DNA from: an uncultured Phycisphaerales bacterium
Lineage (GTDB): Bacteria > Planctomycetota > Phycisphaerae > Sedimentisphaerales > Anaerobacaceae
Reading direction: 5' to 3'
DNA: 64,000 nucleotides
Assembly: GCA_903857265.1 (NCBI GenBank)
Contig: CAIODZ010000022.1
Span: 124,001 to 188,000, forward strand
Below, in pieces: positions 1 to 64,000 of this stretch. Position 1 is the stretch's first letter. Each line of letters starts with the position of its first letter. The translations under genes were made by a program, and so were the position numbers. The notes beneath the pieces are model-generated. The model saw only the letters and a program-made list of their open reading frames with translations, made no database searches and was not told where the DNA came from.

Positions 1-2022
1 CCTCGATTTGTGGTGAATACAATAATTCGCCGTGTCGTTGGGCCAAAAATCAAAGATAAAAGCCCCCTCGAAGTTCTTAATACGAAGATTCTTGACCCGG
101 CTTGCGGTTCCGGCTCATTTCTGATTGCGGCTTTACAGTTTCTTTTTGATCATTGTACTCGATACATATCGGAACATCCGGAGGCCGCAGAAATCCCGGC
201 AAGCCCGAGGGCTAAAGAGAAAAAAGTCAAAATAGCCTTCAAAGACAAGGAAAATAACTGGCATTTATCCCCGAAGTTTCGCAGTCAATTGCTTGCTTCC
301 TGCATTTATGGCGTTGATATAGATGCTCAGGCCGTTGAAGTTACCATTATGAGCCTTTATCTCAAATTGCTGGAGGGAAGATTACCACCGGATTGGCAGC
401 GTGATTTTCTTCAATCGAGATTGCTGCCATCTCTGGATAATAATATTTGTTGTGGTAATAGCTTATTATCGCAGGCCGATTTTGACAGATATTGGGATAA
501 CAAGGTCGGAAGTTTGTTCGGCGGTGATGAAGATTTGAGGTTTAGAATCAACGCGTTCGATTGGAACAGTCAAACTCGTGGATTTGGTCGATTATTTGAT
601 GAACACAAGGGCTTCGATTGTATAATCGGTAATCCCCCATATATTCGCGTTCAGGAATTAAAAAAATGGGCAAATGAGGAATGCGAATTCTATAGGATAC
701 AATATAAATCAGCAGCGAAAGGCAATTACGATATATATGTGGTTTTCATAGAAAAAGGATTGCAGCTTCTCACTCCGGATGGGGTTCTCGGATTCATTTG
801 TCCCCATAAGTTTTGGCAAGCAACGTACGGGCAAGGTATTCGAAAGATTGTCTCAACGGGCAAGTATATTCGGTCTATTATAGATTTCTCCGATCAACAA
901 GTGTTCCGTGGAGCAACCACATATACTGCGATACATATTTTCTCTAATACTCCTAATGAAGCAATGGTGGACTATTCCCGTATAATCAAGCTTTATGACG
1001 GCGAGACGCAATGCCGTATGCTTGACTCACATCGAACCTTGAGATCTGCGGACATTCTTAAATGGGACGCGGTTCATCCGATACAGGGAGATGGAATGTG
1101 GAGTTTCCTGGAATCAGGAACGACAACAATCTCATCATGTCCTGAGACTGATTGTTTTCCTCTTAGTGAACTGGTTAATTTCTCACAAGGATTTAAAACG
1201 GGTGCGGATAAAGTCTTTGTGGTAGAGCTTATTAGAGAAAAAGATAGCATTGCAACGATCTATTCGGAGGCTACTGGCCGAGAGCACGAAATTGAATCGC
1301 ATCTTCTTCGTCCATTGATTAAGAGCGAACATATGCGGCGGTTTGAAATATGCCCGACAACCTTGCGTCTTATATTTCCATATCTTGTTAAAAACGATAC
1401 GTGGCGGATACTTGAACCCGAAGAATTATCAAAAGAATGCCCAAAGTTATGGTCTGGCTATCTTTCATTACTACGTCCCGCTCTAAACAAACGAGAGTCC
1501 GGCCGGTTTGAAGGGAATTATTTCTATCAGTACTCAAGACAGCAGAATTTCGTGCCGTTGACTAAACCTAAGTTAATAACTCCAGACATGGCAGATCGGA
1601 TGAGATTTTGTTTTGATGCTAAAGGTCAATTTGTTTTTTCGGGCGGTGCGGCGGGTGGTGTTTGTGTAATCCCAAAGGAGGAAAATGATCCGTTATTTAT
1701 CATAGGTGTGCTTAATAGCAATCTTATTGAGAAATACCTTAGGCAAAAAAACGGTGCTGGCTTCAGGGGAGGATATTTGAATTGCGAAATTCGTTTCCTG
1801 AGAGATATACCAATTCTTGTCGCTCGCTCGGCATCACAGAAAAAACATGCCAGCCAAATTTCCTCGTATGTCGAAAAGATAATAAAGACAAAAACTAAGG
1901 TGCAGAACAATAAGCTTAGTGACAGAGAACAAGAGCGTTTCGAGCGTGAGATAGAGGCCAACGAATCACGAATTGACGAGTTGGTATGTGAATTGTACGG
2001 AGTCGATAAGATTCCAGATTAA
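1..2022 (+). CDS. Eco57I/TaqI-like adenine-specific DNA methyltransferase or type IIG R-M protein, 5'-truncated by the window edge
   Basis: Frame is open from base 1 (PRFVVNTII, consistent with a YTPxFVV motif); motif I 'DPACGSGSFL' and motif IV 'NPPYIRVQEL'. Confidence 0.9.
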   Translation, partial: PRFVVNTIIRRVVGPKIKDKSPLEVLNTKILDPACGSGSFLIAALQFLFDHCTRYISEHPEAAEIPASPRAKEKKVKIAFKDKENNWHLSPKFRSQLLASCIYGVDIDAQAVEVTIMSLYLKLLEGRLPPDWQRDFLQSRLLPSLDNNICCGNSLLSQADFDRYWDNKVGSLFGGDEDLRFRINAFDWNSQTRGFGRLFDEHKGFDCIIGNPPYIRVQELKKWANEECEFYRIQYKSAAKGNYDIYVVFIEKGLQLLTPDGVLGFICPHKFWQATYGQGIRKIVSTGKYIRSIIDFSDQQVFRGATTYTAIHIFSNTPNEAMVDYSRIIKLYDGETQCRMLDSHRTLRSADILKWDAVHPIQGDGMWSFLESGTTTISSCPETDCFPLSELVNFSQGFKTGADKVFVVELIREKDSIATIYSEATGREHEIESHLLRPLIKSEHMRRFEICPTTLRLIFPYLVKNDTWRILEPEELSKECPKLWSGYLSLLRPALNKRESGRFEGNYFYQYSRQQNFVPLTKPKLITPDMADRMRFCFDAKGQFVFSGGAAGGVCVIPKEENDPLFIIGVLNSNLIEKYLRQKNGAGFRGGYLNCEIRFLRDIPILVARSASQKKHASQISSYVEKIIKTKTKVQNNKLSDREQERFEREIEANESRIDELVCELYGVDKIPD

Positions 2023-2065
2023 TAGAGTTTTATAAAAGGAAGAATAAGCTGAAGGAGGAATTATC

Positions 2066-3097
2066 ATGGCAATATGGTTAGTGAGGGCAGGCGGACACGG
2101 CGAGGAACAGAATTGGGCTCTTGAGAATAATAAAGTTGTCAATGGATGGGATGATGTAGTTGATCTTTCTAAATTTAAGACAAGGATGGATTTGCTTAAG
2201 TATCTTGGAGAACTTTATCTTGATGCGAAGCCGGCAAAACTTAGAAATCATTGCGCCCAGCTTTGGGCTTTTTCGAAAAGAATTTCTAAGGATGATCTTG
2301 TAGCTCTTCCACTAAAAGGACGAAGTGCAATAGCAATAGGAAGAGTTATAGGAGAATATAAGTATTTCCCCGCCAATCCCCCTGGTACCAAGCATACTCT
2401 ACCTGTTGAATGGATTACCAAAGATATGCCGAGGAATAGGTTTGACCAAGACTTGTTATATTCATTCGGTGCATTTATGACTATCTGCCAGATAACACGT
2501 AACAACGCAGAGCAACGCATAAGAGCATTATTAGAAGGCAAGGCTGCTCCGATAGTTGTTTCGACAACGGAAGGTATAGATGAAGTTACGGATGAAGCCC
2601 CTGAAACACTTGTTAATCTTACTGAATATGCCGCTGACCAGATAAGTCAGTGGCTTGCCACTAAATTTACCGGGCATCGACTTGCAGACCTGATTAATGC
2701 AGTTCTTGAAGCGCAGGGCTACAAAACCCAGGTTTCTCCTGCCGGGCCGGACGGGGGTGTTGATATTTTAGCAGGCAGCGGCCCGCTTGGGTTTGACCCG
2801 CCAAGAATCGTAGTTCAAGTCAAAAGTGGCAACAGTCAACAGGATGTAAAAATTCTTCGTGAATTAAAAGGAGTTATGCACGATTTTAATGCTCAGCAGG
2901 GATTGCTTGCTGCGTGGGGAGGGTTTAAGCATAACGTTTACACGGAATCGCATAAAAACTTCTTTGAAGTACGACTGTGGGACGCGAGAGATATTGTTGA
3001 AAATGTACTTCTTTATTATGACAAATTTGATGAAGAGATCAAAGCTGAACTTCCCCTCAAACGCATATGGATTCTTGTGCAAGAAGGTGAAGAGTAA
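2066..3097 (+). CDS. Mrr-family restriction endonuclease with a C-terminal PD-(D/E)xK nuclease domain
   Basis: C-terminal 'GPDGGVDILAG...RIVVQVKSG' matches the Mrr catalytic core; directly downstream of the methyltransferase. Confidence 0.8.
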   Translation: MAIWLVRAGGHGEEQNWALENNKVVNGWDDVVDLSKFKTRMDLLKYLGELYLDAKPAKLRNHCAQLWAFSKRISKDDLVALPLKGRSAIAIGRVIGEYKYFPANPPGTKHTLPVEWITKDMPRNRFDQDLLYSFGAFMTICQITRNNAEQRIRALLEGKAAPIVVSTTEGIDEVTDEAPETLVNLTEYAADQISQWLATKFTGHRLADLINAVLEAQGYKTQVSPAGPDGGVDILAGSGPLGFDPPRIVVQVKSGNSQQDVKILRELKGVMHDFNAQQGLLAAWGGFKHNVYTESHKNFFEVRLWDARDIVENVLLYYDKFDEEIKAELPLKRIWILVQEGEE

Positions 3098-3238
3098 CAT
3101 AAAGAAAAACCAATAAGCAGGCCGAACTTCTTGCTGACGAATGGGCAGCATAAATCAGCGTCTAAATTAAATCCGCCCTGACCCCGGCCGAGATTAAAGG
3201 GCAAAAACGAGTAAAAGCTAACTGGTCTTCGCAAAACA

Positions 3239-3278
3239 AAAGGCCGCCGTCTCCTTCGAAAGGGAAACGACGGCCTTT
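3239..3278. terminator. Bidirectional intrinsic terminator between convergent genes
   Basis: AAAGGCCGCCGT...ACGACGGCCTTT inverted repeat with flanking A/T runs, between the 3' ends at 3097(+) and 3319(-). Confidence 0.75.
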
Positions 3279-3318
3279 AAAATTCAAAACTCAACAATAC
3301 GTTTACAATCCCGGTTTT

Positions 3319-6300
3319 TTAGTCGCCCCATACGTTGCCGAAAACCGCGAAGTCCGTAAAGTCAACGGTCCCGCTGGCATCGAAATCACCAGGGATAGTA
3401 CCGGTCATGAGCCAGTTATCGCATATCACTTTAACATCGCCAAGGTCGATATAGCCATCACAGTCAAGGTCGTAGATGTTGTCCGCTGTGTAGTTTTGCC
3501 CGGCCTGGTCAACCAGCACGCCGACATAACTCCCATTGCCCGGCGTAAACGTAAAGTGCTTTTTGGTCGGCGTTACCGTGCCCGTCCAGGCGTAACTGAC
3601 CCAGACCTCATAGAAACCATTGGCATCGGTCATGGCCTGCCCGCCGCCATTGTCGGCGCTAACCAGCACGTTCTCGATTGGCACATTGCATTTGTTGGTG
3701 ATGTAACCGGCGATTTTGAACGTGAGCAGCGTGCCGGCATAGTTCTGGCCGGTAGTATCCGCGTTGACATTCTCGTAGCTTATGCTGTTCGGTTCGAAGG
3801 CATAGGCATACTTAGTTGGCGTTACTTTTCCTGACCAGTTGTAATCAACCCAGACCTCATAGTAACCGCTGGCATCGGTCATTGCAGAACCGCCGCCGTA
3901 TTTGCTTGTCCAGGGGCCGCCACCGTTTTCGGCAGAGACGCTTGTATTGCTTATCGGCGCGGAATTGCCGGAATCAAGCACATAACCGGCAATCTTAAAG
4001 GTCATAAGTGTAGCCGTGTAATTCGCATCGTTGTAACTCTGCGTAACATTGTTGTATGTATTGCTACCTGGTTCAAAGACGTATCCTTGCTTCCCAGGAG
4101 TGATGACGCCCGACCAGCCATAGGCGGCCGACAATTCGTAGTAGCCGTTTGCATCCGTCAGGGTATTAGTATCACCCGCTGACATCAGCACGTCTTTGAC
4201 CGGCGTGTTACCGTCAATCTCAACCACGTAACCGGAAATCGAGAAGATAATCCTGCTGAACGTCACTGCAACCGTATGAGTAGTTGTGATATCGCTTAAT
4301 GTGTAAGTCGTGCCGCCAACCTGGGCCTCGCTGCCATCCACCATCCACTTGTCAACCACATAACCAGTTGTCGGCGTGGCGGTAAACAATTGAGATGAGC
4401 CGTAATCCTTGGTTATATCACCCATCGGGTCAACACTGCCGTTAGCGTCTGTAGAAGCAGTCACGGTGTATGTAAATATCTTAAAGCTGACACTAACCGT
4501 ATGTGTCGCTGTGATTGAGCTTAACGTGTAAGTCGTGCCGCCTGTCTGGACATCAGCGCCGTCAACCTGCCACTTATCAACTGCGTAACCTGTTGCCGGA
4601 GTGGCCGTGAATAACTGGCTGCTGCCGTAATCCTTGGTCATTGCGCCTGTCGGATCAATTGAACCATTAGCGCCAGCACTGGCGGTAACCGTATAGGTAA
4701 TAATCTTGAAGCTCACAGCAACGGTATGAGTGGCTGTGATTGTGCTTAACGTGTAAGTGTTGCCGCCTGTCTGAGCATCAGCGCCATCCAAAGTCCACTT
4801 GTCAACCTCATAACCAGTAGTCGGAGTGGCGGTGAACAATTGACTGCTGCCGTAATCCTTGGTCGTATCGCCCATCGGGTCAATCGAGCCGTTGGCACCC
4901 GCCGAGGATGTAATCGTGTACTGGTCAATCGCGAAGCTGGCGGTTACGGAAATGTTCGCCGTTACGCTTGCATCAGTCCTCGGATTGACCGTCGAGTCAT
5001 CGCTCCATTTGACAAAGTGGTATCCGGTAGCCGGTACCGCTGTCACAGCAGAACCGCTCGCATTGTAATTGACCGTCTGCGGGCTTGTTCCGGTGATGGT
5101 ACCGTTACTGCCGGCTGTGTAAGTAAGTGTGAACGTATCAATAGCGAAGCTGGCGGTCACGGCAATGTTCGCCGTTACGCTTGAGTCAGTCCTCGGATTG
5201 ACAACCGAATCATCGCTCCATTTAACAAAGTGGTATCCGGTAGCCGGTACCGCTGTTACAGCAGAACCGCTCGCATTGTAATTGACCGTCTGCGGGCTCG
5301 TTCCACTGATAGTACCGTTTGAACCGGCCGTATAGGTCAGTGTAAACGTATCAATCGCGAAGCTGGCGGTTACGGCAATGTCCGCCGTTACGCTTGAGTC
5401 AGTCCTCGGATTGACCGTCGAGTCATCACTCCATTTGACGAAGTGGTATCCGGTGCTCGGTACCGCCGTTACAGCCGAACCGCTCGTATTGTAATTGATT
5501 GTCTGCGGGCTTGTTCCGGTGATGGTACCGTTACTGCCTGCTGTGTAAGTAAGTGTAAACGTATCAATCGCGAAGCTGGCGGTCACGGCAATGTTCGCCG
5601 TTACGCTGGTGTCAGTCCTCGGGTTGACCGTCGAGTCATCACTCCATTTAACAAAGTGGTATCCGGTAGCCGGTACCGCCGTCACAGCAGAACCGCTCGC
5701 ATTGTAATTGACTGTCTGCGGGCTTGTTCCGGTGATGGTACCGTTACTGCCTGGTGTGTAAGTAAGTGTAAACGTATCAATCGCGAAGCTGGCGGTCACG
5801 GCTATGTTCGCCGTTACGCTGGTGTCAGTCCTCGGATTGACAGTCGAGTCATCACTCCATTTAACAAAGTGGTATCCGGTACTCGGTACCGCCGTTACAG
5901 CAGAACCGCTCGCATTGTAATTGACCGTCTGCGGGCTCGTTCCGCTAATTGTACCGTTAGCGCCCGGTGTGTAAGTAAGTGTAAACGTATCAATCGCAAA
6001 ATTGGCTGTAATCGTCATATCAGCAGTCACGTTGGTGATAGTCAACGGATTGGTAGTTCCCGTATAACCGCCCGTCCAGCCGGTAAAGTGGTAGTTGGTA
6101 TTGGCCTGCGCCGTAACCGGCGTACAGCTACTGCCGTGATTAACTACCTGAACCAAAGTCCCCGTAATACTGCCGTTGGCCCCCGCTACGAACGTTACCG
6201 TGTGAGTGTCAATCGCGAAATTGGCCGTAACGGTCATATCAGCAGTCACGTTGGTGATAGTCAACGGGTTGGTAGCTCCCGTATAACCGCCCGTCCAGCT

Positions 6301-9078
6301 GGTAAAGTGGTAATTGGCATTGGGCACCGCTGTAACTGCCGTACAGTTGCCGCCGTGATTAACTACCTGAACCAAAGTCCCCGTAATACTGCCGTTAGCC
6401 CCGGCTACAAACGTTACCGTGTGGGTGTTTATCGCAAAGTTGGCCGTAACGGTGATATTGGCAGTTACGCTGGTGTCGGTCCTCGGGTTGGCTGCTGAGC
6501 CATCACTCCAGTTGACAAAGTGATAATTGGCATTAGGTACCGCCGTTACCGCTGTACCGCTACCACCATAGCTGACCGTCTGCGGGCTTGTTCCACTAAT
6601 TGTACCGTTAGCGCCCGGTGTATAAGTTAACGTGTAAGTATTTATTGCAAAATTCGCCTGGACGGCATAGTTGGCGTCCACAAGAACAGTAGTACTCACC
6701 GAAGTGGGACTTGCGACCTTGCCGGCCGTTACAGCCGTGCCTGTCCAGTTGACAAAATAATAACCAGTGTTATTCGACGCAATGATAGGATTACTGGTGC
6801 CCTGGTTATACAAATATGTGCCTATACCGGGCGTACTGACAGTACCGCCGGCTGTTGCAGAAGTCGTTAACGACCTTGTGTTAACGGCAAAGTTGGCGGT
6901 GACGGTATAGTTAGCGTCCATAAGGACGGTTGTGCTGGCCGAAGTGGGACTTGCGACCTTGCCAGCCGTGACTGCTGAGCCGGTCCAGTTTACAAAATGA
7001 TAATTCACGTCATTTGCAGCCACGATACTGGCATTGGTTCCGTTGTTATAATTAAAATTCCCAATACCTGGTGTAGTTACAGTTCCGCCCGTAGTAGTAG
7101 AAATCGCAAGGGTCCAAGTAGCAACTTGAGGTTTGAGCGCGATAGTCATATGTCCATCAACACTTGATGTTACCGTCGCTGTAGTCGAACCGGTACTTCC
7201 GGCAGTTGCTTTAAGGCCTGTTGCAATTCCTATACCTCCACCGTTGCCTGACGTGGTTCCTCCGTCTGATTGCTCTGTGAGGCCTGAGAGATTTGCGTTA
7301 GTCCAGCTTGACCATTCCGCTGAGGATGAGTCGTCGTCTCTTGATGCTGCAAGCACAATCAAGTCGTTAGCGACAGTTGTGGTGACCGTTCCGAATGTCG
7401 TAGTGGTTGAGGCCGTTCCTTTCGTTCCGCCTGCCGTCACGTCCCACGGGTTACCGGTTGTGACAGCGCCGCGGAATGCAAGAATCAGGCCAATTTGATG
7501 GTCGCCCGAGTCAGAAACGGTTGGCGCACCCTGAGTTCCATTATATCGTGACCAGTAGACCGTAAGCATTGTCGCACCTGTGCCACCAGCCGTTCCTGTT
7601 CCCTGCGGTGAATTAGCAACCGCGGTCCAGGTTCCGCCGTTCTGGTTTGAAATAGAGGAGGCCTGATTGGCCGTTTCAATAAACATCAGCAAGATGTCGT
7701 TTACAGCGATACCCGAAGGAAGCGCCGGTGAAATCGTTGATGTTCCAGATGCAGCAGTCCCTGCCGCAACAAAAGTAACGCTCGGTGGTAGTGCCGTTGC
7801 TGTATAATTCTGGGCCGTTTGATTGGATATAACGACGATGTAAGTTTTTGTTGCCGGACTAAATGTATATCCGGCTTTTATCGGGGTAACAGTTCCAATC
7901 CAGCCGGAGGTTACCGTGGCGGTGTAAAAACCGTTGGCGTCGGTAACCGGGACACCCGGCAGACCGCTCATCTGGACGCCGGCCAGAGCCGAACCGCCCG
8001 ATGTAATTGTGCCGGAAATCGTATAATTCTTAGTATTAACCAGGCCCATATTAGAGGCGGTCTGCATTATATCAGTTGTCCAGGCGTAATCGTTGCCGGT
8101 ACTTCCCTGCTGGGGGATGCCGCCATCGTTATCGCCATCGTTACCTAAAAGCGTATTGATTATATTCTGGTATTTTGTGAAAGAGTCAGCACCGCGAACT
8201 TCGCTGAGGGCATAGTGTCCCCAGGCATACCAGCCGTTGTGCCCGTTCTGGTAACCGTCGCTTGTGCCGGTATCACTGGCGGGCATATAAGTATTTGCGG
8301 TTTCAGCCCAAGCAAGAGCTTCAGCGGAGTGATTAGGGTCTTTGAAATATGAGTTCATAACGCCCCAGACGGCAACGCCAGCCGATACGGCCCAACCGTC
8401 TGAAGAGAAGTTCGATGTGCTACCATTCAACCAGGTCCGTACATTATTACCAAAAGTAAGGGCATCTGCCTGAGCTACCGTATTGGAGTCAAATAACCCA
8501 TATTGATACAGGGCACCTGCGGCAAGTCCAAGAACACAGGCCTCCCCGTTGGAGCCACTTGTGCCACAATTACCTTGATGAAGAGTGCTCGCACATCGTC
8601 TGCCATAGGCAGTATGATCAACATATCCTGCTTTGCCCAGATAGACCTGCCGGTATTTCATCTCTGCACGCATACCCCATGCGCAGTTATATGTGGTGTA
8701 ATAATTCGTGATGCTACCCCCTTCATTCCAAGCCGGGAAATTATTGAGGTAAGTCCAGGCATTGTTTATTTTTGTTTGATATGTTGTGTAGTCCCCCGTC
8801 AATTCAGCATAACGAGACCATATCCATATCGCCTCCTGCGTGTTGTCGGATTCGACGATAGTGGTCGAACCTTCATATTCTTCTATGCCGCCGAGATTCC
8901 CCCCGCTGGTTATCTGCTGTGTAACGAGCCAGGCAGCCGTTTGATTAACTTCGGCCGCATAGTCGTAGCTTACGGCAATCGCAGGCGCTGCCCCCATTGC
9001 AATTATGAGGGTGCATAAGACCATCAAGCTAATCGATGCTTTTGCTTTTGCTCCTCTGAGTGTTAATGACGATTTCAT
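3319..9078 (-). CDS. Giant secreted multidomain protein: signal peptide, alpha-toroid-like N-terminal domain, carboxypeptidase-regulatory-like domains, 13 InlB B/List-Bact repeats, C-terminal type I dockerin-like domain
   Basis: Start revised from ORF 9201 to ATG 9078, preceded by SD GGAGGA and a signal peptide MKSSLTLRGAKAKASISLMVLCTLII; 13 repeats ending in 'VTASFAID/VTANFAIN/VSFKI'; C-terminus 'DLDCDGYIDLGDVKVICDNW...GDFDASGTVDFTDFAVFGNVWGD'. Confidence 0.85.
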   Translation of the reverse strand: MKSSLTLRGAKAKASISLMVLCTLIIAMGAAPAIAVSYDYAAEVNQTAAWLVTQQITSGGNLGGIEEYEGSTTIVESDNTQEAIWIWSRYAELTGDYTTYQTKINNAWTYLNNFPAWNEGGSITNYYTTYNCAWGMRAEMKYRQVYLGKAGYVDHTAYGRRCASTLHQGNCGTSGSNGEACVLGLAAGALYQYGLFDSNTVAQADALTFGNNVRTWLNGSTSNFSSDGWAVSAGVAVWGVMNSYFKDPNHSAEALAWAETANTYMPASDTGTSDGYQNGHNGWYAWGHYALSEVRGADSFTKYQNIINTLLGNDGDNDGGIPQQGSTGNDYAWTTDIMQTASNMGLVNTKNYTISGTITSGGSALAGVQMSGLPGVPVTDANGFYTATVTSGWIGTVTPIKAGYTFSPATKTYIVVISNQTAQNYTATALPPSVTFVAAGTAASGTSTISPALPSGIAVNDILLMFIETANQASSISNQNGGTWTAVANSPQGTGTAGGTGATMLTVYWSRYNGTQGAPTVSDSGDHQIGLILAFRGAVTTGNPWDVTAGGTKGTASTTTTFGTVTTTVANDLIVLAASRDDDSSSAEWSSWTNANLSGLTEQSDGGTTSGNGGGIGIATGLKATAGSTGSTTATVTSSVDGHMTIALKPQVATWTLAISTTTGGTVTTPGIGNFNYNNGTNASIVAANDVNYHFVNWTGSAVTAGKVASPTSASTTVLMDANYTVTANFAVNTRSLTTSATAGGTVSTPGIGTYLYNQGTSNPIIASNNTGYYFVNWTGTAVTAGKVASPTSVSTTVLVDANYAVQANFAINTYTLTYTPGANGTISGTSPQTVSYGGSGTAVTAVPNANYHFVNWSDGSAANPRTDTSVTANITVTANFAINTHTVTFVAGANGSITGTLVQVVNHGGNCTAVTAVPNANYHFTSWTGGYTGATNPLTITNVTADMTVTANFAIDTHTVTFVAGANGSITGTLVQVVNHGSSCTPVTAQANTNYHFTGWTGGYTGTTNPLTITNVTADMTITANFAIDTFTLTYTPGANGTISGTSPQTVNYNASGSAVTAVPSTGYHFVKWSDDSTVNPRTDTSVTANIAVTASFAIDTFTLTYTPGSNGTITGTSPQTVNYNASGSAVTAVPATGYHFVKWSDDSTVNPRTDTSVTANIAVTASFAIDTFTLTYTAGSNGTITGTSPQTINYNTSGSAVTAVPSTGYHFVKWSDDSTVNPRTDSSVTADIAVTASFAIDTFTLTYTAGSNGTISGTSPQTVNYNASGSAVTAVPATGYHFVKWSDDSVVNPRTDSSVTANIAVTASFAIDTFTLTYTAGSNGTITGTSPQTVNYNASGSAVTAVPATGYHFVKWSDDSTVNPRTDASVTANISVTASFAIDQYTITSSAGANGSIDPMGDTTKDYGSSQLFTATPTTGYEVDKWTLDGADAQTGGNTYTLSTITATHTVAVSFKIITYTVTASAGANGSIDPTGAMTKDYGSSQLFTATPATGYAVDKWQVDGADVQTGGTTYTLSSITATHTVSVSFKIFTYTVTASTDANGSVDPMGDITKDYGSSQLFTATPTTGYVVDKWMVDGSEAQVGGTTYTLSDITTTHTVAVTFSRIIFSISGYVVEIDGNTPVKDVLMSAGDTNTLTDANGYYELSAAYGWSGVITPGKQGYVFEPGSNTYNNVTQSYNDANYTATLMTFKIAGYVLDSGNSAPISNTSVSAENGGGPWTSKYGGGSAMTDASGYYEVWVDYNWSGKVTPTKYAYAFEPNSISYENVNADTTGQNYAGTLLTFKIAGYITNKCNVPIENVLVSADNGGGQAMTDANGFYEVWVSYAWTGTVTPTKKHFTFTPGNGSYVGVLVDQAGQNYTADNIYDLDCDGYIDLGDVKVICDNWLMTGTIPGDFDASGTVDFTDFAVFGNVWGD
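4924..5988 (-). repeat. Five tandem near-identical 213-bp (71-aa) repeats inside the giant secreted protein
   Basis: The unit TFTLTYTxGSNGTxTGTSPQTVNYNASGSAVTAVPxTGYHFVKWSDDSTVNPRTDxSVTANIAVTASFAID recurs with exact 213-bp periodicity. Confidence 0.9.
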
Positions 9079-9127
9079 CACTTTGTCCTCCAACAAAAAA
9101 TGTGTAAACGATGACCCTGTAATTACA

Positions 9128-9156
9128 CCGGGTGTGCGATATATGCGCACATCCGG
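9128..9156 (-). promoter_or_regulatory. Strong hairpin in the 5' leader of the giant secreted protein gene
   Basis: CCGGGTGTGCG-ATATATG-CGCACATCCGG, 11-bp stem with one mismatch or wobble, about 50 nt upstream of the start codon. Confidence 0.55.
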
Positions 9157-9261
9157 CACATACATCCTTGAGGAGGGTAACTGGATTCGGGCAGATAGCA
9201 CTACCTACCCGCTGTTTTTCACCATCCGCCTACCCGTACATATCCATCCGTGTGAATAAAG

Positions 9262-9296
9262 AAAAAAACCAAAGCCAGAAACGACTTTGGTTTTTT
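9262..9296. terminator. Bidirectional intrinsic terminator
   Basis: AAAAAAACCAAAG...CTTTGGTTTTTT hairpin with A/T tracts on both sides, between typA and the repeat-protein gene. Confidence 0.65.
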
Positions 9297-9605
9297 GTAT
9301 GCTTCAGTAACTTAAAGAAAAGATATGATGTGAAAGAATTATGTGTTGTCAGAGTTACAGAACGGCACCTTGTTCCAAGAAGAACCCTTACACACCTGTC
9401 GTGACGCCAGTTTTTCCTCACCAAACCTCCCGAAAAACAACCAATAAATATCGTAGAGAGTATTATAACAGATAAGAACCATACCCGTCAAGAGAATTCG
9501 TGTTGAAATTACGTCCCATAACAAAAATGCAATACTTAAGCTAACTATTGATATTACCTAGGCTTACGCTCAAAAAACACGTATTTAAGTATTGCTCGAC
9601 TAACT

Positions 9606-11462
9606 TTAGGTCTGGCGGGCAAAGCGGCGTCTGTCGGATTCTTTGAGCTGGCGTTTGCGCAGCCGAATCGTATTGGGGCAAACCTCTACCAGCTCATCTT
9701 CCTGGATATATTCCATCGCGACCTCAAGAGACATTATGCGTGCGGGTCTGATTTTGGCGGCTTCGTCCTTGCTGGTCGTACGCATGTTGGAAAGCTGCTT
9801 GAGCTTCGCGACGTTCACCGCTATGTCGTCGTCTTTGCAGTGTTCGCCGACAACCTGGCCATCATATACGACTTCGCCCGGCTCGACAAAAAACAGGCCG
9901 CGGTCATAAAGAGCATCGAGGGCATAGGCGGTAACGGGGCCGGTGGTGGTAGCAATCATAACACCCGCTTTTCGCTGTGGAATTGCGCCACGCATCGGCT
10001 CATATCTTTCGAAGGTATGGTGCATAACTGCCCTGCCCTGAGTGGCGTTCATCATTCGGGCGTGGAGGCCAAAGAGTCCGCGGGAAGGAATTAAAAATTC
10101 CATGTGAATAAAAGTGTTTGCGCCGCTTTTGGCGTCCATTTTAATCATTTCACTTCTTCGGTCGCCAACCAAACTCATAACCGCGCTCTGACAATCCGTA
10201 GGGCAATCAATCGCGAGCAATTCTATCGGCTCGTGGTCTATGCCGTTTATTTTCCTAATAATGACGCTGGGTTTTCCGACGCAGACCTCATAACCTTCGC
10301 GTCTCATATTTTCGAGGAGGATACCGAGATGCATAAGTCCCCTGCCTGATACGTTGAATTCTTCGGGCGTTTTGCCCGGCTCGACTCTCAGTGCAACGTT
10401 ATGCTGAAGCTCTTTTTCGAGGCGTTCGCCGATGTGCCTGCTGGTAACGTATTTGCCGTCCCTGCCGGCAAAAGGTCCGTCGTTGACGCGGAAGGTCATA
10501 GTCATCGTTGGCTCATCGACTGGAATAACCGGGAGCTGGGTGGGGTTATCGGGGCAGGCAATGGTGTCGCCGATACCAATAGGGTCAAGTCCTGAGACGG
10601 CGCAAATATCACCTGCCTGAACGCTTGAAACGACCTTGCGTGTAAGCCCCTGGAATTGATAAATCTGCATAATTTTCTGCTGAGTATGAACACCAGTAGT
10701 GTCAATTACGGTAACATTCTGGCCTTCACTGAGATTGCCCGCGAAAACTCTTCCGATGGCGATTTTGCCTACGTAATCTGAATACTCCTGATTTGTCACA
10801 AGCATTTGCAGCGGAGCATCGGGAATTGCCTCCGGCGGCGGGACGTATTTTATGATGGCATCGTAAACGGCCTGCATATTGTCGGTTTTAATTTTGAGAT
10901 CGTTTGACGCCCAACCCTGCCTGGCGGAGGCGTAAATAATGGGAAAATCCAGCGCTTTGTCACCGGCACCGAGCTGAACAAGCAAATCAAATACTTCATT
11001 GACGACATCGTCGGGGCGGCTATTTTCGCGGTCAACTTTATTGATAACCACTATTGGCCGGAGTTTATTTTCGAGCGCTTTGGTCAATACGAACCGCGTC
11101 TGAGGCATAGGACCTTCAAAGGCATCGACCAGAAGGAGGACGCCATCCGCCATTTTGAGGACCCGCTCGACCTCGCCGCCGAAATCGGCGTGGCCCGGGG
11201 TATCGATGATGTTAATTTTGTATTCGTCGTCCTGTGAATCGGTATAAAAAATAGAGCAATTTTTGCTGAGGATTGTAATGCCCCGTTCCTGTTCAAGGGG
11301 GTTTGAGTCCATAATGAGTTTGTTTTCGCCGCCCTGGAGCTTATCAAGCTCTTCTGCGCGGAACATCCCGGACTGGTAGAGAAGCTGGTCAACCAGGGTT
11401 GTTTTGCCGTGGTCAACGTGAGCAATTACAGCAACATTACGAATATAATCTGAATACATCAA
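9606..11462 (-). CDS. typA: Translational GTPase TypA/BipA
   Basis: [42 protein letters not shown]; full-length 618 aa. Confidence 0.97.
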
Positions 11463-11663
11463 AGACCCTTACAAGGAATAACAAGCATTCGAGGTTCGGC
11501 TTAGTCACTTTCGCGTGAGGAGGATAGTTTATACTATTTTTTGCCTGTGTCAATATAAAACTGCGTAAGAAGCCCGACGAAAGACAAATTTGCGTGATTT
11601 TCAACCATTTCGAGGGCGGCGATTGACAAACGCGGCAAAATTATCGATAATCCTGCCTAAATA

Positions 11664-11747
11664 GCCGAAGTGGCGGAACTGGCAGACGCGCAGGATTCAA
11701 AATCCTGTCCTGGCAACAGGGTGTGGGTTCAAGTCCCTCCTTCGGCA
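11664..11747 (+). tRNA. tRNA-Leu(CAA)
   Basis: Acceptor GCCGAAG/CTTCGGC, anticodon stem CAGGA/TCCTG with loop TTCAAAA, long variable arm, GGTTCAAGTCC T arm. Confidence 0.95.
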
Positions 11748-11751
11748 TTTT

Positions 11752-13470
11752 TTGTTGCTCGTATCTCAATATGGATTTTCACTTTCGTCCGCCGTAATGA
11801 TGGATTCAACTAAAACACGATTTACGACAAGTCCGTGGGTAAAGGCGCTTTTGATTTGCGCCGGATTTGCAGCATTATATCTGCTGATAGCGAGCAGCAG
11901 CACGCTTTGGGACCGAGATGAGCCGAGGTACGCGAGGGTAACAGCGGAGATGGTTGAGAGCGGCAATTATCTTGTGCCGACTTTTAACGGGGAGGTCTGG
12001 TTCGATAAGCCTATTCTGCTTTACTGGCTGATGTCTGTCCCGGTTAGATTGCTGGGGCCAAGCGAAATAGCGTGCAGATTCGCGGGGGTTATGGGGACTG
12101 CGGCAACTTTACTTTTGACGTTTTTTGTCGGGAAAAAACTTTTCGATGCAAAAGCGGGATTATGGGCCGAGGCGATTTTAGGCACGACGCTGCTGATGCT
12201 TTTTGTGGGAAGCTCAGCGCTGGTTGACGGCATAGCGATGCCGTTTATTATCGGGGCGATGGCGATTTTTGTCGGTCGGCTGGGGAAAAAAATACGGGTG
12301 TTTGACGCAGGAGCAATGGGAGTTTTGATTGGACTTGGGATGTTAGCAAAAGGGCCTTTAGGGTTGCTACCTGTGTTTGTGATAATTGTCGCGCTCTGGT
12401 TCGGGCGGGAGAATACCGGGAGTTTTATTCGCAATTTTCTATGGGTTTGTCTTGCGGTGGTTATCGCAGCAGGGATATTTTTGCTGTGGGCAATTCCGGC
12501 CAACAGGGCAACCGACGGGGAGCTATACCGGGTATTTTTCGGAAAACATATTGTCGGGCGTGCGCTTTCACCGATGGAAGGCCACGGAGGAAACTTCCTG
12601 TTATACCTGCCATATTACCCGGCGATTATGGTCGCGGGATTTTTCCCGTGGGTGATTTTTCTGCCCGGGGCATTTTCGGCAAGTTTGGGAAAAAGAATCG
12701 GGAACGCCGGGGCAAGAAATATTTTATTGAGCTGGATAATAGTAACGGTCGTCCTGATGACTATCGCGGCGACGAAGCTGCCGCATTATATATTGTTTGC
12801 GTGGCCCGCAATGGCGGTGATGACAGGAGCAACAATTGTCGCATCAGGACAAAACGTTTTAAATGAGCGTGACCGCAAATGGCTTCGAGGCGGCGTGTGG
12901 TTTTCGGGACCAGTGGGATTGGGCATCGCGGCGAGTTTAATCGGCATCGGGTATTTGACAAAAAGCGAAGGGCTTATAACGCCGGGGCTTATTTGCGGAG
13001 CAATTACGCTGGTGATGACAATAATCTGCTGTTATTTACAGGTACGGGAAAAATTCAAGGGCACGGCAAAAGCTATTCTCACAGGAACACTGATTCTCAT
13101 TATACCGGTATTATTCGTATTGCTGCCCGCGGTTGAGTCGATTAAAATCAGCCCTCTTATAGCAAAGGCAATCAGAGAAAAAACGAGCAAAGACGTGCCA
13201 GTTGCTATGTATAAATACGCTGAGCCAACGCTGAATTTTTATATTGGAAGAAAAATTACGCAACTGCGCAAAACAGACGACGTCGTTAACTGGCTTAAAG
13301 GTGCAGAAACCAGAGCGCTGATAATTCCGAGAAAGGACTTCGAGAGCATCAGGCAAAACGCAGGTGATATCACTTTTGAAGAGATAGCGTCAAAAAAAGG
13401 CATTAACTATTCCAAGGGCAGGGAAGTCGAGGTTATCGCATTATTAGTCAAGACACAAACCAGACAGTAA
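11752..13470 (+). CDS. ArnT/PMT-like integral-membrane glycosyltransferase
   Basis: 'SSSTLWDRDEPRYARVTAEMVESGNYLVPTFNGEVWFDKPILLYWL' is typical of ArnT-type GTs; many TM segments. The true start may be ATG 11797 or 11800. Confidence 0.85.
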   Translation: MLLVSQYGFSLSSAVMMDSTKTRFTTSPWVKALLICAGFAALYLLIASSSTLWDRDEPRYARVTAEMVESGNYLVPTFNGEVWFDKPILLYWLMSVPVRLLGPSEIACRFAGVMGTAATLLLTFFVGKKLFDAKAGLWAEAILGTTLLMLFVGSSALVDGIAMPFIIGAMAIFVGRLGKKIRVFDAGAMGVLIGLGMLAKGPLGLLPVFVIIVALWFGRENTGSFIRNFLWVCLAVVIAAGIFLLWAIPANRATDGELYRVFFGKHIVGRALSPMEGHGGNFLLYLPYYPAIMVAGFFPWVIFLPGAFSASLGKRIGNAGARNILLSWIIVTVVLMTIAATKLPHYILFAWPAMAVMTGATIVASGQNVLNERDRKWLRGGVWFSGPVGLGIAASLIGIGYLTKSEGLITPGLICGAITLVMTIICCYLQVREKFKGTAKAILTGTLILIIPVLFVLLPAVESIKISPLIAKAIREKTSKDVPVAMYKYAEPTLNFYIGRKITQLRKTDDVVNWLKGAETRALIIPRKDFESIRQNAGDITFEEIASKKGINYSKGREVEVIALLVKTQTRQ

Positions 13471-13514
13471 CCGCTGAGGCCCGGAAAACAAGCCGGGGGA
13501 CGGTTGTACTACTT

Positions 13515-14255
13515 TTGCTTGCAGGCCTTCTGTTGGCCGCGGCAACAGTTTGCTTTTTTGTTGTAGATGAGCGAGTGTTCTCATATCTTCGGGAAAATCC
13601 GCAGAAGTGGGACAGGGCCCTTTGGGTTCAGGCGCTAAAACAATTAGGAAGAGGTTACCCTTTAATCTGGCTTCTGCTGGCGTGGGTGTGGCTTACGGGA
13701 AAGCACAAGACGGTAATTGTGTGCCTTCTGTCGTTATTGATAACATTAGCCGCGCTAACGGTAATAAAAGAGACAGTCAGAAGACCCAGGCCAAGGGACG
13801 TTATAACCGCGGAAACAAAAGTAGGGGACAAGAAAGCTATTTTTAAAAGCTGGTCGTTTCCATCCGGTGACGTAGCGAGCGTATTCGCAGCAGGAGCGGT
13901 CCTGGTGTTTGCGATGCCCTGGCCGGCCACGATTGTTTTCGTCGCTTGCTGCTGCGGGGTCGCTATTTTACGAGTTGTTGTGCTCGCGCACTATCCTTCA
14001 GACGCACTGGGAGGGGCAGCAACCGGAATTTTATGCGGGTGGGCGGCAATTTGTATAAGAAACCGATACCCCGGAATTGAAAACATTTTCAAGGGACGGG
14101 AGAGGATGCTTTCTTTAATAGGGGTCATTCTTATCCCGATATTAATATGGCGTTTACAAGGCCTTGATAAGCTGATTATACTGCTGGAGTTTTACGCGCC
14201 CATCGCGTTAATTATCGCCGTTGTTGACCGGCGGGGACAGTTAAATAAAATTTAA
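13515..14255 (+). CDS. PAP2-superfamily membrane phosphatase
   Basis: KETVRRPRPRD...SFPSGDVAS...AHYPSDALGGAATG motifs. Confidence 0.9.
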   Translation: MLAGLLLAAATVCFFVVDERVFSYLRENPQKWDRALWVQALKQLGRGYPLIWLLLAWVWLTGKHKTVIVCLLSLLITLAALTVIKETVRRPRPRDVITAETKVGDKKAIFKSWSFPSGDVASVFAAGAVLVFAMPWPATIVFVACCCGVAILRVVVLAHYPSDALGGAATGILCGWAAICIRNRYPGIENIFKGRERMLSLIGVILIPILIWRLQGLDKLIILLEFYAPIALIIAVVDRRGQLNKI

Positions 14256-14300
14256 GCAGAAGTAAATAAACGCGCACAGTAAAAATCCCGATAGCCGTCT

Positions 14301-15458
14301 CTATTTTTTTATGAATGGTGACAACTCTCTCAGACGAGCGATTATCGGCGGTATTTTTTCGACGGTGAAATCTACTTCTTCCTCAGTATTGTATCGGCTT
14401 AAGCTGAAACGGATTGAGCCGTGGGCCGCGGTAAAGGGAACGCCCATAGCACGAAGGACGTGAGATGGTTCGAGCGAGCCGGAAGTGCAGGCGGAGCCGC
14501 TGGAAGCGCAGATGCCGAACCTGTCGAGCATAAGCAGGATTGATTCCCCCTCGATAAATTCAAAGCTGATGTTACTGGTATTGGGCAAACGGCTTTCGGT
14601 ATCACCGTTGACCATACAGTCGGGACATTTTGCGAGAATGCCTTTTTCGAGCTTGTCGCGAAGGGACTTGACCTTTTTATTTTCCTGGTCGAAATTCCGC
14701 ATCGCCAGTTCGCAGGCCCTGCCGAGACCTATTATGCCGGGGACGTTCTCAGTGCCCGCCCGGCGGCCTCCTTCCTGATGGCCACCAAGCATAAAAGGAG
14801 CGAGACGAGTGCCCTTGCGGACATACAGAATGCCGACGCCTTTGGGGGCGTGTAGCTTGTGACCCGATAAGCTGAGCAAATCGATATTGCTTTTAGAAAG
14901 ATTGATTGGGATTTTGCCGACGGCCTGGACGGCGTCGGTATGAAAAATGACACCTTTACTTTTCACTATCTCGGCGATTTTCTCGACGGGGAATACCACG
15001 CCTGTTTCGTTATTGGCGAACATAATCGTTACGATTGCTGTGTTATCGTCGAGATGTGATTTCAACTCCGACAAATCGAGCCGGCCTTTTTTATCGACAG
15101 ATAATTCGACAACGGTGTAACCCTGGTTTTCGAGGTCACGGCAGACCGACAAGACGGCCGGGTGTTCGACGCGAGTCGTAATCACCTTTCGCTTGTCGGG
15201 ATGAGCAGCGAGCGTGCCTTTTATGGCGGTGTTGTCGCTTTCGGTGCCGCAGCCGGTGAAAATGATTTCGCCAGGGTCGCAACCGAGGAGAGCAGCAGTT
15301 TTTTCGCGTGCCTCTCGGATTTTGATGCCAATCTGGCCGCCGAAGGTGTGCATACTCGAAGGGTTGCCATAGAGGTCGCAGAAATACGGTTTGATTTCTT
15401 CGAGGACCTCATCAGCAACTTTTGTGGTGGCGTTGTTGTCGAAGTATATTGTTTTCAT
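14301..15458 (-). CDS. nifS: Cysteine desulfurase NifS/IscS family
   Basis: MKTIYFDNNATTKVADEVLEEIKPYF, SGHKLHAPKGVGILYVRKG, CASSGSACTSG. Confidence 0.95.
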   Translation of the reverse strand: MKTIYFDNNATTKVADEVLEEIKPYFCDLYGNPSSMHTFGGQIGIKIREAREKTAALLGCDPGEIIFTGCGTESDNTAIKGTLAAHPDKRKVITTRVEHPAVLSVCRDLENQGYTVVELSVDKKGRLDLSELKSHLDDNTAIVTIMFANNETGVVFPVEKIAEIVKSKGVIFHTDAVQAVGKIPINLSKSNIDLLSLSGHKLHAPKGVGILYVRKGTRLAPFMLGGHQEGGRRAGTENVPGIIGLGRACELAMRNFDQENKKVKSLRDKLEKGILAKCPDCMVNGDTESRLPNTSNISFEFIEGESILLMLDRFGICASSGSACTSGSLEPSHVLRAMGVPFTAAHGSIRFSLSRYNTEEEVDFTVEKIPPIIARLRELSPFIKK

Positions 15459-15461
15459 TTT

Positions 15462-16334
15462 CTATTTCCCTTGTTCGTCTGCCAAATCTTTTGCTTCCTC
15501 AACATAGATTTCAGGGCTTACAAACTCTCTTATTTTGGCCTCAACGAGGTCCTTCATCGTTATATTCGCCAGGGCGCATTGTGCGCACATACCGCGAAGA
15601 GCGACAATAACCTTGTTGCCGTCAACGTCTATCAGGTCGATATTTCCGCCATCAGCTCGCAGTGCAGGGCGAATCTGTTCATTGATTGTCTGCTGAATGA
15701 GTTGGATTTTTTGGATGTTGGTCAGCTTCTGGCCTTTTACAGGAGCGGGCACGGTTTTTTGTTTTGCTCTTTCGCCCTTGATGCGTTCGATGATTTTCTC
15801 GATTTCTCCTTTGCAGCCGCCGCAGCCGCCCCCTGCTTTACAGTAATTGGTAACCTGCTCGACGGTATCGAGGTTGTTTTCATGTATGACTCTTTCGATT
15901 TCTTTTTCGGTAACGCCGAAGCAATTGCAAACGACTTTGCCTTCAAGCACATGTTTCTTTTTGCTGCCGCCTTTGTAATTTTCTATTGCCGCTTCAAGGG
16001 CTTCTCTGCCCATAACCGAACAGTGCATTTTTTGTTCCGGAAGACCGCCGAGATAATCGGCGATATCTTTATTTGTAACTTTGGCGGCCTCTTCAAGTGG
16101 CATTCCTTTGATTATCTCGGTCAAGGCGGAAGAGCTGGCGATTGCGCTGGCACAGCCGAAGGTTTTGAATTTGGCGTCTTTTATTCTGCCTTTTTCGTCG
16201 AGTTTGAAAGTCAGTTTCAGCGCATCACCGCACGCAAGCGAACCTACTTCGCCGACGCCGTCGGGATCGGGTATCTCGCCTACGTTTCGCGGATTAAAAA
16301 AGTGTTCTCTAACCTTATCCGTATATTCCCACAT
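15462..16334 (-). CDS. nifU: NifU Fe-S cluster scaffold (IscU + BFD-like [2Fe-2S] + Nfu domains)
   Basis: N-terminal MWEYTDKVREHFFNPRNVGEI; central VCNCFGVTE...CKAGGGCGGC; C-terminal LRADGGNIDLIDVDGN...GMCAQC. Confidence 0.95.
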   Translation of the reverse strand: MWEYTDKVREHFFNPRNVGEIPDPDGVGEVGSLACGDALKLTFKLDEKGRIKDAKFKTFGCASAIASSSALTEIIKGMPLEEAAKVTNKDIADYLGGLPEQKMHCSVMGREALEAAIENYKGGSKKKHVLEGKVVCNCFGVTEKEIERVIHENNLDTVEQVTNYCKAGGGCGGCKGEIEKIIERIKGERAKQKTVPAPVKGQKLTNIQKIQLIQQTINEQIRPALRADGGNIDLIDVDGNKVIVALRGMCAQCALANITMKDLVEAKIREFVSPEIYVEEAKDLADEQGK

Positions 16335-16340
16335 AATTTT

Positions 16341-17633
<1,293 letters not shown>

Positions 17634-17644
17634 TTATGACCTTT

Positions 17645-18562
17645 CTATTTGGCGGGTAAAATCGCGACCATTTTTTCGAGCGCGTTTTTAGCCCTTGCCG
17701 CAATATCCGCCGGCACTGTGATTTTATAATGCATATCTTCAAGAGACCAGAGCACCTTATCGAGGGTTATGCGTTTCATATTCGGGCAAATCGCCCGAGT
17801 AGTCGCCGGGTAAAATTCCTTGCCTGGGTTCTCTTTTTTCAGCGTATGAATTATTCCTGCTTCAGTAGCAATAATAAATCGTTTGGCGTCGCTTTGCTTG
17901 GCGAATTTGAGCATCTGGCCCGTGCTGAGGAGCTTATCGCTTACGGCCTTTACCGGCTCTGTGCATTCCGGATGCGCCATAACAATAGCGTCGGGATGAG
18001 CGTCCCTGGCTTTTTTTATGTCGTCTTCGGTAATAAACGCGTGCGTCGGGCAATATCCGGGCCACAAAATCATTTCACGGCCTGTCTTTTCAATCACAAA
18101 CCGCCCCAAATGCTGGTCGGGAACAAAAATTATTTTGCTGTTTTTAGGCAGCGACTCGACCACTTCGACGGCGTTCGCGCTTGTGCAGCAATAATCGCTT
18201 TCGGCTTTCACTTCCGCGGAGCTGTTCACGTAGCAGACCACCAAAGCGCCGGGGTTTTTGCGTTTCAATTCTCTTAACTGCTCTCCTGTCATCATATCCG
18301 CCATGGGGCAGCCAGCGTTTTTATCCGGCAAAAGGACGGTTTTGCCGGGCGACAAAATCGCGGCGGTTTCCGCCATAAATTTGACGCCGCAGAAAACTAT
18401 AACGTCGGCATCCGTCGCGGCCGCTTTGACACTCAGCGCAAGCGAATCGCCCGTGAAATCCGCGATATCCTGGATTTCGCCGGGCTGGTAATTATGCGCA
18501 AGTATGACGGCGTTGCGCTCGGCCTTCAATTGCCCGATTTTTTCAATCAACCGTTCGTTCAT
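17645..18562 (-). CDS. nadA: Quinolinate synthase A
   Basis: [27 protein letters not shown]; conserved cysteines in [11 protein letters not shown] and PEC; 305 aa. Confidence 0.95.
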
Positions 18563-19506
18563 TTTTTCGTTTTTCTTTTGCCGCTCTTTTTGGCGGAATG
18601 TTTTTTATATACAAGCTCGGCGTTGGGGGTTGTAACGGTAACACCCGGCGGAACGGAGTCCTTAATCCAGACGTTTCCGCCGACAACAGCGCCTTTACCT
18701 ATTGTTATATCGCCCAAGATTGTCGCTTCCGCGTAAATCGTTACATTATCTTCAATTGTCGGGTGGCGTTTGCCTCCCTTAATAATCCTGCCTTTCTCAT
18801 CTTTCTGGAAACTTAACGCTCCGAGCGTCGTGCCCTGGTAGATTTTCACGTTATCGCCAATAATGCTCGTCTCGCCAATCACGACGCCCGTGCCGTGGTC
18901 GATAAAGAAGTTTTTGCCGATTGTTGCGCCTGGGTGAATATCGATACCCGTCCTTGTATGTGCGCACTCGGTCATAATTCGCGGAATCAGCGGCACTTCT
19001 TTTATGAACAGCTCATGGGCAATGCGATATATGGCTATCGCTATTATGCAGGGATAACTTATGACAATCTCTTCAGGAGATTTCGCAGCCGGGTCGCCGT
19101 CATAGGCGGCCTTGACGTCGCCTTTGAGCATTTCCCGAATATGAGGCAGTTGGGTCAGGAGATGAATAGTAGCGTCTTCGGCCATTTTATGACAGCCGCC
19201 AGTCGTGCAATTTTCCATCCGGCAACGATATTTGAGCGCCCGTTCTATCTGGGTGGAAAGCTCAGTGTAAATGTGGCAAAGGACGTCTATCACGACAAAA
19301 TTGACGTTCGATTTTGTTACAACCCTTTTGCCGGTAAAACCGGGGAAAAGAACCTCGAAAATCATATCAAGCACTTCGAGGATTTTGTCTCGCACAGGCA
19401 AATTCGTCGCGTCGATAAAATTTATCCCCAAATCGCCCTGATAGGTTCCGACGATTTCAGCGACTAATTGCTCAAGCTTTTTGTCTGTCAAATCAGCTTT
19501 GGCCAT
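18559..19506 (-). CDS. cysE: Serine O-acetyltransferase (CysE/EpsC type)
   Basis: [50 protein letters not shown] hexapeptide repeats. Confidence 0.93.
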
Positions 19507-19542
19507 ATTAAAGAATCCTCTCCTGCAACCACCACGCGGTTT

Positions 19543-20484
19543 CTATGTGACGGTGGCAAACATTTCAGTAGATATATAACGCTCGCCGGTATCGGGCAGA
19601 ATCACGACTATCGTTTTGCCCTGGTTTTCGGGACGCTGCGAGACCTGTATCGCAGCCCACACCGCCGCGCCGCAACTTATTCCGGCCAGTATTCCTTCTT
19701 TGGATGCCAGTTGACGAGCGGTCTCCATCGCATCCTGGTTTGTAACCTGAATTATTTCATCGATTATCTCACGGTTTAGCACATCCGGAACAAAACCGGC
19801 GCCGATACCCTGAATTTTATGTGGGCCTGGTTTGCCGCCTGAAAGAACTGCCGAATCTTTCGGCTCAACTGCAATGACTTTGAGATTATTGTTTCGGTTT
19901 TTCAACACCTCGCCGCAGCCGGTAATCGTTCCACCTGTACCGACGCCGCAGACAAAAAAATCGACTTTACCATCGGTATCCGCCCATATTTCCTCGGCTG
20001 TTGTTTCACGGTGAACCTGCGGATTGGCAGGATTATTGAACTGCTGAGGCATAAAAGCATTTGGTGTTTCTGCAAGCAGCTTTTCAGCTCTTTTAACAGC
20101 CCCGGTCATTCCTTCAGCAGCGGGGGTGAGAACAATTTTAGCTCCGAACATAGCAAGTATTTTGCGCCTTTCTATGCTCATAGATTCGGGCATAGTCAGA
20201 GTCAGATGATACCCCCTTGCCGCACAGACAAAGGCGAGACCTATACCCGTGTTGCCGCTTGTCGGCTCGATGATTACTGTGTCCGGCTTTATCAATCCCT
20301 TCTTTTCAGCGTCCTCAATCATTGAGAACGCAATCCTGTCCTTAACACTGCCGCAGGGATTCCTGGACTCGAGTTTTGCAAGTATAGCCGCCCCGCCCGG
20401 ACTCAATTTGTTAATCCGGACAAGAGGCGTAAAACCAATCGAAGCGGTTATATCATCAAATATCGCGCTCATAGCAATTTCCAA
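19543..20484 (-). CDS. cysK: Cysteine synthase A, copy 1
   Basis: [16 protein letters not shown]...[19 protein letters not shown]...[13 protein letters not shown]. Confidence 0.95.
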
Positions 20485-20486
20485 TC

Positions 20487-20918
20487 CTATATCTGGTAAT
20501 CCGACTTGTTGTCTTTCGCCTTTTCAATTACGTCTTTAAGGGTCGTTGCCTGTAAAACATTTCTTACTACTCGCTGAATCTCGGCCCATATTTGCCTCGC
20601 CACACAATTTCCTGACCTATTACAGTATTTATCATTGGCTACACATTCGACAGTCACAACCGGCCCCTCAAAGACATCGAAAACATCGCTTAGTTTAATC
20701 TTTTCCGGCGGATTAGCCAGAATATATCCCCCCTTTGCGCCGCGCTGACTTCGTATAAGGCCCGCCGATTTAAGGGCAGCCATAATTTGCTCAAGGTATT
20801 TAACTGAAATATCCTGGTTTTTGGCAATTACCCTTGTCTGGAGAGGCCCTTTGCCGAAGTTTTCCGCCAACTCCAAAACCGCCCGCATCGCATATCTTGT
20901 TCTTGTCGATAGTTTCAT
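20487..20918 (-). CDS. Rrf2-family transcriptional regulator (IscR/CymR-like) with a Cys cluster
   Basis: [79 protein letters not shown] (CX6CX5C). Start revised from 20996. Confidence 0.93.
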
Positions 20919-20928
20919 GGTCAATTCT

Positions 20929-20965
20929 CCATTATTCCTACTGCACTGGTAGTATATTATACGAA
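20929..20965 (-). promoter_or_regulatory. Putative promoter/operator of the rrf2 gene
   Basis: Minus-strand TATAAT (plus 20956-20961) followed by CTACCAGTGCAGTAG (CTAC/GTAG dyad) and the shared word TAGGAATA. Confidence 0.5.
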
Positions 20966-21015
20966 CAAACCCCACACTGGCATTAAAAAATAACAAAATT
21001 TTTTAAAAAAAGTGT

Positions 21016-21070
21016 TTGACACTGACTTTTCAATATGCTACTATTCCTATTATATGAGTAGGCATAGTAG
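21016..21070 (+). promoter_or_regulatory. Sigma70-type promoter with an overlapping inverted-repeat operator for the DUF2292-DUF3034-metY-cysK unit
   Basis: TTGACA (21016-21021), 17-bp spacer, TACTAT (21039-21044); arms CTACTATTCCTA (21038-21049) and TAGGCATAGTAG (21059-21070), 11/12 complementary. Confidence 0.75.
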
Positions 21071-21109
21071 GATATGCTTATATAGGACATAGGTTCAGAA
21101 AGGCAATAT

Positions 21110-21304
21110 ATGGGCTTGAAACAAGACACCAATGAACCCGCGACAAATGACGCCATCATCCGGGATATCCGAAACGCGATTATCGGTCTTGATTATGGAA
21201 CCGTAACGATAAAGGTGCATAACTCAAAAATAACACAAATCGAGATAACCCAGAAGAGACGCTACGATGACAGCGGCTTAGTTGAGAAAGGAGGTGGCAT
21301 TTAG
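21110..21304 (+). CDS. DUF2292 (YezD-family) small protein
   Basis: IIRDIRNAIIGLDYGTVTIKVHNSKITQIEITQKRRYD fits the YezD/DUF2292 pattern; 64 aa. Confidence 0.75.
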   Translation: MGLKQDTNEPATNDAIIRDIRNAIIGLDYGTVTIKVHNSKITQIEITQKRRYDDSGLVEKGGGI

Positions 21305-21322
21305 CACAAGTAGTGTTTTTGG

Positions 21323-21419
21323 GCCAAGCGGTCAGACCGCGTTGGCTGAAGTAGCATAACGGTTGGTTAAAAAACTAAAACTATTTGCAGGAACAACCAG
21401 TCATCTGGAAACCCCCTGC
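21323..21419 (+). promoter_or_regulatory. Structured leader/intergenic RNA upstream of the DUF3034-like gene
   Basis: Hairpin GCCAAGCGGT-CAG-ACCGC(G)TTGGC (21323-21346), then nested stems GCAGG/CCTGC and CCAG-TCAT-CTGG (21387-21419). No T-tract follows the first hairpin. Confidence 0.5.
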
Positions 21420-21441
21420 CAGACAGTAAGGAGATTTTCAG

Positions 21442-23591
<2,150 letters not shown>

Positions 23592-23612
23592 ACATAAGTA
23601 AGGAGAAATAAA

Positions 23613-24542
23613 ATGAGCAGGATATTTAAAGATATAACCAAGACCATCGGCAATACGCCTTTGGTGCAACTGAACAGAATTACGGAAGGCCTGAACGCCA
23701 CGGTATTAGCCAAGCTGGAGTCGTTCAATCCGCTTTCGAGCGTCAAGGACCGCATTGGGGTAGCGATGATAGAAGACGCCGAAAGACGGGGGCTTCTTCA
23801 CAAGGATTCCGTGATTATCGAGCCGACAAGCGGCAATACCGGAATCGCGCTGGCGTTTGTAGCGGCGGCAAAGGGATATCGGCTTATACTGACGATGCCC
23901 GAAACGATGAGCGTCGAAAGGAGACAGTTGCTGAAAATATTCGGCGCGGAATTAGTGCTCACGGAAGGCCCGAAGGGAATGAAAGGCGCAATTGAAAAAG
24001 CAGAAGAACTCGCCAAAACGATACCAAACAGCATCATTTTGCAGCAGTTCAGCAACCCTGCCAACCCTGAAATACACCGCAGGACGACGGCGGAAGAGAT
24101 ATGGAACGATACCGACGGCAAGGTAGATATCGTCGTGGCCGGCATCGGGACGGGCGGAACTATCACAGGCGTTGCCGAGGTAATCAAGCAGCGAAAACCA
24201 ACCTTCAAGGCAATCGCTGTCGAACCTGATGCGTCGCCTGTGCTGTCAGGTGGAAAGCCGGGGCCGCACAAAATCCAGGGAATAGGCGCGGGTTTTGTCC
24301 CGCAAGTCCTGAACCGGGCGATAATAGATGAGATAATCCGCGTAAAGGAAACGGATGCGGGCGATGCCGCGAGACGACTGGCACGGCTGGAAGGCATACT
24401 CGTCGGTATCTCGTGCGGTGCTGCCTTATGGGCTGCACTTGAAGTGGCGAAACGCCCGGAAAACACCGGCAAGACAATCGTGGTTATCCTGCCTGACACC
24501 GGCGAACGGTATCTCTCGACGTGGCTGTTCCAGGAACCGTAG
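23613..24542 (+). CDS. cysK: Cysteine synthase A, copy 2
   Basis: [16 protein letters not shown]...[19 protein letters not shown]...[13 protein letters not shown]. Confidence 0.94.
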
Positions 24543-24604
24543 TATATAGCGAAACTGTCACGGATAACCTTGACGCAGGTTCGGCATAACAATAAGATTG
24601 GCGT

Positions 24605-25642
24605 ATGGCAAAACAATCTCTGCCCAGACCGTCGCTGGAACATCTTCATCGGCTGACCGATGATACGGGGCTTTTTCAGCACGCCAAGTTCACGATACCG
24701 CTTCACAGCGAGGGCTACACGACCGACGACAACGCAAGAGCTTTAATCGTGGCAACCAAGCATTACGCCCTGTACCACAAGCCGGAAACACTTCAGCTTT
24801 TAGACAGATATTTGGCCTTTGTTCTTCATTCGCATAATGACGATGGCACCGTGAAGAATTTTATGGATTTCGACAGGACATGGCACAAAGCAGAGCCGGT
24901 TAGCGATGCGCTGGGACGGGTAATCTGGGCATTCGGTGAACTTTTAGCGCAGCCCCCTTCCCTAATTTATGTACCAATAGCTCAAGAGCGAATCGACATA
25001 GCGATGCCACTTATCAAGAAACAATACCCGCGTGGAATGGCGTATTCAATATTAGGTTTGGCTGGTTATCTGAAACAGTTTCCCGATGCGGAAAATGTAA
25101 AAAGCTGTATGGCAACCGCGGCGGATTTGATTGCGTCGCGGTTTGAAGAAAATATGAAGCCGGATTGGCCCTGGTTCGAGAACATACTCACATACGACAA
25201 CGCGATGCTGCCTTGTGCGCTTTTCACGGCTGGGATATCACTGGGCGACAAGAAGTATATTGGGATTGCTAAAAAAATCTGCGATTTCCTTTTGGCCAAT
25301 ATCTTCACGGGAAAGCATTTCAGTTTTATCGGCTGTCAGGGATGGTTTCCGCGAGAAGGCAAAAAGGCACAATTTGACCAGCAGCCAATCGAGGCAGCGG
25401 GAACAATTTTGATGTTAGACGCCGCATATAAGGCAACGAGAGATAAAAAGTATTTGATGCTGCGGCAAAAAGCATTTAACTGGTTTTTGGGCGAGAATGA
25501 CATAGGGATTCCGCTTTACGATTCGAAGAGCAAGGGCTGCGGCGATGGACTTGGCGCTGAAGGCGTCAGCTTAAATGAGGGTGCGGAAAGCACGCTTAGT
25601 TTTCTGCTTGGTCTGCTGATGATGTGCGAAGGTAAACGCTGA
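24605..25642 (+). CDS. Alpha-toroid/six-hairpin glycosidase-like protein of the type often fused to GT4 glycosyltransferases
   Basis: 'HLHRLTDDTGLFQHAKFTIPLHSEGYTTDDNARALIVA' signature. Confidence 0.55.
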   Translation: MAKQSLPRPSLEHLHRLTDDTGLFQHAKFTIPLHSEGYTTDDNARALIVATKHYALYHKPETLQLLDRYLAFVLHSHNDDGTVKNFMDFDRTWHKAEPVSDALGRVIWAFGELLAQPPSLIYVPIAQERIDIAMPLIKKQYPRGMAYSILGLAGYLKQFPDAENVKSCMATAADLIASRFEENMKPDWPWFENILTYDNAMLPCALFTAGISLGDKKYIGIAKKICDFLLANIFTGKHFSFIGCQGWFPREGKKAQFDQQPIEAAGTILMLDAAYKATRDKKYLMLRQKAFNWFLGENDIGIPLYDSKSKGCGDGLGAEGVSLNEGAESTLSFLLGLLMMCEGKR

Positions 25643-26412
25643 TGATTGTGGCGAGTTTCAACGTCAATTCTCTGCGGGCGAGAATGCCTATTGTTCTCGA
25701 CTGGCTAAACGAAAAACGACCAGACGTCCTGTGCGTGCAGGAAACAAAAGTTCAGGACAAGGATTTCCCGGCTGAAGTATTCGATGAGGCAGGATATAAC
25801 TATGCCTTCGCGGGCCAGAAGAGTTATAACGGCGTGGCAATTCTGACGAAAAGCGGAATCGCGGATGTGCAGGCCGGCTTCGATGATGAGCCGAAGGACC
25901 AGCCCCGGCTGATAAAGGCCGAAATTAATGGGATGATAATTGTTAACACATACATCCCGCAGGGTTATCTGCCTGAATCGGAAAAATTCCAATATAAACT
26001 CGAATGGTTCAGACGATTGTACAGGTTCCTTGAAGAGCATTTCAAACCAACTGACCCGGTTTTGTGGGTAGGCGATTTGAATATCGCACCGGAAGCAATT
26101 GACGTTTACGACCCCGAAGGACTATTGGGGAATGTTTGTTATCATCCTGACGTTCACAAAGAGCTGAAAAACGTAATGAACTGGGGATTTGTTGACGCAT
26201 TTCGGCTGCACTGCAAAGAACAGGGGCAATATACGTTTTGGGATTACAGGCCAATTAACGCCGTAAAACGCAATCTCGGCTGGCGATTAGACCATATTAT
26301 GGCAACAAAGCCATTAGCCGAAAAATGCGCCGCTTGTTACATCGACAAAGCCCCACGCCTGCTGCCCCGCCCCAGCGACCACACGCCAATCGTCGCGGAG
26401 CTTGACTGGTAA
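25642..26412 (+). CDS. xth: Exodeoxyribonuclease III / AP endonuclease
   Basis: MIVASFNVNSLRARMPIVLDWL, LCVQETKVQD, VGDLNIAPEAIDV, WRLDHIMAT, SDHTPIVAELDW. Confidence 0.95.
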   Translation: MIVASFNVNSLRARMPIVLDWLNEKRPDVLCVQETKVQDKDFPAEVFDEAGYNYAFAGQKSYNGVAILTKSGIADVQAGFDDEPKDQPRLIKAEINGMIIVNTYIPQGYLPESEKFQYKLEWFRRLYRFLEEHFKPTDPVLWVGDLNIAPEAIDVYDPEGLLGNVCYHPDVHKELKNVMNWGFVDAFRLHCKEQGQYTFWDYRPINAVKRNLGWRLDHIMATKPLAEKCAACYIDKAPRLLPRPSDHTPIVAELDW

Positions 26413-26467
26413 AGAAACTGATATACCGCAAGTCCAACCTGCTAATGCGTCATCGGCATATTATTTG

Positions 26468-27532
26468 TTATGGCTTTGCCTGCTGCTGAGTCGCAAGGTT
26501 TCGCTGAGTTTGTCCCAGAGCCGCTATGCCGCCGAGATTCATCGTATCGAGAACGGAACTCGGCACAATCATAAGCGAGCCGCCTGCCCGTATGCCTTCA
26601 TAGACGATGTTCATTGCGCGAAGCTGCAAAGCAACTGGGTTATCCTGGTATCCTTTGGACGCCATGGCAAACTTCTCGGCAATTTCCATTTCCGCCGTTC
26701 CGAGTATTCCTCGGGCCTGGCGTTCTCTTTCGGCCTGGGCCTGTTTGGAAAGAACATCCTTGAGGTTCTCAGGGATGGCTATGTCGCGGATTTCGATTGA
26801 GGTAACACTGATACCCCAGGCCTCGGTCTTGGCTTCAAGCACCTTCTGAAGCGTCTTGGCCACTTTTTCACGGTCGGAAAGAATCTCAGCAAGAGAATGG
26901 ATGCCTACTATGTCACGAAGCGCGGTCTGAACAGCCAGTGAAATTGCCTGATAGTAGCTTTCGACCTCAAGCAGGGCTTTTTGGCTATCCCAGACATGCC
27001 AAAACGCGATTGCGTCGATATTCACAGGCACGGTGTCGCTGGTAAGCATCGACTCGCTGTAAAAAGTTGTGGTGCGGACTCGCATATCCACAATGCGGAT
27101 AACGCTTTCGAGGATGGGTATAATCATAAAAAAGCCCGGGCCCCTGACAGAACGAAAACGACCCAATCGCAGCACAAGGGCTTTGTCCCATTCGGCTAAA
27201 AGGTGTGCTGACAAAGACCACAGTGCAGCCAGAATTCCGCCGACTATGAACGTGGCAACAGCAGGAGCCGTTTTGCCCGCCCGCAACAGAAATATGCCGC
27301 CAATAATTGTCCCTACAACGATGAGAACAGTAACCAGGGCAATTGGCGCACGGGTTTTGATTCGCTGAATCTGACGGACAGCATGGTCTTTGTTAAGTTG
27401 TGTCATTGCATCATACATAGGGTTCTCCTTTTTACGAATATTTTCAGTTATTTCGGACGATACTTTCTTTGTAATGGCTTGTATAAGCTTGAAAAGCATA
27501 ATATTTTCCTTTCCGCCGAAAGTATCGGCCAC
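26468..27532 (-). CDS. SPFH/stomatin-like slipin
   Basis: KALVLRLGRFRSVRGPGFFMIIPILESVIRIVDMRVRTTTFYSESMLTSDTVPVNIDAIAFWHVWD. Confidence 0.9.
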   Translation of the reverse strand: MADTFGGKENIMLFKLIQAITKKVSSEITENIRKKENPMYDAMTQLNKDHAVRQIQRIKTRAPIALVTVLIVVGTIIGGIFLLRAGKTAPAVATFIVGGILAALWSLSAHLLAEWDKALVLRLGRFRSVRGPGFFMIIPILESVIRIVDMRVRTTTFYSESMLTSDTVPVNIDAIAFWHVWDSQKALLEVESYYQAISLAVQTALRDIVGIHSLAEILSDREKVAKTLQKVLEAKTEAWGISVTSIEIRDIAIPENLKDVLSKQAQAERERQARGILGTAEMEIAEKFAMASKGYQDNPVALQLRAMNIVYEGIRAGGSLMIVPSSVLDTMNLGGIAALGQTQRNLATQQQAKP

Positions 27533-27922
27533 TTATTCGGGTTGTTGTTTCTGCATACTCCGCAAACATTCGACTATCTCATCTATGGTAAGATTTTGCA
27601 AATGGGCCCTTGAAATAAAATCTCTGCAAAGCTCTTCAAGTACCCGCAGATTTTCAGCACTCTTCTCTGTCTGAGCTGGCGGCTGCGGACGGACAAATAC
27701 GCCTGTTCCCTGCTGCGTATCGAGGAAGCCGAGAAGTTGAAGTTGCGAATAGGCCTTTACCACAGTATTGGGGTTGACTTCCAGTTTTACAGCCATATCG
27801 CGGATAGTTGGTAATCGTTCGCCGGGCAGGATCGTTCCGGCAGATATGCCGGAGAGGATGATATCCACAAGTTGGCGATAAAAAGGTACGTAGCTTTGTT
27901 TGTCTAACTTAAAGTTTATCAT
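27533..27922 (-). CDS. GntR-family (YtrA-subfamily) transcriptional regulator
   Basis: INFKLDKQSYVPFYRQLVDIILSGISAGTILPGERLPTIRDMAVKLEVNPNTVVKAYSQLQLLGFL. Likely start ATG 27922 rather than ORF-track 27943. Confidence 0.92.
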   Translation of the reverse strand: MINFKLDKQSYVPFYRQLVDIILSGISAGTILPGERLPTIRDMAVKLEVNPNTVVKAYSQLQLLGFLDTQQGTGVFVRPQPPAQTEKSAENLRVLEELCRDFISRAHLQNLTIDEIVECLRSMQKQQPE

Positions 27923-27931
27923 TGTATTAGT

Positions 27932-27959
27932 ATTATAGTACAATAGGTAACCAAGTCAA
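27932..27959 (-). promoter_or_regulatory. Promoter of the gntR-slipin operon
   Basis: Minus strand TTGACT - 16 bp - TATAAT; ATTGTA...TACAAT dyad spans the -10. Confidence 0.7.
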
Positions 27960-28146
27960 GAAAAATCTTTTCAAAATTTTGATTTAAATTCGGGAACTGT
28001 GCTTTTTAACCTGAATATCTCACGAGATTCGCTATGAAATACCGCCTAACTGCTTATTGCGCAAAGAGATAGAGCAAAGACCAGCAAGTGTGCCCTACTT
28101 GTCTTTGGTATAATTCTCAATTCTAAAAAAACGCAGATGTGAAAAT

Positions 28147-28860
28147 TTAATTTGCCTGCAATTTTTTTATCGACATGTCCGCCGCTTTACGAACGTCCGT
28201 GATTGAATCCTGGACCCTCGCTGTTTCAAGGGCAGGGATTGGCTTGGGATTCCTTACCTCGCCAAAAGCATTTGCCGCGGCCACACGAAGCTCGGGGTCC
28301 GTGTCTGAAAGCAGAACTTTTTCAAGGGCCAACCTGACTTTATCGTCAAAGGAATATCCGGCCAGCTCATGTATCGCCTTGATACGGTGCTCTTTGTCCC
28401 CACTCATAAGCACCTTTAAAAGCTCGTTTTTCTTTGCTCCAATGGGACCATACAACGACTCTGTATAACCACCCTGCTGCACGGGCTGAACAACCGCCGG
28501 TTGTTCCATTACGGGTACGGGCGGCGGTGCCTGCGGTACTGCCACTACCGGCGGCGGTGGAGCAACGTAATAATCCGAGGAAGTATAATACGGGTAAGAG
28601 TAATACGGGTAGGAATAATAACCCGAGTAGTAACCCGGCCAGCCCCAGTAACCATCAATGACAACCCCTGCACGATGATGCCGCCCGTACCAACCCGGCC
28701 CATAGTAACCATACCAGCCCGGATAATAACCAGGATAGTAGCCAGGACCACCCACGCCAATACCTATCGACACATTTGTGCGAGCCACAGCCGTATTTGA
28801 CAGCCAAATAAGAAGAGCCAACATTACAATCGATACTATTGCAATCTTTGCCGTTTTCAT
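28147..28860 (-). CDS. Secreted Gly/Tyr/Pro-rich protein with C-terminal HEAT repeats
   Basis: Signal peptide MKTAKIAIVSIVMLALLIWLSNTAVA; YYPGYYPGWYGYYGPGW; HEAT-like KALEKVLLSDTDPELRVAAANAFGEVRNPKPIPAL. Confidence 0.7.
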   Translation of the reverse strand: MKTAKIAIVSIVMLALLIWLSNTAVARTNVSIGIGVGGPGYYPGYYPGWYGYYGPGWYGRHHRAGVVIDGYWGWPGYYSGYYSYPYYSYPYYTSSDYYVAPPPPVVAVPQAPPPVPVMEQPAVVQPVQQGGYTESLYGPIGAKKNELLKVLMSGDKEHRIKAIHELAGYSFDDKVRLALEKVLLSDTDPELRVAAANAFGEVRNPKPIPALETARVQDSITDVRKAADMSIKKLQAN

Positions 28861-28950
28861 TTTTCAGCTTCCTTATTCTTTCCGCTACCAGCGGTAACAT
28901 TCATTCAGTTTTATTAAACCTTGTCTACTTATTATACCATAATAACAACG

Positions 28951-29034
28951 TCAATGTTCTGCGTCTGCGCCGGCGTTGTCCATATCAACGATATCCTCTT
29001 CCTCAACGGGCATAAACCACTTCTGGGCAACCAT
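28951..29034 (-). CDS. Putative 27-aa small protein MVAQKWFMPVEEEDIVDMDNAGADAEH (GTG start at 29049 also possible), downstream of fluoride riboswitch copy 1
   Basis: Shares QKWFMxVEEEDIVDxD with the ORF at 31498..31581; GGTGAG SD-like sequence about 10 nt upstream of the ATG. Confidence 0.5.
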   Translation of the reverse strand: MVAQKWFMPVEEEDIVDMDNAGADAEH

Positions 29035-29050
29035 TTTAAAGAAACTCACC

Positions 29051-29087
29051 AAAAAACAAAAAACCTCTACCAAAAATTGGTAGAGGT
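29051..29087 (-). terminator. Intrinsic terminator (expression platform) of fluoride riboswitch copy 1
   Basis: Minus strand ACCTCTACCAA-TTT-TTGGTAGAGGT followed by TTTTTTGTTTTTT; the 5' arm overlaps the aptamer 3' strand. Confidence 0.88.
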
Positions 29088-29135
29088 CATCAGCTTAATC
29101 ATTCTTTAAACGGTTCGGGCGAACCTCATCGCCTT
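29079..29135 (-). ncRNA. Fluoride riboswitch (crcB motif), copy 1
   Basis: Minus strand AAGGCGATGAGGTTCGCCCGAACCGTTTAAAGAATGATTAAGCTGATGACCTCTACC: GGCG/CGCC pseudoknot, GAGGU/ACCUC closing stem, GCTGATG core. Confidence 0.9.
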
Positions 29136-29151
29136 TCTCAATATGAGCGAT

Positions 29152-29180
29152 ATTTTATGTTTCCCCTGGTGTTTTGGCAA
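29152..29180 (-). promoter_or_regulatory. Promoter of riboswitch module copy 1
   Basis: TTGCCA-17-TAAAAT, conserved in the same position in all three module copies. Confidence 0.75.
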
Positions 29181-29298
29181 TATAATTAGGTTTGCACTTT
29201 AGAAAAATACTGTTGCCGCCCCGCCTTCGGTCGGCCATACGTCCTTCGTCACAGAATTCAACTGGCGATAAAAACTTCCTCGCCTTGAATCTATAGTC

Positions 29299-30168
29299 CT
29301 ATTTCTTTCGCTGAAAGTTAAACAGACATTCATCGCCGTTATATGTAATACCAAGATTCCAGCCCGCTTTACTTGCCCTGTCCTGCCAGATAGTTTCAAA
29401 AAGTCGAAGGTAGTCTTCAAAAGAAATCTGTGTTTTCAGATGTGCCGTCTGTTTATAAAGCTGCAAATACATCGGCTTCATTCGCACTACGGCTTCATTA
29501 CTATCAAATTTTTCCAGCGTGACTTTGTTTTCTCTCAAGTTTGCCTGTTCCCAGCATAAATACAGGATAAATGCCTTCTCAGGCGGATAAAACGGCACCC
29601 AAGTTTTTGCCGCCAGTAGGAACCCATCGCCGTCTTTGAACCAGTTGAATGCAAAATCCTTCCCTTTTTCCTTAGCAAAGAAATTGAACAGCCGCACCTG
29701 CTCGGTTGAGTAAATCTCCTCTCTCACCGCTGCCTTTTTCTCCTCCGGCAAATCAGGAAACTCCGAAGTCGGGGGCGCTGCTATTTTGTCGAGACGAATG
29801 ATTATATTTTCCAGGTGGCGAAAATACCATTTGTCATCTTCGATGAGAAATGTGTGACAGAAGGTGCTTTTCCAATCGTCCTTGGCGAACGTCACAATGT
29901 AATGCACGTGTTGGCCTACCCTGTGAACTTCCGGCGTTCCCTGGATTTGCTCCCAAAGTTTTCCTTCTTTGAACATTTTGCACCATTGCAGGAGCATATC
30001 TTTTGGCAGATTGTCGTATGTGCGAATTTTATCAGGTGTTATCTGGTCATTTTTGACGGCCTCGACGAATTCGTTCCAGATTCTGAGGTCATCCTGAGCA
30101 AGGCCGGTGTTATACGCCGACGAAATGAATATACTGACAGTTATGATAATTAGCGTTAATCTTCTCAT
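29299..30168 (-). CDS. Secreted protein of unknown function (289 aa)
   Basis: Signal peptide MRRLTLIIITVSIFISSAYNTGLA; no family recognised. Confidence 0.75.
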   Translation of the reverse strand: MRRLTLIIITVSIFISSAYNTGLAQDDLRIWNEFVEAVKNDQITPDKIRTYDNLPKDMLLQWCKMFKEGKLWEQIQGTPEVHRVGQHVHYIVTFAKDDWKSTFCHTFLIEDDKWYFRHLENIIIRLDKIAAPPTSEFPDLPEEKKAAVREEIYSTEQVRLFNFFAKEKGKDFAFNWFKDGDGFLLAAKTWVPFYPPEKAFILYLCWEQANLRENKVTLEKFDSNEAVVRMKPMYLQLYKQTAHLKTQISFEDYLRLFETIWQDRASKAGWNLGITYNGDECLFNFQRKK

Positions 30169-30330
30169 AAATGAGCCCTTTATGTTCAGCCATTTTTCTT
30201 TACAAATTTAGATGTCCTTGTCCGCCTTTTTACTGCGAATCGCAACGGAGTTACCATACCACAAAACAACCGTTACTGGTCGGCGACTGGCGCGGCACCG
30301 TGTTTAACAGCAGTTTTTCAGATACTGTCT

Positions 30331-30364
30331 AAAAACAAAAAATCTCTACCGATTCGGTAGAGGT
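30331..30364 (-). terminator. Intrinsic terminator of fluoride riboswitch copy 2
   Basis: Minus strand CTCTACCG-AAT-CGGTAGAG then ATTTTTTGTTTTT. Confidence 0.85.
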
Positions 30365-30413
30365 CATCAGCTTAATCAATTGCTAAACGGTTCAGGCGAA
30401 CCTCATCGCCTTT
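30356..30413 (-). ncRNA. Fluoride riboswitch (crcB motif), copy 2
   Basis: Minus strand AAAGGCGATGAGGTTCGCCTGAACCGTTTAGCAATTGATTAAGCTGATGACCTCTACC; all core elements intact. Confidence 0.9.
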
Positions 30414-30428
30414 ATCGACATGAACGGG

Positions 30429-30457
30429 ATTTTACGTTTTCCCTGGCGTCTTGGCAA
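30429..30457 (-). promoter_or_regulatory. Promoter of riboswitch module copy 2
   Basis: TTGCCA-17-TAAAAT. Confidence 0.75.
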
Positions 30458-30576
30458 TATAATTAGGTTTGCACTTTAGAAAAACAGCGTCGCCGCCCTA
30501 CCTTCGGTCGGCATACGCCCTTTATCACGGGATTTGACTGATAAAATTAAAAGCTCCAGGCGCAAACTTTACAATC

Positions 30577-30897
30577 TCATCGCATGGAACTTTTAAGTGT
30601 CACCATCAGGATGACCGCCAGCAAGCTCACAATGACCCCGACTATCAGTGCCGCAAGGCCGGAGCCGATTGCTGCTGCAAGGAGCGTATAAACTCCAGCA
30701 ATAATCAGCCCGACTCCCGCCAGGAGAACAAGCATACTGACTGCCAGAAAACCGCACCAGATATAAATACGCCTGAAACAGCATTCCATAGCTTTGGCCT
30801 GTTCATCGATTTTAAGCAGCAGTGATTTCGCCTGGTATTTAACAACACTCTGGAGCAGCTCTCCGGCGGTACACACAATATCCGTTAACAAGCTCAT
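30577..30897 (-). CDS. Small two-TM membrane protein, YqjE/phage-holin-superfamily-like
   Basis: Two hydrophobic stretches; directly downstream of a DUF883-like gene, as in the yqjD-yqjE gene order. Confidence 0.6.
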   Translation of the reverse strand: MSLLTDIVCTAGELLQSVVKYQAKSLLLKIDEQAKAMECCFRRIYIWCGFLAVSMLVLLAGVGLIIAGVYTLLAAAIGSGLAALIVGVIVSLLAVILMVTLKSSMR

Positions 30898-31241
30898 TAG
30901 CTCCTCCGCCCAATCAGAATGCCAACCAGTAACCCCACTCCAAGCGCTGTAAAGACAGCCGTAAGAGGCCTTTCCTCTATTTTCTTCCTGCTCAGCTCGA
31001 CGGCCTCTTTGCTGTGCTCACGCAAGCTATCATAAGCTTCTCCGAGCTTCTCTTTTGCTTCTCCTCGGAGGGCTTTAATGGCGGATTCAAGCCGTTCTTT
31101 GCTTTCTTGCAGTTTTTCTTTTCCTTGTGCCCCGGCAGCATGAAGCACATCTTTGAGGTCGTTAGCCAGTTTCGCAACGTCGCCTTTGAGCGTCTCCAGT
31201 TCGATGGCTGATTCACCTCTCTTGTTCGGTTCCATGTTCAT
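30897..31241 (-). CDS. DUF883 (YqjD/ElaB-like) membrane-anchored helical protein
   Basis: Long amphipathic helix then 'RKKIEERPLTAVFTALGVGLLVGILIGRRS'. Confidence 0.75.
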   Translation of the reverse strand: MNMEPNKRGESAIELETLKGDVAKLANDLKDVLHAAGAQGKEKLQESKERLESAIKALRGEAKEKLGEAYDSLREHSKEAVELSRKKIEERPLTAVFTALGVGLLVGILIGRRS

Positions 31242-31451
31242 AATGTTCCCCTTTCATTAAGTAATAAAGTTTTTCCGTCTCCGTTTTATAATTCCCGACT
31301 CTTCAGAGTCGCAGGAAAAAGCTAAACTATCAAAACCTTTTATTCGTAATCACTCAGCCATGCTGTAGTCGTTTCAGAAAAACGCATATACTCGCTTTAT
31401 ATTGCGATTTCTTCCTAATCTCGCGTCTCAATTCATACCAAGGTTCAGGTG

Positions 31452-31481
31452 ATTATACTATTGAACACCATCGATGTTCAA
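31452..31481 (-). promoter_or_regulatory. Promoter upstream of the DUF883 gene with a 21-bp inverted repeat
   Basis: Minus strand TTGAAC-18-TATAAT; TTGAACA-N7-TGTTCAA perfect 7-bp arms at 31461-31481 overlapping the -35. Confidence 0.6.
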
Positions 31482-31497
31482 GGGTAATTGCTATTTA

Positions 31498-31581
31498 TCA
31501 TTTTTCGATTTTTGAGTCAAAATCGACTATGTCCTCTTCCTCAACGGACATAAACCACTTTTGCCGCTTACGAATAAACAA
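31498..31581 (-). CDS. Putative 27-aa small protein (MFIRKRQKWFMSVEEEDIVDFDSKIEK from a TTG start), downstream of riboswitch copy 3
   Basis: Conserved with the ORF at 28951..29034; most differences in the aligned core are synonymous. Start codon uncertain. Confidence 0.4.
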   Translation of the reverse strand: MFIRKRQKWFMSVEEEDIVDFDSKIEK

Positions 31582-31602
31582 AAAACCTCTACCCGCAACG
31601 AA

Positions 31603-31658
31603 CAGAGGTCATCAGCTTAATCAATCGCTAAGCGGTTCAGGCGAACCGCATCGTCTTT
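31603..31658 (-). ncRNA. Degenerate fluoride riboswitch-like element, copy 3
   Basis: Minus strand AAAGACGATGCGGTTCGCCTGAACCGCTTAGCGATTGATTAAGCTGATGACCTCTG: pseudoknot strand GGCG changed to GACG and closing stem GAGGU to GCGGU; weakened terminator CCTCT...AGAGG plus T-tract. Confidence 0.65.
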
Positions 31659-31673
31659 ATCAATATGAGCGAT

Positions 31674-31702
31674 ATTTTATGTTTTACCTGACGTTTTGGC
31701 AA
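31674..31702 (-). promoter_or_regulatory. Promoter of riboswitch module copy 3
   Basis: TTGCCA-17-TAAAAT. Confidence 0.7.
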
Positions 31703-31782
31703 TATAATTCAGAACGCACATTAGAAAAACCCCGCTGCCAGAAACCGAACTATTATTATTTCGGATTCCTCCAATACCTTTA

Positions 31783-32487
31783 TTATACTGGCGATTCCAA
31801 TTTAACAAGCTGGCTTTTGCTTATCTCTACGATCAGAATTCCCAAAAAGAACGGCTTCATAGCATAAATATGAACGCCATGGTTCGTACCGTAATTAAGT
31901 ATTTTTAACATATTTAAGAGATTTTCTTTTGTATAAAAATCCTGTTCCGTCCAAGGCCATAATCGTTTGATGTGAAGAATATGCGTTAAAACATACCACA
32001 CATAAAAAAAAGAGTACCGCGCGGGAACACTGATGACCACATTACCATTATTCTTACATATCCGTATATGCTCCTGAAGCACTTCTTCAGGATGATGAAA
32101 GTGCTCTAAAAGCCCCTGAGACCATACAAGGTCAAAGGTTTCATCTTTAATTTTTAATTTTCTGCAATCATCCTGCAGCAACTTAAAGTTTTTTACCCCT
32201 ATCTTCCCGGCGTTGAGTTCGGAAAGAGCCAAAGCTTCCGTTGAGAGGTCTACACCGGTTATACTGTTGACGCATCGATGCAATTGCAATGTTATACTCG
32301 ATGTACCACATCCAAGTTCCACAATATCACTTTTTTTGGTAACTTTTTTGCACAGAATTGCCAAGAAATACCTGCCGTAAATACGCCGGCCATAATTAAC
32401 AATAGCATTCAAAAGACCTCGTTTTCCCCATATATTGTCCCATTGTGAAATATCTTTTTGTGAAATATTGTCTCCGTTCATTTTCAT
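31783..32487 (-). CDS. Class I SAM-dependent methyltransferase
   Basis: DIVELGCGTSSITLQLHRCVNSITGVDLSTEAL...LVWSQGLLEHFHHPEEVLQE. Confidence 0.88.
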   Translation of the reverse strand: MKMNGDNISQKDISQWDNIWGKRGLLNAIVNYGRRIYGRYFLAILCKKVTKKSDIVELGCGTSSITLQLHRCVNSITGVDLSTEALALSELNAGKIGVKNFKLLQDDCRKLKIKDETFDLVWSQGLLEHFHHPEEVLQEHIRICKNNGNVVISVPARYSFFYVWYVLTHILHIKRLWPWTEQDFYTKENLLNMLKILNYGTNHGVHIYAMKPFFLGILIVEISKSQLVKLESPV

Positions 32488-32521
32488 ATTACAGTATGTC
32501 TCCCCAATCTTTTCTATTGTT

Positions 32522-34201
32522 TCATATTTTCTTCAGGTAGATATTTAAACGTTGTGAATCATTCTCGGCCATCTTGGTTTTAAACAAATGGAGACTCGTT
32601 TCCGGAATATTATTAACGAAATAATCAAAGACCGGAAATGATACCATGACATACTTGTTTCTTCCGAAAAACGGGGTAAATATTTTCTGTTCGCTGGTAT
32701 ATGTCCACTTCTTTCGCATAATAATTATATCAGGATTTGCCTTCATATCTTCCACGAGATTGTTGCCTACATAACCAATAATCACTTTACTGTTCAAATA
32801 GTACATATATGAGCATTCTTCATAGTTCGTAGCTATAACCAGGCTATCTGTGTTTTTATAGTTGTCTTTTATATATGGTATGGCAAAATCCAGCGGCCCT
32901 CTATATTGATGGGAAAGCTCATACAGGTGATTTCTTATTAATCCTGTCTTATCTGCCAAATTCACTACGAATATAACACTCATCAGGAGCAATATGGCCG
33001 GTGTAAGCATTCTACGGGGCAAACGATTCATACTTGAGAGCAATTCAAATATAATAAAAATATCCAACAGTAAAATTGCAATTAAAACGGGCTGCAGTCC
33101 TATGACATATCGCTCAAAAATCGTGGGATAAGGTATTTTTGCAACGGCAAGGATATGCATAATAAAATATAAACTCAAAAAGTCCGACAAAAAAAGTTTT
33201 TGTTTTACTGAGGCAGTTTTTTCCAATGCGGTTTTAGGCAATATAGACGCCGGCAGGCAGAATCTAAGGATCAGCAGAACTATTTTTGCAGCCATCGCCA
33301 AATATAAAAATTCATATTTAATAAAGAAGTTTAATATAGAAGAAACGTGCCTTATGTGTATTCCGGAGCCCATACCGAAAAACTTCTCAAATTCCCGGGA
33401 AATACGAAAAACATCAAAAAACATTAGTAATGGGATTATCACAATGAACGATATAAATAAAGGAAGCATACTTATCACTAAATTCCTGAAATTCCTTTTT
33501 TTAAAAAATTCAAATGAGTTGAATAATCCTATTGCGGCAGCGGCACTAAAATAAGAAATAGAGATATTATTGAACAATAACACCAATATCAATGTCGCTG
33601 ATACGACGTAATTAGAGGCCCCCGTTTTTTTAAGTCCCGCATAGCTCACATAACTATAAAATAAACATGCGGACAAAAAAATGTTTATAGAATAGGCGCG
33701 CACCTCTCTTAAGTGCAAAACCAAAGAAACCGATAAAAGCTCAAAGAGAGAAAACAGAACAAGAAATATCAACATGTGGGTAAGATTTTCTCTGAAAAGG
33801 CGTGCAGCCAATAATGCTGTAACGAATACCCCCAAAAAGCCGATACCTGCAAAGGGGATTCTTAAGATAGCTGTTTTAGAGTAAATATCATCAACTTTTT
33901 CCGCGAAAAATGCGCCTATTGCAGCAAAATAATATTGACCCCATGTCACACAAGTCCATGCGTCAATTTTTTCATTCATTCCCAACCGTTTATCGGGAAG
34001 TTCCAAAAGATAAACTAAATTTTTACCATCATGTATTTTGGGGTAACCGTAATCCAATATCCTCGTCGCATACATTGCGGTTTCCGCTTCATCATTCCAT
34101 AGAAGAGGATACTTAATATTTTTAAACAGACTGACCAAAAACAAACTTACTATGAGAAGAAGTGTTATAGCAAGTATTCTATTTTTAAGTTTTACTTCCA
34201 T
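32522..34201 (-). CDS. Multi-TM glycosyltransferase (GT39/ArnT/PMT-like)
   Basis: 'LLWNDEAETAMYATRILDYGYPKIHDGKNLVYL' N-terminal acidic loop and about 10 TM segments. Confidence 0.7.
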   Translation of the reverse strand: MEVKLKNRILAITLLLIVSLFLVSLFKNIKYPLLWNDEAETAMYATRILDYGYPKIHDGKNLVYLLELPDKRLGMNEKIDAWTCVTWGQYYFAAIGAFFAEKVDDIYSKTAILRIPFAGIGFLGVFVTALLAARLFRENLTHMLIFLVLFSLFELLSVSLVLHLREVRAYSINIFLSACLFYSYVSYAGLKKTGASNYVVSATLILVLLFNNISISYFSAAAAIGLFNSFEFFKKRNFRNLVISMLPLFISFIVIIPLLMFFDVFRISREFEKFFGMGSGIHIRHVSSILNFFIKYEFLYLAMAAKIVLLILRFCLPASILPKTALEKTASVKQKLFLSDFLSLYFIMHILAVAKIPYPTIFERYVIGLQPVLIAILLLDIFIIFELLSSMNRLPRRMLTPAILLLMSVIFVVNLADKTGLIRNHLYELSHQYRGPLDFAIPYIKDNYKNTDSLVIATNYEECSYMYYLNSKVIIGYVGNNLVEDMKANPDIIIMRKKWTYTSEQKIFTPFFGRNKYVMVSFPVFDYFVNNIPETSLHLFKTKMAENDSQRLNIYLKKI

Positions 34202-34223
34202 TGGCCAATCAGATTCTTAAATA

Positions 34224-35597
34224 TCAAGGCAAAAAACAAGATTTAATAAACTCAATATAAACGCCAAGGCTTATTTTTGAAACTTCAGCTTTTCGGGTTT
34301 CAAATCTATAACAAACTTCTTCCACTTTTGTCCCACAAGGTAAACATTTTAACAAATCGAACACTATCTTGTAACCTTTTAACCGAAAACGATGCCTTTT
34401 AAGTTTATCGGAAATACTTTCACGACAGAAAGCGGACTCACATCCAAAATAACCGCCCAAAATATCATAGTTCAAATAATTTTTACCTCTCAATAACAAC
34501 GAAATCTTCCCTAAAACACTGCCCGCAGAAGAAATCAACCTTCGCGATAAACTCCATTCCTCTTCTATTTCGATGCGGGATGCTATAACAAATTTGCCGC
34601 ATAATCTCAGAACATTAACAATCTCTTCTATCTTCTTACAAGGATGCTGGCCGTCCGCATCCATAACGACAAAATATTTTGTTTTTACCAAATCAATGGC
34701 AGCAAGAACGCTCGCGGTTAAACCGTGAACAGGCTCTTTGGAACGGTCGAGAAAAACAAGATTTTCATAGCCAATATTCAAAACCGCTTGTTTTGTAGTA
34801 TCTCTGGAGCCGTCATCAGCTACTATGATGCGACAGTCCTTGTACCTGCCGATTATGCCGCCCACCACGTTCTTGATGTTCCGTTCCTCGTTCAGCGTGG
34901 GCAGTATGACCGTTGTGTCCTCATATGACGATGAATCTGTGATCTCACCGTCCTTCCTGGCGCACGCGAATATCGTGAACCTTCGCATATCGAAAATGAA
35001 CTCCACCGTGAAGCCATGCTTCTTCAGCACGCCTCTGATGTCATCCGGCGAGAAGTGCTGCACATGCCCGCATCTCGCCCGGTAGTATGCCTTCCGCAGG
35101 ACGTACCCCTGCAATATCACCTGCATGAAGAACAGCGGCCGCCACATGCTCATCACGGTATCGTAAGGCACTGAAATGATGAAATGCCCACCCTTCTTCA
35201 ACATGCGGTGGGCCTCGGCCACCACTATCTCGTAGTCCGCCAGGTGCTCCAGGAACTCGAACGCCGTTACTATTTCAAACGATTCGTCCGGCATCCCACT
35301 GGCCCCTGCGTCCGCTACTTTGTAGTCGTACAGCCGCCGATGCCGCTTTGCTCGCTCCATCAGGTTCTGATTGGCGTCAATGCCGAACACCGGCAGTTCG
35401 TCGAGGTTCCAGTCGCAGCTTCCACACCCCAAGTCCGCTATCTTCTGCCCCGACCGGTACTTGCTCTTCACAAGCGAATTCGCTATCCGGTACCGGTTCA
35501 GGTGGAACCACTTCCTCAGAGGATTCCGCGACACAGTCTGTTTGCAGTAAAAATCCTCTTCGATTTCCTCGTATCCGATGTGCTGGTTTAGGTTCAT
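34224..35597 (-). CDS. Bifunctional fusion: N-terminal SAM methyltransferase + C-terminal GT2 (DPM1-like) glycosyltransferase
   Basis: KIADLGCGSCDWNLDELPVFGIDANQNL (MT) followed by TTVILPTLNEERNIKNVVGGIIGRYKDCRIIVADDGSRDTT...VMDADGQHP (GT2). Confidence 0.85.
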   Translation of the reverse strand: MNLNQHIGYEEIEEDFYCKQTVSRNPLRKWFHLNRYRIANSLVKSKYRSGQKIADLGCGSCDWNLDELPVFGIDANQNLMERAKRHRRLYDYKVADAGASGMPDESFEIVTAFEFLEHLADYEIVVAEAHRMLKKGGHFIISVPYDTVMSMWRPLFFMQVILQGYVLRKAYYRARCGHVQHFSPDDIRGVLKKHGFTVEFIFDMRRFTIFACARKDGEITDSSSYEDTTVILPTLNEERNIKNVVGGIIGRYKDCRIIVADDGSRDTTKQAVLNIGYENLVFLDRSKEPVHGLTASVLAAIDLVKTKYFVVMDADGQHPCKKIEEIVNVLRLCGKFVIASRIEIEEEWSLSRRLISSAGSVLGKISLLLRGKNYLNYDILGGYFGCESAFCRESISDKLKRHRFRLKGYKIVFDLLKCLPCGTKVEEVCYRFETRKAEVSKISLGVYIEFIKSCFLP

Positions 35598-35829
35598 CTA
35601 TCGTCCCTCAAAATGGGTCTGCATCGAACGCAAATCCAATCGCCATTTCTATTATCGCATCGACCGAGCCGTCGACCTTTCGCGACACCTTCATACCCGA
35701 CGTGAAAAACACCAGAAAAACAGTATTTTGGGATACCATCTGCCCGCCTGTTTTCAATTCTTTCATTTTCTCCTTTTCGCCCGGTTCGGGGCAATATACC
35801 CGCCCCGGATAAATAATGCGATGAAAGAA

Positions 35830-35900
35830 CTGGGGTACTAGGATTCGGACCTAGACTAACTGATCCAGAGTCAGTTGTGCTACCATTACACTATACCCCA
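35830..35900 (-). tRNA. tRNA-Gln(CTG)
   Basis: Acceptor TGGGGTA/TACCCCA, anticodon stem ACTGA/TCAGT with loop CTCTGGA, T arm GGTCCGAATCC. Confidence 0.93.
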
Positions 35901-35946
35901 ATAAAAGTATTGACCGCAGGTGCGCATCTAATTTACACTGATTGCT

Positions 35947-36576
35947 ATGGATTTGCAACTATTTTCAAACGACATCAAAAACGCAACAGATGTTCTCAGG
36001 AACATCCTGCTGTCGTTCATACCTTTGTTCGTGGCGGTGGACGCAATCGGGGTGCTGCCGATATTTGTGTCGCTGACGGACGGCCTTGACAAACAGCAAA
36101 AAAACAAAATCATAGTCCAGTCGATGGTAACTGCCTTTTTGTTAGCGGTCAGCTTTATCCTCGTCGGCAAACTGGTATTTAAGCTGCTTGGTATCTCAAT
36201 CGGGGATTTTATGGTCGCAGGCGGCGCGCTGCTTTTCTGCATAGCAATCATAGACCTTGTGAGTCATACCAAAGAAAGGCGTATTCCTGTCAAAGACCTC
36301 GGGGCTGTGCCAATAGGCACCCCATTGATTGTGGGGCCGGCGGTTCTGACAACATCGCTCGTTATAATTTCCGAATATGGTTTGCTGCCTACCATCATCG
36401 CGGTGATTGGGAACATTCTTTTCGCAGGTCTTATTTTTGGCGGCTCATACTGGCTGATAAAAGTTCTTGGCGAGGCAGGAACGAAGGCACTTTCAAAGAT
36501 TATGAGCTTGCTTCTGGCGGCGATTGCGGTGATGCTGATGAGAAAGGGCATCATGCTGTTTATAGGTCATACCTAA
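35947..36576 (+). CDS. MarC-family integral membrane protein
   Basis: LSFIPLFVAVDAIGVLPIFVSLTDGL... GTPLIVGPAVLTTSLVIISEYG. Confidence 0.9.
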   Translation: MDLQLFSNDIKNATDVLRNILLSFIPLFVAVDAIGVLPIFVSLTDGLDKQQKNKIIVQSMVTAFLLAVSFILVGKLVFKLLGISIGDFMVAGGALLFCIAIIDLVSHTKERRIPVKDLGAVPIGTPLIVGPAVLTTSLVIISEYGLLPTIIAVIGNILFAGLIFGGSYWLIKVLGEAGTKALSKIMSLLLAAIAVMLMRKGIMLFIGHT

Positions 36577-36678
36577 CGAGCAATCAGGTATTGACGAACA
36601 TATCGTGATTTAAGATGATATTGCCAATCCATCCTTCGCCCATTAGGGGTTACGGAGGACGGGCCGGAGACAGATACT

Positions 36679-37326
36679 ATGGCGCTTTCAAAAGCAGGAC
36701 AATCGTGGGAATTCAGTAACTGTCTGTTAATTGTTGCTCATCCAGATGATGAAATACTGTGGGCGGGCGGGCTGATGCTGCTGCACCCGCAGACACGCTG
36801 GACAGTCATAACGCTTTGCAGAAAAAGCGACCCCGACCGCTCCGCCAAATTCAATCGTGTAATGGAATTTCTCGGTGCCAAAGGTGTTATGGGCAACCTT
36901 GACGACAGCCCGGAACAAAAGCCACTTGCTGAAAAGGAAATCAGAAAAACAATTCAGGGGCTGCTACCTATGGATAAATTCGACCTGATTCTTACGCACA
37001 GCCGATGGGGCGAATACACCAGGCATTTGAGACATGAGGAGGTAAGCAGAGCCGTCCTGTCATTGCACACAACGGGCGAGCTTCCGAGCAAATTGATATG
37101 GATGTTCGCATATGAGGACGGGGGCGGCAAATACCTGCCGAAACCCAGCCGGGACGCAGATATACAGATTTGGCTGCCCGACCCAATCTGGCAGGAGAAA
37201 TACAGAATCATTACAGAACTGTATGGTTTTGCAGCCGACAGCTTCGAGGCAAAATGCTGCCCGAAACAGGAAGGGTTCTGGCAATTCGGCACAACCGTAA
37301 CGCCCAATCGAGGAGAAAAAAAATGA
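36679..37326 (+). CDS. PIG-L/LmbE-family deacetylase
   Basis: LLIVAHPDDEILWAGGLMLL; THSRWGEYTRHLRHEEV. Confidence 0.88.
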   Translation: MALSKAGQSWEFSNCLLIVAHPDDEILWAGGLMLLHPQTRWTVITLCRKSDPDRSAKFNRVMEFLGAKGVMGNLDDSPEQKPLAEKEIRKTIQGLLPMDKFDLILTHSRWGEYTRHLRHEEVSRAVLSLHTTGELPSKLIWMFAYEDGGGKYLPKPSRDADIQIWLPDPIWQEKYRIITELYGFAADSFEAKCCPKQEGFWQFGTTVTPNRGEKK

Positions 37327-38465
37327 AGGTACTGCTGCTTTATGATTATCCTCCTTCGCCCGCGGGTCTGGCAACACAGGGGCATTTGCTGCACCGGGGC
37401 CTGACTGAGCTTGGCGTGGACGTGCATTCGGTGAATTTTGAATCGGCACAGGAAAAGGAATGGTATTACCGCTGGTTCGAGCCGGATATTGTTGTGGGCG
37501 TGGGATACTGGGGGCATACGCCTAATTTAGTGCTTCACCCGCAAAGGTATGGCGTTCAGCCCGTGCCGTGGTTGGTCGCGGATGGCTATATGGGCGACTA
37601 TCACGAGATACTTGAAAAACTGCCTTTGATACTGGTAACCAGCAATTGGGTGAAAAGCGTTTATATTCGCGACGGCCTGAGCGGCAAGAATATTGAGGTT
37701 CTGCCCGTCGGCTGCGATACCGATGCCTTCATACCACGAGACAAGAATGACCTGAAGGTTGTGGCGGTTCGCGAATCGCTCGGCGTTGCGCCCGACCAGA
37801 TAATGATTATGACCATTGGCGGCGATGCAACATCAAAAGGCGCGCAGGAGGTTATGCAGGCGCTTGCCCTGATTGATACAAAGGCGCCTGACTGGAAATA
37901 TGTCTGCAAGGTCTGGCCCCAGCCGAGAACTGAAAAGCAGAATGATATCGATATGCAACTGGCAATCGATCTGGGAATCGAAAAAAACGTTATATATACG
38001 ACGAACGTTACGAGCCGGAATTTTATGCCCTATCTTCTGGCTGCCTGTGATATTTACGCGGCGCCATCCCGGCTGGAAGGATTCGGTATGATTCAGGTTG
38101 AGGCGGGTGCCTGCGGTAAGCCGGTAATAGGCATCAAAGCAATGGGACTGCTCGATACTATCGTTGACGGCGAAACCGGCTTTCTGGCGGAGGTCTCAAC
38201 CGAAATCCGGCTCAGGGAAACAATTCTCAATGACGAATCAGGGCACAAAATAAGCCGTAAAGTGGTCTTCAAAGAGCCACGAATCGTCGATTACAGGGCC
38301 AGTGTACACGACATCGCTAAATACCTGATGGAGCTGATGACCAACGCAAAACTAAGAAAGAAAATGGGCAAGGCGGGCAGACGGCGGGTGGTCGAGAAAT
38401 TCGATTATCGCGTAGTCGCCAAAAGATTCGTCGAGATAATCTCAAAGCGACTGGAAATTTCGTAA
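37323..38465 (+). CDS. GT4-family glycosyltransferase
   Basis: MKVLLLYDYPPSPAGLATQG ... APSRLEGFGMIQVEAGACGKPVIG; ATGA overlap with the upstream gene indicates start 37323, not 37170. Confidence 0.9.
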   Translation: MKVLLLYDYPPSPAGLATQGHLLHRGLTELGVDVHSVNFESAQEKEWYYRWFEPDIVVGVGYWGHTPNLVLHPQRYGVQPVPWLVADGYMGDYHEILEKLPLILVTSNWVKSVYIRDGLSGKNIEVLPVGCDTDAFIPRDKNDLKVVAVRESLGVAPDQIMIMTIGGDATSKGAQEVMQALALIDTKAPDWKYVCKVWPQPRTEKQNDIDMQLAIDLGIEKNVIYTTNVTSRNFMPYLLAACDIYAAPSRLEGFGMIQVEAGACGKPVIGIKAMGLLDTIVDGETGFLAEVSTEIRLRETILNDESGHKISRKVVFKEPRIVDYRASVHDIAKYLMELMTNAKLRKKMGKAGRRRVVEKFDYRVVAKRFVEIISKRLEIS

Positions 38466-38466
38466 C

Positions 38467-39642
38467 GTGAATAAATCTGATAAATCGCTGGTTACCAGAG
38501 CAAAAGAGGCAGCGATGAAAGTCCTGCTTCACAACGCTCACGGCCCCTACAAGGGTCTGCCTCGAACAGCCGGCTGGGGCTACCCGGAACCATACACACG
38601 CGATCTGATGGTGTCGTCGCTGGGTATTCTGTTGACGAGAAACACCAAGTTAATAAAGTCCCTGCAAAAGACGCTTGAAACCATCGCTCGCAATCAAAGT
38701 CCGCAGGGGCATATCCCGTCATTAGTTCACGACCGCGAAGACCGCGGGTCAAGCGACTGTACTCCCCTGTTTTTGATAGCCGTCGCCCTGTTCAGGCGGG
38801 TAACGGGAAAGAAAATTTTTCTCGAGCAGACAATCCGTAAGGCAATGGTTTGGATGGAACATCAAAGCCCCACAAACCGCGTTCTCGTAGCTCAACTGCC
38901 GACAAGCGACTGGCGTGATGAGCAATGGGTTCTTGGATACGGGTTGTATGTGAATACCCTTGTGTATGCTTATCTGCATTTGTTCGGGCAGCACAAGCGA
39001 GCGGCAGAACTCAAAGAACAAATGGGGCAATTTTTCGTGCGCGGCGACAGACAAAACAGGCACATACACGAAGGTCTTGTGTTGCCGAATAAGCCGTACT
39101 ATGCTTTGTGGGCTTACAAGATTTACAGAAGCGAACGCTTTGACCTGTTAGGCAACAGTATTGCGATTCTTACGGGGCTGGCATCGACCTCAAGGGCGAG
39201 AAGAATAATATCGTGGGTCGAGGCGGAATGCCGGTCAATGAGAAAAAACGGCGAACTGGCGGTGAATCTGCCGCCGAATTTTTTCCCGTATATCAGGCCA
39301 GGAAACCCTGACTGGGTTGCCCGATACGCAAAATACAACAAGCCGGGGGACTACCATAACGGGGGGATATGGCCTTTTGTTTGCGGGTTTTATGTTGCAG
39401 CACTTGTGGCGGCAGGCCAATATGAGCTTGCCGAGAAGAAACTCCTGGCGTTGACGGAACTTGTGAGGCCTGCCCGCAAGGCAAAGGTTGAGTTTGGATT
39501 TAACGAATGGTTCAAGGCACAAGACGGCATACCCCGAGGCGAGGACTGGCAAAGCTGGTCGGCTGCGATGTACTTTTACGCAGCCCAGTGCGTAGAGCAA
39601 AAACGAACGCCTTTTTTTGACCGGATTCGGCAGTTCGCCTGA
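38467..39642 (+). CDS. Six-hairpin glycosidase-like protein (GH100/amylo-1,6-glucosidase-like)
   Basis: 'GWGYPEPYTRDLMVSSLGILL', 'QSPQGHIPSLVHD', 'YHNGGIWPFVCGFYVAALV'. Confidence 0.6.
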   Translation: MNKSDKSLVTRAKEAAMKVLLHNAHGPYKGLPRTAGWGYPEPYTRDLMVSSLGILLTRNTKLIKSLQKTLETIARNQSPQGHIPSLVHDREDRGSSDCTPLFLIAVALFRRVTGKKIFLEQTIRKAMVWMEHQSPTNRVLVAQLPTSDWRDEQWVLGYGLYVNTLVYAYLHLFGQHKRAAELKEQMGQFFVRGDRQNRHIHEGLVLPNKPYYALWAYKIYRSERFDLLGNSIAILTGLASTSRARRIISWVEAECRSMRKNGELAVNLPPNFFPYIRPGNPDWVARYAKYNKPGDYHNGGIWPFVCGFYVAALVAAGQYELAEKKLLALTELVRPARKAKVEFGFNEWFKAQDGIPRGEDWQSWSAAMYFYAAQCVEQKRTPFFDRIRQFA

Positions 39643-39700
39643 AAATAATCCCTGTGCCCTTTCGATTGACAGATATTTCCTGACCAGCTAACCTATACTT

Positions 39701-40555
39701 ATGGCTCGTCTGTTACAAATCTTGTTTGTCTGCTCGGTTGTAATGCTGCCTGCCGGCTGCGACAACGCTCAGAAGAAGTCGGAGACCGAAGGCATTAAAA
39801 TAGGCGACCTTGCGCCGACCGGCAAGCGTGTTCAACCACAAGTTCTGCGAACTATCGATATCGAAATCGTAACTTATGAGCTGCCTGTGGGTAACATTGC
39901 ATCAATGGAAGACATCTGGCGGATGCTGAAACCGGGGACACTGCGATACGACGACCTCGACGGTTTTGCGGCAAACGGGTTGCGAGCCGCTATGGGCAAT
40001 TTCGCCGCGTTTGATAGAGTTACCGCAATGTTAAAAACCGCAAACGCGAAGAAACTGCCCACAATCTCGCTGTTAATGTCGGGCAACCAGCCGGAAACGG
40101 TCAATATCGCCAGAATGCCGCACAAGACCATTTCCTACATAGCTCAGCGTGGCGTCGTCAAAAACGCAGATGTCGGGCCTGGAATTGCCGGGCTACAGAT
40201 ACTACCGAGACAAATCGCCAGCAATCCAATTCCACCCAGGACAAGCAAGCCGCCTGAATCCTACGTTGAGGTACAGGCGAACAGGCCGCAGCAATTAGCA
40301 AGCATCCAGATAACGCCTGTAATTCTTTCCTCGACCGAAGGCGCTGCGCCTGCGCTAGCTGAACGAATCAGGCAAAACGACTTACGAATTTACTCAGCGG
40401 GATTTTCCACGAAGATGAATCCGGGCGATTTTGTCCTGCTAAGCCCGCGAGAATACAATCCGGATGAAACCACGGCGGCGGGCCGATTCTTTACCAAAAG
40501 CGGGCTCAAGCCGGTCATTACGGTTTATTTGCTGGTCTGCGTATCGATTTTTTAG
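39701..40555 (+). CDS. Predicted lipoprotein of unknown function
   Basis: N-terminal signal with lipobox-like VVMLPAGC. Confidence 0.65.
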   Translation: MARLLQILFVCSVVMLPAGCDNAQKKSETEGIKIGDLAPTGKRVQPQVLRTIDIEIVTYELPVGNIASMEDIWRMLKPGTLRYDDLDGFAANGLRAAMGNFAAFDRVTAMLKTANAKKLPTISLLMSGNQPETVNIARMPHKTISYIAQRGVVKNADVGPGIAGLQILPRQIASNPIPPRTSKPPESYVEVQANRPQQLASIQITPVILSSTEGAAPALAERIRQNDLRIYSAGFSTKMNPGDFVLLSPREYNPDETTAAGRFFTKSGLKPVITVYLLVCVSIF

Positions 40556-40557
40556 TC

Positions 40558-41520
40558 ATGCCGATAAAACCGATAGTAGCGCTGACACACTGCACCGAAT
40601 ACAGAGAACCTGTTGTTGCCGAGGCAATCGCCAGACAATTCGAACTTCTGGGCGGAATCGGACGATTCGTGAAAAGAAACGACAGCGTCCTTCTGAAGCC
40701 AAACTTTATTGCCCCGAAGCCCCGTCATTGCGCCACACAAACCGACCCCGCGGTCATAATAGAAACCGCCAGGATACTTAAGGATTTGGGGGCAAAGCCA
40801 TTTGTCGGCGATTCGCCGGCGTGGGGAGATGTTTTTAAATGCGTCAACGTACTGGGACTCGAAGAGCCGCTGAAGAAACTGGGTGTCCCCGTCAGGCAGT
40901 TAGATAAGCCGGTAAAACGTCAGATAGCCGGCGTCGATGTCGGTATAAGCTCGGTTGCCCTTGATGCCGATAAAATTATCAACCTGCCGAAATTCAAGGC
41001 GCATCAGCAGCTTGTGGCAACATTCGCAGTAAAGAATATGTTCGGCTGTGTAAGCGGCAAGTGGAAGGCGTACTGGCATTTCGCAAAAGGCGGCAATGAA
41101 AAGAAATTCTGCAAGTTGCTCATCGAAATATACAAACTATTAAACCCCGCCCTGACCATTATCGACGGCATAATCGCGATGGACGGCCCGGGGCCAATCA
41201 GCGGCAGAGCAAAGCCGCTGGGCTGGATAATCGGAGGAACAGAGCCGATTGCCTGTGAAATAGTATGCAGCAAACTGATAAATTTATCGCCGGAATCACT
41301 GCCCATAGTCAAAGCCGCAAAACAAATCGGTTTCGGCTCGACAGGGCTCGCTGCAGGTGGCTGTGCAAATTTTGACGATATCGAAATCGCAGGCGACACA
41401 TTCCCTAAAACCGTCTGCACCGACTTTGTATTAGCCAAGCCGATTCCAATCAGATTTTCGCTGCCTCACGTCTGCAAAAGCGTCTGCAAGCAAATCCTTA
41501 TGCTCGCCCGTCCACGTTGA
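40558..41520 (+). CDS. DUF362-domain protein
   Basis: VLLKPNFIAPKPRHCATQTDPAVIIETARILKDLGAKPFVGDSPAWG ... INLPKFKAHQQLVATFAVKNMFG. Confidence 0.85.
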   Translation: MPIKPIVALTHCTEYREPVVAEAIARQFELLGGIGRFVKRNDSVLLKPNFIAPKPRHCATQTDPAVIIETARILKDLGAKPFVGDSPAWGDVFKCVNVLGLEEPLKKLGVPVRQLDKPVKRQIAGVDVGISSVALDADKIINLPKFKAHQQLVATFAVKNMFGCVSGKWKAYWHFAKGGNEKKFCKLLIEIYKLLNPALTIIDGIIAMDGPGPISGRAKPLGWIIGGTEPIACEIVCSKLINLSPESLPIVKAAKQIGFGSTGLAAGGCANFDDIEIAGDTFPKTVCTDFVLAKPIPIRFSLPHVCKSVCKQILMLARPR

Positions 41521-41552
41521 CAGTCCCCTGCCGTTGGGCTAATATCCCTTTA

Positions 41553-42590
41553 ATGACCGACAAATCAATTAACATACTGGGTATCGAGACGAGCTGCGAT
41601 GAGACAGCCGCGGCGGTTGTCGCCGACGGCAAAACCGTCAAATCATCGATTGTAACCTCTCAGGCCAAACTGCACGAAAAATACGGCGGGGTCGTGCCTG
41701 AAATCGCCTCGCGCGCCCATATCGAGAATATATACCCCGTGATAACCGAGGCGCTCAAAACAGCCAACGTTAGCAAAGAGGATATCGCCGCAATCGCGGT
41801 CGCAAACCAGCCGGGGCTGGCTGTCGCACTGGTTGTGGGCGTAACAGCGGCAAAGACATTGAGCATGGCCTGGAATAAACCATTGATAGCGGTCAATCAT
41901 CTTCACGCACATCTGCAATCGGCAATGATAGCGGAGCAGGATTTGCAACTTCCAGCAATTGCGCTGATTGTATCGGGCGGGCATACCTGTCTTTACGAAT
42001 GCGAATCGCCTCTCGAATTGAAACTGATTGGTCGCTGTATCGATGACGCAGCGGGCGAGGCGTTCGACAAGGTCGCCACGATTTTGAAACTGCCCTACCC
42101 AGGCGGCCCCTCGATTGAAAATGCGGCGCAAACGGGCAATCCACGCGCGATAGATTTTCCGCGTTCGATGCTGGGGGCGGATTCGCTTGATTTTTCATTC
42201 AGCGGCCTGAAGACGGCTGTGCTTTATCACTGCCGGAGACAGAAAATGAAGGGGCAATCCAAAGTCGATTCGATGAGCAAGCAGGAAATCGCAGATATAG
42301 CGGCGTCGTTTCAATCGGCAGTGGTTGACGTGCTGATAGAAAAAACCCAAAGGGCAATCGACAATGTAAGGGCAAAGACCGTTTTATTGGGCGGAGGCGT
42401 CGCGGCAAACAGCTCATTGCGGGCCGCCCTTGCGAAGATGTGCGAATCATATACGCCGGCGAAAAAGCTGCTGGTAGCCCCGAAAGCATATTGCACCGAC
42501 AACGCGGTTATGGTAGCTTCGCTTGCGTATCATAAATATAAAGCGGGTCTGTTCGCAGACCTGACGCTTGAACCAAAGGCAAACGGTTAA
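41553..42590 (+). CDS. tsaD: tRNA N6-adenosine threonylcarbamoyltransferase
   Basis: ILGIETSCDETAAAVV, VNHLHAHLQSAM, LLGGGVAANSSLR. Start likely ATG 41553. Confidence 0.97.
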   Translation: MTDKSINILGIETSCDETAAAVVADGKTVKSSIVTSQAKLHEKYGGVVPEIASRAHIENIYPVITEALKTANVSKEDIAAIAVANQPGLAVALVVGVTAAKTLSMAWNKPLIAVNHLHAHLQSAMIAEQDLQLPAIALIVSGGHTCLYECESPLELKLIGRCIDDAAGEAFDKVATILKLPYPGGPSIENAAQTGNPRAIDFPRSMLGADSLDFSFSGLKTAVLYHCRRQKMKGQSKVDSMSKQEIADIAASFQSAVVDVLIEKTQRAIDNVRAKTVLLGGGVAANSSLRAALAKMCESYTPAKKLLVAPKAYCTDNAVMVASLAYHKYKAGLFADLTLEPKANG

Positions 42591-42601
42591 GGAGTAATCA
42601 T

Positions 42602-43366
42602 ATTCAGCCGGAACAGTTAAAACAGTTGCTGCAGCAGGTAAAAAACGGCGATGTCACAATCGACGAAGCGGTTGAGAAACTTCGCCATTTGCCTTACGAA
42701 GACCTCGGTTTTGCCCGCGTTGACCACCATCGTCATATCCGCCAGGGTTTTCCTGAGGTGATTTACTGTCCAGGCAAGACAATCGAACAGATAATCAAGA
42801 TTTTCACTGCGCTTGCGGCAAAGGGCAATAACGTTTTAGCTACAAGGGCAGGAGAAGACGTCTTTGAAGCAATCGCAAAAACGGGGCAATTTCCCCTCGC
42901 ACGATATGAAAAAGCAGCAAGAGCAATCGTTTTCGAACAAAAAAAGCTTACACCATCGAAATCTGTTCTTCCGATAGTAACCGCGGGCACAGCAGATTTG
43001 CCCGTCGCCAGCGAGGCCAAAGTTACCGCGGAGATTATGGGCCAGCGAACGGAACTGGTTTGCGACGTTGGCGTCGCAGGCCTGCACCGACTGCTTTCTC
43101 ACGTGCCCAAACTGCAACAAGCCAACGTCATAATCGTAGTTGCGGGAATGGAAGGCGCACTTGCCAGCGTTGTGGGCGGACTCGTAAGCTGCCCGGTAAT
43201 AGCCGTGCCGACGAGCGTTGGATACGGCGCAAGTTTCGAAGGGCTTTCCGCCCTTTTGACGATGCTTAACAGTTGCTCATCGGGCGTTACGGTCGTAAAT
43301 ATCGACAACGGTTTTTCCGCGGCTGTAACCGCAACACTAATAAACAAAAAAATTGACGAAAAATAA
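42602..43366 (+). CDS. larB: LarB, nickel-pincer cofactor biosynthesis / AIR-carboxylase-like protein, with a probable AUU start
   Basis: LRHLPYEDLGFARVDHHRHIRQGFPEVIYCPGKT; frame extends to ATT 42602 (xQPEQLKQLLQQV), 7 nt after AAGGAG. Confidence 0.85.
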   Translation: MQPEQLKQLLQQVKNGDVTIDEAVEKLRHLPYEDLGFARVDHHRHIRQGFPEVIYCPGKTIEQIIKIFTALAAKGNNVLATRAGEDVFEAIAKTGQFPLARYEKAARAIVFEQKKLTPSKSVLPIVTAGTADLPVASEAKVTAEIMGQRTELVCDVGVAGLHRLLSHVPKLQQANVIIVVAGMEGALASVVGGLVSCPVIAVPTSVGYGASFEGLSALLTMLNSCSSGVTVVNIDNGFSAAVTATLINKKIDEK

Positions 43367-43379
43367 GATTGAGGTCATT

Positions 43380-44237
43380 ATGCGGACAGTAACGAAAATC
43401 CCCCGGCTAAAACGACGTGCGGCGGACGCACATAAGGGCGATTTCGGCAAGATTTGCATTATCGCGGGCAGCATCGGTATGAGCGGAGCGGCGGCTCTTG
43501 CCGGAAGGGCTGCGTTGCGAGCAGGCGCGGGACTGGTACGAGTGGCGACACCTAAAAGCATTCTGCCGATTGTCGCGTCAATAGAGCCATCCTTCACAAC
43601 CATCCCTTTGCCCGAAGATAACGCGGGCAGAATCGCTGCAAGTGCCATTAACACAATTCTCAATTTAATCCCCGACAACGATTGTATTGCCTTCGGACCG
43701 GGACTTGGCATTACGCAGGGCGTATCCTCGGTGCTTGAACGGCTGTTAGAGCAAAAAGGATTGCATCTGATTATTGATGCCGACGGGCTGAATAACCTGA
43801 GCAAAATAAATGACTGGTCGAGTAAAAACAAAGCTAACATTATTTTGACGCCCCATCCGGGTGAAATGAAACGGCTATGGGCGGGACTTTTCAGAATCCC
43901 CCTGCCCGCTGACAGAAAAATCCAGGCAATACAAATGGCAAACAAAACCGGGACGACCGTCGTACTTAAAGGGAAAGGCACGGTAGTTACTGACGGCGAA
44001 AAACTATATGTGAATAAAACGGGCAACCCCGGCATGGCTACGGGCGGAACGGGCGATGTCCTGACAGGCATAATTACCGCACTGGTTGGTCAGGGGTTGA
44101 GCAACTTTGATGCAGCGGTGCTTGGCGTTTATGTCCACGGGCTGGCCGGAGACATAGCAGCAAAGAAATTCGGACAAATAAGTTTAATCGCAACAGATGT
44201 TATTGAGTCGCTTGGCGAGGCGTTTAAGAAAATCTGA
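43380..44237 (+). CDS. nnrD: ADP/ATP-dependent NAD(P)H-hydrate dehydratase
   Basis: KGDFGKICIIAGSIGMSGAAALAGRAALRAGAGLVRVATP ... GNPGMATGGTGDVLTGII. Confidence 0.92.
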   Translation: MRTVTKIPRLKRRAADAHKGDFGKICIIAGSIGMSGAAALAGRAALRAGAGLVRVATPKSILPIVASIEPSFTTIPLPEDNAGRIAASAINTILNLIPDNDCIAFGPGLGITQGVSSVLERLLEQKGLHLIIDADGLNNLSKINDWSSKNKANIILTPHPGEMKRLWAGLFRIPLPADRKIQAIQMANKTGTTVVLKGKGTVVTDGEKLYVNKTGNPGMATGGTGDVLTGIITALVGQGLSNFDAAVLGVYVHGLAGDIAAKKFGQISLIATDVIESLGEAFKKI

Positions 44238-44263
44238 AATTACATAATACTGCGAGATTTAAA

Positions 44264-44620
44264 ATGGACAAGACAAGAGAATTTTTCGGGAAGTTCAAAA
44301 CGGATATGGATAAAATGAAGGCCGAGATTCCTGACACATTGCAGGGCTTCGGCGGACTATTTCAAAAAGTGATGAAAGACGGCGCATTGACCGTAAAGGA
44401 AAAGGAATTAATCGCTCTGGGCATAGGCGTAGCTTCACACTGCCCGCCCTGCATCCGTTCACACGTGCAAAAATGCTTAGAGTACGGAGCTACCCGGCAG
44501 CAAATTCTCGAAGCCGCATCGGTAGCGGTTGTAATGGGGGGCGGACCTGCTTATGTTCACATACCGATGGTTCTTGATACGCTCGACGATTTGGCAAACA
44601 GCGGTCCCGATAAAAAATAA
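44264..44620 (+). CDS. Carboxymuconolactone decarboxylase/AhpD-like protein
   Basis: KELIALGIGVASHCPPCIRSHVQKCLEYGATRQQILEAASVAVVMGGGPAYVH with CxxC. Confidence 0.88.
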   Translation: MDKTREFFGKFKTDMDKMKAEIPDTLQGFGGLFQKVMKDGALTVKEKELIALGIGVASHCPPCIRSHVQKCLEYGATRQQILEAASVAVVMGGGPAYVHIPMVLDTLDDLANSGPDKK

Positions 44621-44764
44621 GCTTTTGGGCATAAAAACAGTTGTTGTCTGATTGGGAGATGAATAATCTTCTCGCCAACTTTCCGGCCAGTTTTTTCTGG
44701 CAATTTACATTAATCGCTGGTAGATTGTAATCACTTATATGGTCACAGGATGTAAGTGGAAAGT

Positions 44765-45511
44765 ATGGATACTAACCAGACAAATTCACATTCAAAGCCG
44801 GAAAATGAAATGACCGAAGGTGATACGGCCGTGCAGAAAGCCGAATCGTCTTCGCATTTCAAACGGAATCTCGTCCCCCTGAATGAATACGCCACACGAG
44901 AGGGAATCCCCAGCGACATAGTCGAACAGCAGGGTCAGCTCGGTGCCATCCAGATAAGAAAATTCAAGGGACAAAAATTCGTCGTGGATGTTTCCCCTGA
45001 GGAGTTGATCGAATTTGAAAACGAGAACGTTTCAGAAACCACCCGCAAACCTGTTGTGTCTCGCGCAACAACCTCCTCCAAAATTTTCTCCATAGTTCTG
45101 GCCGCTGTTACTATGGTCATCATAGTCGGCCTCTTCTGGCTTTATATGTCCACAAAGATAAAGCTGGACGACCTTAACGCCGAATACAAAATCATCCAGA
45201 ACAAATACAACGAAATGACCAGCACACATCAGAGTTTGCAATCTATGCAGGAACAGATTGTAAGCGCAAAAGCGGAATTTGCCCGCATTCAGAATCGAAT
45301 CGCCGCGTCGAAAACCGACATGGAAAAAATCCAAGGCGACCTGAGCAAAACGAAACAAAACCTCGATGCCATTCAGTCGGAACTGACGACCACCAAGGGA
45401 CAATTGTCGCCGTCCAAAGTCGAAATAGAAGGCGTCCAGAATAACTTGAATGAAATCGAAAACCAGCTGGATACGCTGTATAGGCAAAACGCCGATGCAG
45501 GGGCAAAGTAG
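44765..45511 (+). CDS. Single-TM coiled-coil protein of unknown function
   Basis: TM segment IFSIVLAAVTMVIIVGLFWLYM followed by long heptad-rich coiled coil. Confidence 0.7.
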   Translation: MDTNQTNSHSKPENEMTEGDTAVQKAESSSHFKRNLVPLNEYATREGIPSDIVEQQGQLGAIQIRKFKGQKFVVDVSPEELIEFENENVSETTRKPVVSRATTSSKIFSIVLAAVTMVIIVGLFWLYMSTKIKLDDLNAEYKIIQNKYNEMTSTHQSLQSMQEQIVSAKAEFARIQNRIAASKTDMEKIQGDLSKTKQNLDAIQSELTTTKGQLSPSKVEIEGVQNNLNEIENQLDTLYRQNADAGAK

Positions 45512-45533
45512 TCGATTTATCGTTCACCGCCTG

Positions 45534-46124
45534 TTATTGCGTGCTTTTGATTTTCAGGTAATTCAGCAGCTTCCAGCCGGCCGGTAAAACAGCCGCGGCA
45601 AGAACCACCTTGAGAACATCCCCAACGATAAAAGGATAAAGGCCGACCGTTAACGCAATCCTGATATTGGTCATAATCGCAAGCCAGCACACGCCAAACA
45701 CATATAACACGATTTCGCCCGCGAGCATCGCGGCTATGGTTGTGCTGACACGCCTGTCCCAGCCCATTTCGGCTAATTTGCCGACCACATACGCCACGGC
45801 AATAAAGCCGACAAGATAACCGCCCGTCGGACCAATCAAAGTCGCCGGCCCCATTCCGCCGGCAAAAACAGGCAGCCCCAAAATCCCTTCGACAAGATAA
45901 GCGAGAATCGCCAGAACACCCCGCTTAGAGCCAAGCAGCGCACCCAGCATCAAAACAGCAAAGGTCTGGCCGGTAATCGGAACCGGGCTAATCGGGAGAT
46001 ACACTTTCACCTGCGCGCTGAGGCCAAGTATTAATGCGCCGCAAATGATAACCATCGCGTCATACAAAACCGCCGAAATTTTTTCATCGGGCCGAAAAAC
46101 ATCAACAACCGTATTTTTAATCAT
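45534..46124 (-). CDS. bioY: Biotin transporter BioY (ECF S-component)
   Basis: LPISPVPITGQTFAVLMLGALLGSKRGVLAILAYLVEGILGLPVFAGG...GPTGGYLVGF. Confidence 0.93.
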   Translation of the reverse strand: MIKNTVVDVFRPDEKISAVLYDAMVIICGALILGLSAQVKVYLPISPVPITGQTFAVLMLGALLGSKRGVLAILAYLVEGILGLPVFAGGMGPATLIGPTGGYLVGFIAVAYVVGKLAEMGWDRRVSTTIAAMLAGEIVLYVFGVCWLAIMTNIRIALTVGLYPFIVGDVLKVVLAAAVLPAGWKLLNYLKIKSTQ

Positions 46125-46292
46125 AATTCAATGCGCCTTCAAAACGTAATTTACTATGTGTTAGCGTTAACGCCGCCGGGATTATAACTGATGAAACCGG
46201 TCGCGTCAAACACCGCAGTTTGGACTTGATTCAGGACTATGAAAACATATAATGTTACGGCAGTTCCGTTCAAACACAGGTGAGGTTCAACA

Positions 46293-46688
46293 ATGAGAAG
46301 AACAGCTATCATTCTATACCTGCTGATAATCACCGGCTGCAAAGCACCGGACAATCCCCGGCCTGTTTCCCGATTTGATATCGCCATTGAAGACCTGAGC
46401 ATAACGAGCCAGAAACTGGAAGACCTGCGAATGGAAAAGGACATTTTCGTCAGGTTGCTGGATGACTTTGAAAAGCAAAAGGCAGAACACATCGGCATAT
46501 TAGACGCCAACGAAATCGATAAGCAGACCAAGGCCTTCGCCGAATGGCACAGAGATATTGCACAGCGGGAAAAAGACCTGACTATCGAATATACAATGGA
46601 TGTCCTCGCCGCTCACAGAGAGATTGCAAAACGCAGAACCGCCAAATCAAACGAAATTACATTTGCCGGCCCGGCTGGAAAACCATGA
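46293..46688 (+). CDS. Small predicted lipoprotein
   Basis: MRRTAIILYLLIITGCKAP lipobox; C-terminal helical region. Confidence 0.6.
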   Translation: MRRTAIILYLLIITGCKAPDNPRPVSRFDIAIEDLSITSQKLEDLRMEKDIFVRLLDDFEKQKAEHIGILDANEIDKQTKAFAEWHRDIAQREKDLTIEYTMDVLAAHREIAKRRTAKSNEITFAGPAGKP

Positions 46689-46720
46689 GCATATCGCCGA
46701 GAAGCGTGCAGGATGAATAC

Positions 46721-46794
46721 TGGGCGGTACAGGACTTGAACCTGTGACATCGTGCGTGTAAGGCACGCGCTCTGGCCAACTGAGCTAACCGCCC
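46721..46794 (-). tRNA. tRNA-Val(TAC)
   Basis: Acceptor GGGCGGT/ACCGCCC, anticodon stem CGTGC/GCACG with loop CTTACAC, GGTTCAAGTCC. Confidence 0.95.
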
Positions 46795-46896
46795 GATTCA
46801 ATTAGAGTTAGGATACTCTTCCCGGGCGCTTGCGTCAATATCATTGATGGTTTATACTCGTATTCGATATTGAAAACAATTATTCGGAGGCACATT

Positions 46897-47409
46897 ATGA
46901 CGGTGTTTGAGGTAATTAAAAAGAGATACTCGTGCAGGGCTTATATTGATAAGCCGGTGGAGCAGGACAAGCTCGACCAGATTTTTGAGGCGGCTAGAGA
47001 GGCGCCATCAGCCAAAAACCTGCAGGACTGGCGATTTGTTGTAGTAACCGACAAAAAAATAAAGCAGCAGGTTGCCGGCTGCACAAATCATCAGGATACG
47101 TTTGGACAGGCCGGCGCGATTATCACCGCCTGCAGCGTCTGCAAAGATACGATGAAATGCGGCCAGCAAATTGCTCCGATTGACGTATCAATCTCGCTGG
47201 AGCATATCGCCCTGATGGCGACGGAACTGGATCTGGCGACCTGCTGGATCGGCTCATTTGATGCCGAAAAGGTCAAACAGGTTCTGGCAATTCCAAAAGA
47301 TATTGCTATAATTGAACTGATGGCACTTGGCTATCCCGAGAAGGGTTCCAGGCAAACTACACGGGAGCCAGTCAAGAATACAGTTTGCTATGATAAGTGG
47401 CAGTTTTAG
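46897..47409 (+). CDS. Nitroreductase-family protein
   Basis: MTVFEVIKKRYSCRAYIDKPVEQDKLDQIFEAAREAPSAKNLQDWRFVVV; SD GGAGG; start revised to 46897. Confidence 0.9.
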   Translation: MTVFEVIKKRYSCRAYIDKPVEQDKLDQIFEAAREAPSAKNLQDWRFVVVTDKKIKQQVAGCTNHQDTFGQAGAIITACSVCKDTMKCGQQIAPIDVSISLEHIALMATELDLATCWIGSFDAEKVKQVLAIPKDIAIIELMALGYPEKGSRQTTREPVKNTVCYDKWQF

Positions 47410-47422
47410 TAAATAGAATAAT

Positions 47423-47493
47423 GGGGACGTGGTGTAACGGGAGCACACCGCGGTCGCATCGCGGGAATGAGGGTTCGATTCCCTTCGTCTCCA
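47423..47493 (+). tRNA. tRNA-Ala(CGC)
   Basis: Acceptor GGGGACG/CGTCTCC with G3:U70, anticodon stem CCGCG/CGCGG with loop GTCGCAT, GGTTCGATTCC. Confidence 0.88.
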
Positions 47494-47602
47494 TTTTTTG
47501 TTTTCTTCGGCAGGCCTTCGATATCACATAGTTCCACGTTAAAAAAACAGGCGACGGTATGGCAACTTGCGGCGAATGCTGGGGTCGTGCTATACTGACG
47601 GT

Positions 47603-49462
47603 ATGGCTATCAAGGATGAAGGTCATTTTGCCAAATTAGTGGTTCCGGTAAAGAAGATTGGTCTTCGGAAAGGATTTTTCCGCTGGCCCGGTCGGCCGGT
47701 CTTTGTCTGTTCAAATATGGCTAACGCAATCGGCCTCAAACAGCTTGGCTGTGATTTGTCGAAGCATCATCTCAACGCGAATATAACCAGCGATTCCTCC
47801 AGGCAGGCAGCGTTAAGAATATATCGCGATAAAAGCATTACCAATAGCGAGGCGTACCGTCTAACGATTACTCAGACAGGCATCGAAATCCATGCGAAAA
47901 CGGACGCAGGCGCATATTATGCCCTGCAAACATTGCGCGAGATGACGGCGATATACGGGAATGTCCTGCCCCTGTGCAAAATAGAAGATGAGCCGGATTT
48001 TCGCAGACGCGGCGTATATCTCGACTGTTCAAGAGGGAAAGTACCCAAACTTGATACGCTGAAAGAACTGGCCACGTGGCTTTCGCACTGGAAAATAAAC
48101 GAAATACAGCTTTACGTTGAAAACGTATTCACTTTTAAGAAGCATCCTGAAATCGGAAAGGGTTACAGCCCTTTCACACCGGAGGAAATCCTTTCTCTTC
48201 AGGCACATTGCAAAAAGCACCATATTCGACTTGTTGGTTCGCTTTCAAGTTTCGGACATTTCGAGAAAATTCTATCCCTGCCGAAATACAGACACTTAGG
48301 CGAAAAGCCGGGGTTTCGCGGATTTCCGGGAGGCACAACCCTTTGCCCTATCGACCCGGACGCAATCAAACTTGTCGCGGAACTTTACAGCGAGTTTGTG
48401 CCGCTTTTTGAGGCGGATGACTTCAACGTTTGCTGCGACGAGACATGGGAGCTTGGAAAAGGTCGCAGCGAGAAAAAAACACTTCGCATAGGAACAGGGC
48501 AAGTTTACCTCAATTTCCTCCTGAAGATTCATCATCTTTGTGAAAAACACGGCAAGCGAATGAACGCTTGGGCGGACATTATATTGAACCATCCGGAATT
48601 GTTAGGTAAATTGCCGCGGGACATAGTCCTGCTCAACTGGGAGTATGAACAGAACGGGGCAAACATCGCCAGAACCAGAGAAATCGCAAACTCGGGGCTA
48701 TCGTTTATGGTTTGTCCGGGGACGAGCGGCTGGTTGACGCACGGAACACGCCTGCCCAACTCGATGGGTAACGTAACCAATTTTGCCGATGCGGGCCGTA
48801 AATATCACGCGGAAGGACTGCTGAATACGGACTGGGGCGACCAGGGGCATCGCAATTTCCTAGGAGTTAGTTTGCACAGTTTTGCACACGGGGCCGCCAA
48901 CGCGTGGAATGGTAAAGCCGTCGATAACGCCAAGTTCACCGAAAATTTCTGCTGTCACGCCTTCGGCCAGAAAGATAAGTGTATGTCCAAGGCGATAAGA
49001 TTGCTTGGCAGCACCTATATAACCTGTGGCAAAACTTCGCCGAATAAATCGTTGCTGTTTCAGTCCTTCTTTGAGCCGATACTGCAGGACAAAACAATAG
49101 AATGCAGCGCAATTGATTTGATGAGCGAAGAAGGTCTGCGCCAAATAGCGATTGAGTTATCCGGCGATAATCTCTGGCCGGTAGATATAAAATCAACGGG
49201 GAATTTTGAACAACTGGCATTGCGGGAATTGAAGCTGGCCTCGCGTATGGATTGCTTAGCAAGCAAAAGGGCATTGGCAGCAAAGGCGCTTCGCTCGGGG
49301 CAAAACGTTAAAAATTACGAACTGCGACAGTTACGCAAACAAATGCACGATATCGGGACAACTTTCAAGGAACTATGGCTGACACGCAACAAAGTTTCGC
49401 GACTGAATGATAATATGCGATTATTTAATCTCGCCGAAGATGAGTTGAAAAAAATATTGTGA
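47603..49462 (+). CDS. GH20-like beta-N-acetylhexosaminidase
   Basis: GAYYALQTLREM...DEPDFRRRGVYLDCSRGKVPKLDTLKELATWLSHWKINEIQLYVENVF; FNVCCDETWELG catalytic DE. Confidence 0.85.
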   Translation: MAIKDEGHFAKLVVPVKKIGLRKGFFRWPGRPVFVCSNMANAIGLKQLGCDLSKHHLNANITSDSSRQAALRIYRDKSITNSEAYRLTITQTGIEIHAKTDAGAYYALQTLREMTAIYGNVLPLCKIEDEPDFRRRGVYLDCSRGKVPKLDTLKELATWLSHWKINEIQLYVENVFTFKKHPEIGKGYSPFTPEEILSLQAHCKKHHIRLVGSLSSFGHFEKILSLPKYRHLGEKPGFRGFPGGTTLCPIDPDAIKLVAELYSEFVPLFEADDFNVCCDETWELGKGRSEKKTLRIGTGQVYLNFLLKIHHLCEKHGKRMNAWADIILNHPELLGKLPRDIVLLNWEYEQNGANIARTREIANSGLSFMVCPGTSGWLTHGTRLPNSMGNVTNFADAGRKYHAEGLLNTDWGDQGHRNFLGVSLHSFAHGAANAWNGKAVDNAKFTENFCCHAFGQKDKCMSKAIRLLGSTYITCGKTSPNKSLLFQSFFEPILQDKTIECSAIDLMSEEGLRQIAIELSGDNLWPVDIKSTGNFEQLALRELKLASRMDCLASKRALAAKALRSGQNVKNYELRQLRKQMHDIGTTFKELWLTRNKVSRLNDNMRLFNLAEDELKKIL

Positions 49463-50646
49463 TGAAAACAAAGAGCCGAATAGTTGAGCTTTCACAAAAA
49501 TCGAGAATGCGCGTCGCAGGTTTAATGTCGGGCACGTCTGTTGATGGCGTTGACGTGGCGATTATTGATATCGATAATAAAAAAGTGAGTGTGCGGGCGT
49601 TTGATACGTTCCCTTATTCTGCGGCGTTACGTCGAGATATTCTTCAACTCTGCGGAGCGGAATCGTGCAACGTGGCCGATGTTTGCCATTTGAATTTTGT
49701 GCTTGGCGAGGTCTTCGCCGAATCGGTTTTCAAGTTATGTAAAAAGAGTGGTATCAACCTCGATACGATTGATTTGATTGGTTCTCACGGCCAGACCATT
49801 TACCATAACCCCAAAGGCAGGCGTTTCGGCAAGAAGACCGTCCGGTCAACCCTGCAAATAGGCGAGCCATCGATAATCGCCCAGCGAACAGGCATAACAA
49901 CGGTGGCGGATTTTCGGCCCAGGGACATGGCTGCTGGCGGACAGGGTGCGCCGTTAGTGCCGTTTGCGGATTATTTCCTGTTTCGCGATAAACGTCGCAA
50001 TCGAGCCGTCCAGAATATCGGCGGCATCGCAAACGTTACCTCCCTGCCGGCGAGTTGCCTACCAGATGACATAATCGCCTTCGATACAGGCCCCGGCAAT
50101 ATGATAATAGACGGAATCGTTTCAATCATAAGCAAAGGCAAACAAAAGTTTGACCGCGGAGGCAGAATCGCGGCACAAGGCACAATCGACAAAGCAACCC
50201 TCGATGATATGCTGAAGCATCCGTTTTTGGGCCTGCGCCCGCCAAAATCAACAGGCAGAGAGGAATTCGGCAGCAGGTATTGCAACGCGTTATATCGAAA
50301 GATGAAGAAAAAATCGACACCAGCCGAAGACATTATAGCGACTATTACCGCGTTTACCGCCGAGAGCATCATCCGGGCATATCGAAAGTTCTTGTCTCAA
50401 ATGCCTGATGAAGTAATATTGTGCGGAGGCGGCACACATAATTCGACTTTGGTCAAAATGCTGCGGCAGGGTCTTGGTAAAAGCAGGATTTTGGCAAGTG
50501 ACGATTTTGGAATCAGCTGCGACGCCAAAGAGGCGATTTCATTCGCGATTCTCGCATACGCGACCATTAAAGGCGAGCCAAACAACGTTCCCGGCGCAAC
50601 GGGAGCAGCACAACCATTGGTTTTAGGAAAGATTATACCCGCATAA
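49462..50646 (+). CDS. anmK: Anhydro-N-acetylmuramic acid kinase
   Basis: VAGLMSGTSVDGVDVAIIDI; DLIGSHGQTIYHNP; GDGxxGAPLVPFADYxLF-type region; FDTGPGNMIID. Confidence 0.95.
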   Translation: MKTKSRIVELSQKSRMRVAGLMSGTSVDGVDVAIIDIDNKKVSVRAFDTFPYSAALRRDILQLCGAESCNVADVCHLNFVLGEVFAESVFKLCKKSGINLDTIDLIGSHGQTIYHNPKGRRFGKKTVRSTLQIGEPSIIAQRTGITTVADFRPRDMAAGGQGAPLVPFADYFLFRDKRRNRAVQNIGGIANVTSLPASCLPDDIIAFDTGPGNMIIDGIVSIISKGKQKFDRGGRIAAQGTIDKATLDDMLKHPFLGLRPPKSTGREEFGSRYCNALYRKMKKKSTPAEDIIATITAFTAESIIRAYRKFLSQMPDEVILCGGGTHNSTLVKMLRQGLGKSRILASDDFGISCDAKEAISFAILAYATIKGEPNNVPGATGAAQPLVLGKIIPA

Positions 50647-51551
50647 TGAAAAAGCACAGACCACTTCCGACGACTGAGCACAGCAACCCGAGAAGTAAAA
50701 ATATCGACCGGCTATCGACAATCGGAATAGTCGAGCTAATCAACAGCGAAGATATGCTGGTTGCGCAGGCCGTCGGCAAAGAACGTAAAAAAATAGCCGA
50801 GGCGGTTGATATGATAGTCGAGCATTTTCGGAAAGGAGGCCGATTATTTTACGTCGGCGCGGGGACAAGCGGTCGGCTGGGCGTTCTCGACGCTTCGGAA
50901 TGCCCCCCTACTTTCGGCGTCAGACCGACGTTAGTGCAGGGAATTATCGCGGGAGGCAAACGCGCACTTGTTCGGTCAATCGAGGGGGCGGAGGACAACG
51001 CGAATGAAGGAGCCAAGGCAATAATTAAACGCGGGGTTTGCAACAGGGACACAGTTGTTGGAATTGCCGCCTGCGGGCTGACCCCCTACGTGCGAGGCGC
51101 ACTGAAACAGGCGATGCAAATCGGGGCGGGCACAATCTTTATTACCTGCTCGGCTGAAGGCATCAGGGATATTCACGCAAAAATCATTATCAATCCGGTT
51201 GTCGGCCCGGAGATTATTACCGGCTCAACCAGAATGAAGGCAGGCACCGCCACCAAGCTCGTACTTAATATCCTCACAACAGCCGCAATGATAAAAATGG
51301 GCAAGGTGTACGGGAATTTAATGGTTGACCTCAACGCGACAAATCAGAAACTGCGCGACAGGTCTCAAAGAATCGTTGTTCAACTGACGGGACTTTCCCG
51401 CGCGAAGGCCGTCAAGTTGCTCGAACGTGCCGGGGGAAAAGTCAAAGCCGCAATCGTAATGCACTTCCGCAAAGTTAATCTGCAACAGGCCCTTGCCATC
51501 CTCGATGAATGCGGACAGTTGTTGAGAAGAGCCATTAAGGAAGGCGCATGA
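50646..51551 (+). CDS. murQ: N-acetylmuramic acid 6-phosphate etherase
   Basis: TTEHSNPRSKNIDRLSTIGIVELINSEDMLVAQAV; GAGTSGRLGVLDASECPPTFG. Confidence 0.97.
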   Translation: MKKHRPLPTTEHSNPRSKNIDRLSTIGIVELINSEDMLVAQAVGKERKKIAEAVDMIVEHFRKGGRLFYVGAGTSGRLGVLDASECPPTFGVRPTLVQGIIAGGKRALVRSIEGAEDNANEGAKAIIKRGVCNRDTVVGIAACGLTPYVRGALKQAMQIGAGTIFITCSAEGIRDIHAKIIINPVVGPEIITGSTRMKAGTATKLVLNILTTAAMIKMGKVYGNLMVDLNATNQKLRDRSQRIVVQLTGLSRAKAVKLLERAGGKVKAAIVMHFRKVNLQQALAILDECGQLLRRAIKEGA

Positions 51552-53041
51552 ACGACTTTCTTACAGTGCACCAAATCTCAGGAACACTTGGCCGGATTGA
51601 TTTAATAGAGGTAGGCCTGGCGATTATCCTTCTTTTTGTTATTTCCTATATCTTCGGGCGCAAAGAAAAAGATACAAAAGATTTTTTTATCGGCGGACGA
51701 AAAGTCCCCTCGATAGTGGCTTGCCTGTCTTTTGTCGCAACAGAAGTAAGCGCACTGACGATTATCGGCGTGCCCGCAACCGCCTATAGCGAAAATTGGC
51801 AGTATCTTCAGTTTTTTATTGGTTCGGCAGCCGCGAGAATTATGGTGGCGTTTTTGTTCATCCCGGTGTTTTACCAGTACAACTGCACGAGTATTTACGA
51901 ATTTCTCAGGCATCGTTTCGGACCCCAGACACAGTACGCCGGCTCGATTTTCTTTTTTATCACACGTTTGATAGCATCCGGCGTCAGATTATATGCCGCG
52001 TGTCTGGGAGTTGGGATAATTCTGGGCTGGCCTTTGGCGACAACGCTATTGGTGTTTACGATGGTAAGCATCGCCTTCATTGCGTTCGGCGGAATAAAAG
52101 CGGTGGTTTGGGCAGGCGCGTATCAGACAACGATTTTCTTCCTGGCAGGCAGCATGTTATTTATTTATCTTCTGCTTAAAATTCAGGGAGGCCTGTCATC
52201 CGCATGGCATATCGCCAATGAGGCGGGCCGGCTGAGTATCTTCAAATTCGATTTTGACCTCAATAACCCGACGACCTTCTGGGCAGGTACCGCCAACGCG
52301 TTTTTCATAGGTCTGGCCATATTCGGAACCGACCAGGAGTTGATGCAGCGATTGCTTACCGTGAAAACCCGCAGGTCAAGTCAGAAGACAATTATTTCTA
52401 CCATACTGGTAGGTTTGCCCATTCTATGCTTGTATCTGGGAATAGGGACATTGCTTTATGTTTTCTACCAGCAAAACCCCAGCGTGCCTGCGCCTGAAAA
52501 AACCAAAGAGGTTTTCTCGCACTTCGTAACATATTCTCTTCCCGTCGGATTAAAAGGATTGATGCTCTCGGCGATTGTATTAGCCAGCATCGATTCGCCG
52601 TTAAGCTCGCTGTCTTCGTCGTTTGTAACGGATATCTATCGACCGCTGATTAAAAAATCCGCGACAGAGGGCCATTATTTGTTCGTTTCCCGGATGGGAG
52701 TGGTTACGTTCGGCCTGATACTGGCGATTATCGCTTTCGCGTGCCAGCCGGTGGAAAACATTCTCTGGTTTGCTTTTGAAATAATGTCTTTGACGGGCGG
52801 CGCCACGCTTGGTATTTTCCTGCTGGGCGTATTAACAAAACGCAAAGCCAATGTCGGTAATGCAGCAGCAATGATTATAAGCGCATTATCTATGGCGGCC
52901 CTTCTGCTGCTGTCTCATGGCGGATACATCAAACTGGCCTGGAGCTGGCTGATAGTAGCAGGCACGGTGATGACTTTCGTCCTGGGCTATCTGTTCAGCT
53001 GCTTCGGGACAAGATTTAATCGCAAAAGCCGGGCGTTTTAG
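51548..53041 (+). CDS. Sodium:solute symporter family transporter
   Basis: DFFIGGRKVPSIVACLSFVATEVSALTIIGVPATAYSENW; YEFLRHRFGPQTQYAGSIFF. Confidence 0.93.
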   Translation: MNDFLTVHQISGTLGRIDLIEVGLAIILLFVISYIFGRKEKDTKDFFIGGRKVPSIVACLSFVATEVSALTIIGVPATAYSENWQYLQFFIGSAAARIMVAFLFIPVFYQYNCTSIYEFLRHRFGPQTQYAGSIFFFITRLIASGVRLYAACLGVGIILGWPLATTLLVFTMVSIAFIAFGGIKAVVWAGAYQTTIFFLAGSMLFIYLLLKIQGGLSSAWHIANEAGRLSIFKFDFDLNNPTTFWAGTANAFFIGLAIFGTDQELMQRLLTVKTRRSSQKTIISTILVGLPILCLYLGIGTLLYVFYQQNPSVPAPEKTKEVFSHFVTYSLPVGLKGLMLSAIVLASIDSPLSSLSSSFVTDIYRPLIKKSATEGHYLFVSRMGVVTFGLILAIIAFACQPVENILWFAFEIMSLTGGATLGIFLLGVLTKRKANVGNAAAMIISALSMAALLLLSHGGYIKLAWSWLIVAGTVMTFVLGYLFSCFGTRFNRKSRAF

Positions 53042-53077
53042 AATTATCACCTTGGGGGAGATATCAGATTATTCTGG

Positions 53078-54334
53078 CTACGCTTGCTTATGCGCAATCC
53101 TGATTTCTTCGACTATTATTTTCAGGCCCGCTTCGACCTTATCAACATCCTGGGCATAGCTTATTCGGATGCACTGCTGTTTGTGCTCCCAGTTGTCTTC
53201 GAGTCCGGGGAAAAAGTAATGACCGGGAACTATGAGAACACCGCGTTTCTTCAGCCGCCGATATAATTCAGCATCGGTAATCTTCAACCCGGGCAGCCAG
53301 AGCCATAGGAAGAACGCCCCTTCGGGCTTGTGAATATGAAAACCAATCCCGTCGAGCAGTCCGCAAATCTTCGCAACTGCCCATTTTGCCTTGTCCTGGT
53401 AATAAGGTCTTATCACTTCTTTACTCAGCCGAACCAGCTCGCCTGTCCGCACAAGCTCAGTCCCAATCGCGGCGCCGATACTGGCTGTGCTCAAGCTCAT
53501 CACGGCATTCATCTCCGAGACCATTTCGATAATTTCTTCGCGAGCGATGACAACACCCGTCCGCGTCGCAGGCAATCCGAACTTCGACAAGCTCATACAC
53601 ACAATCGTGTTTTCATTCCAAAGCGGTTTTGCCTCGGTGAAGATTATATTCGGAAAAGGTGCGCCGTATGCGTTGTCGATAATCAACGGAATATCTTTGG
53701 CTCGCGCAAGCGAATCAAGCTTGGCAACTTCGGCATCGGTCAGAACGTTGGCCGTAGGGTTGGTAGGCCTTGAAATACATATCGCACCAATATCCTCACC
53801 TACATTAAGCCGGTCAAAATCCACGTGATATTTGAAAATATGCTCATCGATGTGCTCGATATCAGGCTTATTCGCCACAAATAAACCATCGGTAAAACCT
53901 ACGTCGCAATAGCCGGTGTATTCGGGAGCAAGCGGAAGTAAAATTTTCTTTTTTGAGCCATCTTCAAACTCGCCCGCGAAGATATTGAAGAGTATGAAAA
54001 ACGCCGACTGACTGCCAGCCGTAAGAGCGATATTGCCCGGCTTGATATTCCACCCACACTCAGTTCGCAATAATTCGCAGATTGCCTCAATAAATTCCCT
54101 GTTGCCCTGCGGCGGGTCATAATCTCCGACCGCTTTTTCGAATGCGCCTTCTTTCGCAAGAAGCCCACTCATACACTGTCGAAAGACCCGGTCCACTTCC
54201 GGTATATGTGACGGATTACCCCCTCCGAGCATCAGGACATCAACGCCGGCCTTTAGCCCCTCGCCCATATCAACCATTAACTGGCTGATACCAGACCTGC
54301 GTTTTATCTTTTGACCAAACCTCGATACTTTCAT
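53078..54334 (-). CDS. avtA: Valine-pyruvate aminotransferase-like PLP enzyme
   Basis: FGQKIKRRSGISQLMVDMGEGLKAGVDVLMLGGGNPSHIPEV; SLSKFGLPATRTG. Confidence 0.87.
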   Translation of the reverse strand: MKVSRFGQKIKRRSGISQLMVDMGEGLKAGVDVLMLGGGNPSHIPEVDRVFRQCMSGLLAKEGAFEKAVGDYDPPQGNREFIEAICELLRTECGWNIKPGNIALTAGSQSAFFILFNIFAGEFEDGSKKKILLPLAPEYTGYCDVGFTDGLFVANKPDIEHIDEHIFKYHVDFDRLNVGEDIGAICISRPTNPTANVLTDAEVAKLDSLARAKDIPLIIDNAYGAPFPNIIFTEAKPLWNENTIVCMSLSKFGLPATRTGVVIAREEIIEMVSEMNAVMSLSTASIGAAIGTELVRTGELVRLSKEVIRPYYQDKAKWAVAKICGLLDGIGFHIHKPEGAFFLWLWLPGLKITDAELYRRLKKRGVLIVPGHYFFPGLEDNWEHKQQCIRISYAQDVDKVEAGLKIIVEEIRIAHKQA

Positions 54335-54345
54335 TTCGCCGAAGT

Positions 54346-55548
54346 TTAATTCACTTTAATTTTTGCGAATTTGCGTTTGCCGACCTGTATCGTCATCCCG
54401 TTTGCGGGAGTGATTTGAGCATTCGGGTCAGTAACTTTCTGCCCATCAATAGTTACGGCCGATTGCGAGCACATACGCTTGGCGTCGCCGCCTGTTTCGA
54501 CTAATTTGCAGGCAAGTAACAATTGCTTAACCGAAATCGGCTCAGCAGGTAACTTGAATTCAGGCATCTCATCAGGCAGTTGCTTTTGAGCAAAGACCTT
54601 CTCAAATTGTTCCGCAGCCGAATCCGCAGCTGCTGCATCGTAAAACTGGGAGATAATCGCCTTTGCGAGCAGAACTTTCGCCTCTTTGGGATGTGTCTTT
54701 TGCGAATTAGTCAGCTCAGCGATTTTCTCAGCGGGCAGGTCGGTAAGCAGCGTAAAGTAATTTGCCATCATATCATCAGATATGCTCATCACCTTGCCGA
54801 ACATATCTTTGGGCTCATCTGTTACGCCTATGTAATTACCCTTCGATTTGCTCATCTTCTCTTTGCCGTCTAAGCCGACGAGAATGGGACAGGTAATAAC
54901 AATCTGCGGGGACTGATTATTGACTCGCTGAAGGTCTCTGCCCACGAGATTATTGAAGGTCTGGTCTGTGCCGCCGAGTTCGACATCGCTTTTTATGGCA
55001 ACCGAATCATAGCCCTGCATAAGCGGATACAAAAATTCGTGGACGCCTATCGCGTCGCCCTTCTTATAACGAATCTCAAACGTATCGCGTTCGAGCATAC
55101 GCGCAACGGTCATATTGCCGGCAAGTTTAATTATGTCGGCAAGATGAAGGGACGCGAGCCATTCGGAGTTATGCCGAACCTCAAGTTTGTCGGAGGAAGT
55201 ATCGAGAATTTTGCCCGCCTGTTCGAAATATGTCTTTGCGTTTTTATCGATTTGCTCGGGCGAAAGCATCGGACGGGTAGTGTTCTGGCCCGTGGGGTCG
55301 CCAATGCGGGCGGTATAATCGCCGATAATCAACACGGCTTTGTGGCCCATGTCCTGGAACTGGCGCATCTTGCGAAGCACAACGGTATGACCCAGGTGAA
55401 TATCGGGGCTTGTGGGGTCAAGGCCAAGCTTTACTCGGAGTTGGCGTTTATCTTTGGCGGCATTAGCGAGCTTTTCAGCCAATTCGGCCTCGGTGAAAAT
55501 CTCAGCCGTGCCGCGTTTGAGTAATTTCAACTGTTCCGGAATCTGCAT
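54346..55548 (-). CDS. tyrS: Tyrosyl-tRNA synthetase
   Basis: RVKLGLDPTSPDIHLGHTVVLRKMRQFQDMGH; KEKMSKSKGNYIG; C-terminal S4 domain. Confidence 0.96.
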   Translation of the reverse strand: MQIPEQLKLLKRGTAEIFTEAELAEKLANAAKDKRQLRVKLGLDPTSPDIHLGHTVVLRKMRQFQDMGHKAVLIIGDYTARIGDPTGQNTTRPMLSPEQIDKNAKTYFEQAGKILDTSSDKLEVRHNSEWLASLHLADIIKLAGNMTVARMLERDTFEIRYKKGDAIGVHEFLYPLMQGYDSVAIKSDVELGGTDQTFNNLVGRDLQRVNNQSPQIVITCPILVGLDGKEKMSKSKGNYIGVTDEPKDMFGKVMSISDDMMANYFTLLTDLPAEKIAELTNSQKTHPKEAKVLLAKAIISQFYDAAAADSAAEQFEKVFAQKQLPDEMPEFKLPAEPISVKQLLLACKLVETGGDAKRMCSQSAVTIDGQKVTDPNAQITPANGMTIQVGKRKFAKIKVN

Positions 55549-55719
55549 CGCAAAAAATCCTCATAAAAATCAATAAATTCGCCGTCGGCGAACAAGATGG
55601 GGCGATTATACGCCTGCCTGAGGGGATTTGCAACGCCTATACCTGTTATGACTGACCGCCGCCTGAAACGCTGGCCGACCTGAGCAAAACATCTGGCCCG
55701 AAATGAAACGGCATATAAT

Positions 55720-56703
55720 TTACGTCCCACTCAGGTATGCGCCCTGCGCAAGATATTGTGTAACATAATCCATGACAGATTCTTCAAGAGAGGTGATTTG
55801 CTTTTCGTAGCCGATGTTTCGGAGTTTGGTAATGTCGGCCTCTGTGAAATATTGGTACTGATTGCGGACAGAGTCGGGCATATCGATGTATTCGATATTC
55901 GGCTTTTTGCCCATCGCGGCGAATACCGCCTTCGCCAAATCATTCCAGGAACGAGCGACGCCTGCGCCAAGATTGTATATGCCGGATGTATCAGGGTTAT
56001 CATAAAAGAAAAGCGTCATATCAACCGCGTCTTTGACATAGAGGAAGTCGCGTTTCTGCTCGCCGTCCTTGTAATCGGGCCTGTGAGATTTGAAGAGACG
56101 CACCTTGCCGGTTGTGTTTATCTGCTCGAAGGCCTTGAGGGCAAAACTTCGCATATCGGCTTTGTGATATTCGTTTGGCCCGAAGACGTTGAAGTATTTT
56201 AGCCCCACGATTTTTCCGAGCAGCCCGTTCCTCTTTGCCCAGAGGTCAAATAACTGTTTCGAATAGCCATAAGGGTTGAGGGGTTTGAGCGTTTCGATTT
56301 TATCTTCATCGTCGACAAAGCCGTTTTCTCTGTCACCGTATGTGGCGGCGCTGGAGGCGTAAATGAATCGAATTCCCTCCTCGGTCGTCCACTGGGCAAG
56401 TTGTCTGGTGTATTCGAAATTGTTCTCCATAAGGAATGACACATCTGTCTCGGTAGTCGATGAGCAGGCGCCAAGGTGAAAGACGGCATCCGCGGAGAAG
56501 CTGACCACGTCTTCGGCCACCATTTCAAGGAATTCTTCTTTGTCCAGGTAGTCGGCAAAACGCAGGTTGACAAGGTTTTTCCACCGCTGGTCGTTGCCGA
56601 GCCGGTCAACAACAAGAATATCGTCGATACCGCGTTTATTCAAAGCCGCGATTAACGCTGAGCCGATAAAGCCCGCACCGCCTGTTACGATTATCATTGG
56701 CAA
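55720..56703 (-). CDS. hldD: ADP-L-glycero-D-manno-heptose 6-epimerase
   Basis: MIIVTGGAGFIGSALIAALNKRGIDDILVVDRL; NVFGPNEYHKADMRSFALKAFEQI. Confidence 0.93.
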   Translation of the reverse strand: MPMIIVTGGAGFIGSALIAALNKRGIDDILVVDRLGNDQRWKNLVNLRFADYLDKEEFLEMVAEDVVSFSADAVFHLGACSSTTETDVSFLMENNFEYTRQLAQWTTEEGIRFIYASSAATYGDRENGFVDDEDKIETLKPLNPYGYSKQLFDLWAKRNGLLGKIVGLKYFNVFGPNEYHKADMRSFALKAFEQINTTGKVRLFKSHRPDYKDGEQKRDFLYVKDAVDMTLFFYDNPDTSGIYNLGAGVARSWNDLAKAVFAAMGKKPNIEYIDMPDSVRNQYQYFTEADITKLRNIGYEKQITSLEESVMDYVTQYLAQGAYLSGT

Positions 56704-56797
56704 TCCCTTTCCAGTTTAACTAATGGTTCTTTAGGCGATAAGCTTAAATCGGGAGCCGCGAAGTGTCAATCCTTGAGAAATGGAGAAATGAGCGCAT

Positions 56798-56822
56798 AAA
56801 AAAACCGCTCACCAAGAGCGGT
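56798..56822 (-). terminator. Intrinsic terminator
   Basis: Minus strand ACCGCTC-TTGGT-GAGCGGT followed by a T run. Confidence 0.85.
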
Positions 56823-56853
56823 CGGAGAAAAGTCGACAAAGATTTTACTACTT

Positions 56854-56949
56854 TCAACACAAAGCGATATACGTCGCGATTGTAAGGATAAGTATCCTTC
56901 TTTTATTAACTGTGAAAGGATACCACACGTTGTAATAAAACCTTCTCAT
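56854..56949 (-). CDS. Putative 31-aa hydrophobic small protein MRRFYYNVWYPFTVNKRRILILTIATYIALC
   Basis: ATG-to-TGA ORF between a candidate promoter (TTGGTT-17-TACAAT, minus) and the terminator at 56798-56822; no clear SD. Confidence 0.3.
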   Translation of the reverse strand: MRRFYYNVWYPFTVNKRRILILTIATYIALC

Positions 56950-57152
56950 CACACCAACTTCGCCGAAGCCAAAACCTTAACACCACTACCTCTCTACTGT
57001 TGTATTGTAATCCAAGGGATAATCAGAACCAAATAAAAAATGGATGGCCAGTCATAAGTGCTGTATTAAAAGGAGGTTACGATTTAGTAAATGACAATAT
57101 TTTTTCGGATGCCCATGGGTACTAAGCGGCCCAAAATCAGAGTTTTTACTAA

Positions 57153-58397
57153 TCAGGCAAGTGTGCGTATTGCCTGACTCATAAGCCGGGCAACAGGCAA
57201 TCTTTGCGGACATCGCGACTCCGCCGCGGAGTAATCAACCGTGAGTATTTTGTCGCGCGTCTGCTGCGGGATGTCCGCGAAAAGCTGACGGGCGGTTTGG
57301 GTATCGCCGAAGCTGTTATAATACATAAGATATCGCATAATGTCGCTGACAGGAACGCCGGCAGCAACTGAATCGCAGATATTCGCGCAACCGGCGCAAT
57401 AGCCGGAGCAGGTCTCGGCTGCGTAGTTTTCAAGCACTTCTTTATCAAGCTGCGTCAGCTTCTTTTTATCCAACGCGGCAGCGACGTTCTGTCGCAAGTG
57501 CTCTGTGTTTTCTCTACCGACACAGGCGGCTGTAACGCGTTTGTCATCGAGAACAAATTTTAGTTTGGCCTGCCCTTCGGTGAATCCTTTTGCCGAGAAG
57601 TGCTCCATTAGTTTTTTGTCGTTATCGCTCTCAACTTTTTGCGCCTGTGTCTTCATTGCGATTATGCCTATACCAGCATCGTAGCAGGCCTGGACGGCGT
57701 CAACGAGCTTCTGGTTCTGCATAACCCGGAAATTATATATCGGCATCACCGCGTCAATCCAGTCCAGCTTGGATGCCCCCATAAGACAACCAGCCACGTT
57801 GGCGTGAGTGCTGAAGCCGAAGTATTTGATGGCCTTTCGCTCTTTGGCCTTCTCGGCCCATTTCTTCATTTCATCATTTAACTGTGCGGGACTACTCAGA
57901 CCGTGGACTCCGAAATACAGGTCGATGTAATCGGTCTTCATCCGCCCCATACTTGCCTGAAGGTGCTTTTCGACGTCTTCGACGTTCTTGGCGAATGATG
58001 CCTTGGTCATCAGGAACAGCTTTTTGCGCACGTCAGGTTTTTTTTCGATGAATTTTCCAATACCAAGCTCGCTGTTGCCGTTCTCATACATAGAAGAGGT
58101 GTCCCATGAAGTAACACCCAAGTCGATGGCTTTGCGCAGAATAATCTGGTTATCGACTGCGTTAAAGGCAACGCCTAACGCAAGACAGGGGATTTCAACA
58201 CCGGTTTTGCCGAGTTTTCGTTTTGGCAATTCAAGCGGTTGGATCGATTGTTCTTTTAGCCCATTGGGTTCGTTCGAATCCGTCTGCGGTGAGCTTGTCG
58301 AAGAGGTCGAACCCGCTAAAACTTTCGAACCGATAACCGAACCTATACCGGCAGCGCCGGCAAATTTAAGGAATCCGCGTCTGCTGACTTCACTCAT
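57153..58397 (-). CDS. Tat-exported aldo/keto reductase with C-terminal CX3CX2CX3C motif
   Basis: SRRGFLKFAGAAG Tat signal; LGKTGVEIPCLALG; AETCSGYCAGCANICDSV. Confidence 0.88.
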   Translation of the reverse strand: MSEVSRRGFLKFAGAAGIGSVIGSKVLAGSTSSTSSPQTDSNEPNGLKEQSIQPLELPKRKLGKTGVEIPCLALGVAFNAVDNQIILRKAIDLGVTSWDTSSMYENGNSELGIGKFIEKKPDVRKKLFLMTKASFAKNVEDVEKHLQASMGRMKTDYIDLYFGVHGLSSPAQLNDEMKKWAEKAKERKAIKYFGFSTHANVAGCLMGASKLDWIDAVMPIYNFRVMQNQKLVDAVQACYDAGIGIIAMKTQAQKVESDNDKKLMEHFSAKGFTEGQAKLKFVLDDKRVTAACVGRENTEHLRQNVAAALDKKKLTQLDKEVLENYAAETCSGYCAGCANICDSVAAGVPVSDIMRYLMYYNSFGDTQTARQLFADIPQQTRDKILTVDYSAAESRCPQRLPVARLMSQAIRTLA

Positions 58398-58423
58398 TCA
58401 ATTCTCCTCGCGTAAATAGCTAA

Positions 58424-59641
58424 TCAGGCAAGTTTTTCGACGGCTTCCCGGACAAGCCGGGCAATCGGCATATGCTGCGGGCAACGTTGTTCCGCGAGCC
58501 GATAATCGGTCGTCAATAACCTCGCCCTTACATCGGCGGGTATAGCAGCGAACGTTTGTTTCGCCAGTTGTGTGTCACCGTAGCTGTTGTGATACATAAG
58601 CGACCGCATGACATCATTGATATTTGACACACCGGAGGCAGCATCGCAGATATGGGAGCAGCCGGCACAATAACCGGAGCACGTTGCGTTTGCGTATTCG
58701 GCAAGAGCGTCTTTGTCGTCCTGCGCCAGTTTTGTCTTGTCGAGCATCGCGGCGACGTTTTCATTGATAAAAGCAACGCTGTTCATACCGACTGTAACAG
58801 CGGCAATTCTCTCATCTTCCATAACGGCCTTTATCTTCGCCTGGCCCTCGGTGAAACCCTTCGCTGAAAAATGCTCAATCAATTTCTTGTCCTCATCGGT
58901 CTCGACGTTTACGCTCTTCTGGGTCTTCATTGCAGTAAGCGCTATTCCCGCTTTATAGCAGGCATCAATCGCCTTTTGCATCATGGGGTCTTTAGTCAGA
59001 CGGAAGTTATACGTTGTCAAAATAGCGTCAACCCAGCCAAGTTTTGATGCCTCTAACAGATTTTTCGCCATATTGCTGTGCGTGCTAAAGCCGAAATATT
59101 TTATCAGGCCCTTTTTCTTTGCGTTTTCTGCCCAGGGCTTGAGGTCTTCTGTAAGCTGCGAAATATTATCGAGAACGTGAACGCCGTAGTACACATCAAT
59201 GTAATCGGTATTCATTCTTTTTAACGATTCCTGGAGCCGGCCTTCGACTTCCGCTGCTCCCTTGGCGTGCGAGGCCTTGGTCGCGATAAACAGTTTCTTT
59301 CGCATCTCAGGTCTGCCAGCCAGGAACTTGCCAATGCACAGTTCACTGTTGCCGTTGGTGTAGCCAGAAGCGGTATCCCAGTAGGTTACACCCCATTTCA
59401 GAGAGCTTGTAAGAATAACCTGGTTATCGATAAGCTGTATGGCGCCGAGAGACAACGCCGACACATCCGGTCCCGCCTTGCCGAATTTTCGCGTGGGGAC
59501 CTGTGGGGTTTCACTCTGCTGTTTCCCAGCGGCTGTATTCGGCTCATTTGAATCCGCTTTTGCTTTCGACGCCAAAACGGAACCTAAACCCGCCACTCCG
59601 ATTGTCTTCAAAAAATTCCTTCTGTTAAATTCGCTGCTCAT
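58424..59641 (-). CDS. Tat-exported aldo/keto reductase, tandem paralogue
   Basis: NRRNFLKTIGVAG; FGKAGPDVSALSLGAIQ; ATCSGYCAGCSHICDAA. Confidence 0.88.
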   Translation of the reverse strand: MSSEFNRRNFLKTIGVAGLGSVLASKAKADSNEPNTAAGKQQSETPQVPTRKFGKAGPDVSALSLGAIQLIDNQVILTSSLKWGVTYWDTASGYTNGNSELCIGKFLAGRPEMRKKLFIATKASHAKGAAEVEGRLQESLKRMNTDYIDVYYGVHVLDNISQLTEDLKPWAENAKKKGLIKYFGFSTHSNMAKNLLEASKLGWVDAILTTYNFRLTKDPMMQKAIDACYKAGIALTAMKTQKSVNVETDEDKKLIEHFSAKGFTEGQAKIKAVMEDERIAAVTVGMNSVAFINENVAAMLDKTKLAQDDKDALAEYANATCSGYCAGCSHICDAASGVSNINDVMRSLMYHNSYGDTQLAKQTFAAIPADVRARLLTTDYRLAEQRCPQHMPIARLVREAVEKLA

Positions 59642-59743
59642 TGATAACTCTCCATAAGAAACTCATTTTTCGTTCATGTTATAAAGACAGGTTCAACTAT
59701 TATCTACCTTCGTCAATTCCATTCTGTTCACTCTGTTCTGCTA

Positions 59744-61468
59744 TTATAACAGCAATCTTCGGTCTGTGCTTCTGGTTTCGCCTTCAGCGGTAATTCTTAT
59801 CGCCCTTTTGCCGCTGACGGGGCACTCGTGCTCGCATACGCCGCAGCCGATACACTTTTCGATATCCACACAGGGCTTCTGCAATCGCACCTGTATTTCG
59901 ATTTTACCCGCCGCAGCAGCGGGCAATTTGCCTTCGGAAATTCCTACTGAAGTAGCGGTATTTGAGGAGATTTTGCGCCGGCTGCCGTCCTCAAAAAGAA
60001 CATAATAATCGCCCGTGGCGAATTTATCCGCGGGGATATCTCTGTCAATCTCGATTGTATTTTCCGTTACCTGCTTAATCGAAACTACGCTGTCTCTGAC
60101 CGTCGTAAAAACATCCTTCGTGAAAATCGCCTTTGGGCTGACGGGGCAATTTTCCTGGCAGACAATACAGGGCTTATCCATTGACCACGGCAAACACCTG
60201 CCCTGGTCAACGAATGCTGTTCCGAGTTTGATTGGGCCGGCGGAGGCAAAGTCGCCGAGGCCTCTTTTTTCATCGAGAGTAATCGGCCTGATTGCCGAAG
60301 TCGGGCAGACCTGTCCGCAGGCGACGCAATTCAACTGACAGCCGCTTGAGCCGATGCGGTTATTAAGTATCGGCGACCATAATCCTTCGAGACCGCCTTC
60401 CAGACCGGCCGGCTGAATAACGTTCGTCGGGCAAACCCGCATACACTGTCCACACTTGAGGCATCGTTTCAGAAATTCCGGCTCAGCCAAAGCGCCGGGC
60501 GGGCGAACCACACCGGTGTACCAGTTCGAGGCGACCTTGCCGCTTAGCCGAGTCGCGGGAGCAGCTATTATCCCGCTAACAAACGATAACACGACCCCCC
60601 TTCTGGAAACATCGACCTGCGTTTCACCTGCAAGTGAGGGCAAGGTCTGATAAGCGATGAGGTCGTGTTTGCAATCATCCCGGCAGTTGAAGCAAAGCAC
60701 ACATTCTGCAATTTTGATATTGCCGCTCGGCTCGCAGCCGCCCTCGCAGGCCTTTTCGCACATCTTGCAGTTGATACATTCGCTTTTGGTCTTGCCGATG
60801 CGCCAAATCGAGAACCTGCTTATGATTCCCAAAAACGCGCCAGTAGGACAAATAAACCGGCAGTAAAATCTCGGTATAAAAAGATTCAGCAGTACCGCTG
60901 TTGCAAATACGGTGAATATCAGCCAGCCAAACTCGTAATAACGCGCGTTGACCGAAGTTAGGTACGTGCCCCTGTCAAAAATGGGAAGTAACATAAGCTG
61001 AAACGAACGGGTTACCAGCGGGATGGGGTCGAGCAATCCTGTTTGAAGAGTGCCTGCCAGCGAGGGAAACACCGCCATCCCAAGGAAGAAAATCAAAATC
61101 AGGTATTTTATACACTGTGCCTTGCGGTATATGTTTAGCCGGATTTTCACAGCGACTTTTTTGCCCCGGTTGCCCAGATAGCCGACAAACTGATGTATCG
61201 CACCAAAAGGGCAAATCCAGCCGCAGAAAAACCGCCCGAAGATTATCGTCAGAATGACAACTCCAATCGCGCAGTGCAAAGGCCCGTAAAATTTGCGGGT
61301 TGATACTATCGTGCCGAGCGCAACAAGAGGGTCGATCTGTAAAATCCAGTTAATGGGCCAGTTCCGGATTTGCCAGAACTTTTCCCCGACCGTGGTAACG
61401 ATGCAAAACCACACAAACAGGGCAAAAAAGAACAACTGGTTTATTCTTCGAACCGTCGTGATTTTCAT
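59744..61468 (-). CDS. Membrane polyferredoxin (NapH-like plus NapG-like 4Fe-4S domains)
   Basis: FCGWICPFGAIHQF, CRFICPTGAFLG, several CxxCxxCxxxC clusters, terminal CIGCGVCEHECP. Confidence 0.88.
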   Translation of the reverse strand: MKITTVRRINQLFFFALFVWFCIVTTVGEKFWQIRNWPINWILQIDPLVALGTIVSTRKFYGPLHCAIGVVILTIIFGRFFCGWICPFGAIHQFVGYLGNRGKKVAVKIRLNIYRKAQCIKYLILIFFLGMAVFPSLAGTLQTGLLDPIPLVTRSFQLMLLPIFDRGTYLTSVNARYYEFGWLIFTVFATAVLLNLFIPRFYCRFICPTGAFLGIISRFSIWRIGKTKSECINCKMCEKACEGGCEPSGNIKIAECVLCFNCRDDCKHDLIAYQTLPSLAGETQVDVSRRGVVLSFVSGIIAAPATRLSGKVASNWYTGVVRPPGALAEPEFLKRCLKCGQCMRVCPTNVIQPAGLEGGLEGLWSPILNNRIGSSGCQLNCVACGQVCPTSAIRPITLDEKRGLGDFASAGPIKLGTAFVDQGRCLPWSMDKPCIVCQENCPVSPKAIFTKDVFTTVRDSVVSIKQVTENTIEIDRDIPADKFATGDYYVLFEDGSRRKISSNTATSVGISEGKLPAAAAGKIEIQVRLQKPCVDIEKCIGCGVCEHECPVSGKRAIRITAEGETRSTDRRLLL

Positions 61469-61475
61469 ATTATTT

Positions 61476-62486
61476 TCAGGTTACTTCGGCCCTCAATGGT
61501 TTGAGTGATTCGTAATCGACTGTCCCGACGCCTGCCTTTTCGGCGATTGCCAGATAAGGCAAATCCGCGGGTTTTAGATTCAGCAGTGAACATCCGAAGG
61601 CGTCCGCCGCGACCATATCGCAGCTAACAATCATCGTATTTGTTTTCTTCAGGTCCGACACCGAACCGCCCGTAGGTCCGTTGGTCATCATCGTAACCGT
61701 GCCGTCGAGTATGACCAGCGTCGGCTTTACGAGCATGGCAAGCTCGGCGATTATATTGTTGATATCCTGATGGAACACATTTCGCCTGCCGCCGAGAAGA
61801 CCATACCAGTTTTTCATAGTCATCGACGCCACGCTTCTGTGATGGTTTTTCAGGGGAGCTATGCCGATGAGCTTGTTGGCTTTGGCAAACGGGGCACAGT
61901 ATATGGGCCAATCCTTAATCAACGAGCCGCCCTCGAGCGTAAGCGGACTGAAATACGAATCCCTTGGCATAACTACCTGTGCGCCCGCTGCCGATGCAGC
62001 TTTACTGATACCGCTTATCGTAAAACAGCTCGCCGGGTCATTTATTGAATTGTCGGTTACTATGACCTTGCTCGCCTTTTTCTCGTAGCATAATTTCACG
62101 ACAGCGGCAATAACATCCGGATGCGTAGTAGCACCAAGAAGAGGCGGTGTCGCGAAGCCGACGTTTGGTTTTATTACGACAACGTCGCCCGGCTTTATAA
62201 ACCTCTCGATACCGCCGAGAAGCTCAATCGCTTTGTTTACAGTTTTTGCCCTGTCCTGGCCTTTGACGATGCTTATCACCTGCCCGTCTTTACGCGGCAC
62301 CGAAAAATCAGACAGTCCCTTCACGGAAGTCCCCAAAAAGCCGACTTCCTCGTTTTTCGCTCCCGGTCCTTTAGGGTCATAAAGCCAGCGTGCGACGCCA
62401 ACAGCAGCGGCAATCGAAGCCGCCGCTTTCGCCCCGCGGATAAGCAGTTGCCTGCGAGCGGAATTTATCTGGTTTGGTTCAGTCAT
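61476..62486 (-). CDS. DUF362-domain protein with Tat-like signal
   Basis: ARRQLLIRGAKAAASIAAAVGVA; VVIKPNVGFATPPLLGATTHPDVIAAVVKLCYEKKASKVIVTDNSI. Confidence 0.85.
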   Translation of the reverse strand: MTEPNQINSARRQLLIRGAKAAASIAAAVGVARWLYDPKGPGAKNEEVGFLGTSVKGLSDFSVPRKDGQVISIVKGQDRAKTVNKAIELLGGIERFIKPGDVVVIKPNVGFATPPLLGATTHPDVIAAVVKLCYEKKASKVIVTDNSINDPASCFTISGISKAASAAGAQVVMPRDSYFSPLTLEGGSLIKDWPIYCAPFAKANKLIGIAPLKNHHRSVASMTMKNWYGLLGGRRNVFHQDINNIIAELAMLVKPTLVILDGTVTMMTNGPTGGSVSDLKKTNTMIVSCDMVAADAFGCSLLNLKPADLPYLAIAEKAGVGTVDYESLKPLRAEVT

Positions 62487-63471
62487 TGATTTCCTTCAAC
62501 CGGCCGATTAGAATTTCCGCTGCCTTTTCCGCCGCCTGTTTGTCATTCGCCTCGTGAACACCACCGACAAATACGCCCGTCGAAAAGACCATCTCAAAGC
62601 TCCCGTAAAAATCCGCGACCGATGCGCCGGCGGATTTAAGGACTTCGCCGTCAACCGTAACCGCCTTGCCGCCATTGGTTATGAGAAAATCATAATAATT
62701 CTTCGCGATTGCTTTCGCCTCATCGGCGTTTTTGCGTTTGCTGAAAAATATCGAAACCGCTTTATCACCAATCTTATACGTCGCGGAGTAAGCATCGGTC
62801 AGGCCATCGAAGCCGAAGGCGTTATCAATTTGTAATTTCCAGCTTCCGGCCACCGTGCCTTGGGGCGGGAAATACCCCAATTCGACTATCTTGTCGTTGT
62901 CGGTTGGCTTAAATTTGGCGGACAGGTCTTTAGCGATACCTTCCATCCCGTCAACAAGCTCATTCGATTCGGCTGAGCCAATCATTTCGATATAATTTCT
63001 GCCAAGCGATATGCAAATCTCATTGCCCGCCACATACCCAAACGCCGACACACCCAAGTCGTTCAGGTCAGTCGCATCCGCCCTTTTCTGCCTGCTATAA
63101 ACCGAAAAGGCGTTCTTCGCATTGTTCATATCGTAAACATAAAGCTCAAATCCAAGTTCGGAATTACTTTTGGCGGCAAACCGCTGTGCGGTCAGCTTGA
63201 CAAAGCCGGCTTCCTGATACATAGGGGCCTTGCCGTCGATTTTCTCGTAAAGATTATCGTTGTTATATGTCTCGGCTTTGCCGACAGGCAGGAAATCACC
63301 ACCGCTCTCCTGCCCAGACCCCGACGCGATGCCGAACCGAGCCATATTATAATTCTGCGAAACAATATAGATGCCGGCCGCTGTGGCAACCATAACAAGC
63401 AAAATCAGCATGCCAACGACGGACTCAAGCGTTCTCGCACGACCGGAAAATAGCTGCATAAATTTCCGCAT
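62479..63471 (-). CDS. Membrane-anchored protein of unknown function (possibly DUF6599-like)
   Basis: N-terminal TM; 'LYEKIDGKAPMYQEAGFVKLTAQRF'. Confidence 0.55.
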   Translation of the reverse strand: MRKFMQLFSGRARTLESVVGMLILLVMVATAAGIYIVSQNYNMARFGIASGSGQESGGDFLPVGKAETYNNDNLYEKIDGKAPMYQEAGFVKLTAQRFAAKSNSELGFELYVYDMNNAKNAFSVYSRQKRADATDLNDLGVSAFGYVAGNEICISLGRNYIEMIGSAESNELVDGMEGIAKDLSAKFKPTDNDKIVELGYFPPQGTVAGSWKLQIDNAFGFDGLTDAYSATYKIGDKAVSIFFSKRKNADEAKAIAKNYYDFLITNGGKAVTVDGEVLKSAGASVADFYGSFEMVFSTGVFVGGVHEANDKQAAEKAAEILIGRLKEIND

Positions 63472-63568
63472 CCCGCTTTTATCGGGATTGCCCCTAAAAA
63501 CAGGCAGTTATTATACCCCCTGCCTCTACATTTGTCAAACTGAAGAAAGGAACGGGCGTTTCGCGGGT

Positions 63569-64000
63569 TTACTCGTGGCGAAGGGATTCAATTGGGTCCA
63601 TATTAGCGGCACGATAGGCGGGATACATGCCGAAGGCGATTCCAACAATACCAGATATGCCGAATGAAAGCAGCAGAGATATCCAGGTGATTACAGTCGG
63701 CATATTTCCGAATCGAGTTACAAAAAAAGGTATGATACAACCAAGGAAAATGCCAAGTATGCCGCCTGCAAACGTAAGAAAAAGAGTTTCGGAAAGGAAC
63801 TGAAAGATAATATCTTTTCTTTTCGCGCCGAGAGCCCTGCGGATACCTATTTCACGGGTTCGTTCGCTGACTGTAGCAAGCATAATATTCATAATGCCGA
63901 TACCGCCAACTAATAGAGAAATAGCTGCTATTGAACCAAGAACGACACTGAAGATGCGTTTGGTGCGTTCGGATTCGCGCAGAAGCTCAAGCGGCACAAC
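63569..64000 (-). CDS. MacB/FtsX-type ABC transporter permease, C-terminal part (5' end outside the window)
   Basis: [60 protein letters not shown]; frame open to the window edge. Confidence 0.9.

Follow-up and report, generated by a model that had tools for sequence, protein, structure and literature searches.

Three fluoride riboswitches in an uncultured Phycisphaerales bacterium are very probably leftover leaders of deleted CPA2-like antiporter genes

The window analysed here is a stretch of 64,000 nucleotides from the genome of an uncultured Phycisphaerales bacterium (contig CAIODZ010000022.1). Three related elements, RS1, RS2 and RS3, lie on its minus strand and match the fluoride riboswitch model RF01734 (cmscan, gathering cut-offs), as an initial annotation made from the sequence had claimed. 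The RS1 aptamer (29142-29074) scores 50.2 bits (E 6e-11) and that of RS2 (30419-30351) 49.7 bits (E 9e-11), both significant against the curated cut-off of 34 bits, and that of RS3 (31664-31596) is marginally over it (34.4 bits, E 9e-6). These are the only RF01734 matches in the 2.81 Mb genome (70 contigs). The whole elements span 29056-29180 (RS1), 30333-30457 (RS2) and 31578-31702 (RS3). Each combines a promoter, TTGCCA-17-TAAAAT (29180-29152, 30457-30429 and 31702-31674, respectively), an aptamer, which in RS3 is decayed, and a terminator (29088-29062, with its T-tract, 30362-30344 and 31610-31584), so that the promoter and terminator described earlier were found at all three copies. Taken as classes, terminators exceed shuffles (12 vs 3.5) and promoter-like sites do not (7 vs 5.8). 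The 5′ arm of the terminator is in each element the pseudoknot strand of the aptamer, and in RS1 and RS2 this use of the strand makes terminator and pseudoknot mutually exclusive. Similarity among the copies runs past the riboswitch on both flanks, and the earlier proposal that they derive from one cassette is upheld.

The riboswitch cores are not equally preserved. Compared with the riboswitch of a congener, G001, none of the 35 core positions is changed in RS1 or RS2; there are 7 and 9 changes, respectively, in the 32 variable positions, and the pseudoknot pairing GAGGU/ACCUC can be read in both sequences. RS3 is changed at 4 of the 35 core positions (GGCG to GACG in P1, GAGG to GCGG in the pseudoknot loop, and CUAC to CUGU). 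Neither its P1 nor its pseudoknot is intact, with an A-C mismatch in GACG/CGCC and a C-U mismatch in GCGGU/ACCUC, and its predicted fold contains a competing hairpin, GCGGUUC/GAACCGC. This core damage had been missed in the initial annotation. Judged from their sequences, RS1 and RS2 have probably kept the competence to sense fluoride, and RS3, which most likely represents an element that is dying out, probably terminates transcription irrespective of fluoride.

The genes now downstream are largely as first described. Below RS1 is a gene (28147-28860, minus strand) for a HEAT-repeat protein of 237 residues (PF13646, E 2e-11) with an N-terminal signal-like segment. It is absent from the congeners G001, G002 and G003; a further 15 genomes of the family hold relatives, and no fluoride riboswitch was found on any contig carrying them. 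Below RS2, at the place taken by an antiporter in G001, is a gene (29299-30168, minus strand) for a 289-residue protein that also has an N-terminal signal-like segment and has no Pfam match. Its AlphaFold model has a mean pLDDT of 55. Relatives of this protein were found only in G114 (82%, beside the exodeoxyribonuclease III gene, exoIII), recorded publicly as an uncultured planctomycete MAG, and in an Armatimonadetes MAG (49%), with no riboswitch near either; as its relatives lack a riboswitch nearby, the 289-residue protein was ruled out as a conserved fluoride gene. The third unit (30577-31241, minus strand) encodes a DUF883 protein (31241-30897; PF05957, E 4e-7) and a small membrane protein (30897-30577), both with orthologues in G001 and G002. 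The description of the latter as YqjE-like, which we keep as a label, finds no confirmation in Pfam, where the top hit is a sub-threshold Holin-X. A promoter-like site, TTGAAC-18-TATAAT (31452-31481, minus strand), lies downstream of RS3; its TATAAT and flanks are for the most part conserved in the congeners G001 and G002, in which this gene pair has no riboswitch before it. Because the pair has its own conserved promoter-like site below RS3, RS3 seems unlikely to be its natural control.

The DNA directly after RS1 and RS3 codes for the final ∼20 residues of an antiporter (AQKWFMPVEEEDIVDMDNA and QKWFMSVEEEDIVDFDSK), the remainder of each gene being gone. In remnant A (28951-29034, minus strand) ∼20 codons survive from the end of a deleted CPA2-like antiporter gene (VAQKWFMPVEEEDIVDMDNA...) and now belong to a 27-codon frame; remnant B (31498-31563, minus strand) retains the 21 final codons of an antiporter gene of a second type (QKWFMSVEEEDIVDFDSKIEK, stop). 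Past the terminators the two have the frame QKWFM-[P/S]-VEEEDIVD in common. When the G001 antiporter is searched against the window with tblastn, significant matches are confined to two places, one immediately behind RS1 (29031-28972, E 3e-8, 95% over 20 residues) and one immediately behind RS3 (31563-31510, E 1e-3); the second value alone is statistically modest, and it is position that argues for remnant B as a probable antiporter end. The DNA of remnant A is 91.5% identical to the 3′ end of the G001 antiporter gene, and that of remnant B 82.8% identical to the end of the antiporter gene in G012, from the same family. No longer antiporter piece was found on any contig, and the transmembrane exchanger domain of PF00999 is found neither at the locus nor anywhere else in the assembly. 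These C-terminal remnants, too, had been missed at first.

Codon comparisons bear on the history of the two remnants. Remnant A differs from G001 at 4 of 17 codons, all 4 synonymously and none non-synonymously, a pattern that fits a former coding end and suggests that, measured against the divergence from G001, the deletion behind RS1 is recent. If so, the intact RS1 core alone would be no sign of selection in the new setting. Remnant A belongs to the G001 type (DMDN) and remnant B resembles the G012 type (DFDSK), the two differing at 7 of 17 codons, and because of this difference in type they probably derive from two distinct antiporter genes. The RS1 junction contains ∼20 bases of filler matching neither parent end, and there are no runs of N at the junctions. 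The deletion endpoints (29062-29035 and 31584-31563) nearly coincide even though the remnants differ in type, each deletion running from shortly beyond the terminator to ∼20 codons before the stop. The 27-codon frame of remnant A begins with ATG and has GGTGAG ∼10 nt upstream, and a fluoride-induced short peptide is conceivable.

In G001 the same promoter-riboswitch unit stands at the same locus before a gene for a 384-residue antiporter (PF00999, E 4e-38), which ends in ...IAQKWFMPVEEEDIVDMDNASR and for which the nearest NCBIfam model is CPA2, with a score below the cut-off of that model. In G002 an antiporter 85% identical to it follows a fluoride riboswitch at this locus. The search of related genomes for conserved synteny, proposed earlier, shows the riboswitch at the same locus in G001, G002 and G012, where it precedes the antiporter and not the genes downstream of it in the window. 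On the minus strand the window order is tRNA, glycosyltransferase/methyltransferase genes, RS3, remnant B, DUF883, YqjE-like, RS2, 289-residue gene, RS1, remnant A, HEAT gene, GntR, SPFH and exoIII. The G001 order is tRNA, DUF883, YqjE-like, riboswitch, antiporter, GntR, SPFH and exoIII; G002 has tRNA, DUF883, YqjE-like, a dynamin-like GTPase with its own divergent riboswitch, then riboswitch, antiporter and exoIII; and G012 has tRNA, riboswitch, antiporter and exoIII. With blastn, window positions 31498-30330 are collinear with G001 across DUF883, YqjE and the riboswitch, RS2 occupying the ancestral riboswitch position behind YqjE. Positions 29246-29052 align to that same G001 riboswitch, 29030-28972 to the end of the G001 antiporter gene and 28055-25640 to GntR-SPFH-exoIII. 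G003, another member of the genus, lacks both riboswitch and antiporter at this locus and holds there a short gene pair that by eye resembles a RelE/Phd-type toxin-antitoxin system.

The tRNA-to-exoIII interval (35830-25642 in the window; L106:7245-8493) differs in every genome compared, its contents including the antiporter, the 289-residue gene, the dynamin-like GTPase, the toxin-antitoxin-like pair of G003 and, in the window, a 4-kb glycosyltransferase/methyltransferase block. Because the arrangements in G001, G002, G012, G003 and the window all differ, the interval looks like a variable locus and insertion hotspot. The DNA upstream of RS1 (29275-29200) and RS2 (30550-30470), and that past the G001 antiporter (L050:12784-12830), resembles the antisense exoIII 3′ end, with scores that beat nearly all shuffles but are modest. 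Repeated insertion at the exoIII 3′ end, leaving partial duplicates each time, would give such a pattern. The DNA that the copies share beyond the riboswitches, for which a mobile element was considered, thus holds a probable exoIII 3′-end duplicate on the upstream side and consists of the antiporter remnant on the downstream side.

The earlier observation that no Fluc/CrcB or CLC-F gene is recognisable downstream of the riboswitches extends to the whole assembly. Searches with CrcB (PF02537), CLC (PF00654) and Na_H_Exchanger (PF00999) gave no match in it, and the same searches were positive in 10, 12 and 13, respectively, of 14 control genomes. The lack of a fluoride exporter is therefore likely, in an assembly that is 94% complete and has a missing part in which exporters could sit. 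For comparison we used 46 further riboswitch loci, drawn from relatives at genus, family and order level: CrcB is present in 23, a CPA2-type antiporter in about 15 and a dynamin-like GTPase in 6. The HEAT and 289-residue genes appear in none of the 46; DUF883-YqjE is present in G001 and G002 alone, and there it stands upstream of the riboswitch. Among the classes of genes associated with fluoride riboswitches, Na+/H+ antiporters rank second in frequency (PMC11139923), which makes an ancestral riboswitch-antiporter arrangement ordinary. The dynamin-like GTPase (PF00350) lies mostly directly behind the riboswitch in its 6 loci (for example L033:5016-6875, with RF01734 at 6911-6972; also L009, L017, L019, L034 and L048). 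A search for fluoride riboswitches together with dynamin found no paper in the literature collection covered, and this GTPase may be an undescribed recurring target of the riboswitch.

The locus thus carries three riboswitches and two remnants, congeners have an intact antiporter in the same place, and no CPA2, CrcB or CLC gene is detectable in the assembly. Because the antiporter follows the cassette in congeners and the remnants sit exactly behind RS1 and RS3, we think it very probable that the three riboswitches are leftover leaders of deleted CPA2-like antiporter genes and not a purpose-built regulon. Three transcription-terminating riboswitches would once have preceded copies of a CPA2-like cation/proton antiporter gene at a variable locus between tRNA and exoIII, the antiporter genes then having been lost in this lineage. 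Behind RS1 and RS3 the deletion would have run from just past the terminator to about the last 20 codons; behind RS2 the antiporter gene would have gone completely and been replaced by the 289-residue gene. That RS2 formerly had an antiporter as its target is suggested by its position, no remnant being present there. The near-coincident endpoints with different types of remnant would call for two similar events, or for one that was spread by recombination. Without fluoride, the terminator arm CCUCUACC is expected to pair with GGUAGAGG and transcription to stop; with fluoride, the loop GAGGU would hold ACCUC in the pseudoknot and transcription would continue. Readthrough in fluoride would now pass into remnant A and the HEAT gene (RS1) or into the 289-residue gene (RS2), and DUF883-YqjE would be transcribed from its own promoter below RS3.

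The initial annotation saw in these genes a fluoride-responsive envelope regulon. We do not sustain this, as the association is missing from the 46 loci and from the surroundings of the 289-residue relatives, and in congeners the cassette precedes the antiporter. A regulon rewired after the loss, in which RS1, RS2 and perhaps RS3 persist because the cell benefits when fluoride switches on the HEAT, 289-residue and DUF883-YqjE genes, deserves consideration. RS1 and RS2 retain all 35 core positions and good terminators, neither the stretch from RS2 to the 289-residue gene nor that from RS1 to the HEAT gene showed a σ70-like site, and all units are co-directional. None of these genes is downstream of the riboswitch at any of the 46 loci, however; relatives of the 289-residue protein have no riboswitch, DUF883 has its own conserved promoter-like site, RS3 is decayed, and the deletion behind RS1 looks recent enough for intact cores to be expected even without selection. 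We regard such rewiring as unlikely, and are equally doubtful of its corollary, that a lineage which lost its fluoride-linked antiporter has two working riboswitches that captured new, probably secreted proteins (the 289-residue and HEAT proteins) in a genome with no known exporter. It is plausible, going by their cores, that RS1 and RS2 could still gate the HEAT and 289-residue genes incidentally.

The deletions might instead be artefacts, full antiporter genes really lying behind the riboswitches and having been skipped by the metagenome assembly; the 70 contigs and the suspiciously similar endpoints in two copies would suit this. Because the remnants differ at 7 of 17 codons, so that the genes were not identical repeats, and because the RS1 junction has ∼20 bases found in neither parent end, this is improbable; N runs are absent, and no other contig has an antiporter piece. 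That the leader itself yields the product, with RS1 (and RS3) controlling a short peptide made in response to fluoride (27 codons behind RS1) or else a small RNA, we consider highly improbable. The open frame of remnant A, its ATG and upstream GGTGAG, and its purely synonymous differences from G001 are compatible with a peptide, but a recent deletion accounts equally well for the synonymous pattern and the peptide is merely the antiporter C-terminal tail. Remnant B, moreover, has no sensibly placed ATG and has Ser in place of a Pro, and the riboswitch before it is decayed.

The reading of the three elements as orphaned leaders makes this a clear example of riboswitches that have survived the loss of their gene, in which promoter, aptamer and terminator stay while the gene is cut to about 20 codons. 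A search of titles and abstracts found no matching report of orphaned fluoride riboswitches or such remnants. When a leader persists after gene loss, neighbouring genes may come under fluoride control, and if the 289-residue and HEAT genes do respond to fluoride they would show how riboswitch regulons gain members. The case also advises caution in naming a new riboswitch target from one genome, as deletion may have brought the present neighbours into place by accident. The genome itself would offer a test of how bacteria cope with fluoride without Fluc, CLC-F or CPA2.

The riboswitches belong to a known class and are themselves ordinary; it is the setting of gene loss that is unusual. They resemble the RF01734 crcB-motif riboswitch with a terminator platform in their aptamer consensus, in the pseudoknot strand that forms the terminator 5′ arm and in having their own promoter. 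They depart from the typical switch in that three copies lie within 2.6 kb, none of them before an intact fluoride gene, and the third is damaged. Fluc/CrcB and CLC-F exporter operons are the usual genes behind this class, whereas neither family is detectable in the genome of the window. The riboswitch-antiporter units of G001 and G002 (same genus), G012 (family) and G099 (order) have the same C-terminal codons as the window remnants; the promoter and riboswitch type are common to the window and G001, and the locus to the window, G001, G002 and G012. In contrast to those units, the body of the antiporter gene is deleted in the window, and the HEAT and 289-residue genes fill the space.
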